From Streptomonospora mangrovi (GTDB lineage Bacteria; Actinomycetota; Actinomycetes; Streptosporangiales; Streptosporangiaceae), in NCBI RefSeq assembly GCF_027604915.1, contig NZ_JAJAQC010000015.1, forward strand, positions 1 to 64,000: a stretch of 64,000 bases of DNA, written 5' to 3'. The translations under genes were made by a program, and so were the position numbers. Numbering within the stretch: position 1 is the stretch's first letter; every line of letters starts with the position of its first letter. Shown piece after piece: positions 1 through 64,000 of this stretch. The notes under the pieces were generated by a model, which was given only the letters and a program-made list of their open reading frames with translations, was not told the origin of the DNA and searched no databases.

Positions 1-687
1 GTCCGGCGCGCGCGGGCCGGACGGGGGCGGCAGGGTGGCGCACACCGCGTCGAGCACGGGCGCGTAGGCGCTGCGGTCCTGGTGCAGCCGCGCCCGCAGC
101 AACTCCATCCCCGGCTGGAAGCGGACCAGCAGGGCCTCGCCGGCCGCCGCGTCGCCGCGCGCGGCGAACTCCAGCAGCACGGCCAGGTGGTCGTGCGGCT
201 CGGGCCCGGCGGCGCTCCAGCCGTGGTCGGCCAGGACGCGCTGGATGCGGGTCAGGGCGTGGCCCCGGCGGCGGACGTCGCCGTGGCCGCCGAAGGTGTG
301 CACGGTCAACTGGAGGGCGCGGCGGCCGCGGGGGTCGAACACGCGCGCGTAGTGGGCGGCCAGGTCGGCCTCGGGTTCGGCGGCGGCGTGGTCGCAGAAC
401 CCGGCGAGCCCGCGCCGGGCGGGGCTGGGCGGCAACTCCAGCAGGGCCCGGTAGACCAGCGGGAGCCGCCGGTAGAAGGCGGTGTCGGGCTGGCCCAGCA
501 GGATCGCCGCGGCCTGGCGCAGCACGGCGTGGCAGCGCGCCTCGTCCAGGGTGTCGGCGCTGGGGCGGCCCCGGACGCGGTCGGGCCGCCCGGGCGGCGC
601 CGCCGTCCGGGTCAGGTGCGCCCCCGCGCACAGCAGGAGTTCACCGGCGCGGCCGTGTCCCCCGGCCACCTTGGCGCCGTTGTGCAT
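1..687 (-). CDS. narJ: NarJ-family molybdenum-enzyme assembly chaperone (3' end beyond window)
   Basis: Nitrate reductase delta-subunit type chaperone. In the known family it binds apo-NarG and promotes molybdenum-cofactor insertion in the cytoplasm without joining the mature enzyme. 229 codons are visible from ATG 687 and the frame is open to base 1, so the C-terminus is missing. Family signatures are a Tyr-x-x-x-Phe-Asp stretch (HYARVFD), then LTVHTFGGHGDVRRRG, matching the NarJ LTYxxxGDTRxRG region, and later DHLAVLLEFAA. An in-frame GTG lies three codons upstream at 696. No narH precedes it: the gene upstream on the same strand is an rRNA methyltransferase. Any narG, narH or narI partner must lie beyond the window or elsewhere. 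Confidence 0.85.
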   Translation of the reverse strand, partial: MHNGAKVAGGHGRAGELLLCAGAHLTRTAAPPGRPDRVRGRPSADTLDEARCHAVLRQAAAILLGQPDTAFYRRLPLVYRALLELPPSPARRGLAGFCDHAAAEPEADLAAHYARVFDPRGRRALQLTVHTFGGHGDVRRRGHALTRIQRVLADHGWSAAGPEPHDHLAVLLEFAARGDAAAGEALLVRFQPGMELLRARLHQDRSAYAPVLDAVCATLPPPSGPRAPD

Positions 688-831
688 TGGTATCACTCGC
701 CCCTTGCGTCGTGGCAGCACGCGAACGAACGAGTCCCGTCGAGCCCCCGCAGCCAGTGGCGGGTCCCATACCCAGGCGGGCGGGGTCAACGCATGCGGGG
801 TGGGCGCGGGTCGGGCGGGACGGGCGAGGGT

Positions 832-1569
832 TCAGGGGCGGGCGTCGGCGGCGCGCACCAGGACGGCCGCGCGGTTGCCCACCCGCACGCGTTCCAGGGC
901 GGCGACGCCCTCGGGCAGGGCGACCTTGCGGGTGCGGGCGGTGACGGTGATCACGGCCTCGGGCGGCAGGACGGCGGCGAGCGCGCGCAGCAGCGCGGCG
1001 ACGGGGTCGGCCGTGCCGGCGGGCGTGTGCCGCCAGTGGCTGAGGCCGCCGTAGGGGATGTCGGTCAGCACGACGTCGACGGGCCGCTCGGGCGGCGTGG
1101 GGCTGAACACGTCGCCGGTACGGGCGGCGGCGGGCAGGTCGCCGCCGGCGGCGCGCAGCCGGGCGGCCAGGCGGGCGGCGGCCTCGGCCCGCTCGGTGAA
1201 GGCGGGTCTGCCGAAGGCGGCGGCGTCGGCGCGCAGGCCGCGTTCGCGCTCGGCCAGGCCCTCAGCGGTGAGCAGGGCGAGGTTGCGTTCGGCGATGCCG
1301 AGGGCGGCGGGGTCGGCGTCGGTGGCCAGAACCCACGACAGGCGGTCGCGGTGGAGGAGGCCGACCGAGGTGGCCAGGTGCCCGCTGCCGCAGCAGGGGT
1401 CCCACAGGGCGACGGGGCGGCCGGCGGGGGCGGCGCGGGCGGCGGCGCGCTGGAACAGCTCGCTGGCCAGGCGGACGGGGAACCCGGGGTGGCCGGGCGC
1501 GGAGCGCAGCACGGCGCCACTGGCCAGGTCGGAGTGGTCGGCACGCTCGGTGGCGTAGCGGTAGGCCAC
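832..1569 (-). CDS. AviRa-like 23S rRNA guanine methyltransferase
   Basis: 245-residue SAM-dependent methyltransferase resembling AviRa, which methylates a guanine of 23S rRNA and gives avilamycin (orthosomycin) resistance. The start YRYATERADHSDLASG is typical of that family. The SAM loop is WDPCCGSGHLA and the catalytic-site motif is LTDIPYG. GTG 1569 is chosen because GAGGAA lies just upstream; longer frames would run into the tRNA-Asp gene. Chromosomal homologues are common in actinomycetes that make no avilamycin, so a housekeeping or intrinsic-tolerance role is as likely as producer resistance. No orthosomycin biosynthetic genes are seen in the window. Confidence 0.8.
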   Translation of the reverse strand: MAYRYATERADHSDLASGAVLRSAPGHPGFPVRLASELFQRAAARAAPAGRPVALWDPCCGSGHLATSVGLLHRDRLSWVLATDADPAALGIAERNLALLTAEGLAERERGLRADAAAFGRPAFTERAEAAARLAARLRAAGGDLPAAARTGDVFSPTPPERPVDVVLTDIPYGGLSHWRHTPAGTADPVAALLRALAAVLPPEAVITVTARTRKVALPEGVAALERVRVGNRAAVLVRAADARP

Positions 1570-1617
1570 GGCTGGTTCCTCGCGAACGGGCGGCGCGGGC
1601 CGGGAGGGAGAAAAGGG

Positions 1618-1692
1618 CGGTCCTGACGGGATTTGAACCCGCGGCCTCCACCTTGACAGGGTGGCGAGCACTCCTAACTGCTCCACAGGACC
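1618..1692 (-). tRNA. tRNA-Asp(GTC), copy 1
   Basis: 75-nt cloverleaf. The acceptor stem pairs GGTCCTG with CAGGACC, the discriminator is G, the anticodon loop is CTGTCAA (anticodon GTC), and the T arm carries GGTTCAAATCC. CCA is not encoded. It is base-for-base identical to the copy at 13046-13120. Confidence 0.97.
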
Positions 1693-1813
1693 TGGGTGGG
1701 TGGCCGCCCGGGGGCGACCGCGCACGAGCACCAACTTTACCGGCAGTTGGGAGTGCGCCGAACCACGGTGCGCCCCGGTCGGGCGGCGGGCGCGGGCGGC
1801 GCGTCGGCCGGGG

Positions 1814-3493
1814 TCAGGCGCGCTGGCGGCGCACCCGGCCCTCGTCCCACACGGGGGTGTCGGAGGTGTGCACGCGGCCGTCGGCGCCGAACACCAGGAA
1901 CCGGTCGAAGGAGCGGGCGAACCAGCGGTCGTGGGTGACGGCCAGCACGGTGCCCTCGTAGGACTCCAGGGCGGCCTCCAGCGCCTCGGCCGACTCCACG
2001 TCGAGGTTGTCGGTGGGCTCGTCCAGCAGCAGCATGGTGGCGCCCGACAGCTCCAGCAGCAGGATCTGGAACCGGGCCTGCTGGCCGCCGGACAGGGTCT
2101 CGAACCGCTGCTCGCGCTGGTGGACCAGCTCGTAGCGGTGCAGCAGCGGCGCGGACTCCCCCAGCGGCAGCGCGTGGTCCTCGGCCAGGACGGCGGTGAG
2201 GGTGCGGCCGTTCCACTCGGGATGGTGATGGGTCTGGGCGAAGTGGCCGGGGACCACGCGGGCGCCCAGGCGGGCCTCGCCGGTGTGGCGCACCGAGGCG
2301 GGGTCGGCGAGCAGCCGCAGGAAGTGGGACTTCCCCGAGCCGTTGGAACCGAGCACGCCGATGCGCTCGCCGTAGAAGACCTCCGTGCTGAAGGGCCGCA
2401 TCAGGCCGGTGAGTTCGAGGTCGCGGCAGGTCAGGGCGCGCACGCCGGTGCGCCCGCCGCGCAGCCGCATGGTGATGTTCTGCGGGCGCGGGGGCTCGGG
2501 CGGCGGGCCGGCGTCCTCGAACTTGCGCAGGCGGGTGAGGGCGGCCTGGTAGCGGCTGGACATGGAGTCGTTGGTGTGGGCCTTCTGGCGCAGGGCGCGC
2601 ACGAGTTCGCGGAGCTGCTCGTGGCGCTCGTCCCAGCGGCGGCGCATCTCGGCGAACCGGAGATGGCGGTCGGCGCGGGCGCGGTGGTAGCCGTCGAAGC
2701 CGCCGCCGTGCACCCAGGCGGTGTTGCCGGCGCCGCCGCCCTCGACGGTGATGACATGGGTGGCGGTGCGGGCGAGGAGTTCGCGGTCGTGGCTGATGAA
2801 CAGCACGGTCTTGGGCGTGGTGCGCAGCCGCTCCTCCAGCCACTGCTTGCCGGGGACGTCGAGGTAGTTGTCGGGCTCGTCGAGGAGGAGCACGTCGTCG
2901 GGGCCGCGCAGCAGCGCCTCCAGGGCCAGGCGCTTCTGCTCGCCGCCGGAGAGGGTGCGCAGGGCGCGGTGGCGGGCGGTGTCGTAGGGCAGGCCGAGGG
3001 CGGCGACGGTGCAGACGTCCCACAGCACCTCGGTGTCGTAGCCGCCGGCGTCGGCCCAGTCGGCGAGGGCCTGGGCGTAGCGGAGCTGGGCGGGTTCGTC
3101 GTCGCGGGCGGCGAGGGCGGTCTCGGCGGCGGCGAGTTCGCGGGCGGCGGCGCGCACGCGCGGCGGGGAGACGGACACCAGCAGGTCGTGGACGCGGGAG
3201 TCGGGCCGCAGCGGCGCGGTGACGCCGTCGGGGTCCTCGTCGCTCCCGGCGGCCGAGCCGGAGTGCGACCCGATGAACTGCCGCATCACCCCGAGCCGCC
3301 CGCTGCGGGTGACGGCCCCCTCGGAGGGGTCGATGTCTCCGGCGACGATCCGCAGCAGAGTCGTCTTCCCGCTGCCGTTGGCCCCGACGAGGACCGCCTT
3401 CATGCCGTCCCCGACGCGGAAGGAGACGTCATCGAGGAGAACCCGGCCATCGGGCAGGTGGTAACCGATACCGGCGACGTCAATGTGGCCCAT
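1814..3493 (-). CDS. ABC-F family ATPase (duplicated nucleotide-binding domains)
   Basis: 559 residues with two ABC domains and no membrane segment, the ABC-F layout. Such proteins act on ribosomes, as translation factors or as antibiotic-protection factors. Domain 1 has Walker A GANGSGKTT (about 37-45), signature LSGGEQKRL (181-189) and Walker B VLLLDEPDNYLDV (201-213). Domain 2 has GSNGSGKS, LSGGQQARF and LLLDEPTDNLDV. The charged linker between the domains contains the RQKAHTND stretch. ATG 3493 is the only sensible start. Whether it is an antibiotic-resistance ABC-F or an EttA-type factor cannot be decided from sequence alone, although an AviRa-like rRNA methyltransferase lies close by. 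Confidence 0.92.
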   Translation of the reverse strand: MGHIDVAGIGYHLPDGRVLLDDVSFRVGDGMKAVLVGANGSGKTTLLRIVAGDIDPSEGAVTRSGRLGVMRQFIGSHSGSAAGSDEDPDGVTAPLRPDSRVHDLLVSVSPPRVRAAARELAAAETALAARDDEPAQLRYAQALADWADAGGYDTEVLWDVCTVAALGLPYDTARHRALRTLSGGEQKRLALEALLRGPDDVLLLDEPDNYLDVPGKQWLEERLRTTPKTVLFISHDRELLARTATHVITVEGGGAGNTAWVHGGGFDGYHRARADRHLRFAEMRRRWDERHEQLRELVRALRQKAHTNDSMSSRYQAALTRLRKFEDAGPPPEPPRPQNITMRLRGGRTGVRALTCRDLELTGLMRPFSTEVFYGERIGVLGSNGSGKSHFLRLLADPASVRHTGEARLGARVVPGHFAQTHHHPEWNGRTLTAVLAEDHALPLGESAPLLHRYELVHQREQRFETLSGGQQARFQILLLELSGATMLLLDEPTDNLDVESAEALEAALESYEGTVLAVTHDRWFARSFDRFLVFGADGRVHTSDTPVWDEGRVRRQRA

Positions 3494-3811
3494 GTGCGGC
3501 CACTATGCCGAGGGCTCCGGCGGCCTGTCGACCGGTTTTTCGGGGAGGGGCGCGCGGTCATCGGTTGCCGGGGCGGGCGGCCGGGTGGCGCCGAGGCACC
3601 GGGACCGAGCGCGGACCCGGCCCGCGGTCACCGGCCGAGTGGGCGGACGGTTCAGGCGGCGCACGCCGCCGTCGCCGCCCCCGCATCGACCACGGGTGTG
3701 CGGCCCGGTATCCGCTCACCCGGGCCACCGCCGCCCTCAGCGGGCGCGGGGGCTCCGGGTGGTTTCCCGGAGCACCCCGTCCCGCGAGAAGCCCTCCCAC
3801 CTGCGGCTCCC
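3494..3811. other. intergenic stretch with a hairpin
   Basis: 318 bases between two minus-strand genes. No open frame shows gene-like composition or a ribosome-binding site. The only structure I can support is the hairpin at 3752-3773, annotated separately. Confidence 0.5.
3752..3773 (-). terminator. hairpin downstream of the MFS gene
   Basis: Perfect 8-bp stem GCTCCGGG / CCCGGAGC with a 6-nt loop, 38 bases past the MFS stop codon. No T-run follows, which is usual for actinomycete terminators. Confidence 0.5.
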
Positions 3812-5098
3812 TCATGCTTCCGGACGTGGCGAGCGGGCCGTGGCCGCCACCAGCAGGGCGGCGAGCGCCAGTCCTCCGCCCGTGAACATCGCCGCCGCCG
3901 GGCTCACCGCGTTCACCACGGCGCCGCCCAGCAGCGCGCCGGCGCCGATCGCGGCGTTGAAGACACCGACGAACAGGCCCGACGCCGCCTCCCGCTCGCT
4001 CCCGGCCGCCGCCGTGGTCCAGGCCGTGGTGCTGACCGACACGCCGCCGTACGCCAGCCCCCACACCACCAGCGCCGCCGCCGCGCCGGCCCCCGTCGCG
4101 CCCAGCCACGGGACCAGCGGCATCACCACGGCCAGCACGGCGGCGATGGCCGCCAGCACCCGGCGCGGGCCGCTCCCGACGACGGCGCCCGCCCCGAAGT
4201 TGCCGGTCACGCCCGCCAGCCCGTACACCAGCAGCAGCGTGCCGATCAGGGCGGCGCCCGCGCCCAGCGCCTCCTCCAGCACCGGGCGGACGTAGGTGTA
4301 GGCGGCGAAGTGCCCGCCGACCAGCAGCGCCGTCAGCGCCAGCCCGGCCCGCACCGCCGGGATCCGCACGGTGCGGACGACTCCCCCGACCCGCACCGGC
4401 CCCTCGGCCGGGAGCGGGGGCAGCAGCACCGCCATCACCACCGCCGCCACCAGCGCCAGCACCGCCACGGCGGCGAACGCCGCGCGCCAGCCCGCGAGGC
4501 CGCTGAGGAGCGTCCCCAGCGGCACCCCCAGCACCGACGCCACCGCGACCCCGCTGAACACGATCGACGTCGCCTTCGCCGCCGCGTGCCCCGGCACCAG
4601 GCGCGGCGCCACGCCCACGGCGAACGTCCAGAGGAACCCCATGCCGATCCCCACCAGCACGCGCGCGGCCACCATCACCGCGAAGTTCGGCGCCGCCGCC
4701 GCGACCAGGTTGGCCACCGCCAGCAGCACGCCCGTCAGGACCAGGACCGTCCGCCGGTCCATCCGCCCGGCGAGCGGCGTTGCGGGCGGAGCCGCGACCG
4801 CCGCGACCAGGCCGGTGATCGTCAGCGTGAGCCCGGCCGTGCCCGGGGAGACACCAAGGGCCGCGCCCATCGGGGTGAGCAGGCCGACCGGCATCATCTC
4901 GGCCGTGACGACGGTGAAGGTGCCCAGGGCCACCGCGACCGCCGCGAGCCAGCCCCGCGCGGGCACCGGCTCCGGCGCGGGCCGCGCGGTCGGCGGCGCG
5001 GTGTTGGGCGGCACGCGATCCCGGGACGCCGGATCGGCGGAGGCCAGATCAGGGCACGTGGGATCAGGGGATGCGGCGGTGGGCATGGAGTTCGACAT
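3812..5098 (-). CDS. MFS transporter, DHA1 type (12 TM)
   Basis: 428-residue major facilitator protein of the proton-coupled drug/metabolite exporter type (AraJ/NepI-like). A Pro/Ala-rich N-terminal tail of about 45 residues precedes twelve hydrophobic segments. Motif A is recognisable as LAGRMDRRTVL after TM2, and the TM5 region has GVPLGTLLSGLAGWRAAF. ATG 5098 is chosen because it opens directly into the divergent promoter region shared with the LysR gene. Substrate is unknown. The LysR neighbour with a palindrome between the two starts suggests inducible efflux. Confidence 0.88.
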   Translation of the reverse strand: MSNSMPTAASPDPTCPDLASADPASRDRVPPNTAPPTARPAPEPVPARGWLAAVAVALGTFTVVTAEMMPVGLLTPMGAALGVSPGTAGLTLTITGLVAAVAAPPATPLAGRMDRRTVLVLTGVLLAVANLVAAAAPNFAVMVAARVLVGIGMGFLWTFAVGVAPRLVPGHAAAKATSIVFSGVAVASVLGVPLGTLLSGLAGWRAAFAAVAVLALVAAVVMAVLLPPLPAEGPVRVGGVVRTVRIPAVRAGLALTALLVGGHFAAYTYVRPVLEEALGAGAALIGTLLLVYGLAGVTGNFGAGAVVGSGPRRVLAAIAAVLAVVMPLVPWLGATGAGAAAALVVWGLAYGGVSVSTTAWTTAAAGSEREAASGLFVGVFNAAIGAGALLGGAVVNAVSPAAAMFTGGGLALAALLVAATARSPRPEA

Positions 5099-5132
5099 GC
5101 CCGCCAGCCAACCGGCGCCGCCGCCCCCGAAC

Positions 5133-5153
5133 AACGGCGAAGTCCTCGCCGTT
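5133..5153. promoter_or_regulatory. palindrome between MFS and LysR genes
   Basis: Perfect inverted repeat AACGGCGA-N5-TCGCCGTT in the 102-bp gap between the divergent starts at 5098 and 5201. Its position and symmetry suit a LysR-type operator controlling both genes; this is inference. Confidence 0.6.
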
Positions 5154-5200
5154 CCATAAGCTGGGCTCATCGTTCCAGCTCGGCGAGTGCGGAGGCGGCA

Positions 5201-6196
5201 ATGGCGCAGCACGTGGAGAGTCGGGAACTGGAGTGCTTCCTGGTCCTGGCCGAGGAACTCCACTTCGGCCGTACCGCCGAGCGCCTGCTGGTCTCCCAGA
5301 GCCGGGTCAGCCAGCTCCTGCGCGCCCTGGAGCGGCGCGTCGGCGCCCGCCTGGTGGAGCGCACCAGCCGCCGCGTCCGCCTCACCCCCCTCGGCGCCGA
5401 CCTCTACGCCGACCTCGCGCCCGCCTACGCGGCGGTGCGCGCGGCCGTCGAGCGCACCCGGTCGGCCGCGCGCGAGGTGGCGGGCGTGCTGCGGGTGGGC
5501 TTCCAGGGCACGGTCTACCGGCACATGGCCGCCGCCATCGCGCTGTTCCACCGGCGCCACCCGGAGTGCCGCGTCTCCGTGGTCGAGCTGCCGCTGTCGG
5601 ACCCCTTCGGCGCCGTGCACCGGGGCGAGGTCGACGCCGTCACCGTGCTGACACCCGTGGCCGAGGACGGCCTAACCCTCGGGGCGACCTTCTCCCAGTA
5701 CGGGCGGATGCTGGCGGTGGCCGCCGACCACCCGTTCGCGCGGCGGAGCGGGGTGGACGTGGAGGACCTGGCGCGGGTGGCGCTGGTGCCGTTCGCCGAC
5801 CCCGCCCCGGCCTACTGGCGGGCCGACCACGCGCCCGACCGCACACCCCAGGGGCGGCCGATCGGGCACACCGAGCCGGTGAAGACCCTCCAGGAGGGGC
5901 TGACCGCCGTGGCGTCGGGCGCCGGGGCCATGCTGGTGTGCCGCCCCACGGCGGACTACTACCGGCGCGACGACGTGGTGTACGTGCCGGTCAGCGGCAT
6001 GGCGGCCTCGGCGCTGGCCCTGGTGTGGCGCACGGCGGCCGAGACGGCGGCGATCCGGGCGTTCCAGGCGGTGGTCGCGGAGGCGCTGGGTTCGGCGCGG
6101 GCGCGGGCAGGCGGGGGCGCACTACAGTGCGGTGAGGAGGAGCCGTCGGCGGTGCCGGCGGGTTCGGTCCCGAGCCTGGAGGGGATGCGCACGTGA
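5201..6196 (+). CDS. LysR-family transcriptional regulator
   Basis: 331 residues. The N-terminal LysR winged helix-turn-helix spans about residues 7-65 (FLVLAEELHFGRTAERLLVSQSRVSQ), followed by the type-2 periplasmic-binding-like effector domain. ATG 5201 follows GGAGG with good spacing. It is divergent from an MFS exporter with a 21-bp palindrome between them, so the likely role is sensing a substrate of that exporter. The tail after about residue 300 is Ala/Gly-rich. The stop overlaps the next gene by four bases (GTGA). Confidence 0.93.
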   Translation: MAQHVESRELECFLVLAEELHFGRTAERLLVSQSRVSQLLRALERRVGARLVERTSRRVRLTPLGADLYADLAPAYAAVRAAVERTRSAAREVAGVLRVGFQGTVYRHMAAAIALFHRRHPECRVSVVELPLSDPFGAVHRGEVDAVTVLTPVAEDGLTLGATFSQYGRMLAVAADHPFARRSGVDVEDLARVALVPFADPAPAYWRADHAPDRTPQGRPIGHTEPVKTLQEGLTAVASGAGAMLVCRPTADYYRRDDVVYVPVSGMAASALALVWRTAAETAAIRAFQAVVAEALGSARARAGGGALQCGEEEPSAVPAGSVPSLEGMRT

Positions 6197-6837
6197 ACGA
6201 TCCGGAGCACACGGTGCCGGCGGCCACGGGCGGCGGACCGGAGTCCGCGCGGGGCGGGATCGGTGAGGGGCCGGACGCGCGGCGGGCGGGCGCACCCGCC
6301 GAGGGCGTCACCGCGCGCGGGACCGACGGCGCGGACACCGCTGAGGGCGGCACGGCACGGCGCGCCGAGAGCGCGGAGCCCGCCACGACCGCCGAGGGCG
6401 CCGAGGGCGCCGAGGGCGTCAAGTCCACTGAAGGCGCCGACGCCGCGCGCCCGGCGGCGCCCCTGCCGCCGGGGCGGTCCAGCGGCCGCGTGGACCGGTG
6501 GATCTGGGCGGTGCGCCTGGTCAAGACCCGGTCCGACGCCGCCCGCGCGTGCCGGGGCGGCCACGTGAAGGTCAACGACCGCGCGGCCAAGCCCGCCACC
6601 ACCGTGCGCGTGGGCGACGAGGTGCAGGTCCGGCTGCACGGGATCACCCGGATCGTGGACGTCACCCACATCATCGACAAGCGCGTCGGCGCGCCGGTCG
6701 CTGTGCGCTGCTACACCGACCGCAGCCCGGAGCCGCCGCCGCAGGCCCGCGCCCCGGTCCCCCGCCGCGACCCCGGCGCGGGCCGCCCGACCAAGCGCGA
6801 CCGCCGCCAGATCGAACGCCTGCGCGGAGAACGCTGA
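6193..6837 (+). CDS. S4-domain RNA-binding protein (Hsp15-like)
   Basis: 214 residues. The first ~95 are a low-complexity Ala/Glu/Gly-rich tail. Residues ~96-160 are an S4 fold: RVDRWIWAVRLVKTRSDAARAC, then GGHVKVNDRAAKP. The charged C-terminus ends RPTKRDRRQIERLRGER. This arrangement matches Hsp15/HslR, which binds stalled 50S subunits carrying nascent chains. GTG 6193 overlaps the LysR stop, so translation is probably coupled. The acidic N-terminal extension is unusually long; an internal start nearer the S4 domain is possible. Confidence 0.85.
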   Translation: MNDPEHTVPAATGGGPESARGGIGEGPDARRAGAPAEGVTARGTDGADTAEGGTARRAESAEPATTAEGAEGAEGVKSTEGADAARPAAPLPPGRSSGRVDRWIWAVRLVKTRSDAARACRGGHVKVNDRAAKPATTVRVGDEVQVRLHGITRIVDVTHIIDKRVGAPVAVRCYTDRSPEPPPQARAPVPRRDPGAGRPTKRDRRQIERLRGER

Positions 6838-6843
6838 CCTCGC

Positions 6844-6880
6844 GGCGGCTTGTCCCGGCGCTCCGCTGGGACAAGCCGCC
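6844..6880 (+). terminator. intrinsic terminator hairpin after the S4-domain gene
   Basis: Perfect 13-bp stem GGCGGCTTGTCCC / GGGACAAGCCGCC with an 11-nt loop, beginning 7 bases after the stop codon. No T-tract. Confidence 0.75.
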
Positions 6881-7075
6881 CGCATGCGCGACAGGTTCCG
6901 GCCGCGCTTACCCCCGCCCGGATCCGCCGCCGCCGGGTGAGAGTGTGCTCCTTCCCCTCCCTCCGCCGGACGCGGCACCGCCGCCGGTCCTCGGCCACGC
7001 GTGCCGTCCAGGGCGCGCGCGAGCCCGCACGGGGGTTCCATGCCGCCGGTGCCGCGCCCTCGGCGACAATCGAGC

Positions 7076-7567
7076 ATGCCTTCCCGCCTCCGCACCCTGG
7101 CCGTGCTGGAACTGGTCAACATCCCGCTGTTCGCCGTGGTGCTGTTCGGGGTCCTCCGGTTGCCCCCGGCGCCCGCGAACCTGGCCGGGTTCGCCCTGTT
7201 CGCGCTCCTGCTGGTCGAGGGCTCGGCCTACTGGTGGGCGAAGGCCGCGCAGGTGCGTTCGCGGTCCTTTCGCCCTGCGGGGCTGCCGCTGTTCCGCATC
7301 CTGCGGATGGCCAACCCGGTGCTGCTGGCGGCCGGGGGCGCGGTCGTCGCGTGGGGGTTCGCCGGTCAGGTGCCGTGGACGCACGTCTGGCCGGGGGCGG
7401 GGTTGGCGGTGTTCGCGCTGGCAGAGCACGTCAACTACTTCCACGTGCAGCTCTCCCACCAGAACCGCGCCGATCTGGCGCGCCTGCGGCGCACCCGGCG
7501 GCCGCACCGATCCCACCTGGCGCGCGACCTCGCCCGGTCGGCGAAGAACAGCCCGCCTCCTCCGTAG
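7076..7567 (+). CDS. hypothetical four-helix membrane protein
   Basis: 163 residues with four hydrophobic segments at about 8-29, 35-53, 80-98 and 104-121 and a basic C-terminal tail. Internal features include EGSAYWWAKAAQVRSR and a His-rich end of TM4 (EHVNYFHVQLSHQNR). I recognise no named family. ATG 7076 is chosen because the encoded hydrophobic helix starts right after it. The operators of the next gene begin five bases past the stop. Confidence 0.7.
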   Translation: MPSRLRTLAVLELVNIPLFAVVLFGVLRLPPAPANLAGFALFALLLVEGSAYWWAKAAQVRSRSFRPAGLPLFRILRMANPVLLAAGGAVVAWGFAGQVPWTHVWPGAGLAVFALAEHVNYFHVQLSHQNRADLARLRRTRRPHRSHLARDLARSAKNSPPPP

Positions 7568-7571
7568 ATGA

Positions 7572-7616
7572 TGTTGGCTCGACCAACAAAACAGGCTATT
7601 GTTGGTCAAGCCAACA
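7572..7616 (+). promoter_or_regulatory. two tandem 17-bp operators over the promoter of the SnoaL-like gene
   Basis: TGTTGG-N5-CCAACA occurs at 7572-7588 and again at 7600-7616, centres 28 bp apart. A promoter can be read through them: -35 TTGGCT (7574-7579), 18-bp spacer, -10 TATTGT (7598-7603). A dimeric repressor bound here would cover both boxes. No regulator gene is adjacent, so control is in trans. Confidence 0.75.
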
Positions 7617-7638
7617 TTGGTGCGACCATCAAGGAGTC

Positions 7639-8055
7639 ATGGTGTCCATCGCCACGGAGACGGCCGACCGCCTGGAGATCACCGAACTGTTCGCCCGACT
7701 GGCCGCCCTGCTGGACGGCCACCGCCCGGAGGACGCCGCGAGCGTCTACCACGAGGACGTCGTGGTGCACTCGCCGCGCGGCGGTGAACTGCGCGGCATC
7801 GACGAGGTGACCGCGTTCATCCGGAGCAGCAAGGTGGAAGGGGAGCACGCCCAGCACGTCAACGGCAACGTGCTGGTGCACCTCGACGGCGACCGCGCGC
7901 GGGCCACGGCCGACGAACTGGTGTACTTCTACCGCGACGGCCAACCGCCCCACCAGACCAGCGGCCTGCGCACCGCCTGCACCGCCGTGCGGACCCCCAA
8001 GGGCTGGCGGTTCAGCGAGTACGAGATCACGCTGGCCTGGACGGACAAGAAGTGA
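7639..8055 (+). CDS. SnoaL-like / NTF2-fold protein
   Basis: 138-residue single-domain alpha+beta-barrel protein of the SnoaL-like class. The pattern is an N-terminal helix ELFARLAALLDGHRPEDAAS, then YHEDVVVHSPRGGELRG, and C-terminal strands WRFSEYEITLAW. Such proteins act as small hydrolases, isomerases or ligand-binding proteins; no substrate can be assigned. AAGGAG lies only 2 bases before ATG 7639 and 5 bases before GTG 7642, so the true start may be GTG 7642. It stands alone between an operator-bearing promoter and a strong terminator, so it is a regulated monocistron. Confidence 0.8.
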   Translation: MVSIATETADRLEITELFARLAALLDGHRPEDAASVYHEDVVVHSPRGGELRGIDEVTAFIRSSKVEGEHAQHVNGNVLVHLDGDRARATADELVYFYRDGQPPHQTSGLRTACTAVRTPKGWRFSEYEITLAWTDKK

Positions 8056-8060
8056 CGCGG

Positions 8061-8085
8061 CCGGGCGGGCGGGACGCCCGCCCGG
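8061..8085. terminator. bidirectional terminator hairpin
   Basis: Perfect 11-bp stem CCGGGCGGGCG / CGCCCGCCCGG with a 3-nt loop, 6 bases past the SnoaL-like stop and between convergent genes. Confidence 0.75.
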
Positions 8086-8134
8086 CGCGGGCGTTCGCCC
8101 CCGGCCCTCGGGGGCGACGGGCGGCCCCCAACAT

Positions 8135-8392
8135 CTAGCGGGGACCGTCCTCGGGAGGCCCGGCCAGGCCGTCCTGCGACGGGTCCTCGACTCCGCTCGC
8201 CGCCGCTGCCGCGCGGCGGCGGTTGCGCGAGAGGCGGTGGAACACCCAGGCGCCGTCGAGCATCGCCACGGCGAGCAGGGCGAACACGATCGCCTCCAGG
8301 CTCCAGCCGTCGGCGCGGTAGGCCGTGAACCAGAAGTAGCCCATGACCAGGGCACAGGCCACGGCCACCGCTATCGTCCACCGTCCGATCAC
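8135..8392 (-). CDS. small two-helix membrane protein
   Basis: 85 residues with hydrophobic segments at about 5-23 and 33-52 and a basic/acidic cytoplasmic tail (FHRLSRNRRR). Start ATG 8392. No family recognised. Five exactly 10-bp tandem units lie just upstream of its start. Confidence 0.65.
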   Translation of the reverse strand: MIGRWTIAVAVACALVMGYFWFTAYRADGWSLEAIVFALLAVAMLDGAWVFHRLSRNRRRAAAAASGVEDPSQDGLAGPPEDGPR

Positions 8393-8410
8393 GCTGCCTC
8401 CTCCTCACCG

Positions 8411-8460
8411 ATTCCGCCGCATTCCGCCGCACGCGGGTGCACGTGGGTGCACGTGGGTGC
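8411..8460. repeat. 10-bp phased tandem repeats
   Basis: ATTCCGCCGC twice (8411-8430) followed immediately by ACGYGGGTGC three times (8431-8460). All five units are exactly 10 bp, about one helical turn. They lie upstream of the small membrane protein gene. Confidence 0.8.
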
Positions 8461-8578
8461 GCGGCCGCCGCGAACGGAAACCGACGTCGGCCGATGCCGC
8501 GCCGCCCAACCCCCTCCCGTCCATGATCCCCTGCTCCCCCGCGACCTGCCGCACGCGGTCCGGCCCGGACCGCCGGGG

Positions 8579-9550
8579 TCAGGAGGAAGGGCGGGCGTCG
8601 AACCGGTCCAGCGCGGCGGAGACGTCCCGGGCGCCGACGGTGTCGGGGAAGCGCATCACCCACCAGGTGGCGCCGGCGTCGCGGTAGGGGGCGGGGTCGG
8701 CGCCGGGCGGGCCGCCGACGGCGACGTCGAAACCGTCGAGGCCGCCGCGCCGGCGCTCGATCTCGGCGAGCATCCCCCGCAGCCCCTCGGGTGAGGTCTC
8801 GGGGCACAGGCCGTCGAACCGCGCGGCGCGGCGCAGCGGCGCGGTATCGCCGGGGCGCGCGGCGACCCAGATGGGAATGCGGGGCCGCTGCACCGGACGC
8901 GGCAGGGACCGCACGTCCTCGATGCGGAAGTGCGGCCCGGCGTGCGTGGTCCGCTCACCCGACCACAGCCGGCAGATGACGTCGAGGCTTTCGTCCAGCA
9001 CCGCGTCGCGGGGGCGGGGGACGTCCGGGAGGTCGGCGGTGGACCCGGCGGGCGGTTGGGCAGGGCCATCACCCCTCGCACCTGCGGCATAGGGGCGCCC
9101 GTCCCCGCCGCTCCCGTCACCGCCATGGGCGTCGCCGGTCCCATCGGCGCCGTCGAGGCCGCCGGCCCTGTCGCGGCTGTCGGCGCCACCGGTCCCATCG
9201 CGGCCGTCGCCCTCGCCGGACTCACCGCCGCCGTCGGCGTCGCCGGCCCCCAGGACGAACCGGCCGCCGCTCAGCCGGTCCAGCGCGACGGCCTGCCGCG
9301 CCACCTCCTGCGGCCGCCGCCGGGCCAGCGGCGTGGTCCAGGTGCCGATGGTGATGCGCGTCGTGCACAGGGCGATGGCCGAGAGCGCGATCCACGGATC
9401 GCACACGGCGAGGCCGGCCGAGGGCCGCACGACGTGGTCCCGCAGGAACACCCCGTCGAACCCGGCCGCCTCGGCCTTCTCCGCAAGTTCGCCCAATACC
9501 CCGGGATCCGCAAGCTCCCCAAGGGGCGGAAGGTACAACGCATACCGCAT
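8579..9550 (-). CDS. LLM-class flavin-dependent oxidoreductase with Gly/Asp-rich insertion
   Basis: 323 residues of the luciferase-like monooxygenase TIM barrel, F420- or FMN-dependent in actinobacteria. Typical are MRYALYLPPLG at the N-terminus, AGFDGVFLRDHVV, and TTRITIGTWTTPLARRRPQEVARQ followed by LDRLSGGRFVLGAG. Between residues ~104 and ~155 there is a low-complexity insertion made almost only of Gly, Asp, Ser, Thr and Arg. Ordinary homologues run straight from the LGAG strand to the loop there. A strong GGGGAGGGGAG lies before ATG 9550. Substrate unknown. Confidence 0.85.
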   Translation of the reverse strand: MRYALYLPPLGELADPGVLGELAEKAEAAGFDGVFLRDHVVRPSAGLAVCDPWIALSAIALCTTRITIGTWTTPLARRRPQEVARQAVALDRLSGGRFVLGAGDADGGGESGEGDGRDGTGGADSRDRAGGLDGADGTGDAHGGDGSGGDGRPYAAGARGDGPAQPPAGSTADLPDVPRPRDAVLDESLDVICRLWSGERTTHAGPHFRIEDVRSLPRPVQRPRIPIWVAARPGDTAPLRRAARFDGLCPETSPEGLRGMLAEIERRRGGLDGFDVAVGGPPGADPAPYRDAGATWWVMRFPDTVGARDVSAALDRFDARPSS

Positions 9551-9853
9551 CGGCCTCTCCCCTCCCCGAACGGCGCGTCATGTAACCCACAGCCTTCACC
9601 AGACCCGTGGATCCCCTGCTCGCGGGGCGGAGAGAGCGGCATTACCCCTGGTGGCGGGGCCGCCAAGGCCGCCGCACCAGCGGCCGGAACGCCTGCGGCG
9701 AGGACAGACCGAACGGCGGACCGAGAGCACATTCCACACGCACACCGGAACACCCCTGGGTGACGGCACGGACGGTCACCAGCTTGATCCAACAGAGCTT
9801 AACTCGACAGCTAGGCACACATACGCTTTAACTTATGCAATCTAGGCATTAAG
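9551..9853. other. left boundary of the AT-rich island
   Basis: 303 bases. The first ~200 are GC-rich host DNA with no convincing gene. From about 9780 composition drops abruptly. A weak promoter can be read as TTAACT (9799-9804), 17-bp spacer, TACGCT (9822-9827). I found no copy of a tRNA 3' end here that could serve as the distal attachment site. Confidence 0.45.
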
Positions 9854-12175
9854 GTGCATTTCTGGCAAGGTGCTGGATTATTCAAACCTGCCGCGTACCC
9901 TAAATGCATGGCAGGCACCCTCGCATACAACCTAGGCGTTCGGCATATATTCCAGCGGAAGTTCGATTCTCCAGAACTAGCCAAGGCACTAAAAGACTGC
10001 CACTGGTACTTGATATCTAGGCGACCATCCGTCCGAATAGTCAACAACTCAGCGCAGATATACGACAACATATTGACTGCGGTTTTTGAAATCCGGACAG
10101 AGGAAGAGAGAACGGAACATCGGGAGCTAGGAATGGATCTAAATACGATAGGGGAGGCGCGCGACTTAAAGATACACACCGACGGATCATATTTTTCACT
10201 ACGCACCAAAGAAGCAATCTATCACGGCGACGCGTGGGCTCTTGCTTCTTTCCTTTCTGGGGCAGACGCGGGGTTGGCTACCCAGGAGGTCATGTACGTA
10301 GGACAAGCTTTCAAAGGAGGCACGAGCAACGCTTGGGACCGAACGTCGAAGCACAAGAAACTTCAGCGTATATATGAGGATCACAGTGGGTTAAGTTGGG
10401 ATATTTTTGTTTCCCCCCTGGTTCTCAATAAAAGAACATGGAGCAGTGATGATCACCTGGATGACACAGACGACGGACCGAGCATGCGACTGTACTACGA
10501 GAAGTTCGCCCATGAAAACGGCGATATTAGGCAAGCATCTGTTGATCTGATCGAACACTCGATGATCAACTACTTCAAACCGCCGTACAATGAGAAGCTT
10601 ATTGGATGGAGTCCGGAAACGCCGACAGCCTCTATGAGGGACATGCGAGCGGCTGGGTTTCGCCTTCTCTATGTGCACCTCGACGGATGGTTTGGGCTAT
10701 CCAGGTTTGTCTCTGAGGCGCGACCTGATGCCGTTCGAAGTCATTTTATAACTCATGAGTTGATCAGCCAATCAGACGCAAGCAAGACATTGAAACAATG
10801 GACACTGGAGGGCGTTGCTTACCGGGAAGGACATAAGATTTTTGCAACGGAAGTTGAGGACGCCGATGTGCACTTGCGTGTCTTTGGAGAAGAGGCCCCG
10901 GAGGTCAGGCGACCGCCGTCGTTTCATTTTCCGCGTGGGTCTTCTCTCAACACAGGCACGAAAAGTACTCCTGCACTCGCTGGGTTGAGCGATATACGCC
11001 GCAAAATTCAGGAACAGCGCGAATCTGAAAAAATCGAGTCGCAAGTCCCGGTTCAACCGACCTATGAGCCTCATTCGGGGACAGTGAAGGTGGGATGGTA
11101 CACGGATACGAAGGAGCCTTCTTTTTGGCGCCTGAATTTTCCCACCGGAGGGGTGTGTTCCGGCCTTATACTCGGCGGAGACGGCTCCGGCAAAACGAAT
11201 ACTCTTCGCGTTATAATGACAGAGACTCTTAAATCTGGGGTTTTCGTCATCGCACCCGCTTTCCCGAGATCGCCGACAAGCGAAATTGATGGTCTTCGAA
11301 GCTTCACTCCTGATCCATCATGGGTCTCTCACAATAAGAAGCAAACGATTTTCAACCTTGAAAGAATGGCAAGAGTAATCGACGCAAGGAACGCGCACAA
11401 GGGGTACTCAGTGCCCTCGAAAACTGCACCGGGCATCATGATTTTTATCGACGATTCCGATGAAATCCTGAGTGACCCTCTGGGTGCAGAAATCGCTGAA
11501 AAGATCCTAGTCTCGGGTAGCCTAGCAGGGGTTGGCTTGGTCCCGGTGGTGCGCGATATCGATTCGTTGCCCTGCCATAAATCCTTGATACGCCTTCTCA
11601 TAAATACGGAGAATGTCCTCAATTTTTTCTGGGATGACCCCTTCCTCGTCCACAGCCTCCGCGCCATACATGGAAAACCTCGAAGGCGAACCTACACGCC
11701 GTCTTCGAATTTGACATTTATGCTTGACAATCATCCAGATTGCATTTCAGTCGGAATCCTATGCGGCGTGGCCAATTCCCCATCCATGCCGAAAAAAGAA
11801 GCTCTTCGATGGGCCGAAACGGAACTCTCGCAAAGTGGTGCGAGGTTGGTTGGATGGACAAAACAACATGGAGCGTGGGTCACATTCGACGCCCTATCAG
11901 CGACCATCTGGCAACTCAGGCGCCATCCGGATGACTGGGTTATCTCCCATGTCTTATCGCAGCATGGCCTCCGTGAGCCGGTTCGTCTGAGCCATGCCAT
12001 CGCGTGGGCCAGTAATATCATCCACTCTAAGTTTGACGTTCAAATCGGACAATGGAATTGTGGCCCCGGGACACTTCCTCAATTCTCCTCAACTCTATAT
12101 ACGAATACAACCGGAGAAATTATATTAAAGAAACAAACCGGTAAATTGAGTGCACTAATGAGGCATCTCTATTGA
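9854..12175 (+). CDS. putative GIY-YIG-like nuclease fused to a FtsK/HerA-type P-loop ATPase
   Basis: 773 residues, AT-rich and with codon use unlike any neighbour, so probably acquired. Residues ~146-250 resemble a GIY-YIG endonuclease: MYVGQAF (147-153), R163 and H167 in RTSKHKKL, then E234 and N246 in IEHSMINYFKPPYNEKL. This is the Tyr/Arg/His/Glu/Asn order of that fold. Residues ~405-650 are a P-loop ATPase: Walker A GGDGSGKT (441-448), Walker B GIMIFIDDSDE (527-537) with D533/D534. There are no membrane segments, so this is not an ordinary FtsK or TraB pump. Start is GTG 9854; ATG 9908 (codon 19) is the alternative, and neither has a good ribosome-binding site. DNA-translocase plus nuclease suggests phage defence or DNA processing. 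The nuclease call rests on motifs only. Confidence 0.6.
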   Translation: MHFWQGAGLFKPAAYPKCMAGTLAYNLGVRHIFQRKFDSPELAKALKDCHWYLISRRPSVRIVNNSAQIYDNILTAVFEIRTEEERTEHRELGMDLNTIGEARDLKIHTDGSYFSLRTKEAIYHGDAWALASFLSGADAGLATQEVMYVGQAFKGGTSNAWDRTSKHKKLQRIYEDHSGLSWDIFVSPLVLNKRTWSSDDHLDDTDDGPSMRLYYEKFAHENGDIRQASVDLIEHSMINYFKPPYNEKLIGWSPETPTASMRDMRAAGFRLLYVHLDGWFGLSRFVSEARPDAVRSHFITHELISQSDASKTLKQWTLEGVAYREGHKIFATEVEDADVHLRVFGEEAPEVRRPPSFHFPRGSSLNTGTKSTPALAGLSDIRRKIQEQRESEKIESQVPVQPTYEPHSGTVKVGWYTDTKEPSFWRLNFPTGGVCSGLILGGDGSGKTNTLRVIMTETLKSGVFVIAPAFPRSPTSEIDGLRSFTPDPSWVSHNKKQTIFNLERMARVIDARNAHKGYSVPSKTAPGIMIFIDDSDEILSDPLGAEIAEKILVSGSLAGVGLVPVVRDIDSLPCHKSLIRLLINTENVLNFFWDDPFLVHSLRAIHGKPRRRTYTPSSNLTFMLDNHPDCISVGILCGVANSPSMPKKEALRWAETELSQSGARLVGWTKQHGAWVTFDALSATIWQLRRHPDDWVISHVLSQHGLREPVRLSHAIAWASNIIHSKFDVQIGQWNCGPGTLPQFSSTLYTNTTGEIILKKQTGKLSALMRHLY

Positions 12176-12205
12176 GGAGTGGTTGCGTTTTGAAGGAGCC
12201 AAAAA

Positions 12206-12856
12206 GTGTTTGATGACATTTCATTCCGTCGATCGGAGCGCCGGAGTTCCGTGGGCGTGCGTTGTGCCGCGCCCGACAAGGACTGCTGCCACACCACCCT
12301 TTCGACGCCCATGGTGAAGTCAATGCACGCCGTCCTGCGCAACGCCCTCGAATCGGCAACGCGAGAGGCAATCATCCCGTGCAACGTCGCCAAGCTCGTC
12401 AAGGTTTCGCCGCCCCGCTACGTCGTGAATCGCGGGCTGAACCTAGTGCCGCCGAAAACCGACGACTCTTCTCGCATCGTCCCGCTGCCCGACCTCTGCG
12501 TGAAAGCGCTTCGGGAGCACCGCAACCGCCAGTTCGCCGAACGGTCGGACGCCGCGCCGGACTGGGCGGAGAACGGGCTCGTCTTCCCCTCCCGACGCCG
12601 GACGCCGCTGGAGCCGGACGACCTGCGCCGGAACTGGGAGCCGCTGCGCCGCAAGGCCGGTCTCGACGGCGTGCGCTTCCACGACCCCCGGCACACGTGC
12701 GTGACCCTGCTGCTCAACCTCGACGTCCCGCCGGAGGTGGTCCGGGAGATCCTCGGGCACAGCGACATCGGCGTGACGATGGCGTTCTACGTCCACGGGT
12801 GGCTGAACGACAGGCGGCGGACGCTCGGCAGGCCGCCTGGGCGCGCCTTGGAGTGA
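12206..12856 (+). pseudogene. decayed tyrosine recombinase (site-specific integrase)
   Basis: 216-residue frame with ribosome-binding site GAAGGAG before GTG 12206. Residues ~38-70 match the end of the core-binding domain (MVKSMHAVLRNALESATREA). The frame then jumps to LVPPKTDDSSRIVPLPDLC, so about 75 residues containing the first catalytic Arg (normally ALGLRWxD) are missing. Box II is present as HDPRHT, followed by LGHSDIGVTMAFYVHGW, which holds the catalytic Tyr region. The true N-terminal arm-binding domain is replaced by unrelated sequence. Loss of the first Arg should abolish strand cleavage. It points at tRNA-Phe, the presumed integration target. Confidence 0.8.
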
Positions 12857-12894
12857 GTGCGCGCGGCCGTCGCCGTTGCTGTCACGGTTGCTGT

Positions 12895-12927
12895 CAAAAA
12901 AGCCCGGCGCCTACTGGCTTCCGGGCT
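12895..12927 (-). terminator. rho-independent terminator of the tRNA operon
   Basis: Read on the minus strand: AGCCCGG, 13-nt loop, CCGGGCT, then a run of T. It lies 19 bases beyond the 3' end of tRNA-Phe and is one of the few terminators here with a true T-tract. Confidence 0.85.
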
Positions 12928-12946
12928 TCTTCGCACTGCTGCTGTG

Positions 12947-13020
12947 TGGCCAGGGGCGGGGTCGAACCGCCGACCTTCCGCTTTTCAGGCGGACGCTCGT
13001 ACCAACTGAGCTACCTGGCC
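12947..13020 (-). tRNA. tRNA-Phe(GAA)
   Basis: 74-nt cloverleaf. The acceptor stem is GGCCAGG / CCTGGCC, discriminator A, anticodon loop CTGAAAA (anticodon GAA), T arm GGTTCGACCCC. No CCA encoded. Last tRNA of the Glu-Asp-Phe operon and presumed target of the integrase remnant. Confidence 0.97.
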
Positions 13021-13045
13021 CCAGGCACACCGGTCGGTGTGTGAG

Positions 13046-13120
13046 CGGTCCTGACGGGATTTGAACCCGCGGCCTCCACCTTGACAGGGTGGCGAGCACT
13101 CCTAACTGCTCCACAGGACC
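13046..13120 (-). tRNA. tRNA-Asp(GTC), copy 2
   Basis: Identical over all 75 nt to the tRNA-Asp at 1618-1692, anticodon GTC. It lies 25 bp upstream of tRNA-Phe in the same transcript. Confidence 0.97.
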
Positions 13121-13224
13121 TTGTTCTGTTGTACGCGGTGGTCGGCACCTGGTCCGGCTGGTGACTCGCTCCGCGCTCCGGGTCTTATTCTGCCAGACCT
13201 TCGGCAGTGGTTCGACCGGAGCCG

Positions 13225-13297
13225 TACCCCCAACCGGATTCGAACCGGCGTTACCGCCTTGAAAGGGCGGCGTCCTAGGCCACTAGACGATGGGGGC
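13225..13297 (-). tRNA. tRNA-Glu(TTC)
   Basis: 73-nt cloverleaf. The acceptor is GCCCCCA / TGGGGGT (G-U at the first pair), the anticodon loop is CTTTCAA (anticodon TTC) and the T arm is GGTTCGAATCC. First gene of the Glu-Asp-Phe operon. Confidence 0.97.
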
Positions 13298-13350
13298 CTC
13301 GACGACGAAGGTCGTCACTTCCCACTTCGTCAGTCGTCGGGAACGGGTCA

Positions 13351-13380
13351 AGCATAGGGGAGATTTCACCCCAGTGGCAA
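13351..13380 (-). promoter_or_regulatory. candidate promoter of the tRNA operon
   Basis: On the minus strand: -35 TTGCCA, 18-bp spacer, -10 TATGCT, ending about 53 bp before the 5' end of tRNA-Glu. The stretch is less GC-rich than its surroundings. Confidence 0.55.
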
Positions 13381-13542
13381 AGCGGTTTGGCGGGCCTGTC
13401 GGGCGGTGGTGGTCCGCCCGGCCCGTGTCGGGGCTGGTCATCCGGCCCCGAGGGGCGGGCTGCGGCCGCCGGGCCGGCCCCACCCCGCTGCCCCGGCGCC
13501 GGTGCCGGCGCCGCACCGGCCTCCTCCTGCCCTCGCCCCGCC

Positions 13543-15144
13543 CTAGGACGGCTCCTCCTCCGGGGAGGGGGACCGCGACACCGACGGGGTGGGCGGGGTG
13601 GGGGTGGCCGTGGGCGGCGGCGGGGTGAGGGGGCGGTCGGGGTCCTCCTCGATGTGGCGTTCGATCTGGGCCGAGGTCAGACCCAGGCCGCCGAGGGTGA
13701 CGTCGTCCCACGCCTGGAGGCGGTCGGTGCGCGGGTCGATGTACAGGACCGACGCCTCGTACGGCGTGGGCTCGTCGGCGGCCCGGTCCAGGCCGCGCAG
13801 TCCCGCGCCGCCCGTCGACCCCTGGGCGAAGAACCGGGTGCCCGTAGGCTCCACCTCCGTCCACCGGTCGTGCCCGTGGCCGGCCAGCACCAGCGGCACC
13901 CGCCCGCTGAACGCCTGCGCCTGCGCCGGGTCGTGCAGGACCGCGATGTCGACCGCCTCCTCGGCCCCGGCCGTCTCCTCCGCCTGCTCGGCGCCGATCG
14001 CGGCCAGTTCCTCGTCGTCGGGGTTGTCGCGGGTCTGGTCGGGGGAGAACCGGGGGTCGCCGGCGCCGTAGAAGGTGATCCCGCGGACCTCGGCCGTGCC
14101 GCCGTCCAGCACGACCGCGTTCTCCTGGGCCTCCACCGCCCGCTGCGTCCCCATGGAGTCGTGGGCGCCGCGCACCCACACGTACGGCACGTCCAGCGAC
14201 CCGATGTCGTCGACGAAGACGTCCTCGGCGGCGCTGCCCCGGTCGGTGATGTCGCCGGTGTCCACGACGACGTCGATCTGGAACTGCTCGGTCAGCGACC
14301 GGATGACGTTCCACGACGCCGGGTTGAGGTGGATGTCGGACACGTGCAGCACGCGGATGGTATCGTCGTCGTTCTCGTAGACCGGCAGCGCCGAGGTCGC
14401 CTCGTAGAGCTGCGACACGTTGCCCACCAGTCCCGCCAACTGCTCGCGGTACTGGGAGAACCGGTTGACGACGTTCTCGGCGCTGCCCACCACCTGCGGC
14501 GCGCCCGCCAGCAGGCCGGTATAGCGGGGTTCGGCGATGGCGGCGGGGTTGAAGGTGGCATAGGTCAGCCCGCCCGCGCCGGCGAGCACCCCCAGCGCCG
14601 TGAGCGCGCTGAACCCGGCCCGCCGCCAGTCGCGGAACACCGCCAGGGCCGTCAGCGCCGCGCCCAGCACCGCCGCCACCACGGCCTGGACGAACAGCCG
14701 GATCACGCCGGTGCGCAGCTCGGAGCCGATGCTGGCCGCCATCCGGTCGATCGCCTCGGGGTCCTGGAACATCTCCTCGGCCGCCGAGAACCGGATCTCG
14801 GAGATGCCGGCCTCGAAGCGCAGCGGGGCGGCGTGGGTGTCGAACTCCAGCTTGCCCAGCGGCGACACGTCCAGGACGGTCTCGCCGTTCCAGTCGGGGC
14901 TGACGCTCAGCTCGATGTCGGCGGGGCCGATCGGCGTGACGACCTGCCCGCCCAGTGCCAGGCCCAGCCAGCCGCCCAGCAGCCCGGCGGCCACCACGGC
15001 GGCGACGCGCCAGGCCCGGCCCCGGCGGAGCCGGGCGAACCGGCCGGCCAGGGCACGCCCGGCCGCGGCCAGGCGGGGGCGGAGGCGCGACAACACCCCT
15101 CCATCATGCCCATGAGCCCGCCCGGCCAACGTGTCCCTCGCCAT
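13543..15144 (-). CDS. membrane-anchored metallophosphoesterase
   Basis: 533 residues. Two hydrophobic segments (about 48-68 and 155-180, then a third near 195-215) anchor the N-terminal third. The calcineurin-like phosphoesterase domain follows from about residue 280. Metal-binding motifs are HVSDIHLNP (DxH), VVDTGDITDRG (GD), RGAHDSMG and LAGHGHD (GHxH). The usual GNHD is GAHD here, a replacement of the Asn metal ligand. The C-terminus is Pro/Thr/Ser-rich. ATG 15144 gives the longest plausible form; GTG/TTG near 15098 behind GGAGG is an alternative. Substrate unknown. Confidence 0.82.
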   Translation of the reverse strand: MARDTLAGRAHGHDGGVLSRLRPRLAAAGRALAGRFARLRRGRAWRVAAVVAAGLLGGWLGLALGGQVVTPIGPADIELSVSPDWNGETVLDVSPLGKLEFDTHAAPLRFEAGISEIRFSAAEEMFQDPEAIDRMAASIGSELRTGVIRLFVQAVVAAVLGAALTALAVFRDWRRAGFSALTALGVLAGAGGLTYATFNPAAIAEPRYTGLLAGAPQVVGSAENVVNRFSQYREQLAGLVGNVSQLYEATSALPVYENDDDTIRVLHVSDIHLNPASWNVIRSLTEQFQIDVVVDTGDITDRGSAAEDVFVDDIGSLDVPYVWVRGAHDSMGTQRAVEAQENAVVLDGGTAEVRGITFYGAGDPRFSPDQTRDNPDDEELAAIGAEQAEETAGAEEAVDIAVLHDPAQAQAFSGRVPLVLAGHGHDRWTEVEPTGTRFFAQGSTGGAGLRGLDRAADEPTPYEASVLYIDPRTDRLQAWDDVTLGGLGLTSAQIERHIEEDPDRPLTPPPPTATPTPPTPSVSRSPSPEEEPS

Positions 15145-15182
15145 GGCCGCGCGCCGACGCGCCGGATCCGCGCCGGGGCCGC

Positions 15183-15226
15183 GCCCCGGGCGGGCAGGGA
15201 CGCGGCCCCGGGCGGGCAGGGACGCG
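15183..15226. repeat. 22-bp tandem duplication
   Basis: Two exact head-to-tail copies (15183-15204 and 15205-15226) of a unit beginning GCCCCGGGCGGG, with a third partial copy. They lie in the short gap between the divergent metallophosphoesterase and zincin genes. Confidence 0.8.
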
Positions 15227-15389
15227 GCCCCGCCGGGCGGCCGTCCCGGCGGCCCAACGGCGGCCCACCGGCAGTCCTCCGGCGGCCTTCCCGGTCGGCG
15301 GGCGCGGCGGCCTCCCCGGCGTCCTGCCCGGACGGAACTGTGGCCCACCCCACTCGTGCGGCGCGGCGGTGTGCGGGAGACTGCATGGC

Positions 15390-15734
15390 GTGGTCGAACT
15401 CACGCGTGGCCGGTTCGAGGAGCTGGTGGCCGAAGCCTTGGACACCATTCCCGGCGAACTCACCCAATTGATGGACAACGTGGTAATCACCGTCAGCGAG
15501 TCCCCGCCCGAACCCGGTCTGCTCGGACTCTACGAGGGCGTTCCGTTAACCGAACGGGGTGACGGCTATTACGGGTTCCTGCCGGACCGCATCTCGATCT
15601 ACTGGCGGGAGATCTGCGCGGTCTGCGCCACTCCCGACGAGGTCGTGGAGCAGGTCCGGATTACCGTCGTCCACGAGATCGCCCATCATTTCGGCATCGA
15701 CGACGACCGCCTCCACGAACTGGGGTGGGGCTGA
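15390..15734 (+). CDS. metallopeptidase family protein (zincin, HExxHxxGxxD)
   Basis: 114-residue compact zincin of the DUF1025/MMP-like family common in actinobacteria. The zinc motif HEIAHHFGIDD near the C-terminus supplies two His and the Asp ligand. Upstream lie FLPDRISIYWREI and the N-terminal helix RFEELVAEALDTIPGEL. GTG 15390 follows a GGGAG about 11 bases upstream. The physiological substrate of this family is not known to me. Cytoplasmic, no signal peptide. Confidence 0.88.
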   Translation: MVELTRGRFEELVAEALDTIPGELTQLMDNVVITVSESPPEPGLLGLYEGVPLTERGDGYYGFLPDRISIYWREICAVCATPDEVVEQVRITVVHEIAHHFGIDDDRLHELGWG

Positions 15735-16041
15735 GGACGGCCGCGCCGGTCCGTCCTCCCTCGTGGGGGCCGCGGCCCCGCCGGGGCGCCCGGGGGCCGC
15801 GCCGTCGATTCGGCTACGGGTGTGCCACCCTCCATTGATACAACACCCAATGCAGAGGAATCGTGACATAGCGACCTGTTTAGTGATTGGCACGCATGGC
15901 GACACACGACGGCATATGCAAAACGCCTACAACAAAACAGACACGAATTCCGGCAAACCGCTTGCGAACGCACCGCCCAATCAGGAACGGTAGGTGATCA
16001 GACAACAACTATGCGTTATCCCATTGAGCAAGGGAGTCCGG
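15735..16041. other. AT-richer leader upstream of the MFS exporter
   Basis: 307 bases. From about 15828 the sequence is clearly less GC-rich than its surroundings (for example the stretch around 15900-15970), as expected for a promoter/leader. I see no supported gene, hairpin or operator. Confidence 0.45.
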
Positions 16042-17736
16042 GTGGGTAATCCGCGCACGGGCAGCCACAAGGCCAATGTCCCCCCGCAGCCGGGCGGCGA
16101 CACCCCTTCGCCGCGCCCGCAACCGGACACCGATCCCACCGTCGAGGCGCCGGCTCCCCCGGGCGGCCCCGAAGCGCCCGGCGGGTCCGAGGCTCCCGAC
16201 TCCCCTGGGACTCCCGGCTCCCCCGGCGCTCCTGGCTCCCCTGACTCCCCCGGCGCCGCCGCCACGGCTTCCGGCGCACCCGCCTCGCCCGGAGGCGCCC
16301 CCACGGCCTCCACCGCCCCTGAGACTTCCGGCGCACCCGCACCTCACGGAGCCCAGGCCGCCCCCGCCTCTCCTGACGAATCCCCCGGCTCCCCCGCCCC
16401 CGACTCCTCCGGCGCCTCCGGCGGGCCTCCCGAGGCCCCCGGCGCCGGCGCGGTCAGCGACCCCGCCGCCTCGCCCCCGCCCCAGCAGGAGCCCGCGCCC
16501 GCCCCCGACTGGCGGCGCAGCTACCGCGAGGTCATGGGCATGCGCGAGTTCCAGGCGCTGTGGGTGGCCCAGGCGCTGTCCATGACCGGCAACTTCCTGC
16601 TCAGCGTCGCCGTCACGATCCTCGTCTACCAGCAGACCGCCTCCGCGCTGGCCGCCGGGGTCACCCTGGCGCTGACCTTCGCGCCGCAGATCATCGCCGG
16701 CCCCCTGCTGTCGGGCCTGGCCGACCTCTTCCCGCGCCGCCGGGTCATCGTCTGCTGCGACATCATCAGAGCCGCGCTGGTCATCTGCATCGGCATCCCC
16801 GGCATGCCCATCTGGGGCATCTGGGTGCTGCTGTTCTGCTCGATCCTGCCGATGGTGCCGTTCGCCGCCGCGCGCGCCGCGCTCATGGCCGAGATCGTCC
16901 ACGGCGACCGCTACGTAGCGGCCTCCGCCATCATCCAGCTCACCACCCAGGCGGGCACCCTGGTGGGGCTGGCCGCCGGCGGGTGGGTGGTCGCACTCAT
17001 CGGCCCCAACTCCGCGGTCATGTACAACGGCCTGACCTTCCTGGCCTCGGCCGCCATCATCCAGTTCGGGGTGCGGTTCCGCCCGGCCGCGCGCCAGGAC
17101 GCCGAGGAGCGCCCGTCGCTGTGGCAGGTCACCCGCGACGGCACGCGCCTGGTCTTCGGCGACTCCCGGCTGCGCACGCTGGGCCTGTTCGCCTGGCTCG
17201 CGGGGATCTACATGATGCCCTACGGCCTGGCCAACCCCATCGCCGACGAGGTCGGCGCCGGCCCCACTGCCGCCGGGTTCATCATGGCCGGGCACTCCAT
17301 GGGCGCGGTGGTCGGCGGGTTCGTGCTGACCCGGCTCATCAACCCGGCCACGCGCATGCGGCTGATGGGCCCCATGGCGGTGGCGGCCTCGGCCCCGCTG
17401 CTGGTGTGGTTCGCCCATCCGCCGCTGTGGGTGATGGTGGTGCTGCTGGCGCTGTCGGGCATGGCCGCCTCCTACCAGTTCGTGGCCAACGCCGCGTTCG
17501 TGCTGTGCGTGCCGCCCGAGGGCCGCGGCCTGGCGTTCGGGCTGGTGGCGGCGGGCCTCCAGGCGGTGCAGGGCATCGGGATCGCCCTGGCCAGCCTGCT
17601 GGTCGAGGTCGCCAGCACGCACGCGGTCATCACCGGCGCGGGGATCGCCGGGGTGCTGGCCGCCGCCGCGCTGGCCGTGCCGTGGGCGCGGATCTCCCAG
17701 AGCGCCATCGACCGCATGAACACCGAGACGGCCTGA
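16042..17736 (+). CDS. MFS transporter (EntS/MefA-like) with long disordered N-terminal tail
   Basis: 564 residues. Residues 1 to ~155 are almost only Pro, Ala, Ser, Gly and Thr with PGAPGS-type repeats. The transporter core starts at WRRSYREVMGMREFQALWVAQ, followed by twelve hydrophobic segments with the motif LADLFPRRRVIV between TM2 and TM3. It resembles the EntS/macrolide-efflux MFS branch. GTG 16042 is chosen because AAGGGAG sits five bases upstream. The tail would be cytoplasmic. Its length is unusual; ordinary members are ~410 residues. Confidence 0.87.
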   Translation: MGNPRTGSHKANVPPQPGGDTPSPRPQPDTDPTVEAPAPPGGPEAPGGSEAPDSPGTPGSPGAPGSPDSPGAAATASGAPASPGGAPTASTAPETSGAPAPHGAQAAPASPDESPGSPAPDSSGASGGPPEAPGAGAVSDPAASPPPQQEPAPAPDWRRSYREVMGMREFQALWVAQALSMTGNFLLSVAVTILVYQQTASALAAGVTLALTFAPQIIAGPLLSGLADLFPRRRVIVCCDIIRAALVICIGIPGMPIWGIWVLLFCSILPMVPFAAARAALMAEIVHGDRYVAASAIIQLTTQAGTLVGLAAGGWVVALIGPNSAVMYNGLTFLASAAIIQFGVRFRPAARQDAEERPSLWQVTRDGTRLVFGDSRLRTLGLFAWLAGIYMMPYGLANPIADEVGAGPTAAGFIMAGHSMGAVVGGFVLTRLINPATRMRLMGPMAVAASAPLLVWFAHPPLWVMVVLLALSGMAASYQFVANAAFVLCVPPEGRGLAFGLVAAGLQAVQGIGIALASLLVEVASTHAVITGAGIAGVLAAAALAVPWARISQSAIDRMNTETA

Positions 17737-17949
17737 GCGCCGGGCCGCGCCGCTAGCGCCAGGCGGGCGCCGTGCGGGTCGGGTGCTGGGCGGCGTGGGC
17801 GGGGCGCGCCTCGCCGCCGGATTCGGCGTCAGCCGCGTGCGGGGCCAGCGGCCCGCGCCCGGGCCGCGTGTCCCCGGTGTCGCCCCGCCGGGCGTCGAAG
17901 GCGTGGGGCAGCCGGGAGACAAACCCCGACCTGGCGCGGAGCGACCACA

Positions 17950-18207
17950 TCACAGCTCCGACTTCTTGCCCTGGAAGTTGCGGACGATGTGCTCCAGGAC
18001 GGAGGACTGTCCGCCTTCCTCGGGCATCACCAGCCAGGCGATGATGTAGAGCACGATCCCGCCGCCCATCAGCGTGAGCACGGCGAAGATCAGGCGGATG
18101 ATGTTGGGGTCGACGCCGACGAACTCGCCGATTCCCCCGCACACGCCGGTGAGGAGCCGCTGGCCGCGGCTGCGCCGAAGGGTCTTCTTGCCGAAGTTCT
18201 CGTTCAT
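17950..18207 (-). CDS. PspC-domain membrane protein
   Basis: 85 residues with the PspC signature: LRRSRGQRLLTGVCGGIGEF, then VDPNIIRLIFAVLTLMGGG and a hydrophobic helix ending IIAWLVMPEE. PspC proteins belong to envelope-stress (phage-shock) systems in the inner membrane. Short actinobacterial versions like this are often orphan. ATG 18207 follows GGAG. Confidence 0.9.
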   Translation of the reverse strand: MNENFGKKTLRRSRGQRLLTGVCGGIGEFVGVDPNIIRLIFAVLTLMGGGIVLYIIAWLVMPEEGGQSSVLEHIVRNFQGKKSEL

Positions 18208-18367
18208 GTCTCCAGCCTGCCCGCCGCGCGCCGGTTTGCCCATGGGGAAGCCCCCTGGGGATCCCCTGATGCAACCCTGACCGCCCCGGGGACGCCCCGG
18301 GGACGGCCGGGGGACGGCACGGGTGGGCCGGGGCCGGTCCGGGAACGGTGGCAGTGGGGGCGGCGCG

Positions 18368-19429
18368 TCACTCCGCCGAGGGGTCCAGGGCGATGACCGC
18401 CTTGATGTCGTCGGGCTCGGGGGTGAACGCCCGCAGCGCGTCGGCCACCGGCACGCGGCGGGTGATCATGCGCTCCAGCCATGAGGTGTCGGCCTTGGCC
18501 AGGACGTCGGCGGCCAGCTCGTAGTGCCGCAGGTTGGCGTTGACCGAGCCGACCACGGCGTCGTTCTCCAGCACGATCTCGCGGTTGATGGTGCCCGCGT
18601 CCACGGTGAGGCTGCGCCCGCGCGGCGAGACGCCGGTCAGGACCACGATCCCGTAGGCGGCGGTGCCCGACATCGCGTCGAACACCACCTTCCCGGCGCC
18701 GGTGGCCTCCACGACGACGTCGGGCCGCAGCGCGCTGACCACCCGCGCGCTGTCGCCGGTGTGGTAGTTGGCGCCCAGGTGGCGGACCAGCTCGGGCTTG
18801 GGGCCGTCGGCGACCCGGTCGAGGACGTGCACCTCTAGACCGCGCTGCACCCCGATCAGCGCGGCGAGCAGCCCGATGGGCCCGGCGCCGGTCACCAGCA
18901 CCCGGCGCGGCTCGAACCAGGCCCGCGCGCCCACCCGGTCGACCTGCTCCCACGCCTTGGCCACGACCGTGGTGGGCTCCATGAGCATGCCTACGCGCTC
19001 CAGGCCGGGGTCGAGGCGGACCGCGTAGTCGGGCTCCACGCACCACGCCTGGGCGCCGTAGCCGTCGAGCCCCTTGATGCCGCGCTCGGTGTAGCGGCCG
19101 TTGCGGCACATGTCGAACTCGCCGTGCGCGCAGGCGGGGCAGGGGATGGGGTCGGGGCGGCGGACCACGCCGACGACGAGGTCGCCCTCGGCGAACCCGC
19201 TGCCAGGGGGCGCGCTGCGGACGCGGCCCAGCGACTCGTGGCCAAGCACCATCCAGTCGCGCCCGGCCGGGGGGTCGCCGTACTGGGCGTCGGCGATCTC
19301 GCGGTCGGTGCCGCACACGCCCAGGGCCAGGCCCTGGACCAGCATCTCGCCGTCGGCGGGTTCGGGGTCGGGAAGTTCCCGGACCTCGACCGATCCCCGC
19401 TGGGACGGGCGGACTGTCACTGCGCGCAT
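18368..19429 (-). CDS. glucose 1-dehydrogenase, zinc-dependent MDR type
   Basis: 353 residues of the medium-chain dehydrogenase superfamily, closest in pattern to archaeal/actinobacterial glucose dehydrogenases. Zinc-site residues include LGVCGTDREI and GHES. The structural zinc loop carries Cys in CPACAHGEFDMC. The Rossmann motif is VTGAGPIGLLAALIG, and the binding-site loop is GYGAQAWCVEPDYAVRL. It would oxidise glucose (or a related aldose) to gluconolactone with NAD(P). It stands alone, downstream of a GNAT gene on the same strand. Confidence 0.85.
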   Translation of the reverse strand: MRAVTVRPSQRGSVEVRELPDPEPADGEMLVQGLALGVCGTDREIADAQYGDPPAGRDWMVLGHESLGRVRSAPPGSGFAEGDLVVGVVRRPDPIPCPACAHGEFDMCRNGRYTERGIKGLDGYGAQAWCVEPDYAVRLDPGLERVGMLMEPTTVVAKAWEQVDRVGARAWFEPRRVLVTGAGPIGLLAALIGVQRGLEVHVLDRVADGPKPELVRHLGANYHTGDSARVVSALRPDVVVEATGAGKVVFDAMSGTAAYGIVVLTGVSPRGRSLTVDAGTINREIVLENDAVVGSVNANLRHYELAADVLAKADTSWLERMITRRVPVADALRAFTPEPDDIKAVIALDPSAE

Positions 19430-19555
19430 GGCGGGTGCCTCCCTGAGCGGCCTCTTCGCGTTCTCTGGGGGGTGGCCTTGCCGCCAGCGGCGCGGTGAAA
19501 CCTGCGGGTGGGGGCGAAGGGGCAGGGGGGACCGGGAGTGGGGGGCAGGCGGGGG

Positions 19556-20116
19556 TCAGGAGTCCTCGCGGGCCGCGCGCCACTCCGGGGCCAGCACCGA
19601 CCAGACCTCCATGTCCAGGCGTCTGCCCCGGTAGGGGAAGCTCTCGCGCAGCACGCCGTCGCGGACCATGCCCAGGCGCCGCGCCACGGCGATGCTCGGT
19701 GCGTTCTCGGCGGCCACCAGCCACTCCACGCGGTGGATGCCGCGCTCCTCGACCGCCCAGTCGATGAGCACCCGTGCGGCGCGGGTCACCAGGCCCCGGC
19801 CCACCGCCGTCGGCTCCAGCCAGCACCCGGCCTCGGCGGTGCCCATGCGGAGGTCCATGGTGCGGAACAGCACGCCGCCCACGAGCGTGCCGCCGAACCA
19901 GATGCCGTGGATGCGGGCGGTGTCGGCGGCGGCCCGCTCGGCGTAGGACTGAAGGAAGGACCGGGCCGAGGGGAGGTCGGTGACGGCGTCGGCGAGCGCG
20001 ATGTGGCGGCCGATGAACTCGCGGCCCCGGTCCATGTGGTCCAGGAACTCCTGCGCCCGCCACGGCTCCAGCGGCCGCAGCTCGGCGCCGTCGTCGCCCA
20101 GCGAAACCGTGTACAT
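19556..20116 (-). CDS. GNAT N-acetyltransferase, RimJ/RimL-like
   Basis: 186 residues. GNAT motif A with the acetyl-CoA loop appears as EPTAVGRGLVTRAARVLIDWAV, followed by HRVEWLVAAENAPSIAVARRLGM, the strand-helix pair typical of RimJ/RimL. A strong GGAGG precedes ATG 20116. Targets of such proteins range from ribosomal-protein N-termini to small amines; none can be assigned. Confidence 0.88.
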   Translation of the reverse strand: MYTVSLGDDGAELRPLEPWRAQEFLDHMDRGREFIGRHIALADAVTDLPSARSFLQSYAERAAADTARIHGIWFGGTLVGGVLFRTMDLRMGTAEAGCWLEPTAVGRGLVTRAARVLIDWAVEERGIHRVEWLVAAENAPSIAVARRLGMVRDGVLRESFPYRGRRLDMEVWSVLAPEWRAAREDS

Positions 20117-20278
20117 CCGCCCCTCCGCTCCCCCGCAGGCCCGCCCGCGCGGCCGACCGCCAGCCACCTTAGCCACTCGGGCCGCACCTCCGCCGCTCGG
20201 CTCCCCCGGGCTGTGGACAACCCGACAGGCCGGTAATCCAGGGGCATCCGGGATGCCGACACCGCTATACTGCAAGGT

Positions 20279-20351
20279 GGGCCGTTAGCTCAATTGGCAG
20301 AGCTGCTGACTTTTAATCAGTAGGTTCCGGGTTCGAGCCCCGGGCGGCCTA
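20279..20351 (+). tRNA. tRNA-Lys(TTT)
   Basis: 73-nt cloverleaf. Acceptor GGGCCGT / GCGGCCT with wobble closing pairs, D arm AGCTCAATTGGCAGAGCT, anticodon loop CTTTTAA (anticodon TTT), T arm GGGTTCGAGCCCC. No CCA encoded. Confidence 0.97.
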
Positions 20352-20367
20352 CCGCCACCAGCACGTC

Positions 20368-20400
20368 ACGCGGCCCCGGAGCCAGGCTCCGGGGCCGCGT
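20368..20400 (+). terminator. terminator of tRNA-Lys
   Basis: Perfect 15-bp stem ACGCGGCCCCGGAGC / GCTCCGGGGCCGCGT with a 3-nt loop, 16 bases past the tRNA and followed by a short T-rich stretch. Confidence 0.85.
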
Positions 20401-20476
20401 TCGTTTCGGCTGTTCAGCAGGGGTTCAGAGGGTGTCGGCCTCGGCCAGGAAGGCGGCCATCGGGCCGGGGGTGCGC

Positions 20477-21067
20477 TCATGGGGCCGGCCGCAGCAGGCG
20501 TTGGGCGACCGTGACCAGGAACGCTCGGTGCTCCGCGCGGTTGTGCGGGGTGTCGGGGTCGGTGCCCAGGATCATGTCGCCCAACTGGGGGGCGTACAGG
20601 GTCCACTCGGCCATGCCGATGAGCAGGAGCAGCACCCGGCGGGGGTCCAGGGCCGGGTCGAGGTGGCCGTCGCGCTGGGCCTGGGCCAGTGCCGCGATCT
20701 TGGCCTGGTAGCTGGCGGAGCGCTCCGCGTGCCGGGGCGCCTCGCGGGGCTTGAGGGACAGCGCCTCCCACTGCACCAGGCGGACGAGTTCGGGGTGGTC
20801 CGCGCAGTAGTCGAACAGCTCGCCGACGAACGCGTCGATCGCCTCGGGCCGCAGTTCCACCGCCGCCGCCAGCCGGTCGAGCTGGTCGGCGAGGACGATC
20901 CCGAACAGCGCCGCCTTGTCGCCGAAGTACTCGTAGATGGCCCGCTTGTTGGCCTGGGCGGTGTCGGCGATGCGGTCGATGCGGGCGCCGTCGATCCCGT
21001 GCCGGGAGAACTCGGCGACGGCGGCGGCGAGGATGCGCTTCTTGGTTTCGGCGGCACTTCGTGGCAT
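20477..21067 (-). CDS. TetR-family regulator
   Basis: 196 residues. The N-terminal TetR helix-turn-helix occupies residues ~8-55 (KKRILAAAVAEFSRHG, then IADTAQANKRAIYEYFGDKAALF). A helical ligand-binding domain follows. ATG 21067. A 16-bp palindrome lies 30 bases upstream and a Tat-exported hydrolase gene is divergent, so the regulator probably controls itself and that gene (inference). Confidence 0.93.
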   Translation of the reverse strand: MPRSAAETKKRILAAAVAEFSRHGIDGARIDRIADTAQANKRAIYEYFGDKAALFGIVLADQLDRLAAAVELRPEAIDAFVGELFDYCADHPELVRLVQWEALSLKPREAPRHAERSASYQAKIAALAQAQRDGHLDPALDPRRVLLLLIGMAEWTLYAPQLGDMILGTDPDTPHNRAEHRAFLVTVAQRLLRPAP

Positions 21068-21096
21068 GGCCTCCCCAGTCTGCCAGCCCCCTACCG

Positions 21097-21112
21097 AACG
21101 AACTGGTTCGTT
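21097..21112. promoter_or_regulatory. TetR operator candidate
   Basis: Inverted repeat AACGAAC-TG-GTTCGTT, in a short AT-richer patch 30 bp upstream of the TetR start and in the divergent gap. Typical size and symmetry for TetR autoregulation. Confidence 0.7.
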
Positions 21113-21269
21113 TGTTACTGTTCGGTGCACTCCGCGGCCGGGGTACGCGCCCCTCGGCCGCACCGGGCGCGCGCGGCCCGCTCCCCGCTCCGCCCGTCTC
21201 CCCGCGGCCCCCGGCGCCGTTTGGCAGCCGAGGGACGCCGCCCACTCGACACGGTAAGGACGTATCCCC

Positions 21270-22346
21270 ATGTGCCACGCGTGCGCGACACCACCGGACG
21301 ACGACGAGGGCACCGGCGCGGCCCCCCGCCCGCGCCTCAGCCGACGAGGCCTGCTTCGCGGGACCTTCGCGGCGGGCGCGGCGGGCCTGGCCGCCCACGC
21401 CCTGGGCACCGCCGCCGTCCCCGCCCCCGCCCTGGCCGACACCTCCGGCGGCGGCCACGGCGTGCGCCTGCGGTGGCTGGGCATCGCCGGGTGGGAAATG
21501 GCGTTCGACGGCCACCGCGTGCTGGTGGACCCCTACCTGTCGCGCCAGGAGTACCGCACCGGCGGGTCGCGGATGGACCCCGCCAAGCCCATCGCCACCG
21601 ACGCGCGGATCATCGACTGGGTGCTGGAGCACCACCTGCCCCAGGCGCCGGAGTTCATCCTGGTGACGCACGGGCACTGGGACCACCTCGGCGACGTCGC
21701 CGCGCTGCTGTCCCACCCCCGGTGGCGGGACAGCCGGATCCGGGTGTTCGGCAACGAGACCCACCTCAACCTGATCCGGGCGATGGGCGTGCCCGCCGAC
21801 CGCGAGGCCGACCTGGTGCTGGTGACCGGCGGCGAGCACCTGCGCTACCCCCTCAAGGACGCCGACCACCCGCGCCCCGCCTACACCGTGGAGGTCTTCC
21901 GCAGCCTGCACAGCCAGCTCGGCGGCTACGGGTTCTCCCCGGCGGGCACCCTGACCTCGGTCCCGCCCAAGCCGACCACCCTCGGCGAGCTGGTGGAGGG
22001 CGGCTCGCTGGCCTACCAGGTCACCGTGACCGGGCGGCTGAGCGTCATGTTCCTCAGCGGCACCGCCAACTTCGACGCGCGCGAGGTCGCCCACACCTCA
22101 CCCGACGTGCTGGTGCTCGGCGCCAGCGGCAACGCCGCCGTCCACGACTACTTCCGGCGGGCGCTGACGACGCTGGACTGGCCCGCGACCGTGATCCCCA
22201 CCCACAACGACGACCTGGTGACGCCGCTGGACGACCCCGGCGTCCACGACACCGCCAACCGCGCGGTCGTGGCCGAACTGCGCGAACTGGTGGGCGACCG
22301 GGGGCGGGTGCTCGACCCCCGCCACCTGGAACCGTTCACGGTCTGA
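21270..22346 (+). CDS. Tat-exported metallo-beta-lactamase-fold hydrolase
   Basis: 358 residues. The N-terminus has a twin-arginine signal (PRLSRRGLLRG, Arg25-Arg26) and a hydrophobic Ala-rich core ending near ALADTSGG. The MBL zinc motif HGHWDH is at 134-139, with further ligands at GTANFD and PTHNDD. A cytosolically folded, probably metal-loaded enzyme is exported. Divergent from TetR; 43 bp downstream begins a class D beta-lactamase, so both may be expressed together. MBL folds have many substrates, so beta-lactam hydrolysis is not implied by the fold alone. Confidence 0.85.
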   Translation: MCHACATPPDDDEGTGAAPRPRLSRRGLLRGTFAAGAAGLAAHALGTAAVPAPALADTSGGGHGVRLRWLGIAGWEMAFDGHRVLVDPYLSRQEYRTGGSRMDPAKPIATDARIIDWVLEHHLPQAPEFILVTHGHWDHLGDVAALLSHPRWRDSRIRVFGNETHLNLIRAMGVPADREADLVLVTGGEHLRYPLKDADHPRPAYTVEVFRSLHSQLGGYGFSPAGTLTSVPPKPTTLGELVEGGSLAYQVTVTGRLSVMFLSGTANFDAREVAHTSPDVLVLGASGNAAVHDYFRRALTTLDWPATVIPTHNDDLVTPLDDPGVHDTANRAVVAELRELVGDRGRVLDPRHLEPFTV

Positions 22347-22389
22347 CGGCCGCGGACCCCCAGCCATGCGAGACAGGGAAGAGGAACCC

Positions 22390-23310
22390 ATGCCCACCAC
22401 CCCCCACTCTGCCCGCCAGGGCCGGGCGCGGCGCGCCGCGGCGGCGGGCGCGGCGCTGGCCCTGGCCGCCGCGCTGGCGGGCTGCGCCGCCGACGACGGC
22501 GCGCCCGAGCGGCCCTCGGCGTCCGCATCGGCGTCGGCCTCGGCGTCGAGCGCGCCCGAGCCGCGCGTGCGCGCGGACCTCGAAGCGGTGTTCGCCGACG
22601 CCGGGGTCAACGGCACGTTCGTCGCCTACGACAGTGCCACCGGCGAGACCACCGTGGTCAACCCCGAGGAGATGGACGAGCGGGTCCAGCCCGCCTCCAC
22701 CTTCAAGATCCCCAACTCCCTCATCAGCCTCCAGGCCGGGGCGGTGGAGAGCGCCGACGAGGTCGTGCCCTACGGCGGCGAGCCGCAGCGCGTGGACAAG
22801 TGGGAGCACGACATGAGCATGCGCGAGGCGATCCGCATCTCGGCTCTGCCGATCTTCCAGGAACTCGCCCGCCGGGTCGGGCACGAGGAGATGGGCTCCT
22901 GGGTGGAGCGGTTCGACTACGGCAACCGCGACATCGGCGGACCCGACCGGATCGATCAGTTCTGGCTGCACGGCCCGCTTTCGATCTCCGCCGCCGAGCA
23001 GGCGCTGTTCATGGAGCGGGTGGCGACCGGCGACCTGCCGGTGGACGCCGAGCACGTCGCCACGCTGCACGACATGGTGCGCCAGGACATCGACGACCCC
23101 GAGGGCCGCGACCTGTACTGGAAGTCGGGGTGGGCCGACGGGCCGGAGCTGATGCCGGGGTGGATGGTCGGCTGGGTCGAGGACGGCGATGACGTCACCG
23201 CGTTCGCGCTGCGCCTGGAAATGGAGAGCGACGCCCACGCCGACCTGCGCGAACCCATGACACGCGAACTGCTGGACGAGCTGGGCGTGCTGCCGGCCGG
23301 GACGGACTGA
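22390..23310 (+). CDS. class D (OXA-type) beta-lactamase, lipoprotein
   Basis: 306 residues. Lipobox LAGC puts the modified Cys at 32, followed by a Ser/Ala-repeat linker. Catalytic motifs are PASTFKIPN (nucleophile S103, carbamylatable K106), SAL at 151-153, YGN at 177-179 and KSG at 245-247. The usual SxV is SxL here. WVERFDYGNRDIGG is strongly class D. ATG 22390 is preferred over ATG 22366 because GAGGAA precedes it. It may act as a penicillinase or as a penicillin-binding sensor; S103 and K106 are intact. Confidence 0.88.
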   Translation: MPTTPHSARQGRARRAAAAGAALALAAALAGCAADDGAPERPSASASASASASSAPEPRVRADLEAVFADAGVNGTFVAYDSATGETTVVNPEEMDERVQPASTFKIPNSLISLQAGAVESADEVVPYGGEPQRVDKWEHDMSMREAIRISALPIFQELARRVGHEEMGSWVERFDYGNRDIGGPDRIDQFWLHGPLSISAAEQALFMERVATGDLPVDAEHVATLHDMVRQDIDDPEGRDLYWKSGWADGPELMPGWMVGWVEDGDDVTAFALRLEMESDAHADLREPMTRELLDELGVLPAGTD

Positions 23311-23437
23311 GCCCGCCGGGGGCGCGGGCTTCGCGCGGTCCCGCCGACGCCGGCGGGGCCGGGGCGGCAGCCCCGGCGGAGTCGACAGGACCGAGCGGGA
23401 CCGAGCGGGACCGGCAGAAAACCGGTGGGACCGATCC

Positions 23438-23474
23438 CTGCGGCCCGTCCGCCCGCGCGGCGGGCGGGCCGCAG
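23438..23474. terminator. hairpin between convergent genes
   Basis: GC-rich inverted repeat (CTGCGGCCCG...CGGGCCGCAG with a small bulge) between the class D beta-lactamase and a convergent minus-strand gene. Confidence 0.55.
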
Positions 23475-23490
23475 CGGATGCGGGCGGGCC

Positions 23491-24342
23491 TCAGCGGATG
23501 ACGGACACGATCCGGCAGGCGGCCTCGGCCAGGCGGCGGTCACCGGCCGTCCGCGCCCGCGAAAGCGCCGCGCCGGTGTCGATGGCGCGCACGCACAGCC
23601 GCCACGCGGTGGCCGCGTCGAACTCCACCTCGGCCGCCGGGTCGCCGCCGGGGTCGTCGGCCAGGGTCCAGGAGCCGTCGGCGGTCGCCGTCGCCGTCCA
23701 CTCCCCGCCGGCCGGGCCGCCCACGGCCACGCGCACCCGGGTGCCGGCGGCGGCGGGGGCGGTGCGCAGGGTGTGCGGCAGCGCCCGCATGAAGGTGTCG
23801 ACGACCTCGCCGAGCGGGTGCGGCCCGTGCTCGGGGCCGTCCTCGGCGGGGCGGCCGGTGGCCAGCCGGATCTGCTGGCGGTGGGTCCAGTACTCGGTGA
23901 AGTCGCGGGCGCAGTCGAGCCACAGCGGCGCGGGGTCGGCGCCCGCCCACGACACCGGCAGCGCGGGGGCGTCGGGGCCGGCGGACGCCCACGCCTCGGC
24001 GACGCGGCGGCCGGTCAGTTCGAGGGCCTCGATGAGCAGGGGCGGGCTGATGCGGCGCGTCGCCTCGACCCACTCGCGGTTGGCGCGGTGGATGAACGCC
24101 TCGAACGCCTCGCCGGGGCGGGGGCGCGGGCCGCCGGGGTGGGCGTCGCGCAGGTGGGCCAGGCGGTTGTAGTCGTCGCCGAGGAGGTGCAGGGCGAGGT
24201 CGTGCACGCTCCAGCCGGGCACCGCCTCGGCCCGCCATTCGGCGGGGGTGAGGACGCGCAGCAGGTCCAGCAGCCGGGCGCGCTCGGGGCCGAACAGGGC
24301 GCGGGTGTCGAGCGGGGGTCCGAGCCAGGAGAAGTCCGACAT
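23491..24342 (-). CDS. maleylpyruvate isomerase family / DinB-like mycothiol-dependent enzyme
   Basis: 283 residues. The N-terminal four-helix metal-binding domain contains EWRAEAVPGWSVHDLALHLLGDD; the His pattern WSVHDLALHL is the family hallmark. A C-terminal sterol-carrier-like domain follows (GEWTATATADGSWTLADD). The family uses mycothiol, the actinobacterial thiol, but individual substrates are mostly unknown. ATG 24342. No partner gene of gentisate degradation is nearby. Confidence 0.82.
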   Translation of the reverse strand: MSDFSWLGPPLDTRALFGPERARLLDLLRVLTPAEWRAEAVPGWSVHDLALHLLGDDYNRLAHLRDAHPGGPRPRPGEAFEAFIHRANREWVEATRRISPPLLIEALELTGRRVAEAWASAGPDAPALPVSWAGADPAPLWLDCARDFTEYWTHRQQIRLATGRPAEDGPEHGPHPLGEVVDTFMRALPHTLRTAPAAAGTRVRVAVGGPAGGEWTATATADGSWTLADDPGGDPAAEVEFDAATAWRLCVRAIDTGAALSRARTAGDRRLAEAACRIVSVIR

Positions 24343-24407
24343 GGCCACACCGTAGTGGAGGGGCGGGGCGTCGGGCAGGGGTTTTCCGGGGGCGGGCGGG
24401 CGCGCGG

Positions 24408-25109
24408 TCAGCGGCGGCGGGCGGCCGTGGTCTCGATGCCGGCGAGGAGCAGGTCGAGGCCGAAGGCGTAGTGGGCGTCGGGGTCCTCGCACGCGCTGAG
24501 GGGGCCGGCCGCCTCGATGACGTGGGGGAAGCGGTCGGGCGGCAGCGCCGCCAGGTGGGCGCGGGCGCGGCGGCGGGCGGCGGCGGCCTCGTCGGTCTCC
24601 TCGGCGGGCGCGGTGGCGCGCCCGGCTTGGCCGACGAGGTCGGTGACGGTGCTGAGCGCGTGCCGGGCGACCTGCGTGGCTTCGTCCGGGGAGAACCCGG
24701 CGCGCCGCAGGACGCCGAGCACGGCCTCGGTGGCGCGCAGGCCGCTTTCGGACATGGTGCCGCGCGTGGCCAGGAGCGGGGCGGTGGCGGGGTGGGCGCG
24801 CAGGACCTCGACCATGGCCTCCAGCACGCCCCGCAGTTGGCGCTGCCAGGGGGCGGAGGGGTCGAGGGTGGCGGCGATCCGGTCGTGGACGCGGTCGTAG
24901 ACGCGGTCGACCATGCCGTCGAGCAGGTCGTCCTTGCTGCGGAAGTGCCAGTAGAGCGCCATGGGGGTGACGCCGAGTTCGGTGGCCAGGCGACGGATGG
25001 TCACCGTCTCCAGCCCGTGGGCGTCGGCGAGCGCGAGCGCGCCGTCGACCACCGCGCGGGGGGTGAGGGTCGTCCTGTCGGCGGAGGACCTGCGGGTCTG
25101 CTGAGGCAT
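24408..25109 (-). CDS. TetR-family regulator (TetR/AcrR with class C-terminal domain)
   Basis: 233 residues. DNA-binding domain about 16-62: TPRAVVDGALALADAHGLET, then IRRLATELGVTPMALYWHFRSKDDLLDGM, the Tet-repressor-proper subtype. The helical C-terminal domain includes GFSPDEATQVARHALSTV. ATG 25109. Operator-like repeats begin 12 bases upstream and a coupled gene pair is divergent, the natural targets. Confidence 0.93.
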   Translation of the reverse strand: MPQQTRRSSADRTTLTPRAVVDGALALADAHGLETVTIRRLATELGVTPMALYWHFRSKDDLLDGMVDRVYDRVHDRIAATLDPSAPWQRQLRGVLEAMVEVLRAHPATAPLLATRGTMSESGLRATEAVLGVLRRAGFSPDEATQVARHALSTVTDLVGQAGRATAPAEETDEAAAARRRARAHLAALPPDRFPHVIEAAGPLSACEDPDAHYAFGLDLLLAGIETTAARRR

Positions 25110-25120
25110 CGCTTGACGAT

Positions 25121-25174
25121 CGTACAGCGTACAGGTTAACGTGCGCCTTGTACGTCGTACATGTACGCCGTACA
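25121..25174. promoter_or_regulatory. TetR operator array
   Basis: Two abutting perfect palindromes TGTACG-N-CGTACA (25149-25161 and 25162-25174) plus a direct repeat of the half-site, CGTACA-G-CGTACA (25121-25133). All lie between the divergent TetR and downstream genes. Confidence 0.8.
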
Positions 25175-25198
25175 TGACGGATGAGGTGGGGAGCGGCC

Positions 25199-25693
25199 AT
25201 GCTGGGGAAGAGACGGCACGATCGGAAGAAGTGGCCCCCGGGGGCGGCGGCGGGAGCGCCGGGGACAGCGGGGACGGTGGGGCCGCTGAGGACGGCAGGG
25301 CCGAGGCGGGCCACCGGCCGGCGGACGCCCGAGCCGTACGCGCCGGGCACGGAGCCGCGCCCCTCGACCGCCCTGGGGCCGCCACCGGAGCCGCCAGGCC
25401 CGCAGCCGGGACGCGTCGTCGCCGTGCCCGTGCCCGTGGAGGGGGAATCCGGCAGGCACCGCCCCACCACCGCAGCGGGCACAGCCGCCGCCCGGAGACC
25501 CGCCACCCGCCCGGCGACCGGAACAGCCGGAGCCGTCCACCCCGATTGGGGGCACCCGGCCAAGCCCTCGGGGGCGGACTCGGGGGGCACGCGCGGGACC
25601 GACACGGCGGATCCGGTCAGCACGGACGCCGCCGACCGCACGGGCATCGGCGCAGCCGGTTCGGCCGGCGCGGTCGGCGGGGCGCGGCCGTGA
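25199..25693 (+). CDS. disordered Pro/Ala-rich hypothetical protein
   Basis: 164 residues, basic at the start (MLGKRRHDRKKWPPG) and then a Pro/Gly/Ala/Thr-rich polymer without domains or membrane segments. The case for a real gene is the GGGGAG six bases before ATG 25199, its position right after the operator array, and its stop overlapping the methyltransferase start by four bases (GTGA). It may instead be an untranslated leader. No homology recognised. Confidence 0.4.
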   Translation: MLGKRRHDRKKWPPGAAAGAPGTAGTVGPLRTAGPRRATGRRTPEPYAPGTEPRPSTALGPPPEPPGPQPGRVVAVPVPVEGESGRHRPTTAAGTAAARRPATRPATGTAGAVHPDWGHPAKPSGADSGGTRGTDTADPVSTDAADRTGIGAAGSAGAVGGARP

Positions 25694-26316
25694 GCGGGCG
25701 GGGCGGGGGCGCGGGGCAGCGGCTCGCCGCGCGCATGGTGCCCGACGGCTGGGAGCCGCCGCAGTACGCCCGGGTCAAGCCGCGACTGCTGGCGCCCCTG
25801 GCGGGCGAGGTGGTCGAGATCGGGCCGGGCGCCGGCATCAACCTCGGGTACTACGGCCCCGGCGTGCGCTGGACCGGCGTCGAGCCCAACCCCCACCTGC
25901 ACGAGCGCATCCGGCGCGGCGCCGCCCGCGCCGGGCTGTCCGCCCGGCTGATCCCCGGCCGCGCCGAGCGCATCGACGCGGCCGACTCCAGTGTCGACGC
26001 GGTGGTGGGCACCCTCGTTCTGTGCTCGGTGGCCGACGCCGACCGGGTGCTGGCCGAGGTGCTGCGCGTCCTGCGGCCGGGCGGGCGCTACGTGTTCCTT
26101 GAGCACGTCGCCGCGCCGCCGGCCACGCGGACGCGGCGCGCCCAGGACGTCCTCTCCCCGGTGCTGCGCCGGCTGCCGGGCGGCTGCCGCTACAACCGGG
26201 AGACGGGGGCGGCGATCGCGCGGGCGGGGTTCGGGGCCGTCGAGCACGACGGGTTCGACCTGCCGGTCTCCTTCGGCCTGGAGCTGCCGCACATCGCGGG
26301 GACGGCCGTCAAGTGA
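25690..26316 (+). CDS. class I SAM-dependent methyltransferase (METTL7-like)
   Basis: 208 residues. SAM motif I is VVEIGPGAGINLGYY, the acidic end of strand 2 is TGVEPNPHLHERI, motif IV is VDAVVGTLVLCSV and the post motif is RVLRPGGRYVFLEHVA. Similar to small UbiE/METTL7-like enzymes. GTG 25690 overlaps the preceding stop. Expression is probably under the divergent TetR regulator. Substrate unknown. Confidence 0.85.
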   Translation: MSGRGGGAGQRLAARMVPDGWEPPQYARVKPRLLAPLAGEVVEIGPGAGINLGYYGPGVRWTGVEPNPHLHERIRRGAARAGLSARLIPGRAERIDAADSSVDAVVGTLVLCSVADADRVLAEVLRVLRPGGRYVFLEHVAAPPATRTRRAQDVLSPVLRRLPGGCRYNRETGAAIARAGFGAVEHDGFDLPVSFGLELPHIAGTAVK

Positions 26317-26560
26317 TCCGCGTCGCATCCGGTGGGGGGCGGGGCACCCCCTCCCGCGCGGTCGGCGGGCGACGCGGCCCCGGCCCGGCGGTGAATGCGG
26401 GGCGGCGACGCGGTGACACCCGGCCCCCGCCCCGTCCTCCCGGCCCCCGCCCGCGCGGACGTGCGGTGCCGCGCCGGGTGAGGTGGGCGGGCGGTGCCCG
26501 ATGGCACAGGTGGGGGCGGGCGTACCATGGGTGTCGCACCTACACCACATGGAGGTTGTC

Positions 26561-26881
26561 GTGGGATTTGGCGGTCGCGAACTCCTGATTCTGCTTCTGA
26601 TCGCGCTGCTGCTCTTCGGGGCCAGCCGGCTGCCGCAGCTCGCGCGGTCGCTGGGCCGCAGCGCGCGGATCCTCAAGGCCGAGACCCAGGGCCTCACCGA
26701 CGACTCGACCGGCGACGATGACGACGACCGCGGCCGCCAGGCGCCGCGCGCCGACAACGCCGCGCAGGCCCCGCACGAGCCCGGCGACCACCAGCCGCGG
26801 CGCGCGGAGCTGCCGCCCGGGCGCCCGGTCGAGGGCCACACCCACCCGGGGGACAGCAGCCAGGTCTACCGCAACCAGTGA
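26561..26881 (+). CDS. tatA: twin-arginine translocase subunit TatA
   Basis: 106 residues: short N-terminus, one membrane helix (LLILLLIALLLFGASRLPQLA) and the amphipathic helix ARSLGRSARILKAET, then an acidic/His-rich tail. FGxxxLP at the helix junction is the TatA/E hallmark. GTG 26561 follows GGAGG by five bases. TatA oligomers form the pore of the Tat system in the cytoplasmic membrane. It is not next to tatC, as is common for one of several actinobacterial tatA copies. Confidence 0.9.
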   Translation: MGFGGRELLILLLIALLLFGASRLPQLARSLGRSARILKAETQGLTDDSTGDDDDDRGRQAPRADNAAQAPHEPGDHQPRRAELPPGRPVEGHTHPGDSSQVYRNQ

Positions 26882-27472
26882 GGCTTCGCCGGCGTGCCCG
26901 GCCCGCCCCGACGCCGTGACCCACGGCGGCGTCGCGGTCGGGGGACCGCGCCGGCCGGCCGCCCCGCGGCCCATCCCCGTTGCGGCGCCGGGGGCGACCC
27001 CCGCCGACCGGCCCGTCGGCCGTCGGCCGAGGAGCCGCCGCCCGGCCTGACCGGCGGCCGTGGCCGGTCGACTCATCGCCCCATCCCGGCGCATACCCGC
27101 GACCGCACCTTCCTCCGACCGCCCCGCCAGGCCGCTCATGCGGCTACGGCGGGGCGTATCCGCGTCCAGGGGCCGCGCCCGCTACCGCCAAGGCCCCGCC
27201 CCCGGGAACGGCCTCCTCCGGTAACCGCGCGCGCTCGCGGGCCGCCCGCCAGGTGGCCGTGCCGTCGACGCGCTTCGTCGTCCTCGCCGTCCTCCATCGT
27301 CCTCCGCCCGCACCCCCATGCCCTCCTTGACAGGGTTTCGACCGACTGCCGTATTCTTCTGTATGCAGTTGTGTACGTGATTATGCGGATGTGTGCCGCC
27401 AACCGTGCGCGTCCGGCGGGGCACGCCTCGTCGGCGGCTCCGGGACGGTCCGGCGCGCCAAGGAGGAGAGCG
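26882..27472. other. 591-bp gene-free stretch
   Basis: Very GC-rich from 26882 to ~27320 with no frame that has a start, ribosome-binding site and plausible protein. The last 150 bases become AT-richer and contain the promoter and motif annotated for the flavoprotein gene. Confidence 0.5.
27327..27367 (+). promoter_or_regulatory. promoter and operator motif of the TcuA-like gene
   Basis: -35 TTGACA (27327-27332), 19-bp spacer, -10 TATTCT (27352-27357). TGTATGCA follows at 27360-27367. The same 8-mer occurs upstream of the GntR gene at 29831-29838, so it is a candidate binding site for that regulator. Confidence 0.6.
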
Positions 27473-29011
27473 ATGAGCAGCGAGCAGGCGGACGGCGCGG
27501 CCGAACGGGACGGCTCCGAGTACGTCGACGTGGTCGTGGTCGGCGGCGGCAACGCCGGGTTCTGCGCCGCCCACGCGGCGGCCGAGCAGGGCGCGCGCGT
27601 CCTCGTCCTGGAGAAGGGGCCGCGCGGGCAGGACGGCGGCAACTCCTTCTACACGGCCGGCGCCTTCCGCGTCGTCCACCCCGGCGCCGAGGGCCTGGCG
27701 CCGATCGTGGACGAGGCCACCCGCGAGAAGCTGCCCGACACCTCGCTGGCCCCCTACACCGCCCAGGACTTCACCGACGACATGGTGCGCCTGACCGAGG
27801 GCCGGTGCGACCCCGAGATGACCCGCACCCTGGTCGAGCGCAGTTGGGACACCGTCCAGTGGCTGCACGCCAAGGGCGTGCGCTGGCGGCTCATGTACGA
27901 GCGCCAGTCCTACCTGTCCCAGGGGCGGTGGACGTTCTTCGGCGGCCTGGCGCTGGGCGTGGTCGACGGCGGCAAGGGCCTGGTCGCCCAGCACACCGAG
28001 GCGGCGCTGGCCGAGGGCGTCGAGATCCGCTACGGCGCGGCAGTGGCCGACCTGCTGCGGGGCGCCTCCGGCGGCTTCGAGGGCGCCGTCTACACCGACG
28101 AGCGGGGCGAGCGCCGGACCGTGCGCAGCGCAGCGGTGGTGCTGGCGGCGGGCGGCTTCGAGTCCAGCCCCACCCTGCGCCGCCGCCACCTCGGCGACGG
28201 CTGGGAGCGCGCGGTGGTGCGGGGCAACCCGCTAAACACCGGCGAGGTGCTGGAACTGGCGATCGAGCGCGGCGCCGGCGCGCACGGCGACTGGTCCTCG
28301 TGCCACAGCGTCGCCTGGGACGCGGGCGCGCCGCCCCAGGGCGGCGACCGCGAGCTGACCAACCAGCGCACCCGGCAGAGCTACCCCATCGGGGTCGTGG
28401 TCGACCGCGACGGCCTGCGCTTCCTGGACGAGGGCGCCGACTACCGCAACTACACCTACGCCAAGTACGGCCGGGAGTTCCTGAAGCGGCCGGGCGGAGT
28501 GGCGTTCCAGCTCTTCGACGCCAAGACGCGGCCGCTGCTGCGCACGGAGGAGTACGACTCCACGCCGATCACCGGCGCCCAGGCCGACTCCCTGGAGGAG
28601 CTCGCCGCCGAACTGGGCATCGACGCCACGGGGCTGGCGGCCACGGTCGAGGAGTTCAACGCGAGCATCGTGGACGTGCCGTTCGACCCGGCGGTCAAGG
28701 ACGGCCGCGCCGCGCGGGTGGACCCGCCCAAGTCCAACTGGGCGCAGCCGCTGGACACCCCGCCCTACTACGGGTTCGCGGTGACCTGCGGTATCACGTT
28801 CACCTTCGGCGGCCTGCACGTCGACGGCCGCGCGCAGGTGCTGGCCGAGGACGGCACCCCGCTGGAGGGGCTGTACGCGGCGGGCGAGATCGTCGGCGGC
28901 CTGTTCTCGGGCAACTACCCGGGCGGCTCGGGCCTGACGGCGGGCGCGGTCTACGGCCGCCTCGCCGGAACAGCGGCGGCCCAGGCCGCCGCCCAGCGGC
29001 ACCCGAGCTAG
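27473..29011 (+). CDS. tcuA: FAD-dependent tricarballylate dehydrogenase-like flavoprotein
   Basis: 512 residues of the fumarate-reductase/succinate-dehydrogenase flavoprotein fold, closest in pattern to TcuA. TcuA oxidises tricarballylate to cis-aconitate. The FAD site is VVVVGGGNAGFCAA (about 19-32) with VLVLEKGPRGQDGGNSFYTAG. The C-terminal FAD contacts are GLYAAGEIVGG and NYPGGSGLTAGAVYGR. GGAGGAG precedes ATG 27473. The electron-transfer partner TcuB and transporter TcuC are not adjacent, so the substrate could also be another dicarboxylate or 3-ketosteroid-like compound. Convergent with a GntR regulator that shares a promoter motif. Confidence 0.75.
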   Translation: MSSEQADGAAERDGSEYVDVVVVGGGNAGFCAAHAAAEQGARVLVLEKGPRGQDGGNSFYTAGAFRVVHPGAEGLAPIVDEATREKLPDTSLAPYTAQDFTDDMVRLTEGRCDPEMTRTLVERSWDTVQWLHAKGVRWRLMYERQSYLSQGRWTFFGGLALGVVDGGKGLVAQHTEAALAEGVEIRYGAAVADLLRGASGGFEGAVYTDERGERRTVRSAAVVLAAGGFESSPTLRRRHLGDGWERAVVRGNPLNTGEVLELAIERGAGAHGDWSSCHSVAWDAGAPPQGGDRELTNQRTRQSYPIGVVVDRDGLRFLDEGADYRNYTYAKYGREFLKRPGGVAFQLFDAKTRPLLRTEEYDSTPITGAQADSLEELAAELGIDATGLAATVEEFNASIVDVPFDPAVKDGRAARVDPPKSNWAQPLDTPPYYGFAVTCGITFTFGGLHVDGRAQVLAEDGTPLEGLYAAGEIVGGLFSGNYPGGSGLTAGAVYGRLAGTAAAQAAAQRHPS

Positions 29012-29022
29012 CCTTCACCACC

Positions 29023-29064
29023 CGCGCCCCCGCCGCCGCCCGGGTCCCCGGCGGCGGGGGCGCG
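29023..29064. terminator. bidirectional terminator, 16-bp stem
   Basis: Perfect 16-bp inverted repeat CGCGCCCCCGCCGCCG / CGGCGGCGGGGGCGCG with a 10-nt loop between the convergent flavoprotein and GntR genes. Confidence 0.85.
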
Positions 29065-29131
29065 CTCGTGCGCCGCCAGGCCGCCGCAGGGGCGCCCGCC
29101 CCCACCATGCCGCGGCCGCCGACCTCGCTGC

Positions 29132-29758
29132 CTAGTGCAGTTCCCGGGAGTACATCTCCAGGCGGATGTCGCGGGCGGCGGTCATGTGGTGTTCGGCGCG
29201 GGTGGCGGCGGCTTCGGCATCGCGGGACTCGATGGCCTCCACGATCGCGGCGTGCTCGGCCAGGGCGCTCTCCCAGCGGCCGGGGGTGGTGAGGGTGGTG
29301 GCGGGGTAGCGGGCGAGGTGGTCGTTGAGGCGCATGAGGAGGTCGGTCAGCGTCTGGTTGTGGCCGGCGGCCCAGACGGTCTCGTGGAAGGCGCGGTTGG
29401 CGGCGGCCATCGCCATGCCGTCGGCGGCGTCGGTGGCGGCCATGGCCTCGGCGGCGCCGTGCAGGCGGGCCAGGTCGATGCGGGTGCGGCGCTCGGCCGC
29501 CGCGCGCGCCGCCGCGCCTTCCAGGACGATGCGGACCTCGTAGATCTCCAGGATCTCCTCGGGGCTGCGCACCCGCACGCGCATGCCCCGGTCGCCGCGC
29601 TCGACCAGGCCGTCCTGCTGGAGGCGGCGCAGCGCCTCGCGGACGGGGGTGCGGCTGACGCCGTAGCGCTCCGCCAGCGCGACCTCGCCGAGCTGGGCCC
29701 CGGCGTCGAACTCGCCCGAGACGATCGCCGCCCTCAGCTCCTTGTACACATCCGCCAC
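29132..29758 (-). CDS. GntR/FadR-subfamily regulator (FCD domain)
   Basis: 208 residues. The winged helix spans about 3-68 (ELRAAIVSGEFDAGAQLGEVALAERYGVSRTPVREAL). The all-helical FCD effector domain with metal-ligand-like His/Asp positions follows (IYEVRIVLEGAAARAA, RAFHETVW, HAAIVEAI, RAEHHM). FCD regulators usually bind organic acids. That fits control of the neighbouring tricarboxylate-type dehydrogenase, whose promoter shares the motif TGTATGCA. Confidence 0.92.
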   Translation of the reverse strand: MADVYKELRAAIVSGEFDAGAQLGEVALAERYGVSRTPVREALRRLQQDGLVERGDRGMRVRVRSPEEILEIYEVRIVLEGAAARAAAERRTRIDLARLHGAAEAMAATDAADGMAMAAANRAFHETVWAAGHNQTLTDLLMRLNDHLARYPATTLTTPGRWESALAEHAAIVEAIESRDAEAAATRAEHHMTAARDIRLEMYSRELH

Positions 29759-29821
29759 GGACGCCCCGCCTCCCAGGTCGCGCCGCCGCCGGGCGCTCCG
29801 CCATCAGGTGTTCGACAGTAG

Positions 29822-29838
29822 GTATACGAGTGTATGCA
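29822..29838 (-). promoter_or_regulatory. GntR operator candidate
   Basis: GTATAC palindrome (29822-29827) and TGTATGCA (29831-29838), 64-80 bp upstream of the GntR start. The 8-mer is shared with the promoter of the TcuA-like gene. Confidence 0.5.
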
Positions 29839-29942
29839 CGTTGGTGCGCACGGCGCACACGCCGCACACGCTGCGCCCGGGGCGCGCACCCGGGCGGCGC
29901 CGGGCTCCCGCACTACTGTGGGGCCATGCTGGAGCAGAGCCG

Positions 29943-31058
29943 ATGATTCCGGTCACCCGCGCGCAGGTCCTCGCCTACCGCTTCGCCGCTCACGGCCTGG
30001 CCCCCGGGGGCGGTGCCGCCCCCGGCACCGTCCTGGCCACCGGCCTCCAGGACTACCCGCCGGGCCGCAGCGCCGCCCTGGCGCTGCGGCTGCGCACCGG
30101 CGCGCCGCCCGGCCCCGACACCGTGCTGGTGCACGGCGCCCGGGGCGCCCTGCACCTGCACCGCGCCGCCGACCTCCCGCACCTGGCGGCGGCGCTGCGC
30201 GTGGCGGACGGCCGCGACCTGCTCAAGCAGTCCATCGGCGAGTTCGCGGCCGAACTCGCCGACGACGGCCTGTCCTTCGGCGCCGCGCTGGACGCGGTCG
30301 CCGCCGCGATGCGCGCCGAGACCGCCGAGCAGCCCGCGCCCACCAAGGGCGAACTGAGCGCGGCGGTGAGCCCCCGGGTGGACCCGCGCACCACCCCGTG
30401 GTGCCAGGGGTGCGGCGCCGCGCACGTTCAAGACCAGTTGTTCCGCATGGCCACCCTCCAGGCCGGCCTGGTGGCGGTGCTCGACCCGGACTCCCCCGGC
30501 CGGTTCCGCTACCGCGCCGCCGACGTCGCGCCCCGCCCCGCCACCGCCTCCGCCCGCGCCGGCCTTGTGCGTGCGTTCCTCGCCGCCTTCGGCCCGGCCA
30601 AGCCCGCGCACCTCGCGTCCTGGCTGGGCCTGGCGCCCGCCGCCGGGCGCCGCTGGTGGGACGCCGCCGCCGACGGCCTTGAACCCGTGGCGGTCGAGGG
30701 CGCGCGGCACTGGATGCCTGCCGACCTGCTGCCGGCGCTCCAGGACTCCCCCGCGCCGGCGGGCGTGCGGCTGCTCCCGCCCTACGACCCCCTCACCGAA
30801 CTCGCCGACCGCCCGCTGGTCGTCCCCGACCCCGCCCGGCGCCGGGCCGTGTGGCGGCCCGCCGCCAACCCGGGCGCGGTGCTGGTCGACGGCGAGGTCG
30901 CCGGAGTGTGGCGGCAGCGCCGCGAGCGCGGCGGCCTCGTGGTCCAGGTCGAGACGTTTGCCCCGCTGCCAGTGCCCCGGCGCGAGGAGGCCGCCGCCGA
31001 CGCCGCCGTGATCGCCGAGGAGTCGGGGGCGGCCGACGCCCGGCTCGTGGTCGACTGA
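29943..31058 (+). CDS. winged-helix DNA-binding domain protein (AlkZ-like fold)
   Basis: 371 residues of the HTH_42 family, which includes AlkZ, a glycosylase that unhooks DNA crosslinks to protect natural-product producers. Typical regions are TRAQVLAYRFAAHGLAP, GLQDYPPGRSAALALRLR, and the C-terminal VRLLPPYDPLTELADRPLVVPD and PGAVLVDGEVAGVWRQRR. ATG 29943 follows a GGAG. Residues 1-30 are divergent from family members I know, and the QxQ catalytic motif of AlkZ is not evident. Glycosylase activity is therefore uncertain. Confidence 0.75.
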   Translation: MIPVTRAQVLAYRFAAHGLAPGGGAAPGTVLATGLQDYPPGRSAALALRLRTGAPPGPDTVLVHGARGALHLHRAADLPHLAAALRVADGRDLLKQSIGEFAAELADDGLSFGAALDAVAAAMRAETAEQPAPTKGELSAAVSPRVDPRTTPWCQGCGAAHVQDQLFRMATLQAGLVAVLDPDSPGRFRYRAADVAPRPATASARAGLVRAFLAAFGPAKPAHLASWLGLAPAAGRRWWDAAADGLEPVAVEGARHWMPADLLPALQDSPAPAGVRLLPPYDPLTELADRPLVVPDPARRRAVWRPAANPGAVLVDGEVAGVWRQRRERGGLVVQVETFAPLPVPRREEAAADAAVIAEESGAADARLVVD

Positions 31059-31166
31059 GGAGGGGGAGGCGCCGGGCCGGGTGTGGGCTGCGGCGAAACA
31101 AGGCCGGGCACCGGCCGGGCACGGAAGGCGAATGCGCGCGCGGTGCCGGGGCAGTGGTCGCCCACT

Positions 31167-31610
31167 ATGGACGTGACCACTGGAAGCGGGGAACTGCACC
31201 GCATCACCGACTTCGCCGCCCTGGTGGACCTGGTCGGCGCGCGTGATGGCCTCTACCTGCGCTACTCCCACGGCCCCGAGGCCGACGCCAACACCCAGAG
31301 CCGCGACTACGAGAGCGGCCTGGACCTGCCCGGCCTGTCGTGCACCGTGCTGGACCCCGAGCCGTGGTGGACCCGGCCGCTGGAGGACTGGCTGGCGCGG
31401 CAGGTCCGCAAGTACGCCGACCTCGGCGAGGCCGAGGAGGACCGCTACGCCTGGATCCTCACCGGCCGCGTCACCGCGCGCGGCCCCGACCACGAGCCGC
31501 TGCTGGCCGACGTCGAGCCGGTCGCCCGCCTGGACGACGCCGTGGTCTCCCGCGCCCGCGACCTCTACCGCGAGCGCTTCGACCCCGGCCGGGACTCCAC
31601 GAGCGGCTGA
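31167..31610 (+). CDS. DUF6098 family protein
   Basis: 147 residues. The signature stretch includes LYLRYSHGPEADA, SRDYESGLDLPGLS, and LDPEPWWTRPLEDWLARQ followed by AWILTGRVTARGPDHEPLL. This actinobacterial family has no assigned function. Soluble and acidic, with no signal. ATG 31167 is preferred over the frame start 84 bases upstream because the conserved part begins right after it. Confidence 0.8.
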   Translation: MDVTTGSGELHRITDFAALVDLVGARDGLYLRYSHGPEADANTQSRDYESGLDLPGLSCTVLDPEPWWTRPLEDWLARQVRKYADLGEAEEDRYAWILTGRVTARGPDHEPLLADVEPVARLDDAVVSRARDLYRERFDPGRDSTSG

Positions 31611-31780
31611 CCGCGCGGGCGTGGGGACATCCGGGCGTGCGGGCGCTCGGGCGTGCGGAACCTGGTCGGCGGCCATGGCGTGGCCTGGCCTGGTCCCTCG
31701 CCGTGGCGCGCGGAGCGCGGCGGTGGCGGGCGAGTACTGTTCTGCGCAAAAGGCAGGATTTCCGGCATGGGGAGCGCCGC

Positions 31781-33160
31781 ATGAGCGAGGGAGCGTTTTG
31801 GCACCCGCCGGCCGTCCGCGAGACACGCGGCCAGGGGTACTCCAACACGGTCGAGGTGGTACCGCGCGAGACCGCCCACCGCCATCCCGACCACTACAAG
31901 GTCGTCCGCGTCCAGCGCGTCCAGGACCCCTACGACCTGCGCGTACTCGACGAGGTGGAGACCCTGCGCCTGCTCGACCACGTGCCGTTCGTGCCCCGCG
32001 TGTTCTCGGTCGAGTACCGGGGATGGGGCGAGCGGATGCTCACCCACGACTACCTGGGGCTGGTCTTCAACGATCCGCCGCCGACCCCGGAGTTCCGCGC
32101 GAACCTGAGCCACTACGCGTTCGAGAACATGGACGCGATCGCGCGCACGGACTGGTCCGCCCCGCACCTGCGCGGCGCCTACGAGACCGCGCTGGCGCAC
32201 CAGCGGGAGAACATCGCCTACCTGTGCGATCCCGTGCCGGGGAGTGACCACATCCCGCTGCCGGTGTGGTCGGACAGTCCCACGCTGGAGGAGGCGCTGA
32301 CCGCCAACGTCATCCGCTGCGCCATGTTCGCCGAGCGCCGCTTCGGCGCCGACGGTCTGCACCGGATCGGCCTGCTGACGGCCGCCGAACTGGAGGCGCG
32401 GCGGACGGAGTTCCACACCGAGCCCGACCCCGGCGGCCGTTTCACCCGCCTGATCCACGGTGACCTCCACACGGGCAACCTGACGGCGCGCTCGCCGCAG
32501 GTCGTGGACCCGACCGATCCGCCGTCCTTCGCGTTGGGGATGGTGGACTGGGAACTCGCCGGTTTCATGGCCCAAAGCAGCGGCCTCAGACACGAGCGGG
32601 CCGTGGTCGCACTGCGGTGGACAAGCGCGAACTCCTCGCCGGCAAGGGTCTGCCAGCGCATGCCCGACCTCCGCCCCGAACTTCTGCGCCTGATCGCCCA
32701 GTCGGCTTACATCGACCTCCTGCGGTGCACCGAGAGGGTCGCCGCGGACTCGACGGACCGGCGGCTGCAGATGGAGACCGCCATGACGTCCGTCATCGCC
32801 TTCCGGGCCTGCTTCCTGGGCGCCGACGACGCCTCTCACACCCGCAGCATGGTCCGCGACATGCTCTACCCCGACGAGGTTCACGGTCCCCGCTACTCGC
32901 CCTTCCCGCCGCAGCGCCTCAAATGGCTGGCTCCGGCGACCGTGCCGGAATCCCGCGCCCCCCTGGCGGTCGACGTCCCCCCGAGGGTCACGGTGGTCAC
33001 CGGCGTCGCCGGCGCCGCCGCGAAGGGCGGCGAACCCGGGTTCAAGGCCGCTCTGGGCGCCCCCCGGGGCGGCACCAACCGGGCCGGCGCCCCGCTGCGG
33101 CCGGCCGTCGTGGCGCACCGGGGCGACGGAAGCCAGTACCTTCCCCGAAAGGGGAGATGA
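31781..33160 (+). CDS. aminoglycoside-phosphotransferase-fold kinase-like protein
   Basis: 459 residues. The catalytic loop is LIHGDLHTGNL (H226, D228, N233) and the metal-binding motif is MVDWELAG (Asp near 255), as in APH/choline-kinase folds. GGGGAG precedes ATG 31781. The N-lobe is less conserved: YKVVRVQRVQDPYDLRVLDEVETLRLL supplies a candidate lysine and helix C Glu. The last ~90 residues are low-complexity. Similarity in order of motifs to MTR-kinase-like proteins makes a small-molecule kinase likely; no substrate is assigned. Confidence 0.8.
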   Translation: MSEGAFWHPPAVRETRGQGYSNTVEVVPRETAHRHPDHYKVVRVQRVQDPYDLRVLDEVETLRLLDHVPFVPRVFSVEYRGWGERMLTHDYLGLVFNDPPPTPEFRANLSHYAFENMDAIARTDWSAPHLRGAYETALAHQRENIAYLCDPVPGSDHIPLPVWSDSPTLEEALTANVIRCAMFAERRFGADGLHRIGLLTAAELEARRTEFHTEPDPGGRFTRLIHGDLHTGNLTARSPQVVDPTDPPSFALGMVDWELAGFMAQSSGLRHERAVVALRWTSANSSPARVCQRMPDLRPELLRLIAQSAYIDLLRCTERVAADSTDRRLQMETAMTSVIAFRACFLGADDASHTRSMVRDMLYPDEVHGPRYSPFPPQRLKWLAPATVPESRAPLAVDVPPRVTVVTGVAGAAAKGGEPGFKAALGAPRGGTNRAGAPLRPAVVAHRGDGSQYLPRKGR

Positions 33161-33208
33161 CACGCCGGGCGGCCGCCACCGCCCGGGAGGGAGGAAAGGG
33201 ACCGCGCG

Positions 33209-33844
33209 ATGGTGCGCAGGGCGCAGGACCGTACCGGCACCGGGGGCGCCGGAGCGTGGCAGTGGAGCCGGACCGCCCAGACGCGGCGCACGTTCCTGGC
33301 GGCCGCGCGGGAGGTGTTCGCCGAGAAGGGGTTCGCCGAGGCGTCGGTGGCCGAGGTGGTGAAGCGGTCCGGGCAGAGCGTGGGCAGCCTCTACCACCAC
33401 TTCGGCGGCAAGACCGAGCTGTACCTGGCGCTGTGGGAGCAGCACCAGGCCGAGCACGAGGAGAGCGCGGCGGCGGCGGTGGCCCGGGTGCGGGCGCGGG
33501 CCGGGGCCGACCGGTTGGAGCAGTTCATCGCGGGGACGCGGGCCTACCTGCGGGGGTCGTGGGAGCGGCGCGACCTCGCGCGGCTGTTCGTCAGCGGCGA
33601 CGGCCCGCCCGGGTTCGAGGCGGTGCGCCGGGCGCGCGGGGGCGAGTGGGTGCGGCAGAACGCGGTGCTGCTGGACGCCCGGCAGGAGCCCCTGGACCGG
33701 TTCATGGTGTCGGTGCTGACCGTGGTGATCGGTGAGGCGGCCCGCGAGGTCGCCGAGTGCGCCAGCGAGGAGGAGGCCGAGGCGGTCGCCGATGCCACGG
33801 CGGCGCTGATCCGGCGGATGGACCCGTTGTCGCCGCTGGGGTAG
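33209..33844 (+). CDS. TetR-family regulator
   Basis: 211 residues. DNA-binding domain about 23-70: TRRTFLAAAREVFAEKGF, then VAEVVKRSGQSVGSLYHHFGGKTELYLALWE. GGGAGG lies upstream of ATG 33209. It sits 138 bp before an MFS gene on the same strand, with a perfect 17-bp operator between them. The expected arrangement is repression of the transporter. Confidence 0.92.
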   Translation: MVRRAQDRTGTGGAGAWQWSRTAQTRRTFLAAAREVFAEKGFAEASVAEVVKRSGQSVGSLYHHFGGKTELYLALWEQHQAEHEESAAAAVARVRARAGADRLEQFIAGTRAYLRGSWERRDLARLFVSGDGPPGFEAVRRARGGEWVRQNAVLLDARQEPLDRFMVSVLTVVIGEAAREVAECASEEEAEAVADATAALIRRMDPLSPLG

Positions 33845-33953
33845 ATGCACCGACTGCCCTGCCCACCCGCCGCCCTCGCCGCCCACCTCCCCCGAAAGCA
33901 CGGGTTGCGGGTCTGGTCAGAAAATGTGACCCATGGCACTCTTGGGCGCATTA

Positions 33954-33970
33954 CTAGAACACTCTTCTAG
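33954..33970 (+). promoter_or_regulatory. operator in front of the MFS gene
   Basis: Perfect inverted repeat CTAGAA-N5-TTCTAG, ending 12 bases before the MFS start codon, in a short AT-richer patch. Likely site of the adjacent TetR protein. Confidence 0.7.
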
Positions 33971-33982
33971 GAATGGAGTGTC

Positions 33983-35686
33983 ATGGCAGCCGTCTCCCCG
34001 AGGACTCGTTGGAAACTGGGCGCGCCGCGGGCGGGCGGCATCAGTGTCTCGGACCCCGCGCCCTACGGCTGGGCTCCCCTGGTGGTGCTCTTCCTCGTCG
34101 GGCTGGTCGACCGGATCGAGGCGTCCCTGCTGACCGGAACCCTGCCGCTGATCCAGGCGGAGTGGGGCTTCAGCGACACCGCCGCCGGCAGCATCCCCAC
34201 CGCCGCCGCGATCGCCTCCGCGCTCATCGCCATCCCGGCCGGCTACCTCAGCGACCGCCGCAACCGAACCCGCATCATCGCGATCGTCGTGTTCTGCTGG
34301 GCGCTGGCCACGGTGGGCTCGGGGCTGGCGATCGGGTTCGCGATGTTCTACGCCATGCGGGTGCTGCTGGCCACCGCCGAGCAGGTCGACAACCCCGCCT
34401 CCAGCAGCCTGCTGGCCGACTACTACCCGCCGGTCAACCGGCCCAAGGCCTACGGCTGGGTGCGGATGACCACCTACCTCGGGGGCATCGGCACGATCCT
34501 CGCCGGGATCCTGGGGGAGTTCCTGGGCTGGCGGGCGGCGTTCGTGATCATGGCCGTGCCCGGCGTGCTCGTGGCCCTCGTCTGCTGGCGGCTGGCCGAG
34601 CCCCGGCGCGGCCTCCTCGACGCCCTGATGGCCCGCGCGGGCACGGCGGTCGGGGCCGACACCGCCTCCCCGACCGCCTCCCCGACCGCCTCCCCGGCCG
34701 GCGCCGGCCTGCCGGGCACCGGGTCCGCACCCACGTCCCCGCCCGCGCCCGCGCCCGACACCACCGGTGTCCCCGGCGGTCCCGACGCGCCCGCCCCCGG
34801 CCCGGGAACCGGCCCCGCCCCCGGCGCCACCCACGCCTCCGCCACGGCCGCCCCCACCGCCACCGCTCCGCCCTTCCCCCGCCAGGTGCGCGAGGTCGCG
34901 GCCATCCCCACCCTGGGCCTGCTGTCGGTGGGCCTGATGTTCCTCACCGCCGGGCTGCTGGGGATCGCCTACTGGATGCCCAGCTACCTCACCCGCGCCC
35001 ACGACGTCGGCACGGCGCTGGCCGGGTCGCTGTCGGGCGGGATGTCGGTGCTCGGCGTGGTCACCGGCACCCTCGCCGGGGCGTGGCTGGGCCGCCGCGC
35101 GCACGGCGCCCTGCGCGGTGGGCGGGTCACCCTGGCCGGTGCGGGCACCCTGCTGGGCGCCGCCGCGCTGGTCGCCGGGCTGCTGGCCGACTCGCTGCCG
35201 CTGTTCACGGCGATGCTGTTCCTGTCGTCGTTCTTCGGTGCCCTGGCGATCCCGTGCGTGATGGCGTCGGTGGCCGACGTGGTCGGCGCCCACTCGCGCG
35301 GCCTGGGGTTCGCGGCGCTGAACCTGCTGGTCACCGTGGGCGGCGCGGTGGGGCCGCTGGCGGTGGGCGTGGCCTCCGACGCCACAGGGTCGCTGGCCAC
35401 CGCGTTCATCATCCTGTCGGTGCCCAAGGTGGTGGGCGGCCTGTGCATGCTCGCCGCCCGCTGGACCTTCGAGCGCGACGCCGAAAAAGTCCTCGCCGCC
35501 GCGTTCGCGGTTCCCCTCGTGGCCGCGCCCCCGCACCGGCGGGGTCGCGGCGCGGCGGGTCAGGCCGCCGTGTCCGCCGTCGGCGCCGCCACTCCCGGCC
35601 GCTGCCAGATGCGCAGCACCCGGGCCAGCGCGATGAGCAGCAGCGCCGCGACCACCGCGCCGGCACCCAGCGCCCACGGCCCGTAG
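33983..35686 (+). CDS. MFS transporter with Pro/Ala/Thr-rich central loop
   Basis: 567 residues, twelve hydrophobic segments. TM1-6 include DRIEASLLTGTLPLIQAEW and the motif A equivalent PAGYLSDRRNRTRI. The TM6-TM7 loop (about 213-297) is a low-complexity Pro/Ala/Thr/Gly stretch encoded in part by a 12-bp tandem repeat. Similar to the Spinster-like sugar/lipid MFS branch. The last ~45 residues overlap the convergent glutamate symporter gene antisense by 127 bp and look like read-out rather than conserved protein. TetR is directly upstream with an operator. Confidence 0.85.
   Translation: MAAVSPRTRWKLGAPRAGGISVSDPAPYGWAPLVVLFLVGLVDRIEASLLTGTLPLIQAEWGFSDTAAGSIPTAAAIASALIAIPAGYLSDRRNRTRIIAIVVFCWALATVGSGLAIGFAMFYAMRVLLATAEQVDNPASSSLLADYYPPVNRPKAYGWVRMTTYLGGIGTILAGILGEFLGWRAAFVIMAVPGVLVALVCWRLAEPRRGLLDALMARAGTAVGADTASPTASPTASPAGAGLPGTGSAPTSPPAPAPDTTGVPGGPDAPAPGPGTGPAPGATHASATAAPTATAPPFPRQVREVAAIPTLGLLSVGLMFLTAGLLGIAYWMPSYLTRAHDVGTALAGSLSGGMSVLGVVTGTLAGAWLGRRAHGALRGGRVTLAGAGTLLGAAALVAGLLADSLPLFTAMLFLSSFFGALAIPCVMASVADVVGAHSRGLGFAALNLLVTVGGAVGPLAVGVASDATGSLATAFIILSVPKVVGGLCMLAARWTFERDAEKVLAAAFAVPLVAAPPHRRGRGAAGQAAVSAVGAATPGRCQMRSTRASAMSSSAATTAPAPSAHGP
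34673..34710 (+). repeat. 12-bp tandem repeat inside the MFS loop
   Basis: Three tandem copies of a unit reading CCTCCCCGACCG (last copy with GG) encode the Ser-Pro-Thr-Ala repeats of the central loop. In-frame unit length (12) means copy-number change would alter loop length without frameshift. Confidence 0.65.
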
Positions 35687-36939
35687 TTGAAGGCGATGGC
35701 CGGCAGCACGGCGGTGACCAGGCCGCCGCCCACGAACGGGCTGAAGAAGGGCGCCCGCAGGGCGTAGGCGCGCGCCGCGTCGGTCTTGAGCCCGGGGTCG
35801 GCGGTGCGCAGCAGCATCAGGCCGACCGAGGCCACCGCCGTCAGCGAGCCGAAGTTGACGATGGAGTGCTCGAACCAGGAGTCGCGGAACATGCGCGGTC
35901 CGGCCCAGTAGAAGAACCCCACCGCCACCGCGGCCGCCACGACCATGAGCAGGCTCAGCGGCACGATGTTGGCCAGCACGACCGGCACCGAGATCGAGGC
36001 CACCGCCGAGACGACCAGCAGGTCCAGGGCGGCGCCCTGGATGGCGCGCAGGCTGCCGGTGTCCACGGCGTCGCCCAGCCGGGTGCGCCCGATGACCGCC
36101 TGCACCACCGCGCCGCCGATCATGGCCAGCGGGAACAGCGGCACGCCCGGCACGACCAGGCCCAGCAGGTACTGGAGCACCCAGCCGATGAACACCGCGA
36201 CCGCGATCAGCGCGCCGTGGAAGGCCAGGCCGTCGACCAGGTCGCGGTTGAGGGTGACGCTGCCCAGGCCGGAGCGCTCCTCGCGGGGCAGGATCTCCGG
36301 TGCGGTCTCGGCGCCGGTGCCGGCGGCGTGGCGCAGGTGGCCGCGCCGGGCGCCGATGTTGATCATCACCATGCCCATGACGATGCCGAAGATGAGGCCG
36401 CCGGTGGCCGAGGCGAGGCCGAGGGGGCCGCCGTCGGCCCAGCCGAGGTCGGCGTAGACGGGGGCCATGCCGCCGGCGGTGCCGTGGCCGCCGGGCCAGC
36501 CGACCTCGATGAGGGTGCCGAACATGGGTCCGACGTCCCACACCGGCATCAGCAGCGCCCCGCACACCAGCATGGGAATGCCGATCATCAGGAAGTCGCC
36601 GATGTAGCCGAACAGCAACTGCGGTGCGATGAGGTGGTAGCTCTGCCGCACGTTGGGGATGCGCATCCCGATCAGCATGGGTGCGAACACCACGGTGATG
36701 AGGATCCCCGGCAGCCCCGCCCAGGTGGTGATCATGCTCTCGGGGAACAGGCCGGCGCCGTAGGGGCCGAGCGCGGCGCCCAGCACGCCGCCGATGAGCG
36801 CGGCCGGGATGAACAGCCGGCGCAGCGGCACCAGGAGCAGGCGCAGGACCACGCCCGCGAGGATGAGCAGCCCGAGGGCGGTGAGGGCGAAGAACAGGGT
36901 GTTGGCGGTGTCGCCGCTGACTTCGGCTGTGGGGAACAT
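35560..36939 (-). CDS. gltS: sodium/glutamate symporter
   Basis: 459 residues, about eleven to twelve hydrophobic segments. GltS features: LRLLLVPLRRLFIPAALIGGVLG near the N-terminus, GWPGGHGTAGGMAPVYAD, and the second pore-loop region LNRDLVDGLAFHGALI. It imports L-glutamate with Na+. The gene has ATG 36939. Downstream on the same strand order is preceded by an amino-acid oxidase gene and an RpiR regulator, suggesting a glutamate/amino-acid catabolic unit. The 3' end overlaps the MFS gene on the other strand. Confidence 0.88.
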   Translation of the reverse strand: MFPTAEVSGDTANTLFFALTALGLLILAGVVLRLLLVPLRRLFIPAALIGGVLGAALGPYGAGLFPESMITTWAGLPGILITVVFAPMLIGMRIPNVRQSYHLIAPQLLFGYIGDFLMIGIPMLVCGALLMPVWDVGPMFGTLIEVGWPGGHGTAGGMAPVYADLGWADGGPLGLASATGGLIFGIVMGMVMINIGARRGHLRHAAGTGAETAPEILPREERSGLGSVTLNRDLVDGLAFHGALIAVAVFIGWVLQYLLGLVVPGVPLFPLAMIGGAVVQAVIGRTRLGDAVDTGSLRAIQGAALDLLVVSAVASISVPVVLANIVPLSLLMVVAAAVAVGFFYWAGPRMFRDSWFEHSIVNFGSLTAVASVGLMLLRTADPGLKTDAARAYALRAPFFSPFVGGGLVTAVLPAIAFNYGPWALGAGAVVAALLLIALARVLRIWQRPGVAAPTADTAA

Positions 36940-37059
36940 GGCGCTCCTTGCGGGCAGATGGCCGATGGGGGGATTCAGGGAGGGGCTCCCGCGCCGGCCG
37001 CGGCGCCGGGCGGTGCGGCGGGCGCGGTGGGCTCGGCGGACGCGGCGGGTGCGCGGGGG

Positions 37060-38205
37060 TCAGGGGCGGTGGCCGAACCGCGCCGCCGTGAACGGCGCCA
37101 GGCTGTCGGGGCGGGCGCCCGTGCGCGCCCAGAAGGCCAGGGCCTCGGCCACGGCGGGGGCGATGGCGAACCCGTGGCCGGTCCAGCCGGTGCCCACGAA
37201 GGCGTTGGCGGTGCCGGGGACGCGGTCCACGACGGGGATCTCGTCGGCGGAGCAGGACTCCGGGCGCGCGGCGTCGGCGAGGTCGAGTTCGGCGTCGGCG
37301 AGGGCGGCGTAGACCTCGGCGGCGGTGGCCAGGTTGCCGCGCACGTTGGCCTCCACGGGCTCGCCCCGGCCGAGGTCGGCGTTCCACCGGCCGCGCCAGC
37401 CGCCGCTGACCATGACGGCGCCGTCGGGCAGCGGCTTGAGGGAGAGCGATCGGTGGTCGTGGCCGATGAGGTGGGTCATGGGCGGGTCGGCCTTGGGTCG
37501 CACGCGCAGCGCCTGGGGCAGGATGCGCCACACGGGCAGGTCGACGCCGAAGGCGTCGCGCAGCAGGTCGGGGGCGCCGGTGTTGTTGAGCACCAGCAGG
37601 GCGCGGCCGACCTCGATCCGCTCGCCGCCGGCGGTGGTCACGGCGGTGACGCGGCCGCCCGCGTGCTCCACACCGGTGACCGGGGTGTGCTCGCGGACCA
37701 CGGCGCCGCGCTCCTGGGCGGCGGCGGCGAAGGCGGTGGTGGTGGCGGTGTGGTCGGCGGTGCCGTCGAGGGGGCAGTACAGGGCGCCGCGCACGGCCGG
37801 GCCGAGGTGGGGTTCGAGGTCGAGCACGCGGTCGCGGCCGAGCACCTCGGTGGGCACGCCCTGGGCGGTCTGCACGGCGGCGTGGGCGCGGGCGGCGACC
37901 AGGCCGCCGCGGGTGCCGGTGGTCTCCTGCTCGATGAGGTTGAGACCGCCGGTGCGCTGGTAGCCGGTGTCGTGGCCGAGGCGGTCGGACAGGGTGGGCC
38001 ACAGCCGGTAGGCGGCCCGCATGAGCGGGAGTTCGCGCAGGTCGCGGCGGTTGCCCCGGACACCGCGCCGCCCGAACCCGCCCGAGGCGCCGGAGGCGAG
38101 CCCGGCGGCTTCGAGGAGGAGGACGTCCTCTCCGGCGTCGGCGAGGGTCCAGGCGGCGGCGCAGCCGTGGACGCCGCCGCCGATAATCACGAACTGGTGC
38201 TTCAT
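37060..38205 (-). CDS. FAD-dependent amino-acid oxidase/dehydrogenase (DadA-like)
   Basis: 381 residues of the DAO family. The Rossmann motif is VIIGGGVHGCAAAWTLADAGEDVLLLEA (about 5-32). GASGGFGRRGVRGNRRD is the flavin-proximal loop. The C-terminal GTGWTGHGFAIAPAVAEALA holds the second FAD contact. It would oxidise an amine or amino acid to an imino product. GltS lies downstream on the same strand, and the divergent RpiR gene shares its promoter region. A substrate related to glutamate is plausible but inferred only from context. Confidence 0.85.
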   Translation of the reverse strand: MKHQFVIIGGGVHGCAAAWTLADAGEDVLLLEAAGLASGASGGFGRRGVRGNRRDLRELPLMRAAYRLWPTLSDRLGHDTGYQRTGGLNLIEQETTGTRGGLVAARAHAAVQTAQGVPTEVLGRDRVLDLEPHLGPAVRGALYCPLDGTADHTATTTAFAAAAQERGAVVREHTPVTGVEHAGGRVTAVTTAGGERIEVGRALLVLNNTGAPDLLRDAFGVDLPVWRILPQALRVRPKADPPMTHLIGHDHRSLSLKPLPDGAVMVSGGWRGRWNADLGRGEPVEANVRGNLATAAEVYAALADAELDLADAARPESCSADEIPVVDRVPGTANAFVGTGWTGHGFAIAPAVAEALAFWARTGARPDSLAPFTAARFGHRP

Positions 38206-38253
38206 CGGGTTCGGGTTCCTTGCGACGAGATCTGCTTCACAGTGAGCGTAGTA

Positions 38254-38286
38254 TTCACTTCATGTTCGATTCAAGGATGAAATGAA
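38254..38286. promoter_or_regulatory. inverted repeat between oxidase and RpiR genes
   Basis: TTCACTTCAT (38254-38263) and ATGAAATGAA (38277-38286) form a near-perfect inverted repeat with a 13-nt spacer, overlapping the RpiR start codon at 38282. Candidate autoregulatory site controlling both divergent genes. Confidence 0.6.
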
Positions 38287-39259
38287 AACTTCACAGACTC
38301 CCGGCGACGGGGACGCCCCAGGTGACGGGGCACCGGGCGCCGACAAACGCGGCGAGGACGGCGGTTTCCGCGCGCGCGTGACCGCGCGGCTGGGCGCGCT
38401 CTCCCCGCGCGAGCGCGCGGTCACCGACTTCCTGCTCAACCGCCCGGCCGAGGCGGTGACGGCCTCGGCGGCCCGGCTCGCGGCGCTGACCGGCACCAGC
38501 GACGCCACGGTGGTGCGCACGGCCCGCTCCCTGGGCTACAGCGGCCTGCGCGAGCTGAAGCGGGCGGTGCTGGACATGCTGACGGCGCGCCGCGACCCCG
38601 CTCTGGTGCTCGACCAGCGGCTGGAGGGCCTGGGCGGCGCGCCGGTGCTGGAGCGCGTGATCGCCGACAGCGCCGACCTGCTGCGGCGGCTGCCCGACGT
38701 GTTGGACGCGGCGGCGTTCGCGGCGGCGGTGGAGGCGATGGCCGGCGCCGAGCGGGTGGTGGCCTACGGGATCGGCCCGGCGTCGGCGACCGCCCGCTAC
38801 CTGGCGATCGAGGTCGGCCGCCTGGGGCGGCGCAGCCGCGCGGTGGAGGCCTCAGGCTTCCGCCTGGCCGACGACCTGCTGGACATCGGCGCGGGGGACG
38901 TGGTGGTCGTGGTCGCGCCGCTACGGCTGTTCCGGGAGATCGAGGCGCTGCTGGACCACTGCGCGGAGGCGGGCGCCCCGGTGGTGGTGATCACCGAGGC
39001 GCTGGGCCCCGCGCTGCGCGGGCGCGCGCACACGGTGCTGGCCACCCCGCCGTCCACGGCGGGCGCGGCCGACGAGAACTTCGCCCCGTGGCTGGTGGCC
39101 CACGCCCTCACCATGGACCTGGCCTCCCGCGACCGCTCCGGCTCGGTCGCCGCCCGCCAGCGCCTCAACCGCCTGCGCGCGGCCATCGCCGGCACCGAGA
39201 TCGACGCCGACGTGGTGTCCCCCCGCCCCGAGGAGCCGCCCGCTCGCGACGACCGCTGA
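38282..39259 (+). CDS. MurR/RpiR-family regulator (HTH + SIS domain)
   Basis: 325 residues. The N-terminal RpiR helix-turn-helix is about 35-105 (LSPRERAVTDFLLNRP, then AARLAALTGTSDATVVRTARSLGYSG). The SIS sugar-isomerase-like domain is about 145-270 (VVAYGIGPASATARYLAIEVGRLG, then DVVVVVAPLRLFREI). SIS domains usually sense phosphosugars; in oxidase/transporter contexts they also control amino-acid catabolism. Divergent from the oxidase with an inverted repeat over its own start. ATG 38282 lies within that repeat. Confidence 0.92.
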   Translation: MKTSQTPGDGDAPGDGAPGADKRGEDGGFRARVTARLGALSPRERAVTDFLLNRPAEAVTASAARLAALTGTSDATVVRTARSLGYSGLRELKRAVLDMLTARRDPALVLDQRLEGLGGAPVLERVIADSADLLRRLPDVLDAAAFAAAVEAMAGAERVVAYGIGPASATARYLAIEVGRLGRRSRAVEASGFRLADDLLDIGAGDVVVVVAPLRLFREIEALLDHCAEAGAPVVVITEALGPALRGRAHTVLATPPSTAGAADENFAPWLVAHALTMDLASRDRSGSVAARQRLNRLRAAIAGTEIDADVVSPRPEEPPARDDR

Positions 39260-39358
39260 TCAGCCCCCGGCGCGGCCGGGACGCGGAGAGGCGGCGCGGG
39301 TGCGGACGGTGGATGCGGTGGCGCGGTCCGGTCGAGCCGCCTGGGCACGGCGGCGAAC

Positions 39359-39389
39359 GGCGGCCCCCGGTGGGGCACCGGGGGCCGCC
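39359..39389. terminator. bidirectional terminator, 14-bp stem
   Basis: Perfect stem GGCGGCCCCCGGTG / CACCGGGGGCCGCC with a GGG loop, between convergent RpiR and protease genes. Confidence 0.85.
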
Positions 39390-39404
39390 TGCGGGTAAAG
39401 GGGG

Positions 39405-40361
39405 TCAGCCCATGACCCGGTCCATCCAGGCGTCGTGGGCGGCGACGCTGGTGTAGATGTCGGGGGTGGTGCCGCAGACACTGCCGACTCCGCGGGAGTC
39501 CACGCCCGCGACGCGCCACTCCCCCCGCACCCGCGTCAACAGGGGCGAGCCGGAGTCGCCGCCGCAGGGGCCGCGCACGCCGTCGGGGTTGTCGGTGCAG
39601 ATGTCGCCGGGGCGGATGCCCCAAGCGGCGTCGCCCTCCTCGTCCACGCGGCACTCCCGCGCCGAGCCGGGCAGGGTCACGGTGTCCAGTTGCCGCAGCG
39701 ACTCGGGGAGCTGGCTGGGGTCGCTCGCGTCGGTACTGGTGTAGCCCCAACCGATCTGGCGGACCTCGGTGCCGGGCCGGGGCATGCGGCGGTCCAGGCG
39801 GATGGGCTCGACGGGTGCCTCCTCTGCCAGGCGCAGCAGGGCGATGTCGGAGCCCGAGCCCTCGTCGGCCAGATAACGGTAGTCGGGGTGCACCGCGATG
39901 TCGGCGACCGCGACCACGTGGCCGCCCTCAGTGCGGTCGTTGGAGCCCAGCCGCAGGTGGAACATGCCGGGGTCCAGCACCTCGAAGGGCTCGCCGCTGT
40001 CGCTCAGGGCGGTGACGCAGTGGGCGGCGGTGACCACCCACTCCTCCTCCACCAGGGCGCCCGTGCAGCGGTGGGAGTCGGGCACGCCGTTGCGCTCGTA
40101 CTGGAGGGACGCCGCGAAGGGGTAGGGCTGGTCGGCGGGCGTGCCCCCGATGATCATGGGAGTGGGGCCGGCGGACGGCTCGGGCTCGTCGGCGTGGGCG
40201 GAGCCCGCGCCCGCCAGCGCCCCCAGCGCGAGCGCCGCCAGCACGGCGCCACCCAGGGCGCGCACACCGCGCCGCTGCCGCGTGGGGGCGCCGCCGGCGG
40301 GGTGTGCGTTCTCGTCTCCCGGACCGTGGTTGGGCGACCGCACGTCGTTGACCGTTGACAC
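39405..40361 (-). CDS. secreted S1-family (chymotrypsin-fold) serine protease
   Basis: 318 residues. A basic N-terminus and hydrophobic stretch (about 34-56) form a long signal peptide. The mature domain begins at IIGGTPADQPYPFAAS near residue 70. The triad is complete: H114 in TAAHC, D172 in DIALLRL, S270 in GDSGSP. The residue at the trypsin Asp189 position is Gly (G264), pointing to a chymotrypsin/elastase-like pocket rather than trypsin specificity. Cys pairs around H114 and S270 suit disulfides. Start GTG 40361 after GGAG. Probably an extracellular nutrient protease. Confidence 0.9.
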   Translation of the reverse strand: MSTVNDVRSPNHGPGDENAHPAGGAPTRQRRGVRALGGAVLAALALGALAGAGSAHADEPEPSAGPTPMIIGGTPADQPYPFAASLQYERNGVPDSHRCTGALVEEEWVVTAAHCVTALSDSGEPFEVLDPGMFHLRLGSNDRTEGGHVVAVADIAVHPDYRYLADEGSGSDIALLRLAEEAPVEPIRLDRRMPRPGTEVRQIGWGYTSTDASDPSQLPESLRQLDTVTLPGSARECRVDEEGDAAWGIRPGDICTDNPDGVRGPCGGDSGSPLLTRVRGEWRVAGVDSRGVGSVCGTTPDIYTSVAAHDAWMDRVMG

Positions 40362-40824
40362 TGGCAGCTCCGATCCATGTGATGCCGGGCTCGCGCCGAC
40401 CGGGCACCGGTACGGCTCAGGGGTGCCGCTCCGCGCGGCGGCGGGCGCGATCCGGGGCGGACGCGCGGTCAACGTATGCATTTCGCATACACAGGCGCGG
40501 CCGCCGCCGTCCGCAGGGCGCCGTCGGCGAATGCCGGGAACGCGGGTCCAGCGGGCGCTCGCGGCGCCCGCGTGTCGCTTTGCCGCGCGGAACAGTACAG
40601 CTTTCGCCGAGTTTGGTAAATGTTGCTTACGTTTGCGGTGGTAGCGGCGCTTGGACCGGAAAGGCCGGTGCCGCAGGTGTTGCGGCCACACCTGGGCCGC
40701 GACGCGCGGGCGGTGGGCGGGGCGGTCGTTGGACCGCTCCGCCCACCGCTGGGCGCCGCCGGGTGCGGCGCCCGACCGGGGGCCTCCCACGCGCCGAGGA
40801 GGGCCCCGGTGTCCGGGGGGCCGC
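40362..40824. other. 463-bp gene-free stretch with a palindrome
   Basis: Promoter side of the protease gene. It contains GTATGC-N5-GCATAC at 40474-40490, annotated separately, and an AT-richer patch near 40600-40640. GGCCGCC-N5-GGCGGCC at 40819-40837 straddles the permease stop codon and may terminate the efflux operon. No supported gene. Confidence 0.5.
40474..40490 (-). promoter_or_regulatory. palindrome upstream of the protease gene
   Basis: Perfect inverted repeat GTATGC-ATTTC-GCATAC, 113 bp before the protease start, in an otherwise GC-rich stretch. Regulator unknown. Confidence 0.5.
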
Positions 40825-42033
40825 CTACGGGGCGGCCAGGGCCTCGGTGGGGGACAGGCGCGAGGCGCGGATCGCCGGGTACAGGCCGGCCAGGCCGCCG
40901 ATCAGCAGGGTGGCGGCCACGCCGCCCAGCAGCGCCCAGGGCGGCACGACCACCGGCCACTCCTGGTAGAGGGCGTACCCGGCGGTGACCGCCGAGCCCA
41001 GCACCGCGCCGCCGATCCCGCCCATGGCCGACAGCAGCAGCGACTCCGCCAGGAACTGCGTGCGGATCTGGCCGCGCGTGGCGCCCAGCGACCGGCGCAG
41101 GCCGATCTCCGAGCGGCGCTCCAGCACCGAGATGACCATCGTGTTGGCCACCCCGACCCCGCCCACCAGCAGCGCCACCGCGCCCAGGCCCAGCAGCAGC
41201 CCGGTGAACGTCTCGTCGGCGGCCTGCTGGGCGGCCAGCGCCTCGGAGGGCAGGGTGACGTCGACCTCGTCGGGCGCCTCGGGGTTGGCGGTGGGCCGCA
41301 GCAGTTCGCGGACCTCCGTGACGTCCTCGTTGGCCGAGCGGGTGTAGATGCTGGTGGCGTGGCCGTCGAAGCCCAGCTCCTCCTCGGCCGCCGCCCAGCC
41401 CACCAGGGCGGCGGTGTCCAGCTCCGGCGCCAGCGGCGCCGGCTCCAGGATCCCCACCACGGTGAACCAGGTGTCACCGATGAGGACCTGGGTCTGCGGG
41501 CTCGCCCGCCCGATCCCCAGCCGCTCGGCCGCCGTGGCGCCCAGCACCGTCGCCGGGTAGCGGCTGGTGCCCTCGTTGAGCCACGTGCCGCTGGCCAGCT
41601 CCGCGCCGACCGTGCCGCGCAGGTCGGGGCGGGCCGCGTAGACGTTCAGGCCGTTGGTCTCGCCCTCGGGGATCAGGTCGGTCCGGTAGACGTTGGCGTC
41701 GTCCACGGTGCCGATCGCCGAGGAGTCGGTGACCTGCTCGATGCGGTCCACCATCGGCTCCGCGGTCAGCGGCAGCTCGGCGTCCTCGCCGAACATGGTG
41801 GAGCCCGGCTTGACGGTGAGCATGTTGGTGCCCAGCGCGTCGAGCATGCGGTTCAGCTCGGCGCTGGAGGAGGCGGAGATGCCCACCACGCCCACCATCG
41901 CCGCGATGCCGATCGCGATGCCCAGCGCCGACAGGAACGCCCGCAGCGGGCGGGTGCGCAGACCCACCGCGCCGACCTTGACGACGTCGCCGGCGCGCAG
42001 CCGGGCCGGGCGCAGGGGTGTGCCGGTGGCCAT
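40825..42033 (-). CDS. MacB/FtsX-type ABC transporter permease
   Basis: 402 residues. One N-terminal membrane helix (AFLSALGIAIGIAAMVGVVG), a large extracellular MacB-PCD-like domain (about 60-270), then three helices in the FtsX domain: LLLGLGAVALLVGGVGVANTMVISV, then the conserved ERRSEIGLRRSLGATRGQI, and ending LSPTEALA. MacB-type pumps transmit ATP-driven motion across the membrane rather than transporting through the helices. Start overlaps the ATPase stop (TGATG). Last gene of the operon. Confidence 0.92.
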   Translation of the reverse strand: MATGTPLRPARLRAGDVVKVGAVGLRTRPLRAFLSALGIAIGIAAMVGVVGISASSSAELNRMLDALGTNMLTVKPGSTMFGEDAELPLTAEPMVDRIEQVTDSSAIGTVDDANVYRTDLIPEGETNGLNVYAARPDLRGTVGAELASGTWLNEGTSRYPATVLGATAAERLGIGRASPQTQVLIGDTWFTVVGILEPAPLAPELDTAALVGWAAAEEELGFDGHATSIYTRSANEDVTEVRELLRPTANPEAPDEVDVTLPSEALAAQQAADETFTGLLLGLGAVALLVGGVGVANTMVISVLERRSEIGLRRSLGATRGQIRTQFLAESLLLSAMGGIGGAVLGSAVTAGYALYQEWPVVVPPWALLGGVAATLLIGGLAGLYPAIRASRLSPTEALAAP

Positions 42034-42743
42034 CAGCCCACCACCGCCCCGGGCCGCCCCGCACCGGCTTCGGCGTCGGCGTCGGCGACGTCCTCGACCA
42101 CGCGGCCGTCGCGCATGCGCACCCGCCGGGGCAGCGACGCGGCGATCTCCACGTCGTGGGTGATGATCACGACCGTGGTCCCGGCGGCGTGCAGGTCCCG
42201 CAGCAGCCCCATGACCCCGGCCCCCGAGGCGGAGTCCAGCGCGCCCGTGGGCTCGTCGGCCAGCAGCAGCGGCGGCTCGCCGGCCACGGCGCGGGCGATG
42301 GCCACGCGCTGGCGCTCCCCGCCTGACAGCTCGTGCGGCCGGTGGTCGGTGCGGTGGCCCAGCCCGACGCGCTCCAGCGCGGCGGCGGCGCGGCGGCGCC
42401 GCTCGGCCGGCCGCAGCCCCGTGTACAGCAGGCCGTCGGCGACGTTGTCGATCGCCGGGGTGCCCGCCGCCAGGTGGAACTGCTGGAAGACGAACCCGAT
42501 GCGGGTGGCCCGCAGCGCCGACAGCTCGGCGTCGGAGAGGCGGTCCACGGGGTGGCCGTCCACCACCACCCGCCCGGTGGAGGGCCGGTCCAGGGTGCCC
42601 AGCATGTTGAGCATGGTGGACTTGCCCGATCCGGAGGGGCCGACGATGGCGAGCAGCTCGCCGCGCGCGATCTCGACCGAGACGCCGTCCAGCGCCGCCA
42701 CCCCGCCGGGGTAGACCTTGGTGACGTCGGTGAGGGAGATCAT
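42033..42743 (-). CDS. ABC transporter ATPase, MacB/LolD type
   Basis: 236 residues. Walker [11 protein letters not shown]-loop FVFQQFHL, signature [14 protein letters not shown], Walker [13 protein letters not shown], switch His in IITHD. LolD/MacB features include PTGALDS. Coupled at both ends (ATGA with the adaptor gene, TGATG with the permease gene). The last ~20 residues are Ala/Gly-rich. Confidence 0.95.
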
Positions 42744-44182
42744 CGCGGCATCCCCACGACGGTGCCCTCGGTGATGCCCTCGCCGGAGACCTCGACCTTG
42801 CCGTCGGCGAACAGGCCGGTCTCCACCGGCACGTAGGAGGTGGTCGAGCCGTCCACGACCTCCAGGCCGAACCCGCCCTCGCTGAGCGCCATCAGGGCGG
42901 CGATGGGCACGGTGAGCACGTCCTCGCGGGTCTCGGAGACGAACTCCACGTCCACGGCGGCCAGCGGGTAGTCGGCCGCGGCCTCCTGGGCGTCCTCGCC
43001 CTCCAGCGCGACGACCACCTCGATGAGGGTTTGGGCCTCCTGCTGCTCGGTGGCGGGCTCGATGACGGTGGTGGCCTCCTCGACCTCGCCCGCGACGGTC
43101 TGCCCGTCGGGCAGGGTGACCTCGACCTCGCCGCCGTCCTCGATCAGCCGCTGGTCGGCGGGCTCCAGTTCGGTGGTGACCAGCTTCTCGGTGCCGGTGT
43201 AGTCGAGCACGGGCGCGCCGGGCTGCACCTTGTCGCCCTCCTCGGCGGCGAGGCTGTCGACGCGCACGGCGCCGGGGGCGAACAGCACGCTGCCCGGCTC
43301 CACGGTGCCCGTGACCTCCAGGCCGCGGTCGTCCTGCCACTCCATGACGGCGGCGGCCGTGCCCTCGGTGAAGGAGGAGTCGACGGTGAACCCGTCGTAG
43401 CCCAGCTTGCCGAGGTTCTTCTCCAACTGCTCGACGTCCGCGCCCTCGGCGCCCACCGACATCGCCCGGTAGGCGGGCTCGTCGCCGTACATGACGGTGA
43501 CCGGGACGGTGTCGACCTCGAACAGGGTCTCGCCGCGCCCCACCTCGTCGCCGGTGCCGGGCACGTGGGTCAGCGTGCCGCCGGCGCCGGAGGAGGCGGT
43601 GGAGGCCGGGCCGAACCCGAGTTCGCCCGAGGTGGTCTCGACGTCGCTGATGGTCTCGCGGGCGACCTCGGTGGTGGCGGGGGGCAGCCCGCTGGACGCC
43701 TCGCTCTCGGGGGTGCCCCCGCCCAGGCCGTAGGAGAGCGCGCCGCCGGCGGCTGCCAGCAGCACCGCGCCCGCGGCGACCGCGACGGCGCGGCGCCGGT
43801 CCCAGCGGCGCCGGGGGCGCCGCCCGCCCGGCGGGGGCGCGCCGCCGGAGTCGGCGCCGGAGGCGGTGTCGGGGGTGGAGTCGGAGGCGGAGTCGGAGCC
43901 GGGACCAGGGGCGGTGTCGGCGCCGCCGCCCGTGGCGGGGGCGTCACCGGGGCCGGTGCCGACCACCGGTGCGGCCGCCTCCGCGCCGGTGCCGGCACCG
44001 GCCGCGCCGGGTGCGTCCCGCGCACCCCGTCCGCCCCTCGCGTCCGGCTCGCCCCCGGCGGGGCCGCCCGCCGGCGCGTCCCGGTCCGCCCGGTCCGCCG
44101 GGTCCGCGCGCGCCTCGTGCCGCCCCGGCCGGGCGCCGGGGTCGTTGGCGCCGTCCCGTCCCTCGACCAGCGGCTCGCCCAT
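42740..44182 (-). CDS. efflux adaptor with peptidoglycan-binding-like domain
   Basis: 480 residues. A long disordered Pro/Gly/Asp-rich cytoplasmic tail (~1-130) precedes one membrane helix ([22 protein letters not shown]). The extracellular part has a barrel-sandwich region ([17 protein letters not shown]), a PG-binding-1 domain ([22 protein letters not shown], then [13 protein letters not shown]), and membrane-fusion-protein strands ([19 protein letters not shown]). It links a MacB-type pump to the cell wall in Gram-positives. ATG 44182 follows GGGGAGG and overlaps the lipoprotein stop; its own stop overlaps the ATPase start. Confidence 0.88.
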
Positions 44183-44718
44183 CACTGGCCTCCCCCGCCG
44201 GGGCCGCCGTTGGGCAGGTGCTCGCGGCACGTCTCCATGGCCGCTTCGAGCTCGGGGTCGGCCTTCAGCTCGGGCGTGATCTTGATGCCCGGCATGTCAG
44301 GATCGGGGTCGGGATAGTCCTCCACGCCCTCCTCGCGCATGCACTCGGCGAACGCCTGCGCGGCCTCCTGCATCTCCGGGTCGGGGCCGCCCATGGCGTC
44401 GCCGCCCATGCGGTACTCCTCGCACTCGCGCATGGCGGCGTCCATGGTCTCCTGGTCGACGCCGCTGTCGGGACCCATCTGGATCCGCACGCCCTCGCCG
44501 GGCTCGGGGTCCTCCATGGGCACCCCGTGCTCGCGCATGCACTCGGCGAACGCGACGGCCATCTCGTCGGGGTCCATGCTGGGCGAGGCGGCGGCGTCGG
44601 CCGCGCCCCCGTCGGACCCGCACCCGGACAGGCCGAGCGCGAGCGCCAGCGGCACCGCCGCCAGCGCGGTGCGGATCAGCGGCGTCCGCGTCGATCGCCT
44701 CGATAGCGTCGATCGCAT
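44182..44718 (-). CDS. lipoprotein with duplicated FAECMRE motifs
   Basis: 178 residues. Lipobox LSGC after an Ala/Leu-rich signal. The mature part carries two similar units, FAECMREHGVPMEDPEP and FAECMREEGVEDYPDPDP, separated by a Met/Glu-rich linker (DQETMDAAMRECEEYRMGG). Acidic, with four mature Cys besides the lipid-modified one. First gene of the efflux operon and coupled to the adaptor by TGATG. Probably an extracellular accessory or ligand/metal-binding subunit of the pump; related proteins precede such operons in other actinomycetes. Function unassigned. Confidence 0.7.
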   Translation of the reverse strand: MRSTLSRRSTRTPLIRTALAAVPLALALGLSGCGSDGGAADAAASPSMDPDEMAVAFAECMREHGVPMEDPEPGEGVRIQMGPDSGVDQETMDAAMRECEEYRMGGDAMGGPDPEMQEAAQAFAECMREEGVEDYPDPDPDMPGIKITPELKADPELEAAMETCREHLPNGGPGGGGQ

Positions 44719-44933
44719 CGCTGTCTCCTCGTCTTCGTGGGAGGTACCGGCCGGGGCGGCTCCCCGGCCGTCGAGACGCGATCCAACGCGGCGGGCCGTT
44801 TCCTCCGCGTTTCCGCCGCCAAAGCCCTGACCAGGGGCGACTTATCGCCAGGAAACACCGCGATCGGCGATGATGGGCGCGGTCGGGTCCGCGCGCCGGT
44901 CGCCGCGGCCCACGGGCGGAAGGGGCTCGGTCG

Positions 44934-45590
44934 ATGCGGGTGCTGGTGGTCGAGGACGAGCCGCTGCTGGCCGACGCGGTGGCGGAGTGGCTGCGCGAGG
45001 ACGCGCACGCGGTCGACGTCGCCTACGACGGCGCGCAGGCGCTGGAGCGGGTGGACGTCAACGACTACGACGTGGTGCTGCTGGACCGCGACCTTCCGGG
45101 CGTGCACGGCGACGCGGTCTGCCACAGGCTGGTGGCCTCCGGGTCCGACGCGCGGGTGCTGATGCTGACCGCCGCGGCCGACGTCGCCGACCGGGTGGAC
45201 GGGCTGTCCCTGGGCGCCGACGACTACCTCACCAAGCCGTTCGCGTTCCCCGAGCTGGCCGCGCGCGTGCAGGCGCTGGGGCGGCGCTCGCGCCCGCTCG
45301 TCCCGCCGGTGCTGCGCCGCGCCGGGATCAGCCTGGACCCGGCCCGGCGCGAGGTGTTCCGCGACGGCCGCTACGTGCCCCTGGCCAAGAAGGAGTTCGG
45401 CGTGCTGGCGGAGCTGCTGCGCGCCGAGGGCGCGGCGGTGTCGGCGGAGCGGCTGCTGGAGAAGGTGTGGGACGAGCACGCCGACCCGTTCACCGGGGCG
45501 GTGCGGCTGGCGGTGATGAAGCTGCGGCGCAAGCTCGGGGACCCACCGGTCATCGAGACCGTCACGGGCGTGGGGTACCGGATCCCATGA
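44934..45590 (+). CDS. OmpR-family response regulator
   Basis: 218 residues. Receiver domain with phospho-acceptor D51 (VVLLDRDLPG), acidic pocket VVEDEP and Lys in LTKPF. The winged-helix C-terminal domain has VPLAKKEFGVLAELLR and RLAVMKLRRKLGDPPVIETVTGVGYR. Divergent from the efflux operon with a 215-bp gap, so it is its probable regulator. Stop overlaps the kinase start (ATGA). Confidence 0.95.
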   Translation: MRVLVVEDEPLLADAVAEWLREDAHAVDVAYDGAQALERVDVNDYDVVLLDRDLPGVHGDAVCHRLVASGSDARVLMLTAAADVADRVDGLSLGADDYLTKPFAFPELAARVQALGRRSRPLVPPVLRRAGISLDPARREVFRDGRYVPLAKKEFGVLAELLRAEGAAVSAERLLEKVWDEHADPFTGAVRLAVMKLRRKLGDPPVIETVTGVGYRIP

Positions 45591-47044
45591 GGCGCGCCGC
45601 CCGCGGCCCGCGCCGCGTCTCCCTGCGCGCCCGGCTGACCTTCGTCTACACCGGTGTCTTCCTGCTGGCGGGGCTGGTGCTGCTGGCGGCCACCTACGCG
45701 CTGTTCACCCAGCAGCTCAACCGGGCGCTGCCGCGCACCTACAGCACGGGGATCTCCGACGAGATGCCGCTGCCGCCCGGGGCGGTGGAGGGTCCGGGTC
45801 CGGTGGGCGAGCCGGACGGCGAGTCCGGATCCGAGGACGGGGCAGGGGCCGGTTCAGGGCCGGGGACCGAGTCCCACTCCCTTGAACGCGAGCAGCGGCT
45901 CTACATCATCGCCCCCGACGGCACGCGGCTGACCGGGCCTGACGCCCGGGACTGGCTGATCGGGCAGCAGGACCGCATCAACGACGCCGCCGTGACCTCC
46001 CTGCTGGTGCAGGGGTCGGTGGCGCTGCTGATCGTGTGCACCGCCGCGACCGGGCTGGGCTGGCTGGTGGCGGGGCGGATGCTCGCGCCGCTGCGCACGG
46101 TCACCGACACCGCCCGCCGCATCGCCGCCGCGCCCGCCGCCGACCGGGGACTGCACGAGCGCATCGCGCTGCGCGGGCCGGTGGACGAGGTGAAGGACCT
46201 CGCCGACAACTTCGACACGATGGTGGAGCGGCTGGACCGGTCCTTCGACGGGCAGCGCCGGTTCGTCGCCAACGCCTCCCACGAGCTGCGCACCCCGCTG
46301 ACGCTGGGGCGGGCGCTGGTCGAGATGGCGATGCACCGCAAGTCGGCGTCGCCCGACGTCAAGCGGCTGGGCGAGGACCTGCTGGAGATCAACTCGCGGC
46401 ACGAGCGGCTGATCAGCGGCCTGCTGCTGCTGGCGAGTTCGGAGAACGAGGTCGGCGAGCGCCACCCCGTGGACCTGGCCGACGTGGTGGGCCACGTCAT
46501 CGCCCAGACGGCACCGGAGGCGCGGCGGGCGGGCATCGCGGTGGAGGACTCCGGGGTGGGCGAGGCGCCGACGCTGGGCAACGCGCTGCTGCTGGAGCGG
46601 CTCGTCCACAACCTTGTGGAGAACGGGATCCGGCACAACGTGGAACCCGACGCGGCCGGGGGCGGTGCGGCGGGCGCGGGCGGCGCCGACGCGGCGGGCG
46701 GTTCGGGCAGAGGCGGCGGCACGGGCGGCAGCGCGCGCGGCTGGGTCCGGGTGGCCACGCGGGTGGGCGCCGACGGCCTGGTGGAACTGGAGGTCGCCAA
46801 CACCGGTCCGCTCGTGCCGCCCTACGAGATCCCGGTGCTGTTCGAGCCGTTCCGCCGCCTGGGCACCGACCGCCTGGTCACCGCCAAGGGCGCGGGCCTG
46901 GGGCTGTCGATCGTGCGGTCGGTGGCGCGGGCGCACGGGGGCGAGGTGGCGGCGCGGCCCCGCGAGGGCGGCGGGCTGACGGTGACCGTCACGCTGCCGC
47001 TGTCGCGCGAGGACGCGCCGCCGGAGGCGGCCGGGGAACGGTAG
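45587..47044 (+). CDS. sensor histidine kinase (HisKA)
   Basis: 485 residues. TM1 about 16-42, extracellular sensor about 43-138 with an acidic Gly/Glu-rich segment, TM2 about 139-165, HAMP, then HisKA with H232 in NASHELRTPL. The N box is NLVENGIRHN and the G box is GAGLGLSIVRSVA. A Gly/Ala-rich insertion of about 35 residues lies between the N box and the next strand (from about residue 355). Coupled to the response-regulator gene. It probably senses envelope stress or an antibiotic removed by the divergent pump (inference). Confidence 0.93.
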   Translation: MRRAARGPRRVSLRARLTFVYTGVFLLAGLVLLAATYALFTQQLNRALPRTYSTGISDEMPLPPGAVEGPGPVGEPDGESGSEDGAGAGSGPGTESHSLEREQRLYIIAPDGTRLTGPDARDWLIGQQDRINDAAVTSLLVQGSVALLIVCTAATGLGWLVAGRMLAPLRTVTDTARRIAAAPAADRGLHERIALRGPVDEVKDLADNFDTMVERLDRSFDGQRRFVANASHELRTPLTLGRALVEMAMHRKSASPDVKRLGEDLLEINSRHERLISGLLLLASSENEVGERHPVDLADVVGHVIAQTAPEARRAGIAVEDSGVGEAPTLGNALLLERLVHNLVENGIRHNVEPDAAGGGAAGAGGADAAGGSGRGGGTGGSARGWVRVATRVGADGLVELEVANTGPLVPPYEIPVLFEPFRRLGTDRLVTAKGAGLGLSIVRSVARAHGGEVAARPREGGGLTVTVTLPLSREDAPPEAAGER

Positions 47045-47087
47045 GAGGCGGGACGCCGCCGCCCCCCGGCCGGTGGGGCGGGCGGGA

Positions 47088-47519
47088 TCAGTGGTCGATC
47101 ATCGCCCGCACCGGCACCCGGGGGTCGGCCAGCGGGCGCAGCGCCATCCGCAGCAGCGCCAGGGCGTTGTCGTCGCCCGCCGCGCGGTTGGCGCTGAGCG
47201 CGCCGCAGGTCCGGCACTGGTGGATGACCAGCCACTCGCCGTCGGGGCGCGCGGTGAGGCTGAGCGCCTCCATGCGGCCCTTGCACGCCGAGCGGCGGTC
47301 ACCGGGGATCCGCAGGTCCACGTGCCGACTGGTCAGGCAGTGCGGGCAGTGGTTGCGGTGGGCGGTGCCGGGGGCGGCGAGCGGGACGTCGAGCCCGCAG
47401 CCCAGGCACCGGAACGCACCACTGGCGGCGTGCGGGGCGCCGTCGGCGCCGGTGGAGGTGCGGTAGGCGGGTTTGCGCCGCTGGGGGCGCGGCCCGCGCG
47501 GGTTGCGCTTTCGCGGCAC
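47088..47519 (-). CDS. RNHCP-domain zinc-finger-like protein 1
   Basis: 143 residues. The N-terminus is basic (RKRNPRGPRPQRRKP), then FRCLGCGLDV, the family-naming HRNHCPHCLTSRHVD, a CKGRMEALSLT segment and HQCRTCGALSANR. Four Cys pairs suggest one or two zinc sites. GTG 47519 follows GAGGAG. Function of the RNHCP family is unknown to me. Seventeen bases separate it from a paralogue on the same strand. Confidence 0.85.
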   Translation of the reverse strand: MPRKRNPRGPRPQRRKPAYRTSTGADGAPHAASGAFRCLGCGLDVPLAAPGTAHRNHCPHCLTSRHVDLRIPGDRRSACKGRMEALSLTARPDGEWLVIHQCRTCGALSANRAAGDDNALALLRMALRPLADPRVPVRAMIDH

Positions 47520-47536
47520 GGCGGTCTCCTCCCCTC

Positions 47537-47980
47537 TCACAGGTCGCCGAAGGCTTCGAGCGGGAAGGGCGGCTGCGCGATCGGCCGTACCGCCAGGCGC
47601 ACCAGCACCAACTGGTTGTCGTCGGGCGCGACCTGGCCGGTGGACAGCGTGGCGCAGGCCGTGCAGCGGTGGACCAGCGTCCAGCCGCCGCCGCGCGGCA
47701 CCGCGATGGCGATGGGCGTCATGCGCGCGCCGCAGTCGGCGGGACCGCCGGTGACGTGGTCGCGCAGGTGCCGCGAGTGCAGGCAGCTCGGGCAGTGGTC
47801 GCGCCGCCCGCCGGAGGGGTCGAGGACGCCGACGGTCAGACCGCAGCGCACGCACGTGAAGGTCTCGGTGCGCAGGTGCGGACTGGACGCGGCCGAGCCG
47901 GACGCGGCGGGGTTGGTCGGGGCGGTGGAGGTGGTGGTGGTGTCGGTCGTGCGTGCGGAACCGGTGTTGTGGGTGGACAC
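47537..47980 (-). CDS. RNHCP-domain zinc-finger-like protein 2
   Basis: 147 residues. A Thr/Ser-rich tail of ~30 residues precedes FTCVRCGLTV, then the motif RDHCPSCLHSRHLRD (Asn replaced by Asp), CGARMTPIAI and HRCTACATLSTG. It aligns over its length with protein 1 downstream, so the two arose by tandem duplication. Start GTG 47980. A 24-codon Arg-rich reading frame lies further upstream on the same strand. Confidence 0.82.
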   Translation of the reverse strand: MSTHNTGSARTTDTTTTSTAPTNPAASGSAASSPHLRTETFTCVRCGLTVGVLDPSGGRRDHCPSCLHSRHLRDHVTGGPADCGARMTPIAIAVPRGGGWTLVHRCTACATLSTGQVAPDDNQLVLVRLAVRPIAQPPFPLEAFGDL

Positions 47981-48741
47981 CCGGGGAACTCCTTGCCGAA
48001 GGATCGAACGGTGAACGGCAGGAGCGGCCGAGGGCTTCCTCTTCGCGCGGCCGGCGGCGGCTCGGCGGGCCGGGGTTGCCCCCAGGCTGTGGACGAGCGG
48101 CGCGGCGCGGGCACGCAGCGGCGGCAGCGGTCGCGGAGGACCCGGACCGGCACACCGGGAGGCGGCCGGACCGGTCAGGACGCGACCGGGATCAGCGGCT
48201 GCGGAGGGTGCGACGGGTACGGCGGCCGATGGTGCGAAGAGGAGCGCTCGGCTCGTTCCGGGTCATAAATCGACTGCCTCTTTCCGTGCTTCCGTAGCGC
48301 AGTACGCGCACCCGCCCCGGACGCGGCACCCGGGATCACCCACCCACGCTAACGGCCGTCCCCGCCCGGACTCCACCGGTTTTTCCGCGCGCGGTCGTCG
48401 TCCAGCGGGGCGGGTGAACGGGGTGGCGACGGGCACCGAGACACCCAAGGCGCTTGCCGCACCCGTTGGTCCGCAATGCCCGTTTCCCTGGACCATGAAA
48501 GTGCTCCACCGCTCAGAACGGCGTTCCGAGACTCATCTCGTGGTGAAAGAGGCCGTTCTCGTCTCGCCGCGTGAGATTCCAGGCACCTGGCGCCCGACTT
48601 GTCCTCCCGCGCCGATCACCCGCCGCCCCCGCCGCCTCGTCGCCCGCGTCAACCGCTGGGGCGCGGATCGATGATCATCCACCCCCCATCCACCCCCGCC
48701 GCCCGCACCGCCTCCCCCGTTCGCCCTCGCCCATCCCCACC
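47981..48741. other. 761-bp stretch, mostly gene-free
   Basis: Leader region of the RNHCP pair and 3' flank of a methyltransferase gene. Apart from the 24-codon frame at 48192-48266 nothing convincing is seen. A longer plus-strand frame around 48414-48674 lacks gene-like composition. Confidence 0.45.
48192..48266 (-). CDS. possible 24-residue Arg-rich leader peptide
   Basis: MTRNEPSAPLRTIGRRTRRT plus LRSR and stop, with AAAGAGG upstream of ATG 48266 and an AT-richer stretch before it. Seven of 24 residues are Arg. It lies 212 bp upstream of the RNHCP genes and could be an attenuation-type leader or chance. Confidence 0.3.
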   Translation of the reverse strand: MTRNEPSAPLRTIGRRTRRTLRSR

Positions 48742-49635
48742 TCACACTCTCAATGCCGTGACCAGCAGCATCGCGCCGGGCTGGCGCACGCCGCCCGGCC
48801 CCGCGCAGGGCTCCAGCGCGGCGCGCACGGCCGCGCGGGCGCGCTCCTCCGCTTCCGGGTCGGTGTCGCCGAACCAGTGGCGTACCGGGCCGAAGGCGAA
48901 GAGGAAGTCGGTCGCGTCCTCGGCGGTGCGGCCCAGCAGCGTCGTGTAGCGCAGCGGCTCGACCTCCACCGACGCGAAGCCCGCGCCGCCCAGCACCCGG
49001 CGCACGTCGGCGGCGCGCGACATGGCGGCGGCGCCGCTCCGCCCGTCCTCGACGCTGAACGTGGGCCGCTCGGGCAGGTACTCCCCCATCAGGCCGAACA
49101 CATCCGGAAAGTCGCCGCCGGGGTCGGCCGCCTCGGCGTCGGGGGTCACGAACGCCAGCCGCCCGCCCGGGCGCAGGGCCGCCGCGATGTTGGCGCAGGC
49201 GGCGAGGGGGTCGGAGAAGTACCACATGCCGCCCCGGCTGATGGCGGTGTCGAAGCCCTCAGGGGTGAAGGGGTGCACCTGGGCGTCGCCCTGCTCGAAG
49301 GCGGCGTTGGCGATCCCCTTCTCGGCGGCCACGGCCCGGGCGCGCTCCAGCATCGGCCCCGACAGGTCCACGCCCAGCGCACTGCCCCGCGGCGCGGCCA
49401 GGGCTGCGCGGCGCGTGGTCCAGCCGGTGCCGCAGCCGACGTCGAGCACCCGGTCGCCGGGGGCGATGGCGGCGGCGCGGAACAGCGGCCGGTTCAGCCC
49501 GCCGACCATGGCGTCGTAGCGCTCCCGGTTGTCGGCCCAGTGCCGCCCCTCGTAGCCGTTCCACGCCTCGAACTGGTGGACGTTGTGCACGTTTGGGATG
49601 TCGTGGAGGTTGTGGCTGTCGGCGTTCGTCGTCAT
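48742..49635 (-). CDS. class I SAM-dependent methyltransferase (Methyltransf_11/25 type)
   Basis: 297 residues. SAM motif I VLDVGCGTGWTTRRA, motif II acidic residue in ALGVDLSGPMLERA, EQGDAQVHPF, and post-motif ALRPGGRLAFVTP. The His/Asn-rich N-terminus (DSHNLHDIPNVHNVHQFEAWNG) leads into the WNGYEGRHWADNRERYDAM region shared with many antibiotic-type O/C-methyltransferases. ATG 49635. Substrate unknown; no biosynthetic neighbours. Confidence 0.88.
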   Translation of the reverse strand: MTTNADSHNLHDIPNVHNVHQFEAWNGYEGRHWADNRERYDAMVGGLNRPLFRAAAIAPGDRVLDVGCGTGWTTRRAALAAPRGSALGVDLSGPMLERARAVAAEKGIANAAFEQGDAQVHPFTPEGFDTAISRGGMWYFSDPLAACANIAAALRPGGRLAFVTPDAEAADPGGDFPDVFGLMGEYLPERPTFSVEDGRSGAAAMSRAADVRRVLGGAGFASVEVEPLRYTTLLGRTAEDATDFLFAFGPVRHWFGDTDPEAEERARAAVRAALEPCAGPGGVRQPGAMLLVTALRV

Positions 49636-49857
49636 CGGCTGCGGCCCCGCCCTTCGCGTCGGTGCCCGCGCGGCTTCGGCCGCACGGTGGTCGGGGCCGA
49701 TCCTGGCGCGGGGGCGGGCCGCGCGTCGTCGCCCCGGTGGCGGCTCCGGGCGCTACCCGCCCGGGCGCAGCGGACGCCCGGCTACCACCAGGGGAGTAGC
49801 CGCGAGTGCCTCCTCAGGGAGGAGGTACGGCGCGCACCCCCGGGCTAGGGTGCCGCT

Positions 49858-51111
49858 ATGAGCGCCGGTACGAGGTTCGACGTCTGGCCGCCGCGCGGCC
49901 CGGTGCGCGATGCCGTGATCGCGGCGGGCACGGCCGTGCTCGTCGTGCTCAACGCGCTCCTGGCGGCGGCCCCCGCCGGCGGGCTGGCCGCGCCCGCCTA
50001 CCCCCTGCTGCTGGCGGGTCCCGCGCTGCTGGCGGTGCGGACGCGCGCGCCGCGCGCGGTGCTGGTGGCCGTGCTGGTGTGGGTGGCGGCCGTCGGCGCG
50101 CTGCTGGGCACGCTGGGGCCGCTGACCGTGCTTCCCGCGCTGGTAATGGTGTTCACCGCCGTGCGCGCCGGGCACCGCTCGTTCACGGCGTGGACGGTGG
50201 GGGTGTTCCTGGCCGTGGCGGTGGGCGCCACGCTGGCGCAGGGCGGGGCCGACTCCGCCGAACTCCAGGAGCAGGTGCTTGCGGTGGGCTGGTTCGCGGC
50301 GGCGGGCGTGCTGGGCGAGGTGTTCCGGCAGTACGCGGCCTACCTCGCCGAGGCCGAGCGCGCCGCCGCCGAGGCGCGGCGTACCCGCGAGGAGGCGGCC
50401 CTGCGCAGGGCCGGTGAGGAGCGGCTGCGCATCGCGCGGGAGCTGCACGACTCCCTCACGCACGCCATCTCGATCATCAAGGTGCAGGCGGGGGTGGCCG
50501 TGCACCTGGCGCGCAAGCGCGGCGAGGAGGTGCCCGAGGCGCTGCTGGCGATCCAGGAGGCCAGCGGCGAGGCCACCCGCGAACTGCGCGCCACCCTGGA
50601 GGTGCTGCGCCGGCCGGGGGACGAGGCTCCGGTCGGCCCGGCGTCGGCGCGCGGGCTGGCGGACCTGGCGGCGCTGGCCGAGAGCACGCGGCGTGCCGGG
50701 CTGCCGGTGTCGGTGGAGATCGAGGGGGAGCGCCGCGCACTGCCCGAGGAGGTCGAGCGGGCCGCGTACCGGATCGTGCAGGAGGCCGTGACCAACGCCG
50801 CCCGCCACGCGGGCGAGGGCGCGAGCGCGGTGGTGCGTATCGGCTACGGGCCGGGGGTGCTGACCGTCCGCGTGGAGGACGACGGCGGCGCGGACCCCGC
50901 CGCGCCGCCGGTGCCCGGCACCGGGCTGCTGGGCATCCGCGAGCGCGTGGCGGCGCTGGGCGGCACCGTGCGCGCCGAGCCCCGGGCAAAGGGCGGCTTC
51001 CGGGTCGCCGCCGAGCTTCCGGCGCCGGAGCGGACGGGCGGGGAGGCGTCGGCGGCACCGGCGGGACCGACCGCACCGGGCTCTCCCGCGACCGAGGAGG
51101 CGCCCCGGTGA
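49858..51111 (+). CDS. NarL-type sensor histidine kinase (HisKA_3)
   Basis: 417 residues. About five membrane helices in the first 155 residues, a coiled-coil-like stretch (YLAEAERAAAEARRTREEAAL), then the DHp motif ARELHDSLTHAISII with phospho-acceptor H197. The HATPase domain has EAVTNAARHA (N box), VEDDGG and GTGLLGIRERV. The DesK-like organisation with little extracellular sequence suggests sensing at the membrane. ATG 49858. Its response regulator follows 43 bp downstream. Confidence 0.93.
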   Translation: MSAGTRFDVWPPRGPVRDAVIAAGTAVLVVLNALLAAAPAGGLAAPAYPLLLAGPALLAVRTRAPRAVLVAVLVWVAAVGALLGTLGPLTVLPALVMVFTAVRAGHRSFTAWTVGVFLAVAVGATLAQGGADSAELQEQVLAVGWFAAAGVLGEVFRQYAAYLAEAERAAAEARRTREEAALRRAGEERLRIARELHDSLTHAISIIKVQAGVAVHLARKRGEEVPEALLAIQEASGEATRELRATLEVLRRPGDEAPVGPASARGLADLAALAESTRRAGLPVSVEIEGERRALPEEVERAAYRIVQEAVTNAARHAGEGASAVVRIGYGPGVLTVRVEDDGGADPAAPPVPGTGLLGIRERVAALGGTVRAEPRAKGGFRVAAELPAPERTGGEASAAPAGPTAPGSPATEEAPR

Positions 51112-51154
51112 CCCCGCAGCCTGGCGGCCACGGGCGCGGCGGAAGGGGGTCGCG

Positions 51155-51844
51155 GTGATCCGGGTCCTGCTGATGGACGACCAGCCGCTCATCCGGGCCG
51201 GGTTCCGGGCGCTGCTGGAGGCCGAGGACGACCTGACGGTGGTCGGCGAGGCCGCCGACGGCGCCGAGGGGGTGGCGCTGGCCCGCGAGCACCTGCCCGA
51301 CGTGGTGCTGGCCGACGTGCAGATGCCCGTCGTGGACGGCATCGAGGCCACCCGCCGGATCGCCGCCGACCCCCGGCTCGACGGCACCCACGTGCTGATG
51401 CTGACCAACTACGGCTTCGACGAGTACGTGTACAACGCCCTGCGCGCCGGCGCCGCCGGGTTCCTGGTCAAGGACATCGACCCGGCCGACCTCCTCCAGG
51501 GCGTGCGGGTTGCCGCGCGCGGCGACGCGCTGCTGTCGCCGTCGATCACCCGCAGGCTCATCCAGGAGTACGTCTCGCGCCCGGCGGTCGGCCCCTCGGC
51601 GGGGGCGCTGAACGCCTTGACCAACCGGGAGCGCGAGGTGACGGCCCTGGTCGCCCGCGGCCTGTCCAACGACGAGATCGCCGCCAGAATGATCATCAGC
51701 CCCGCCACGGCCAAGACTCACGTCAGCCGCGCGATGACCAAGACCGGCTGCCGCGACCGCGCCCAACTGGTCGTGCTGGCCTACGAGTCCGGCCTGGTCA
51801 GCGCGGGCACCCCGGACACCCCGGACACCCCGGACGGCCGGTAG
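51155..51844 (+). CDS. NarL/LuxR-type response regulator
   Basis: 229 residues. Receiver domain with D54 (VVLADVQMPVVDG) and Lys in FLVKDIDPADL. LuxR-type helix-turn-helix: LTNREREVTALVARGLSNDEIAARMIISPATAKTHV. The last residues encode a TPDTPDTPD repeat from a 9-bp tandem repeat (about 51811-51837). Start GTG 51155. Cognate to the upstream kinase; targets unknown, with the two downstream anchored proteins the nearest candidates. Confidence 0.94.
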   Translation: MIRVLLMDDQPLIRAGFRALLEAEDDLTVVGEAADGAEGVALAREHLPDVVLADVQMPVVDGIEATRRIAADPRLDGTHVLMLTNYGFDEYVYNALRAGAAGFLVKDIDPADLLQGVRVAARGDALLSPSITRRLIQEYVSRPAVGPSAGALNALTNREREVTALVARGLSNDEIAARMIISPATAKTHVSRAMTKTGCRDRAQLVVLAYESGLVSAGTPDTPDTPDGR

Positions 51845-51964
51845 CCGTCCCGGTGCCGACGCGCTTTCCGGCCCGGCCGGATTCGGCCAGCGCTCGGCGT
51901 ACCGGTGGGCGGGGGGTGCTGAGAGGATTCAGGCGGCCCAGTCCGCATCCCCCCGAAGGCGGCC

Positions 51965-52810
51965 ATGACCCTGCCCCGCCCCGCGTCCGAGCCGTGCCCA
52001 GCCTCCGGTGAGCGGCCGCCGCCGACCGACACGCCCCCGGCCGACACGCCCCCGACCGACACACTGCCATCCGCGCCGCCACCCTCCGCGCCGCCGTCCG
52101 CCGCTCCCCCGACCGGGACCCCCGGCGCGCGGCCCGGTTACCGCAGCGCGATTGCCGTCTCGCTCGTCTCCGTCGTGGGCTCGATCGTCCTGACGCACGC
52201 GGTCGTCGCACTCGCGCTGCCGGGCCTGGGGCAGGAGCGCGCGAGCGCGCCGGTGGAGCGCCGCGCCGCGCAGGATCTGCCGCCGGGCCTGCCCGAGGAA
52301 CCCTGCTCGCTGGTGGAGCCCGCCCGGCTGGCGGAACTGGACGCGAAGGAGGCGATTCGCCACCTGAACGCCGAGACCAGCGGGTGCGTCTGGGTGGTCG
52401 GCCCCGAGGGCCTTCCCGCCGGGGACCTGCTGGTCCGGATCTACCTCCCGCTGTCGGAGGAGGCGGCGGCGCTCGCCTCCGAACACAACCCCGACGACGA
52501 GTACCCGACCACGCCCGGCGAACTGTTCAGCGTCCAGCGCGAGAACCTCAGCACTCCCGACCCGCTCGCCGGGGCAACGGAGATCGAGGTCGTCCGCGAG
52601 GACCGGCTGGACATGGGGGATCGCGGCGTACTCGTCCACGTCAACTCCACCGGCGGCACCGGGGAGCACACCGGGACCACCAGCCTTCTGGTGCTGGACG
52701 GGGAGCGGCTCACGGCGATCGAGTACTCCGTCACGGGCGACGAGGCCGTTCCCGCGTCCGACGGCGTTGACGCGCTGCTGGTCGCCATGGCCGAGGACAT
52801 GGGCCGGTAG
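51965..52810 (+). CDS. membrane-anchored extracellular protein of unknown function
   Basis: 281 residues. A Pro/Thr-rich cytoplasmic tail (~1-58) with PPTDTPPADTPP repeats precedes one helix (AIAVSLVSVVGSIVLTHAVVALAL) and a ~200-residue extracellular domain starting PEEPCSLVEPARLAEL. Its two Cys (in EEPCSL and SGCVWV) probably form a disulfide. The layout resembles DUF3558-like anchored lipoprotein folds. Same architecture as the next gene, so likely an ancient duplicate. It follows a two-component system. Confidence 0.6.
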   Translation: MTLPRPASEPCPASGERPPPTDTPPADTPPTDTLPSAPPPSAPPSAAPPTGTPGARPGYRSAIAVSLVSVVGSIVLTHAVVALALPGLGQERASAPVERRAAQDLPPGLPEEPCSLVEPARLAELDAKEAIRHLNAETSGCVWVVGPEGLPAGDLLVRIYLPLSEEAAALASEHNPDDEYPTTPGELFSVQRENLSTPDPLAGATEIEVVREDRLDMGDRGVLVHVNSTGGTGEHTGTTSLLVLDGERLTAIEYSVTGDEAVPASDGVDALLVAMAEDMGR

Positions 52811-52862
52811 CGCGTCGCCGCCCCGCCCCCGCTCCCCCTCCGCGACGAGAACGGAACCGAGC

Positions 52863-53609
52863 ATGCGCCAGGACCCCGCGTCATCCCCCTCCCCCGCGCC
52901 CGCCGCCCCCGGGCGGCCGGCCCCGGCGCGCGGTACCGCCCGCGCCCGGCCGCCGCTGGTGGGCCTTGCCCTGGGCCTGGCGGTCGTCACCGTGGCCGCC
53001 ACCCTGGTGGGCATCGAGGTGACCGGACCGCTGCTGCCCTCGGCGGGCACCCCGGAGGGTGCGGCGGCGCAGGAGGAGGGGCAGCGGCGGCCGCGCCAGT
53101 ACGCCCTGCCCGACGACCCCTGCGCGGGCGCCACCGTGGACCAGTTGCGCCGCCTCTCCGCCGTGCTGCCCGCCACCTCCATCAGCGTCGACACCTCGGC
53201 GTCGTGCGCCTGGTTCGCGGTCTTCGCCGACGGCACCCGGGGCGGGCTGGACATCACCTACCGGCCCGGGGTCGCGGACAGCGGCGACGCGTGGGATGCG
53301 GAGGCGGCGGCGATGCGCCGGTACCGCCAGGACACCGCGCAGTTCACCGCCGAGGGCAGCCACGTCACGGTGGAGGAGATGCGCCACGTACCGGGTCTGG
53401 GGGAGCAGTCGCTGCTCGTCTACGCGGACCTGAACCTCGATGCCAGGAGGCCGTCGCCCACGGTCATGGTGTTCGTCCGTCAGGACAACATGAACGTCGC
53501 GGTCTCGGGCTACGAGTTCTCCGATGGCACCGAGGGCGATCCGGACTACCGGGGCGATGAGGACGTGCTGCTCGGCATCGCCGCGCGGGCGCTGGGGAAT
53601 CTGGGGTGA
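52863..53609 (+). CDS. membrane-anchored extracellular protein, paralogue of upstream gene
   Basis: 248 residues. Pro/Ala-rich cytoplasmic tail, one helix (LVGLALGLAVVTVAATLVGI), then an extracellular domain starting PDDPCAGATVDQLRRL. The Cys pair (DDPCAG, SASCAWF) and order of segments mirror the upstream protein: tail, helix, DPC motif, SCxW motif, GLGEQSLLVY. ATG 52863, 52 bp after the previous stop. Function unknown. Confidence 0.6.
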   Translation: MRQDPASSPSPAPAAPGRPAPARGTARARPPLVGLALGLAVVTVAATLVGIEVTGPLLPSAGTPEGAAAQEEGQRRPRQYALPDDPCAGATVDQLRRLSAVLPATSISVDTSASCAWFAVFADGTRGGLDITYRPGVADSGDAWDAEAAAMRRYRQDTAQFTAEGSHVTVEEMRHVPGLGEQSLLVYADLNLDARRPSPTVMVFVRQDNMNVAVSGYEFSDGTEGDPDYRGDEDVLLGIAARALGNLG

Positions 53610-53670
53610 CGGCCGCGTCCCCCGGTCCCGCCGTCCCGCCGGGCGACGGTGGCCGGGGGCGGGGACGGGG

Positions 53671-54108
53671 TCAGGCGTCGTGGACGGTGATCGCGTAACC
53701 CTCGGGATCGGCGAAGGTGAAGGCGCGGCCGAAGGGGGTGTCCCGGGGCGGGGCGAGGACGGGGACCCCGGCGGCGGCGAGGCGGTCGTGCACCTGCTGG
53801 GCGTCGGTGGCGCGCAGCCACAGGGCCACCCCGAGGCCGGGGCGCTCGACCCCGTCGAGGTCCACGCCGGGCAGGGGCTCGCGCACGGCGAACGGGACGG
53901 GCTCGGTGGCGAACACCACGGCGCCGGGCGGGGAGGCGGGCGCCCGGCGCAGGCCCAGGTGCTCCTCGTAGAAGGCGGCGGCCGCGGCGACGTCGCGCAC
54001 CTGGAGGGCGATGAAGTCGGGACCGGCGACGGCGGCGGACGTGGCTGCGACGGCGGTGGCTCCGGTGTCGGTGCCGGTGGTGTCGCTGATACCGGTGCTG
54101 TGGGTCAT
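53671..54108 (-). CDS. VOC-family (glyoxalase/dioxygenase-fold) protein
   Basis: 145 residues. A Thr/Ala-rich ~28-residue tail, then the VOC strands: FIALQVRDVAAAAAFYEEHLGL, PGAVVFATE, GVALWLRATDAQQVHDRL and FTFADPEGYAITVHD. A single-domain VOC protein, as in bleomycin-type drug-binding or glyoxalase-like enzymes. Divergent from a MarR regulator; two 18-bp operators lie in the gap, so expression is presumably inducible. Confidence 0.88.
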   Translation of the reverse strand: MTHSTGISDTTGTDTGATAVAATSAAVAGPDFIALQVRDVAAAAAFYEEHLGLRRAPASPPGAVVFATEPVPFAVREPLPGVDLDGVERPGLGVALWLRATDAQQVHDRLAAAGVPVLAPPRDTPFGRAFTFADPEGYAITVHDA

Positions 54109-54125
54109 GGGTCTCCCCGTTTCTC

Positions 54126-54189
54126 ATGTCAGGACTTTGACATCTCTGACGGTACGCACATCTCCTCCTCTATGTCAAAATCCTGACAT
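54126..54189. promoter_or_regulatory. two inverted copies of an 18-bp MarR operator
   Basis: ATGTCAGGACTTTGACAT (54126-54143) and ATGTCAAAATCCTGACAT (54172-54189), the second being the reverse complement of the first with one mismatch. Each has ATGTCA / TGACAT half-sites; centres are 46 bp apart. The second overlaps the MarR start codon at 54188, so binding would also block MarR translation initiation or transcription start. Confidence 0.85.
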
Positions 54190-54649
54190 GGAAGATCGCG
54201 CGCCCGTCGAACCTCCCCACCCCGCCCAGGACGTCACCGAGCACGTCGGCTACCGCCTCAAGCGGTCCGCCGCCGCGCTGCGCGGCGCCATGGACCGGGA
54301 GCTGCGCGAGCACGGCCTGACCGTGCCGCAGTACGCCTGCCTGGAACTCCTGGACGAGCGCCCCGGGCTGTCCAACGCCGAACTCGCCCGCGCCGCCTTC
54401 GTCACCCGGCAGTCCATGAACGTCGTCCTGCGCGGGCTCCAGGACGCCGGGCTCATCACCCGGCCGACGACCTCCGACCACGGCCGCGCCCTGCCCGCCC
54501 ACCTCACCCCGGAGGGACGCGACCGCCTCGACGGCGCCCGACGCGCCGTCTACGCCGTGGAGAGCCGGATGATCGCCGCCGTTCCCCCAGAGCGCCTGGC
54601 CGCCCTGCTCACCGACCTCGACCGCATGGCCTCGGCCCTCGGCGGATAG
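54188..54649 (+). CDS. MarR-family regulator
   Basis: 153 residues. Winged helix about 30-125: VPQYACLELLDERPGLSNAELARAAFVTRQSMNVVL, the wing RPTTSDHGRALPAHLTPEG, and C-terminal dimerisation helix. The start codon is inside one of the two operators. Probable repressor of itself and of the divergent VOC gene. Confidence 0.93.
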   Translation: MEDRAPVEPPHPAQDVTEHVGYRLKRSAAALRGAMDRELREHGLTVPQYACLELLDERPGLSNAELARAAFVTRQSMNVVLRGLQDAGLITRPTTSDHGRALPAHLTPEGRDRLDGARRAVYAVESRMIAAVPPERLAALLTDLDRMASALGG

Positions 54650-54763
54650 CCCGCGGCTAGCGCCGAGCGCTCGGCACCCGCGCCTAGACTCGGAGGGGCC
54701 GCCGGTGTCCGCGGCCGCCACCAGCCCCTTCATCCCTTTCACCCGCCCGGGAGCATCCGCGCC

Positions 54764-55612
54764 GTGTCGTCCTCGTTCCGATCCCTGCCCGTCGTCCCGC
54801 TGGACGGCGGTGGCCCGGCGCTGCGCGGGGACTGCGCGAACTGCTTCGGCCTGTGCTGCACGGCCCTGCCCTTCGCCGCCTCCGCCGACTTCGCGGCCGA
54901 CAAACCCGCGGGTCAGCCGTGCGGCAACCTCCAGGCTGACTTCCGCTGCGGCATCCACGCGCGGCTGCGCGAGCGCGGGTACTCCGGCTGCACGGTCTTC
55001 GACTGCTTCGGCGCCGGTCAGCGGGTCTCCCAGGAGACGTTCGGCGGGCGGTCCTGGCGGGCGGACCCCGGCTCGGCGCAGCCCATGTTCGCCGCGTTCC
55101 CGGTCGTGCAGCGGCTGCACGAGCTGCTGTGGTACCTCACCGAGGCGCTGTCCCTGCCGGAGGCCGAGTCCCTGCACCCGCAGGTACGCGCGGAACTGGC
55201 GCGCATCGACGGCCTGGCGGGCGGCACACCCGAGGAGCTGGCGCGCGTGGACCTCGCCGCGGAGCGCGCCCAGGTGAACCCGCTGCTGCTGCGCGCCAGC
55301 GAGCTGGCCCGCGCCGACGCCCCGGTTCGCGGCAAGCGGCGCGACCGGCGCGGCGCCGACCTGCTGGGCGCCAACCTCAAGGGCGCCGACCTGCGTGGGG
55401 TGGACCTGCGCGGCGCCCTGCTCATCGCCGCCGACCTGCGCGGCGCCGACCTGCGCCGGGCCGACCTCATCGGCGCCGACCTGCGCGACGCCAAGGTGGC
55501 GGGAGCCGACTTCACCGGTGCCCTGTTCCTCACCCAGCCCCAGGTCAACGCCGCCAAGGGCGACGCGGCGACCCACCTCCCGGCCGGCCTGGAGCGCCCC
55601 GGCCACTGGTAG
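54764..55612 (+). CDS. pentapeptide-repeat protein with Cys-rich N-terminal domain
   Basis: 282 residues. N-terminal ~90 residues contain CANCFGLCC, QPCGNL, FRCGIHARLRERGYSGC and DCFG, a YkgJ-like Cys cluster likely to bind metal. After a helical linker, residues ~200-260 are pentapeptide repeats of the A(D/N)LxG type (GADLLGANLKGADLRGVDLRGA, continuing for about eleven coils). Such right-handed helices can mimic DNA, as in gyrase-protecting Qnr/MfpA, but the array here is short. Start GTG 54764. Function unknown. Confidence 0.8.
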   Translation: MSSSFRSLPVVPLDGGGPALRGDCANCFGLCCTALPFAASADFAADKPAGQPCGNLQADFRCGIHARLRERGYSGCTVFDCFGAGQRVSQETFGGRSWRADPGSAQPMFAAFPVVQRLHELLWYLTEALSLPEAESLHPQVRAELARIDGLAGGTPEELARVDLAAERAQVNPLLLRASELARADAPVRGKRRDRRGADLLGANLKGADLRGVDLRGALLIAADLRGADLRRADLIGADLRDAKVAGADFTGALFLTQPQVNAAKGDAATHLPAGLERPGHW

Positions 55613-55678
55613 CCCGGCCGGCCCCGGCTTGCCCCCATCACCACCACCCCGGCGGCCGACCGGTGGCAGGATCGCCCC

Positions 55679-56218
55679 ATGACGACTGTGTCCGGTGACT
55701 TCACCCTGACCATGGACGAACTGCGGGTCGTGGCGCGCTTCGTGGCGGAGACCGCCCAGGAGGTCCTCCCCGTGTTCGAGCAGGCGGTGCCGGGGGATCC
55801 CCGTCCGCGCGCGGCCATCGACGCGGCATGGGAGTTCGTCAACGGCGCGAACAGGACCAGCCTGCAACGCACGACCTCACTGGACGCCCACCGGGCCGCG
55901 AAGGAGGCCGGCACCGAGGCCGCCCGCCTGGCCGCCCGCTCGGCCGGGGACGCCGCGTCGGCCGCCTACCTCCACCCGATCGCGAAGGCCACCCAGGTCG
56001 GCCACATCCTGCGCGCCGCCGCGAGCGCCGCCCGCATCGCCGAGTTGCGCGCGGGGGACGACCCCGCCGTGGGCGACATGATGATCGAGAAGGCCCGCGA
56101 CCGCGCCGCCCCGTTGCTGGTCGACGTCCTCCGCCGCTACCCTCCCGCGCCCAGCGCCAAGAGCCGCGTCGCGCAGCTCATGAGCGCCTTGGACACGTCC
56201 CTGCGCGCCACCCCGTGA
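55679..56218 (+). CDS. putative immunity protein (Imm5-like helical protein)
   Basis: 179 residues, mainly helical and cytosolic. The pattern LTMDELRVVARFVAETAQEVLPVFE, then PRPRAAIDAAWEFVNGA, and SLDAHRAAKEA matches an actinobacterial family labelled putative immunity protein. If so it would neutralise a contact- or secretion-delivered toxin. No toxin gene is adjacent, so it could be an orphan. ATG 55679. The family assignment is from memory of the pattern only. Confidence 0.5.
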   Translation: MTTVSGDFTLTMDELRVVARFVAETAQEVLPVFEQAVPGDPRPRAAIDAAWEFVNGANRTSLQRTTSLDAHRAAKEAGTEAARLAARSAGDAASAAYLHPIAKATQVGHILRAAASAARIAELRAGDDPAVGDMMIEKARDRAAPLLVDVLRRYPPAPSAKSRVAQLMSALDTSLRATP

Positions 56219-56318
56219 GGGCGGAGAACGACGGGCCGCCCCGCCCGCGCGGGCGGCGCGGGCTCCGGCGGCGCGGGCTCCGCCGCCTCGGACGGACCCC
56301 CTCTGGCATACTTCCGCG

Positions 56319-57284
56319 GTGACTTCACCGTTCGCCGACGCTTCCGCCGACATGTTCCAAGCCCTGGCAGCCGGGGAGACCGGCCCGTTCCGGTCCGCAC
56401 TGCAACGGGTGTTCCGGTTGGCGCGGACCACGCCTGTTGAGGAGCGCGTCGCACTGCTGGACCGGCTCGCCCCGATGCTCGACACCGAGGACGACGCCGG
56501 CCTCGACCACGTCGCCGACCTCGCCGTGCTGGCGGGCGCGCTCGTGGAGGGCGGTCTGCGCGCCGGACCGGCCGGTGTCCAGGCGATCCGGCTGCTGCGC
56601 TCCTGGGCGGCGGCCGTCGACACCGTGCGCGAGCCCGGCGGGCGGCACAGCGTGGCCCGCCGCCTGGGGCTGGCCGCCAAGACCATGCTGACCGACGCCG
56701 ACGTCCGCGCGGCCGTGCGCGCGGACGAGCGCCTGCTGTTCGAGATCGAGGTCGCCGCCGGGCGGCTGAAGTTCAACGTCAGCGAGTTCGAGGAGGTCGA
56801 GCGGCTGGTCGCGATGGCCGGTGCCGTGGCCGCCGTGGTCCTGGACCGCCGCTCCGGGCGCGGGTTCCGGGTGGCGTTCGACGGCGTGTGGAGCAACCAC
56901 CAACTGCACACCCTGCTCGCCGACGCCCTGCTCGGCGCCGAGGGGCGCGGCCTCGAAGGCGACCGCCCGTGCCGAGGCTGCGTCGCGATCGAGGCGGGCC
57001 GCGACCGGTCGGGCATGCACGACTACGAGGACGTGCGCCAGGTGTGGACGCTGCTGGACCACAAGGGCGACGCGGTGGACCTCGCCGACAGCCCCGGCGA
57101 CTTCCTCACCGACGGCGGCGAACGCGTCATCGTGCTGGGCGCGGCCCCGCAGAGGCCGGACGTGTGGGAGCCCGGCAGCCACTCCCACGCCCGGATCAAG
57201 GCGCGCGTGGAGGTGGAAGCCGAACTCTCCCCCGAGGAGGCGGCCGACCGCTGGAGCCGGGTGGCGCTCCCCGAGTCCGGCTGA
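56319..57284 (+). CDS. hypothetical soluble protein
   Basis: 321 residues, no signal or membrane segment. Helical N-terminal half (EERVALLDRLAPMLDTEDDAGLDHVADLAVLAGALVEGG) and a mixed C-terminal half with PCRGCVAIEAGRDRSGMHDYEDVR. I do not recognise a family. GTG 56319 lacks a clear ribosome-binding site; an internal start is possible. Convergent with a DUF488 gene. Confidence 0.65.
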   Translation: MTSPFADASADMFQALAAGETGPFRSALQRVFRLARTTPVEERVALLDRLAPMLDTEDDAGLDHVADLAVLAGALVEGGLRAGPAGVQAIRLLRSWAAAVDTVREPGGRHSVARRLGLAAKTMLTDADVRAAVRADERLLFEIEVAAGRLKFNVSEFEEVERLVAMAGAVAAVVLDRRSGRGFRVAFDGVWSNHQLHTLLADALLGAEGRGLEGDRPCRGCVAIEAGRDRSGMHDYEDVRQVWTLLDHKGDAVDLADSPGDFLTDGGERVIVLGAAPQRPDVWEPGSHSHARIKARVEVEAELSPEEAADRWSRVALPESG

Positions 57285-57318
57285 CCGCGCGGAGCGCGGC
57301 GCGGGCGGGGACGGAGGT

Positions 57319-57906
57319 TCAGCCGTGCTTTCGTGACTTGCTGCCGCGCACGGGGGCGGACGGCCGCAGGGCGGCGGCGGTGTCGTCGTAGACGAGCAGG
57401 CCGTCGGCGCGCAGCCGCACGCCGGGGGTCGGCGGGTGCGGGACCAGCCGGGCGTCGTGCATGAGGTGGCGCACCGGGGTGCCCCTGGCGACGGCCGCGA
57501 AGTCGGCGATCAGCCGCCGGTGGCAGCGCCACCACACCGCCTCACTGCACATCACGGCGGTGCGCGCGGAGGAGGCCTCCCGCAGCAGTTCGTCCATGGC
57601 CGCCACGAACTCCGGGGCACGCGTGTGGGCGGCGTACCCCCGGAAGGAGGCGTTGCGCCAGACGACGTCGGGGGAGTCCGCCGGTGCCTTGCGGAAGCCG
57701 CCCAGGGCCTGTTCCCAGCGGTAGGCGATGCCGGTCTGCGGCAGCCACTCGGCGAGGCGGTCCCGGAGAAGGTCGGGATCCCGGCGGCTCCCCGGGCCGA
57801 TGCGCACGTCCACCACGGATTCCACCCCGGCCCCGTGCAGCAGCTCGGCCAACCGGTCACGCCCTGCGGTGCTGTGCCCAAAGGTCAGCAGTTCCCCGCC
57901 GGTCAC
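57319..57906 (-). CDS. DUF488 family protein
   Basis: 195 residues. DUF488 hallmarks: LTFGHSTAGRDRL at the N-terminus, VVDVRIGPGSRRDPDL, and the Cys/His-rich CSEAVWWRCHRRLIADF. The conserved Cys suggests a redox or nucleic-acid-modifying enzyme; the biochemical role is not established. Start GTG 57906. A fragment of its N-terminal coding region is repeated at 60632-60701 in front of the third XRE regulator. Confidence 0.85.
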   Translation of the reverse strand: MTGGELLTFGHSTAGRDRLAELLHGAGVESVVDVRIGPGSRRDPDLLRDRLAEWLPQTGIAYRWEQALGGFRKAPADSPDVVWRNASFRGYAAHTRAPEFVAAMDELLREASSARTAVMCSEAVWWRCHRRLIADFAAVARGTPVRHLMHDARLVPHPPTPGVRLRADGLLVYDDTAAALRPSAPVRGSKSRKHG

Positions 57907-58011
57907 CCCACACCCCGCTCCCGCATCCCGTGTCGCCCGATAGGGCCTTCCCCGCCCTCTCTGCCCGCCACCGGCCGCGCACCAACACAGACATCGGGTA
58001 CCTCAGCCGAA

Positions 58012-58061
58012 ATCGCGGCCGTGCAATAGCCCTGACATGAACAAGGGTCCCGTCCTACGCT
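58012..58061 (+). promoter_or_regulatory. 26-bp promoter element, copy 1, with -10 box
   Basis: ATCGCGGCCGTGCAATAGCC followed by CTGACA (58012-58037). CTGACA (58032-58037) serves as -35; TACGCT at 58056-58061 is the -10 after 18 bp. Drives the first XRE gene. Confidence 0.8.
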
Positions 58062-58102
58062 GGCAAGAGACCGGCAAGCTCAGCACAGGACGGGGACCTC
58101 AC

Positions 58103-59230
58103 GTGGATGACGGCCCGACCGACGCCCGGCTGGCAGACCTCCGCCGCTTTCGCGGCCTCACCCAGGAAGGTCTCGCCGAGCGCGCCGACGTGAGCCTCGG
58201 CGTCGTCAAGAAGATCGAGGCCGGGGGTGCGGCCCGCATCGAGACCTACCACAAACTCGCCCGTGCCCTCGGCGTACGCACCTCACGCCTGTTCGAGCCC
58301 GCCGGGCCGCAACAGAACGTCCACGCCGACGAGGACAAGATCGACCTCCTGCCGATGCGGCAGGCCATCAGCCCGCCGGTCACGCTCAGCGGGAAACCCG
58401 ACCTCGGCCCCGCTGATGGCGAGCCGAACCTCGACCACCTGAGGGAGTCCGCGCGGGCCGTGGCCCTGGCCTACCACCGCGACCACTACCCCCGCACCGC
58501 CGAACTGCTGCCCCACCTGATCCGGTCGGCACACGGCGCCGTCGAGCACTACGACACCGGCGTCGAGCGTGAGCAGGCACTGACGGTGCGGTCGGAGGTA
58601 CTGCAAATGGCAGGCCGGTACCTCACCCAGGTCCGCGCCTACGACCTGGCGCACATGGCGCTGCGGGACGCGGTACGCGACGCGGTGTCCATCGGGGACC
58701 GCCTGAACGCGGCCTCGGGCATCATCGGGCAGGCGTGGGTACTGCTGCGGCAGGGCCGCCTGGACGAGGCTGAAGACCTGGCGAGCCGTACCGCCGATGA
58801 GGTCGAGCCGCGCCTGCCTCAGGCGTCGCGCGAGGAGCTGGCGGCGTGGGGGTGGCTGCTGCTGCGCGCCTCAGCGGCGGCGGCCCGCAACAACAGGCCG
58901 AGCGAAGCGCGGGAGCTGGTGGCGGCGGCGCGCGCGGCCGGTACGGCTCTGGGCGAGGAGGTCACCGAGCACCTGCGGGGATGGGGCACCTTCGGTCCGC
59001 TCACCGTTGATCTGAAGGCCATCGAGAACGAGATGGTGGCGGACCGCCCCGACCGGGTGCTGGCGATGTCGGACCGACTGCCGCAGGGGGTGGGCCGGGC
59101 GACCTCGGACAACTGGAACAGGCACCGGCTGGATGTGGCGGCGGCGCATGCCCAGTTGCGGCATGGAGATGAGGCGACGCGGCTACTGGTGGAGATGCGC
59201 TGGCAGGCCCCGGAGTGGATGCGGCACTAG
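58103..59230 (+). CDS. XRE-family regulator with TPR-like domain, truncated by an amber codon
   Basis: 375 residues. Helix-turn-helix about 10-65 (LADLRRFRGLTQEGLAERADVSLGVVKKIEAGG), then helical TPR-like repeats (AGRYLTQVRAYDLAHMALRDAV, LRQGRLDEAEDLASRTADE). The frame ends PEWMRH then TAG at 59228-59230. Beyond TAG the same frame runs 33 more codons to a second TAG at 59330-59332. That tail aligns residue for residue in length with the end of the third XRE protein, which has Gln at the stop position. GTG 58103 fits the promoter; ATG 58037 would lie in the -35 box. Confidence 0.85.
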   Translation: MDDGPTDARLADLRRFRGLTQEGLAERADVSLGVVKKIEAGGAARIETYHKLARALGVRTSRLFEPAGPQQNVHADEDKIDLLPMRQAISPPVTLSGKPDLGPADGEPNLDHLRESARAVALAYHRDHYPRTAELLPHLIRSAHGAVEHYDTGVEREQALTVRSEVLQMAGRYLTQVRAYDLAHMALRDAVRDAVSIGDRLNAASGIIGQAWVLLRQGRLDEAEDLASRTADEVEPRLPQASREELAAWGWLLLRASAAAARNNRPSEARELVAAARAAGTALGEEVTEHLRGWGTFGPLTVDLKAIENEMVADRPDRVLAMSDRLPQGVGRATSDNWNRHRLDVAAAHAQLRHGDEATRLLVEMRWQAPEWMRH

Positions 59231-59341
59231 CGACTGGCGGCGACGGCGTTCGCCAATGTGGTGCGGACTCGCAAGCACTCGCTGGCATCCGAGCAGCGGG
59301 AGTTGGCAAAGTTCCTGGCCGTCGAGCTGTAGCGCGCACCA

Positions 59342-59390
59342 ATCGCGGCCGTGCAATAGCCCTGACAGCCGGGCAGCTCCGCCCTAGGCT
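59342..59390 (+). promoter_or_regulatory. 26-bp promoter element, copy 2, with -10 box
   Basis: Same 26 bases as copies 1 and 3 (59342-59367). CTGACA (59362-59367), 17-bp spacer, TAGGCT (59385-59390). Sequence after the 26-mer differs from the other two copies. Precedes the second XRE gene. Confidence 0.8.
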
Positions 59391-59422
59391 GATAGTGCGA
59401 TCCGACAGCCAGGAGCGGAGCC

Positions 59423-60613
59423 ATGAGCGATCCTGCCCCCACGCCGCCCATCGGTGAGCGGGTGCGAGCCGCCCGCCGCGCCAAAGGTCTGGCCCTCGGC
59501 GCCCTCGCCGGGCTCATCGGCAGGTCCACCGGGTGGATGTCGATGGTCGAGAACGGACACCTCCCCCTGGACAAGCGGTCAGACATCGCCGCCATCGCCG
59601 AGGTCCTGGAGGTCTCAGCGGACAGCCTGCTCGGCGAACCGGCCGACGACGTCTCGGCGCGCCTGCCCACCATCAGCCTTGTCCAGCTCCGCGAGGTGCT
59701 GCACGAGTACGCCGTTGACGAGCCCCCGGACGTGCCCGTGCGTTCCCTGGACCAGACCGCGCGCGACCTCGCCATGCTGGACGACCAACTCCGACGCACC
59801 GACTACGACGCCATGATGCGCACCCTGCCCGGGGTGATGGCGGAACTGCACGCGGGAGCGCACCTGCCCGAGCCGCAGCGGTCCGAGGCGCTGCGCCAGC
59901 TCATCACGGTGTGCGGGTTGAGCGTGATCGTGATGCGGCACTTCGGGCAGTCAGACCTGGCGTGGATCAGCGGGGACCGGTCCCGCCAGGCGGCCCTGGC
60001 CCTGGGTGATCCGGTGTGGTCGGCGGCGGCCGCCTACCATCGGGCTCACGCCCGCCCCTCGGCGTCCCTCTCCCGTGCGCTGCTGTCCAGCCCTCGGGTC
60101 GCCGACGAACTGGAGCCGCACATCGGTGACGACCCGATGGCCCACCAGGTGTACGGCATGCTGCGGCTGTCGGCGGCCCTGGCCTCCCAGGTGTCGGGGG
60201 ACCACGCGGAGGCGCAGCGGCACGCGCGGGAGGCCGCCGACATCGCGAGCCGGGCCGAGACTCCCGACGACCCCCAGGCGTGGGAGCTGTTCGGGGTGTC
60301 CAACGTGGGCGTGTGGCGCACGATGCTCGCGGTGGAGGCGGGCGACCCCGGGGAGGCCATGCGCATAAGCGACACCGTGCAGACCGGTGCGCTCGCGTCG
60401 AAGAACCGCCGAGCGTCCCTCCACATGGACCGGTTCCGGGCGCTGCACATGCTCGGCCGCCACCGCGCGGCAGCGCGCGAACTTCAGAAAGCTGAACGGC
60501 TTTCCCCTGCACAGGTGCGCTACTCGCCCCTGGTGCGGGAAACGGTCCGGCACATGACGTCCGTGAAAGACCCCGTGCTGCGCGGCATCGCGTGGCGAAT
60601 GGGCGTGATCTGA
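59423..60613 (+). CDS. XRE-family regulator with helical effector domain
   Basis: 396 residues. Helix-turn-helix about 10-65 (IGERVRAARRAKGLALGALAGLIGRSTGWMSMVENG), then a long all-helical region with TPR-like repeats (HAEAQRHAREAADIASRAE, GRHRAAARELQKAERLSPAQ). Differs from the flanking two XRE proteins in sequence but shares the promoter element. GGAG precedes ATG 59423. Helical-repeat XRE proteins can bind peptides (RRNPP type) or partner proteins; ligand unknown. Confidence 0.88.
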   Translation: MSDPAPTPPIGERVRAARRAKGLALGALAGLIGRSTGWMSMVENGHLPLDKRSDIAAIAEVLEVSADSLLGEPADDVSARLPTISLVQLREVLHEYAVDEPPDVPVRSLDQTARDLAMLDDQLRRTDYDAMMRTLPGVMAELHAGAHLPEPQRSEALRQLITVCGLSVIVMRHFGQSDLAWISGDRSRQAALALGDPVWSAAAAYHRAHARPSASLSRALLSSPRVADELEPHIGDDPMAHQVYGMLRLSAALASQVSGDHAEAQRHAREAADIASRAETPDDPQAWELFGVSNVGVWRTMLAVEAGDPGEAMRISDTVQTGALASKNRRASLHMDRFRALHMLGRHRAAARELQKAERLSPAQVRYSPLVRETVRHMTSVKDPVLRGIAWRMGVI

Positions 60614-60631
60614 CGCCCCGACCAGCAGGAT

Positions 60632-60701
60632 TCAGTCCTGCGGCAGCCACTCGGCGAGGTCGGGATCCCGGAGGCTCCCGAAGCCGATACGTACGTCCAC
60701 C
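60632..60701 (-). pseudogene. DUF488 gene fragment
   Basis: 60638-60701 aligns with 57736-57814 of the DUF488 gene apart from a 15-bp in-frame deletion and scattered substitutions. On the minus strand it reads VDVRIGFGSLRDPDLAEWLP and then stops. It marks duplication of the DUF488-promoter-XRE block. Confidence 0.85.
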
Positions 60702-60705
60702 GGAG

Positions 60706-60755
60706 ATCGCGGCCGTGCAATAGCCCTGACATTAACAAGGGTCCCGTCCTACGCT
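60706..60755 (+). promoter_or_regulatory. 26-bp promoter element, copy 3, with -10 box
   Basis: Same 26 bases (60706-60731), CTGACA at 60726-60731, 18-bp spacer, TACGCT at 60750-60755. Identity with copy 1 extends about 26 bases past the 26-mer with one mismatch, unlike copy 2. Confidence 0.8.
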
Positions 60756-60791
60756 GGCAGTGGAAGCGTTAGCGAAGGACGGGACGGATTA

Positions 60792-62021
60792 ATGAGCGAA
60801 ACTACACCGATGCCCACTCGCATACGCAAATTGCGCACCGGGCGTGGCTGGAGCCAGGAGGAACTGGCCGAGGCTGCCGGGCTCAGCGTCACCACCATCA
60901 AGAAGGCCGAAGCCGACCCGCCGCGCGGCGAGGTCACCACCGGCACGCTGCACGCCATCGCGACCGCGCTGGGTGTCGACACCGTCGCCCTCTACGTCGA
61001 CCGGGCGCCCCGGCCACACCTGGAGGCCGAGCCCGACTACCAAGCGATGGCGCGAATGCGCTCGGCCATCGCCCCTCCGCTGAAGATCGACGGCACGCCG
61101 ATCATTGAGGCGGCCGACGACGGCGAGATTGATCTGCCCGCGATCCGGCGAGGTATCGACCGGGTGCAGGCGATGTACGGGGCCAATCGCTACGACGACG
61201 TGGCACTGGACCTGCCGCCGCTGATCCATCAGGCACACCGGGCCGTGGCCGAACTGGACAGTGACGAGGCGTACCGCACTCGCAGTTACGCCATGCAGAT
61301 GGCTGGCCGGTACCTGACCCAGGTGCGCCAGATCAGCGACGCTCTGACCGCGCTGCGCGCCAGCATCCAGGACGCGGCCACCGCTGGCGACCGCTTTGCG
61401 GCAGCGTGCGCGATCTCCGGCCAGGGGTGGGCGCTGACCCGTCAGGGGCGGCTCGACGAAGCCGAACGGTTGTGCACCCTGACCGCAGACGAACTGGAAC
61501 CGCAGTCGATCCGCAAGGCTTCACCGGCTGAACTCGCGGCGTGGGGACACTTGCTCTTCCGCGGGGCTGCGGCTGCCGTCAGGAACAACGGCCATGATCG
61601 GGCCGATGAGCTGATGCGAGTGGCCGATTCCGCAGCGGCCGCGTTGGGCAAGGAGACACCGTGCTGGGCCACCTTTGGTCCACTTACGGTGGCTCACAAG
61701 CGGATCGAGTTTTCGCTCTTGAAAGGGAAGCCGGACCACACCCTTCGCATGTCCGAGCGGCTGCCCGACGTGGCACAGGTCGGCCAGGTCACCCCGATCA
61801 ACTGGGAGCGGCACCGGTTGGACGTGGCGCGAGCGTTGGTCCTCACCCGGGACCCCGAGCAATCCACGCACGTGCTCACCGGAATCAAGGACCGCGCCCC
61901 GGAATGGCTGCGCCGCCAGCGGAGCGCGTATGACACGGTGACAGCCATTCTCGAATCCCGCCCGCGACGGCCGACCGAGGAGATGGTCGCGCTCGCGTCC
62001 CACCTTGGAATTTCCGCCTGA
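60792..62021 (+). CDS. XRE-family regulator with TPR-like domain (intact paralogue)
   Basis: 409 residues. Helix-turn-helix about 6-60 (IRKLRTGRGWSQEELAEAAGLSVTTIKKAEAD), then helical repeats (RYLTQVRQISDALTALRASIQD, TRQGRLDEAERLCTLTADELE). Aligns throughout with the amber-truncated regulator at 58103 and keeps the full C-terminus (APEWLRRQRSAYDTVTAILE). ATG 60792 lies after GAAGGACGGGACGG. Followed by a true terminator with a T-run, so transcription ends before the small genes. Confidence 0.9.
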   Translation: MSETTPMPTRIRKLRTGRGWSQEELAEAAGLSVTTIKKAEADPPRGEVTTGTLHAIATALGVDTVALYVDRAPRPHLEAEPDYQAMARMRSAIAPPLKIDGTPIIEAADDGEIDLPAIRRGIDRVQAMYGANRYDDVALDLPPLIHQAHRAVAELDSDEAYRTRSYAMQMAGRYLTQVRQISDALTALRASIQDAATAGDRFAAACAISGQGWALTRQGRLDEAERLCTLTADELEPQSIRKASPAELAAWGHLLFRGAAAAVRNNGHDRADELMRVADSAAAALGKETPCWATFGPLTVAHKRIEFSLLKGKPDHTLRMSERLPDVAQVGQVTPINWERHRLDVARALVLTRDPEQSTHVLTGIKDRAPEWLRRQRSAYDTVTAILESRPRRPTEEMVALASHLGISA

Positions 62022-62052
62022 ATGCAGGTCGCGAACGCGACCGTTCAAGTTC

Positions 62053-62088
62053 GGGGCGTGGCCAAACAGCCACGCCCCTTTCTGTTTG
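62053..62088 (+). terminator. rho-independent terminator after the third XRE gene
   Basis: Perfect 10-bp stem GGGGCGTGGC / GCCACGCCCC with a CAAACA loop, followed by TTTCTGTTT. Confidence 0.92.
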
Positions 62089-62143
62089 TGCAGGTCGAAA
62101 GTGCATAGCGTCATCTTCCACAGCCCATTCAGAGGTGATGACG

Positions 62144-62446
62144 ATGGCGATCGACCGCGCGGACGAACGCGCCGATATGGCTGGACACCCTCCGACCATG
62201 TCTCCCGAAGCCGAGAGACTGCTCCTGGCCGAGGTGCGGGATCGGTACCCCCAGTGGGAGATCACCGGCACCTCCGGCGCTTACAAGGCGAAGCACCGCA
62301 CCGAGCAGCCGGACGAACGCCGGGAGCGGGCGCGCATCGTCACCGAGGTGGAGGCGGACACCGTCCAACAACTCGAAATTCGGCTTTACGTACAGCGCGC
62401 GCTGCGCGGCGACGCCGCGCTGGAACAGGCGGAGGGGGAGCGGTGA
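62144..62446 (+). CDS. hypothetical protein (~100 residues)
   Basis: Acidic/basic mixed, with PEAERLLLAEVRDRYPQWEITGTSGAYKAKH, then VEADTVQQLEIRLYVQRALRGD. No named family, but proteins with this RYPxWxI pattern accompany XRE regulators in other actinomycetes as I recall. ATG 62144 has AGAGG eight bases upstream; ATG 62138 and GTG 62135 are alternatives. Stop overlaps the next start (GTGA). Confidence 0.65.
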   Translation: MAIDRADERADMAGHPPTMSPEAERLLLAEVRDRYPQWEITGTSGAYKAKHRTEQPDERRERARIVTEVEADTVQQLEIRLYVQRALRGDAALEQAEGER

Positions 62447-62799
62447 CCGCCTACAAGGTGCACGACAAGGGTTCCGTGCTGGCGGTCACGGCCGACGGGC
62501 GGGAACTTACCAGTGCGCAGATCTACGACCTGTTGCAGCGCCTCACCCGCGTGGCGACCATCCTGCGCTACCGGGAGATGGTGGCGGCGTGGCCGCTCGG
62601 CACGCGGGTGACCTCCGAACACCTGCCGCAGCCGGGCACGGTGGTCGGGCACTGCCGGGCGCCCGCGCCGATGGTGATTCCGGCCTGCCACGGCCTCAGC
62701 GTGCAGACGGCCGCCGATCTGGTGCCGCTGGTGGTCGACATGCACAACGTCCACGCGGCCCCGGCCGACGTGGGCGAGGAACCGGCCCCCGGCCGGTGA
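62443..62799 (+). CDS. hypothetical protein, translationally coupled
   Basis: 118 residues. N-terminal strand region (YKVHDKGSVLAVTADGREL), helix SAQIYDLLQRLTRVATILRYREM, then GTRVTSEHLPQPGTVVGHC. GTG 62443 overlaps the previous stop and sits behind GGAGGGGGAG. No family recognised. Confidence 0.65.
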   Translation: MTAYKVHDKGSVLAVTADGRELTSAQIYDLLQRLTRVATILRYREMVAAWPLGTRVTSEHLPQPGTVVGHCRAPAPMVIPACHGLSVQTAADLVPLVVDMHNVHAAPADVGEEPAPGR

Positions 62800-63131
62800 C
62801 CCTGACCGCCGTTTAGGGATGAGGCCCCCCTCCCCTGCGGACGGCCGCCCCGGGCGCCTCACCCCCCGTCGAGCGCGCCCGGGGCACCCCTCTCCCCTCC
62901 CACCCGGGGGGGGCGCCGCGCGGTGATGTGCCGCGCGGCACGCCCCGGGGCGGTATCCCAAGGCGCGGGCGGCGCGCCCCGGGGCGCAGTCCTCCGCCGT
63001 GAGGGACGCCGGGAGCTGAGGCCCGGTTATGACCACGGCGGTCCCCGCCCGGCGCTGTGAAGCGCGCCGGGCCGCGCCCCTGCCCTGCCAGGGGCGGGGG
63101 CGCATCCGACCCACGAACCTCTGGAGGAGTC
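62800..63131. other. GC-rich palindromic intergenic stretch
   Basis: 332 bases with many CCCCGGGG-type blocks. A perfect 14-bp palindrome GTGCCGCGCGGCAC lies at 62928-62941, and there are repeated GCGCCCCGGGGCG elements. Probably terminator/leader sequence; no supported gene. Confidence 0.5.
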
Positions 63132-63317
63132 GTGTCCCTCTACCCCTGGGAGTGGCAACTGCCGTGGGTCCACCCCGGCTGCGTGTGCGCGAACGGGACG
63201 ACCTGCGCGGTCCACCCCGGCCGCCGCGAGGCCGACCGCATCGCGGGCGAGCTGGCGACGACGGCGGCCCGGACCATCGACGAGGAGTGGGCGCGGTGGA
63301 ATGCGCCCGGCGAGTAG
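63132..63317 (+). CDS. small Cys/Trp-rich hypothetical protein
   Basis: 61 residues: SLYPWEWQLPWVHPGCVCAN, then GTTCAVHPGRREADRIAGEL. Three Cys and two His close together suggest a metal site. GGAGGAG lies five bases before GTG 63132. First of three short genes before a PCMT-type methyltransferase. Confidence 0.65.
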   Translation: MSLYPWEWQLPWVHPGCVCANGTTCAVHPGRREADRIAGELATTAARTIDEEWARWNAPGE

Positions 63318-63333
63318 CGAGGAGGAGGAACTG

Positions 63334-63480
63334 GTGAAGGGCGAAGGGTGCACCGCCAACGAGGACGGGCGCCACACCTGGACTGCGGTGGCCTACGGCG
63401 AGGACGACATCGAGCGGGTCCGGCGGGTGGTCTACGACTGCCCCTGCGGCGCGGACAGGCTTGAGGAACACCGGTACTAG
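63334..63480 (+). CDS. 48-residue hypothetical protein
   Basis: MKGEGCTANEDGRHTWTAVA, then EDDIERVRRVVYDCPCGADR and a short tail. CxC near the end and one upstream Cys. GTG 63334 follows GGAGGAGGA. Its position between two similar small genes, with strong ribosome-binding site, supports reality. Confidence 0.6.
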   Translation: MKGEGCTANEDGRHTWTAVAYGEDDIERVRRVVYDCPCGADRLEEHRY

Positions 63481-63525
63481 AGGCGGCGACGCCGGGGAGG
63501 ACTCCCCGGGCGGAGAGGAAGCGCG

Positions 63526-63654
63526 ATGGCGCAGTGCGCGATGTGCGAGGGGACGGGCGTCGTGTTCACCACGACGGACGGCGACGGGAAGAACCCGTGG
63601 AAGTCCACCCGGCCGGTCCAGTGCCCCAACTGCAAGGGAACGGGAAGGGTATGA
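63526..63654 (+). CDS. 42-residue DnaJ-type zinc-knuckle protein
   Basis: Two CxxCxGxG elements, CAMCEGTG near the N-terminus and CPNCKGTG at the C-terminus, separated by a Thr/Asp/Lys-rich loop. Together they should bind one zinc as in the DnaJ Cys-rich domain. GAGAGGAA precedes ATG 63526. Stop overlaps the methyltransferase start (ATGA), so the two are co-translated. Confidence 0.75.
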   Translation: MAQCAMCEGTGVVFTTTDGDGKNPWKSTRPVQCPNCKGTGRV

Positions 63655-64000
63655 CCGTCGACTGGGCGCGAGCCCGCGCGGCGATGGCCGCGTCCCTGGA
63701 CACCACCCCCGAGATCAGGGCGGCGTTCGAGCGGGTGCCCCGGCACGCGTTCATCCCCGACCGCGTGTGGCCGGTGGCCCTGGGTCCGCCCCTGGATCGC
63801 GGCTCCGAGCCCGATCGCTGGGCCGACCTGGTGTACGCCGACGAGGCCGTCGTCACCCAGGTCGCCGACGGCCGCGCCGACATCGGGCTCCCGTCGTCCT
63901 CCTCCTCGATGCCGACCATGATGGCCCGCATGATCGAGGCCGCCGACCTGCGGCCCAGGTCGCGGGTCCTGGAGATCGGCACCGGCACCGGCTACAACGC
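63651..64000 (+). CDS. PCMT-type SAM methyltransferase (5' part)
   Basis: First 116 residues. The order AFERVPRHAFIPDRVW, VVTQVADG, SSSSSMPTMMARMIEAADLRP and SAM motif I RVLEIGTGTGYN matches the protein-L-isoaspartate O-methyltransferase superfamily. The actinobacterial branch near XRE regulators modifies unknown substrates and includes enzymes of peptide natural-product systems. The C-terminal substrate part is outside the window. Coupled to the zinc-knuckle gene. Confidence 0.85.
   Translation, partial: MTVDWARARAAMAASLDTTPEIRAAFERVPRHAFIPDRVWPVALGPPLDRGSEPDRWADLVYADEAVVTQVADGRADIGLPSSSSSMPTMMARMIEAADLRPRSRVLEIGTGTGYN

Follow-up and report, generated by a model that had tools for sequence, protein, structure and literature searches.

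Within the window, the whole stretch of 64,000 nucleotides of Streptomonospora mangrovi DNA that was analysed, one long reading frame has a GC fraction of 0.505, against 0.740 for the window, and its product appears to join a nuclease to a DNA pump in one chain. What would such a protein do? The reading favoured here, at roughly even odds (about 0.5), is a single-chain, ATP-driven nuclease of double-stranded DNA, carried as mobile-element cargo in actinobacteria and probably directed against rival DNA. It draws on conserved motifs and structure models.

Architecture and relatives of the fusion gene

The 773-residue frame of the first-pass annotation is open and real (the chance of 773 open codons at its own composition is ~1.4e-16), but its start is probably misplaced. 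The ATG at 9908 (residue 19) is preferred to the listed GTG because M/V-AGTL-x-(Y/F) aligns there in six of the seven rows of the fused-protein alignment; the seventh row is the L029 homologue, with a called start that lies later than the aligned MAGTLxY start. A nuclease-like domain, an ATPase domain and a C-terminal region follow one another (Table 1). The region after the ATPase was absent from the earlier description, and its residues ~600–750 are common to standalone proteins of ~380 aa. The top 19-residue Kyte-Doolittle mean is 1.62, barely over the usual membrane-helix threshold of 1.6. This peak lies inside the ATPase, and therefore no membrane helix is expected, as had been claimed.

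Table 1. Features of the fusion gene and of the adjoining element remnant in the window
Feature	Position	Strand	Remarks
Fusion ORF as listed	9854..12175	+	773 aa, GTG start
Probable true coding region, from ATG	9908..12175	+	755 aa; MAGTLxY aligns with homologue starts
N-terminal GIY-YIG-like nuclease domain (putative), residues 19-310	9908..10783	+	phrog_15714; also standalone proteins of ~300-375 aa
H50-x-Y52, 'GIY' position	10001..10009	+	Both 20/20 in A8; standalones H 18/20, Y 20/20
Y148-V-G150-Q151, 'YIG' position	10295..10306	+	Y, G, Q 20/20 in A8 and in 20 standalones
R163 and H167, in or just past helix after YIG strand	10340..10354	+	20/20 in both sets
E234-x3-I-x2-F-x-P-x-Y-N246, predicted metal-binding Glu and Asn	10553..10591	+	E 20/20 in both sets
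FtsK/HerA-superfamily ATPase domain, residues 398-600	11045..11653	+	Profile and structure matches
Walker A GGDGSGKT, 441-448	11174..11197	+	G441, G444, G446, K447 invariant 7/7
Walker B IFIDD, 530-534	11441..11455	+	D533, D534 invariant 7/7
C-terminal region, residues 601-773	11654..12172	+	Fast-changing in alignment of fused proteins
Tyrosine integrase C-terminal remnant	12251..12856	+	201 aa; relative's copy 418 aa; Phage_integrase E 3.9e-17
tRNA-Phe, integration site	12946..13020	-	

The fusion in one chain, proposed from this one sequence, recurs in conserved form in 8 genomes, with one copy frameshifted. The fused-protein alignment comprises seven of these eight, the frameshifted G139 copy being omitted; its six relatives are 37–40% identical to the window protein, and the nuclease and Walker residues are unchanged in all seven. 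Mean pairwise identity is highest in the nuclease (56%) and falls through the ATPase (38%) to the C-terminal region (30%). A profile search of contigs with the fused-protein alignment as query returned 4 loci, while the genome-contig scan with the single fusion protein gave no match, nor did tblastn of the whole protein against plasmids and phages. Two standalone relatives had no match in phages, and one of the two matched 6 plasmid records. In viral contigs, the fused-family alignment gave no match, with or without two standalones added; three standalone-led queries gave matches and one further standalone query gave none.

The N-terminal domain

The first-pass annotation had read a GIY-YIG-like nuclease from Y148, R163, H167, E234 and N246. 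All five residues are present, but the first tyrosine motif, H50-x-Y52, some 95 residues from the second, had been overlooked. Conservation was assessed in two sets of 20 sequences: a domain alignment of fused and standalone proteins (A8), in which the standalones are 15–22% identical to the window domain, and a set of standalone relatives only (A10), which includes four that A8 omits (L031, L032, L118 and L119). With these four added, H50 drops to 18/20 and N246, at 20/20 in A8, to 19/20. Among 8192 open frames the combined motif Y-x-G-[QK]-[AS]..R..E-x3-I-x2-[FY]-x-P-x-[FY]-N, composed after both groups were known, matches just the phrog_15714-type family and PF01541 (UvrC-like) loci. It had no match at 5 Eco29kI and 7 GIY_YIG_2 loci, so that the fusion family differs from the Eco29kI loci in its UvrC-like motif.

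Profile searches gave fainter signals. phrog_15714, which has no assigned function in its library, matches the N-terminal domain in 8/8, and among profile libraries with named functions no match exceeds the curated cut-off. The weak matches in two libraries include Eco29kI, GIY_YIG_2 and UvrC models. PF09517 (RE_Eco29kI) matches 3/20 domain sequences (best E 0.041) and PF20815 (GIY_YIG_2) 1/20 (E 0.013), both well below a confident level; as these are too weak for a family assignment, the domain is described here as working like a GIY-YIG enzyme. With hhalign, core-profile scores against three GIY-YIG sets lie above all 60 column shuffles per set, and those of an earlier core-only run above its 30 shuffles, but the probabilities are low (at most 25%) and the best alignments span as few as 10 columns. 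Against Eco29kI relatives the fused-only core reaches only 18.2–19.4, and the whole-length comparison has probabilities of 3.1 and 1.3%. These comparisons point to GIY-YIG kinship only suggestively.

The structure models bear on the same question from two sides. A first full-length model, from 4 sequences, is poor over the N-terminal half, and a domain model from 20 sequences is better (pLDDT 79.9, pTM 0.80); a Frankia copy with masked bases was omitted from both alignments. The domain model has the order beta(H50,Y52)-[insert]-beta(Y148)-alpha(R163,H167)-beta-alpha(E234), as expected for a GIY-YIG core, with an insert of ~90 residues between the two motif strands. Its confidence dips to ~61–66 near model residues 131–150, at or adjoining Y148, R163 and H167. 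A predicted structure without a GIY-YIG fold had been named as what would speak against the assignment; the element order agrees with that fold, but Foldseek with this model found no match in PDB and BFVD at E 0.001, hence no GIY-YIG structure. This missing match counts against the fold claim, but less heavily because the ~90-residue insert parts the motif strands.

The domain might, alternatively, not be a nuclease at all, its GIY-YIG likeness being convergent or catalytically dead. Such an outcome would fit the missing fold match and the function-naming libraries without an above-cut-off match, but is improbable: the GIY-YIG positions are invariant or almost so in two 20-sequence sets, UvrC-like proteins also have E-x3-I-x2-[FY]-x-P-x-[FY]-N, and even the weak library matches name Eco29kI, GIY_YIG_2 and UvrC. 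From its motifs and the order of its strands and helices, the domain likely belongs to the GIY-YIG superfamily.

Motor or switch: the ATPase domain

Both Walker motifs lie where the first-pass annotation had placed them. Walker B has Asp as its second acidic residue. In Foldseek with the whole model, EccC is the best match (4.6e-6), with EssC and TcpA, and FtsK (2.2e-4) and HerA (9.3e-4) rank lower; no TM-score exceeds 0.20 by query length, which is low, and the list of matches also contains ABC, AAA+ and Rho proteins. Profiles agree weakly: hmmsearch gives E 0.0034 for EccC (4nh0), FtsK_SpoIIIE has a best E of 0.0011, under the cut-off, and AAA_16 and nSTAND models match weakly beside FtsK. 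Among relatives from an ATPase-profile search, 7 of the 10 scanned weakly match TraB or EccC models. Membership of the FtsK/HerA superfamily, as first proposed, is thus supported by Walker residues invariant in 7/7 and by the structural matches to EccC, EssC, TcpA, FtsK and HerA. Further sub-threshold matches (RPT, SLT_beta, DUFs, and mad8 at E 0.008 over the P-loop) were set aside as noise.

An NTPase of this kind could instead be a switch that senses a trigger and frees an indiscriminate nuclease, as in abortive infection. Some homologues have sub-threshold AAA_16, AAA_22 and nSTAND3 matches, and in one protein AAA_16 reaches 5.6e-05 where FtsK_SpoIIIE has 0.0011; the aspartate in Walker B and a nuclease more conserved than the ATPase would also suit a switch. 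The top structural matches, however, are FtsK-HerA superfamily proteins, and the TraB and EccC models match, if weakly, in seven of ten profile relatives, which leaves the switch rather unlikely.

In a tree of 53 rows the fusion ATPases form a separate clade with 100/100 support, apart from two AICE-type Tra proteins. Three such proteins had been prepared; the one from L026 was lost, its match being too short. The tree, which has long branches and a weak root, gave no support to the idea that the ATPase descends from the Tra of the AICE found at the corresponding tRNA-Phe.

Genomic setting and proposed function

A decayed element at tRNA-Phe carries the fusion gene. The foreign, AT-rich island of the first-pass annotation is borne out by the low GC, the integrase remnant next to the gene and the tRNA-Phe beyond it; a search of the element's left side turned up no copy of the att repeat. 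Among relatives, the same site holds an AICE in one (G003), a different element in a second and no element of that size in three. Some fusion homologues are located within AICE-type modules or in their vicinity. At the L026 and L092 loci a separate FtsK-type gene lies 6–7 kb from the fusion, and in Microbispora (L027) the gene adjoins an integrase, RepSA and a sub-threshold FtsK fragment (E 0.0091). Within the small sample of neighbours scanned, the L025 and L029 loci have IS elements or a restriction-modification pair and no AICE module. An XhoI-type restriction-modification pair stands 3.6 kb away from one homologue, and at one homologue locus only was a recognised restriction system present among the neighbours scanned. 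The Pfam scan covered 26 of 88 called genes at six homologue loci, and 4 genes of two tRNA-Phe elements; no DndF/DndG, Orc/Cdc6 or wHTH partner gene occurs among them.

A consistent location of homologues in transfer clusters had been named as what would speak against an immune system, and the homologues divide: some are on or near AICE modules, others by IS elements or a restriction-modification pair. The protein might be an AICE accessory that cuts or pumps the DNA of its own element in transfer, replication or resolution. The homologues on or near AICE modules, the Microbispora arrangement and the weak ATPase matches to plasmid TraB and EccC are in keeping with that role. Yet the G003 AICE, which occupies the corresponding tRNA-Phe, carries integrase, RepSA and FtsK without a fusion copy, the two loci with no module among the few neighbours scanned point the other way, and the ATPase clade is separate from both Tra proteins; we consider it doubtful. 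The fusion looks like cargo, not a transfer pump, because G003, L026 and L092 own a separate FtsK-type gene and other homologues lie by IS elements or a restriction pair.

As cargo, the protein may serve to destroy invading DNA. By analogy with its superfamily, the FtsK-type domain would form a ring running along dsDNA, and the GIY-YIG-like domain, given its conserved active site, would cleave DNA being pumped or held. The fast-changing C-terminal region would be the likeliest place of target recognition. No methylase-like ORF was seen beside the window gene (ORF list, by eye), and for this reason self DNA is probably spared through recognition or the state of the target DNA, not by methylation. 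Rival plasmids, AICEs or phages would be the most likely targets. In Streptomyces-type conjugation, DNA moves as dsDNA. A bolder and quite tentative version starts from a GIY-YIG nuclease that took over an FtsK pump of the conjugation type; the result would be a one-protein, AICE-borne exclusion enzyme that cuts incoming dsDNA and shuts out rival elements. Proximity to AICEs raises a testable question: do dsDNA-conjugating elements carry nucleases against each other?

Among known systems, the fusion is best read, by analogy, as resembling the HerA/FtsK 'capture' anti-invader systems, which include DndFGH, condensed into one chain. As the available portion of PMC10853773 describes them, these are multi-gene systems in mobile loci that join a HerA/FtsK pump to a nuclease with REase or exonuclease domains, and a GIY-YIG (URI) domain appears there just as a separate Dnd-linked gene. 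Pump, nuclease and mobile setting are shared; the window fusion, which is not classed here as a member, differs in its single chain, its GIY-YIG-like nuclease and the lack of partner genes among the scanned neighbours. CMoRE / PD-T4-3, in the part of PMC12923530 at hand, combines a GIYxY-YIG motif with a C-terminal modified-cytosine sensor, with no ATPase described. In the fusion the first motif reads H-x-Y (HWYLIS) and lacks the further tyrosine two positions on, the tyrosine motifs stand ~95 residues apart, and the C-terminal half is an FtsK-type ATPase. The type II enzymes R.Eco29kI and R.Hpy188I (PF09517; PMC2630997, in part) share the GIY-YIG motif order and a weak PF09517 match in 3/20, but the fusion has a large insert, a fused ATPase and no adjacent methylase-like ORF seen. 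The AICE Tra/TraB and EccC ATPases (PMC3218068, NF041214; partial accounts) are likewise FtsK/SpoIIIE-type, actinobacterial and found in a mobile-element setting; the fusion departs from them in its nuclease, in having no expected membrane segment and in its own 100/100 clade.

Pairs of a nuclease with HerA/FtsK are a growing theme in bacterial immunity, and the examples described in the available portions of these sources are multi-component; a one-gene version would allow the coupling of pump and nuclease to be studied with a single protein. The standalone phrog_15714 proteins have the same N-terminal domain, but the window protein adds the ATPase; the family, which has no function in that library, gains a provisional GIY-YIG-type nuclease function from motifs and models. 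In the virus records of standalone relatives, a C5 methylase (the sole family sought) occurs in 3 of 17, and in 1 of them it lies ~1 kb off.

The fusion gene and its tRNA-Phe site

The ORF joining a GIY-YIG-like nuclease domain to an FtsK/HerA-type ATPase is present as the first-pass annotation described it, with a further C-terminal region after the ATPase. It is AT-rich (GC 0.505 vs 0.740 for the window), with a chance of ∼1.4e-16 of staying open. The nuclease and Walker residues named for it were all found in place and, in line with the claim that membrane helices are lacking, no membrane segment is expected. The probable start codon (see table) is favoured because homologues start there with M/V-AGTL.

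The gene is bounded on one side by position 9628, the last base aligned to the relative G003, and on the other by an integrase remnant (201 aa vs 418 aa in G003) at a tRNA-Phe gene. At the same tRNA-Phe, G003 has an element of ∼10.7 kb, flanked by direct repeats spanning 153 columns (87%). It carries integrase, RepSA and FtsK genes, which are modules of actinomycete integrative and conjugative elements (AICEs) as defined in the accessible part of PMC3218068. Another relative, G005, has an element of ∼9.6 kb between 99-bp repeats (96%), while three others (G001, G002 and G004) have none of that size there. This tRNA-Phe is an integration hot spot in the genus. The window gene has a mobile setting; the left repeat of its element was not found. 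The one gene scanned in the G005 element, an AT-rich orphan ORF, had no Pfam match at E 0.01.

The predicted nuclease domain

All eight members of alignment A5 match PHROG family 15714, whose entry carries no annotated function, over the region of residues 19-310; the best E is 1.2e-22, and the window member has 4.1e-13. The domain also occurs in standalone relatives with a length of about 300–375 aa: in actinobacteria (G172, G254, G545, G667), in six plasmid-collection records (two Rhizobium, and Sinorhizobium, Acinetobacter, Proteus and Rhodococcus), and at 22 viral-contig loci, part of them incomplete. Across four fused and 16 standalone sequences, the invariant residues (ORF numbering) are H50, Y52, Y148, G150, Q151, R163, H167, Q171, E234, I238, F241, P243, N246, S287 and H297. 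In a set of 20 standalones, including four absent from the former alignment, Y52, Y148, G150, Q151, R163, H167, Q171 and E234 are conserved in 20/20, H50 in 18 and N246 in 19, the single N246 exception perhaps being an alignment shift. By position, H50-x-Y52 corresponds to the GIY site and Y148-V-G to the YIG site.

A combined pattern, composed post hoc with this family and UvrC already known, was tested on 8192 open frames (minimum 80 aa, both strands) from the collected loci, many of which overlap. Strict matches came from 93 sources: the window, loci of the family, and 25 of 30 loci fetched with the GIY-YIG model PF01541, which look like UvrC by size and sequence. None of five Eco29kI and seven GIY_YIG_2 loci matched. 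The nuclease family and the UvrC-like proteins have E-x3-I-x2-[FY]-x-P-x-[FY]-N in common.

Profile matches among 20 nuclease-domain sequences were weak: RE_Eco29kI matched three (best E 0.041), GIY_YIG_2 one (E 0.013) and the UvrC model one (E 0.13); 'endonuclease' PHROGs weakly matched 2/8 (best E 0.21), and PADLOC matched 0/20. With hhalign, the standalone core scored 23.4 over 10 columns against GIY_YIG_2, 19.9 over 75 columns against PF01541 and 24.6 over 24 columns against Eco29kI, the maxima of 60 column shuffles being 17.5, 17.1 and 19.6, and the probabilities 4–8%. A core built from fused proteins only scored 18.2–19.4 against Eco29kI.

The structural model of the domain (20 sequences; mean pLDDT 79.9, pTM 0.80; numbering is ORF minus 18) runs from strand 31-44 (H32, Y34) through a strand-rich insert to strand 125-133 (Y130), helices 142-148 (R145) and 150-159 with H149 between them, strand 164-181, and helix 209-223 (E216), with N228 in the following helix. 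Block confidence is 66 and 61 at residues 131-150. GIY-YIG cores have the same order of strands and helices. What speaks against this fold is the Foldseek result: at an E cut-off of 0.001 neither PDB nor BFVD yielded a match, and GIY-YIG enzymes were absent from the best 50 of 1274 PDB matches (E up to 10) and the best 50 of 1426 BFVD matches. The GIY-YIG-like residue order of the first-pass annotation is upheld by conserved motif positions and the expected order of elements, but not by profile libraries above cut-off or structure matches; a GIY-YIG fold is likely for the domain.

One viral contig (L150, record G713) has a nuclease-domain standalone and a C5 methylase ∼1 kb apart; among 17 virus records in which this one methylase family was sought, no other pair lay so close.

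ATPase, C-terminal region and proposed role

The FtsK/HerA-type ATPase assignment was borne out. The Walker A motif and the Walker B acids (D533, D534) do not vary in the 7/7 fused proteins aligned, and the best PDB matches of the ATPase region (block means ∼62–92 in the whole-protein model) are EccC (4.6e-6), EssC and TcpA. FtsK (2.2e-4) and HerA (9.3e-4) come lower in the list of 39 matches at E up to 0.001, which also includes ABC, AAA+, Rho and packaging ATPases; query-length TM-scores are at most 0.20. The second Walker B acid is Asp; FtsK proteins have Glu. An NCBIfam scan of nine ATPase relatives and one AICE-type Tra protein gave TraB or EccC in 7/10, far below cut-off. In a 53-row tree with long branches, the fused ATPases and the G139 fragment form one clade (100/100 support), whose neighbour the tree does not place firmly. 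In this tree the clade is separate from both AICE-type Tra proteins included.

The fastest-changing part of the protein is residues 601-773 (mean pairwise identity 30%, vs 38% for the ATPase and 56% for the nuclease). Standalone proteins of about 375–390 aa, two of which had no Pfam family above cut-off, contain a counterpart of residues ∼600–750. FtsK C-terminal domains read their target, and by position and this parallel the region could do likewise. The fusion protein would form a ring and pump DNA, its predicted nuclease domain cutting DNA and its C-terminal part recognising the target, in a putative anti-invader role.

In agreement with the earlier claim of novelty, no one-chain GIY-YIG-FtsK/HerA fusion was found in the literature searched, with supplements, preprints and most subscription papers outside it. 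The protein resembles the HerA/FtsK capture systems in the accessible part of PMC10853773, which include an exonuclease fused to HerA/FtsK; further such systems appear in excerpts of PMC12839542. Accessible parts of other papers cover the GIY-YIG defence enzyme CMoRE (PD-T4-3; PMC12923530), GIY-YIG defence genes (PMC9519451, PMC10952713) and a modelled Hpy188I active site (PMC2630997).

Distribution and neighbours of the fusion family

A search with the protein matched 22/341 genomes of the same family group: both halves in seven, own included (G000, G310, G349, G111, G168, G005, G139), N-terminal only in two, ATPase only in nine and C-terminal only in four. G565, from 394 genomes of the class, brings the carriers to eight. 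Copies in named records (Frankia nepalensis, Nocardiopsis sp. JB363, Microbispora amethystogenes, Actinomadura sp. WMMA1423) are taken as among these eight, not extra. Seven of the eight were aligned, the six relatives having 37–40% identity to the window protein. By tblastn, the whole protein had no match among 72,556 plasmid and 50,697 phage records. The fusion profile matched 178/297 genomes of the order and 84/394 of the class, among the matches listed mostly through the ATPase region alone.

The neighbour scan covered 26 of 88 neighbour genes, called by custom script, at six loci (see table), with L028 left out. The idea that homologues belong to transfer clusters holds in part: AICE-type genes lie at or near L027, L026 and L092, but settings vary overall, and the gene looks like mobile cargo rather than a constant member of a transfer operon.

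Positions and settings of features
Feature	Locus	Position (strand)	Details
Fusion ORF	window	9854-12175 (+)	773 aa
Probable start	window	9908	ATG
tRNA-Phe hot spot	window	12946-13297	counterparts in G003, G005
GC-rich repeat	window	9100-9276	27-base period, five overlapping copies, within ORF 8579-9550
Inverted repeat, terminator-like	window	7571-7617	19 bp, 95% complementary, 9 bases between arms; between 7076-7567 and 7639-8055
Orphan ORF, G005 element	L108	5975-7060 (-)	361 aa, 50% GC; far end, away from integrase-side repeat
Eco29kI-family restriction enzyme (clear)	L156	G000:C4:72214-72678	166 bits, elsewhere in window's genome; flanking ORFs resemble (by eye) Vsr-type nuclease and C5 methylase end
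Second PF09517 match	L160	G000:C4:75311-75565	∼3 kb from Eco29kI-family enzyme
C-terminal-region standalone	L034	9316-10467	
C-terminal-region standalone	L035	6367-7494	
C-terminal-region standalone	L036	9432-10610	
Fusion homologue, G111	L027		adjoins FtsK fragment (E 0.0091, sub-threshold), RepSA, integrase beside tRNA-Gly
Fusion homologue, G349	L026		TraB-like FtsK 6.7 kb away; regulator and HD genes between
Fusion homologue, Frankia	L092		adjoins transposase; FtsK gene 6.3 kb off, beside tRNA-Asp and tRNA-Phe
Fusion homologue, G139	L030		integrase fragment nearby
Fusion homologue, G310	L025		IS110 transposase and tRNA-Arg nearby
Fusion homologue, G005	L029		transposase nearby; XhoI/Eco57I-type restriction pair 3.6 kb away

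The copies in G139 (L030) and G168 (L028) are closely similar, both with decay or breaks. The former is broken in two by a frameshift that falls after Walker A; the 3' end of the latter diverges from the family, and a matching piece lies on another contig.
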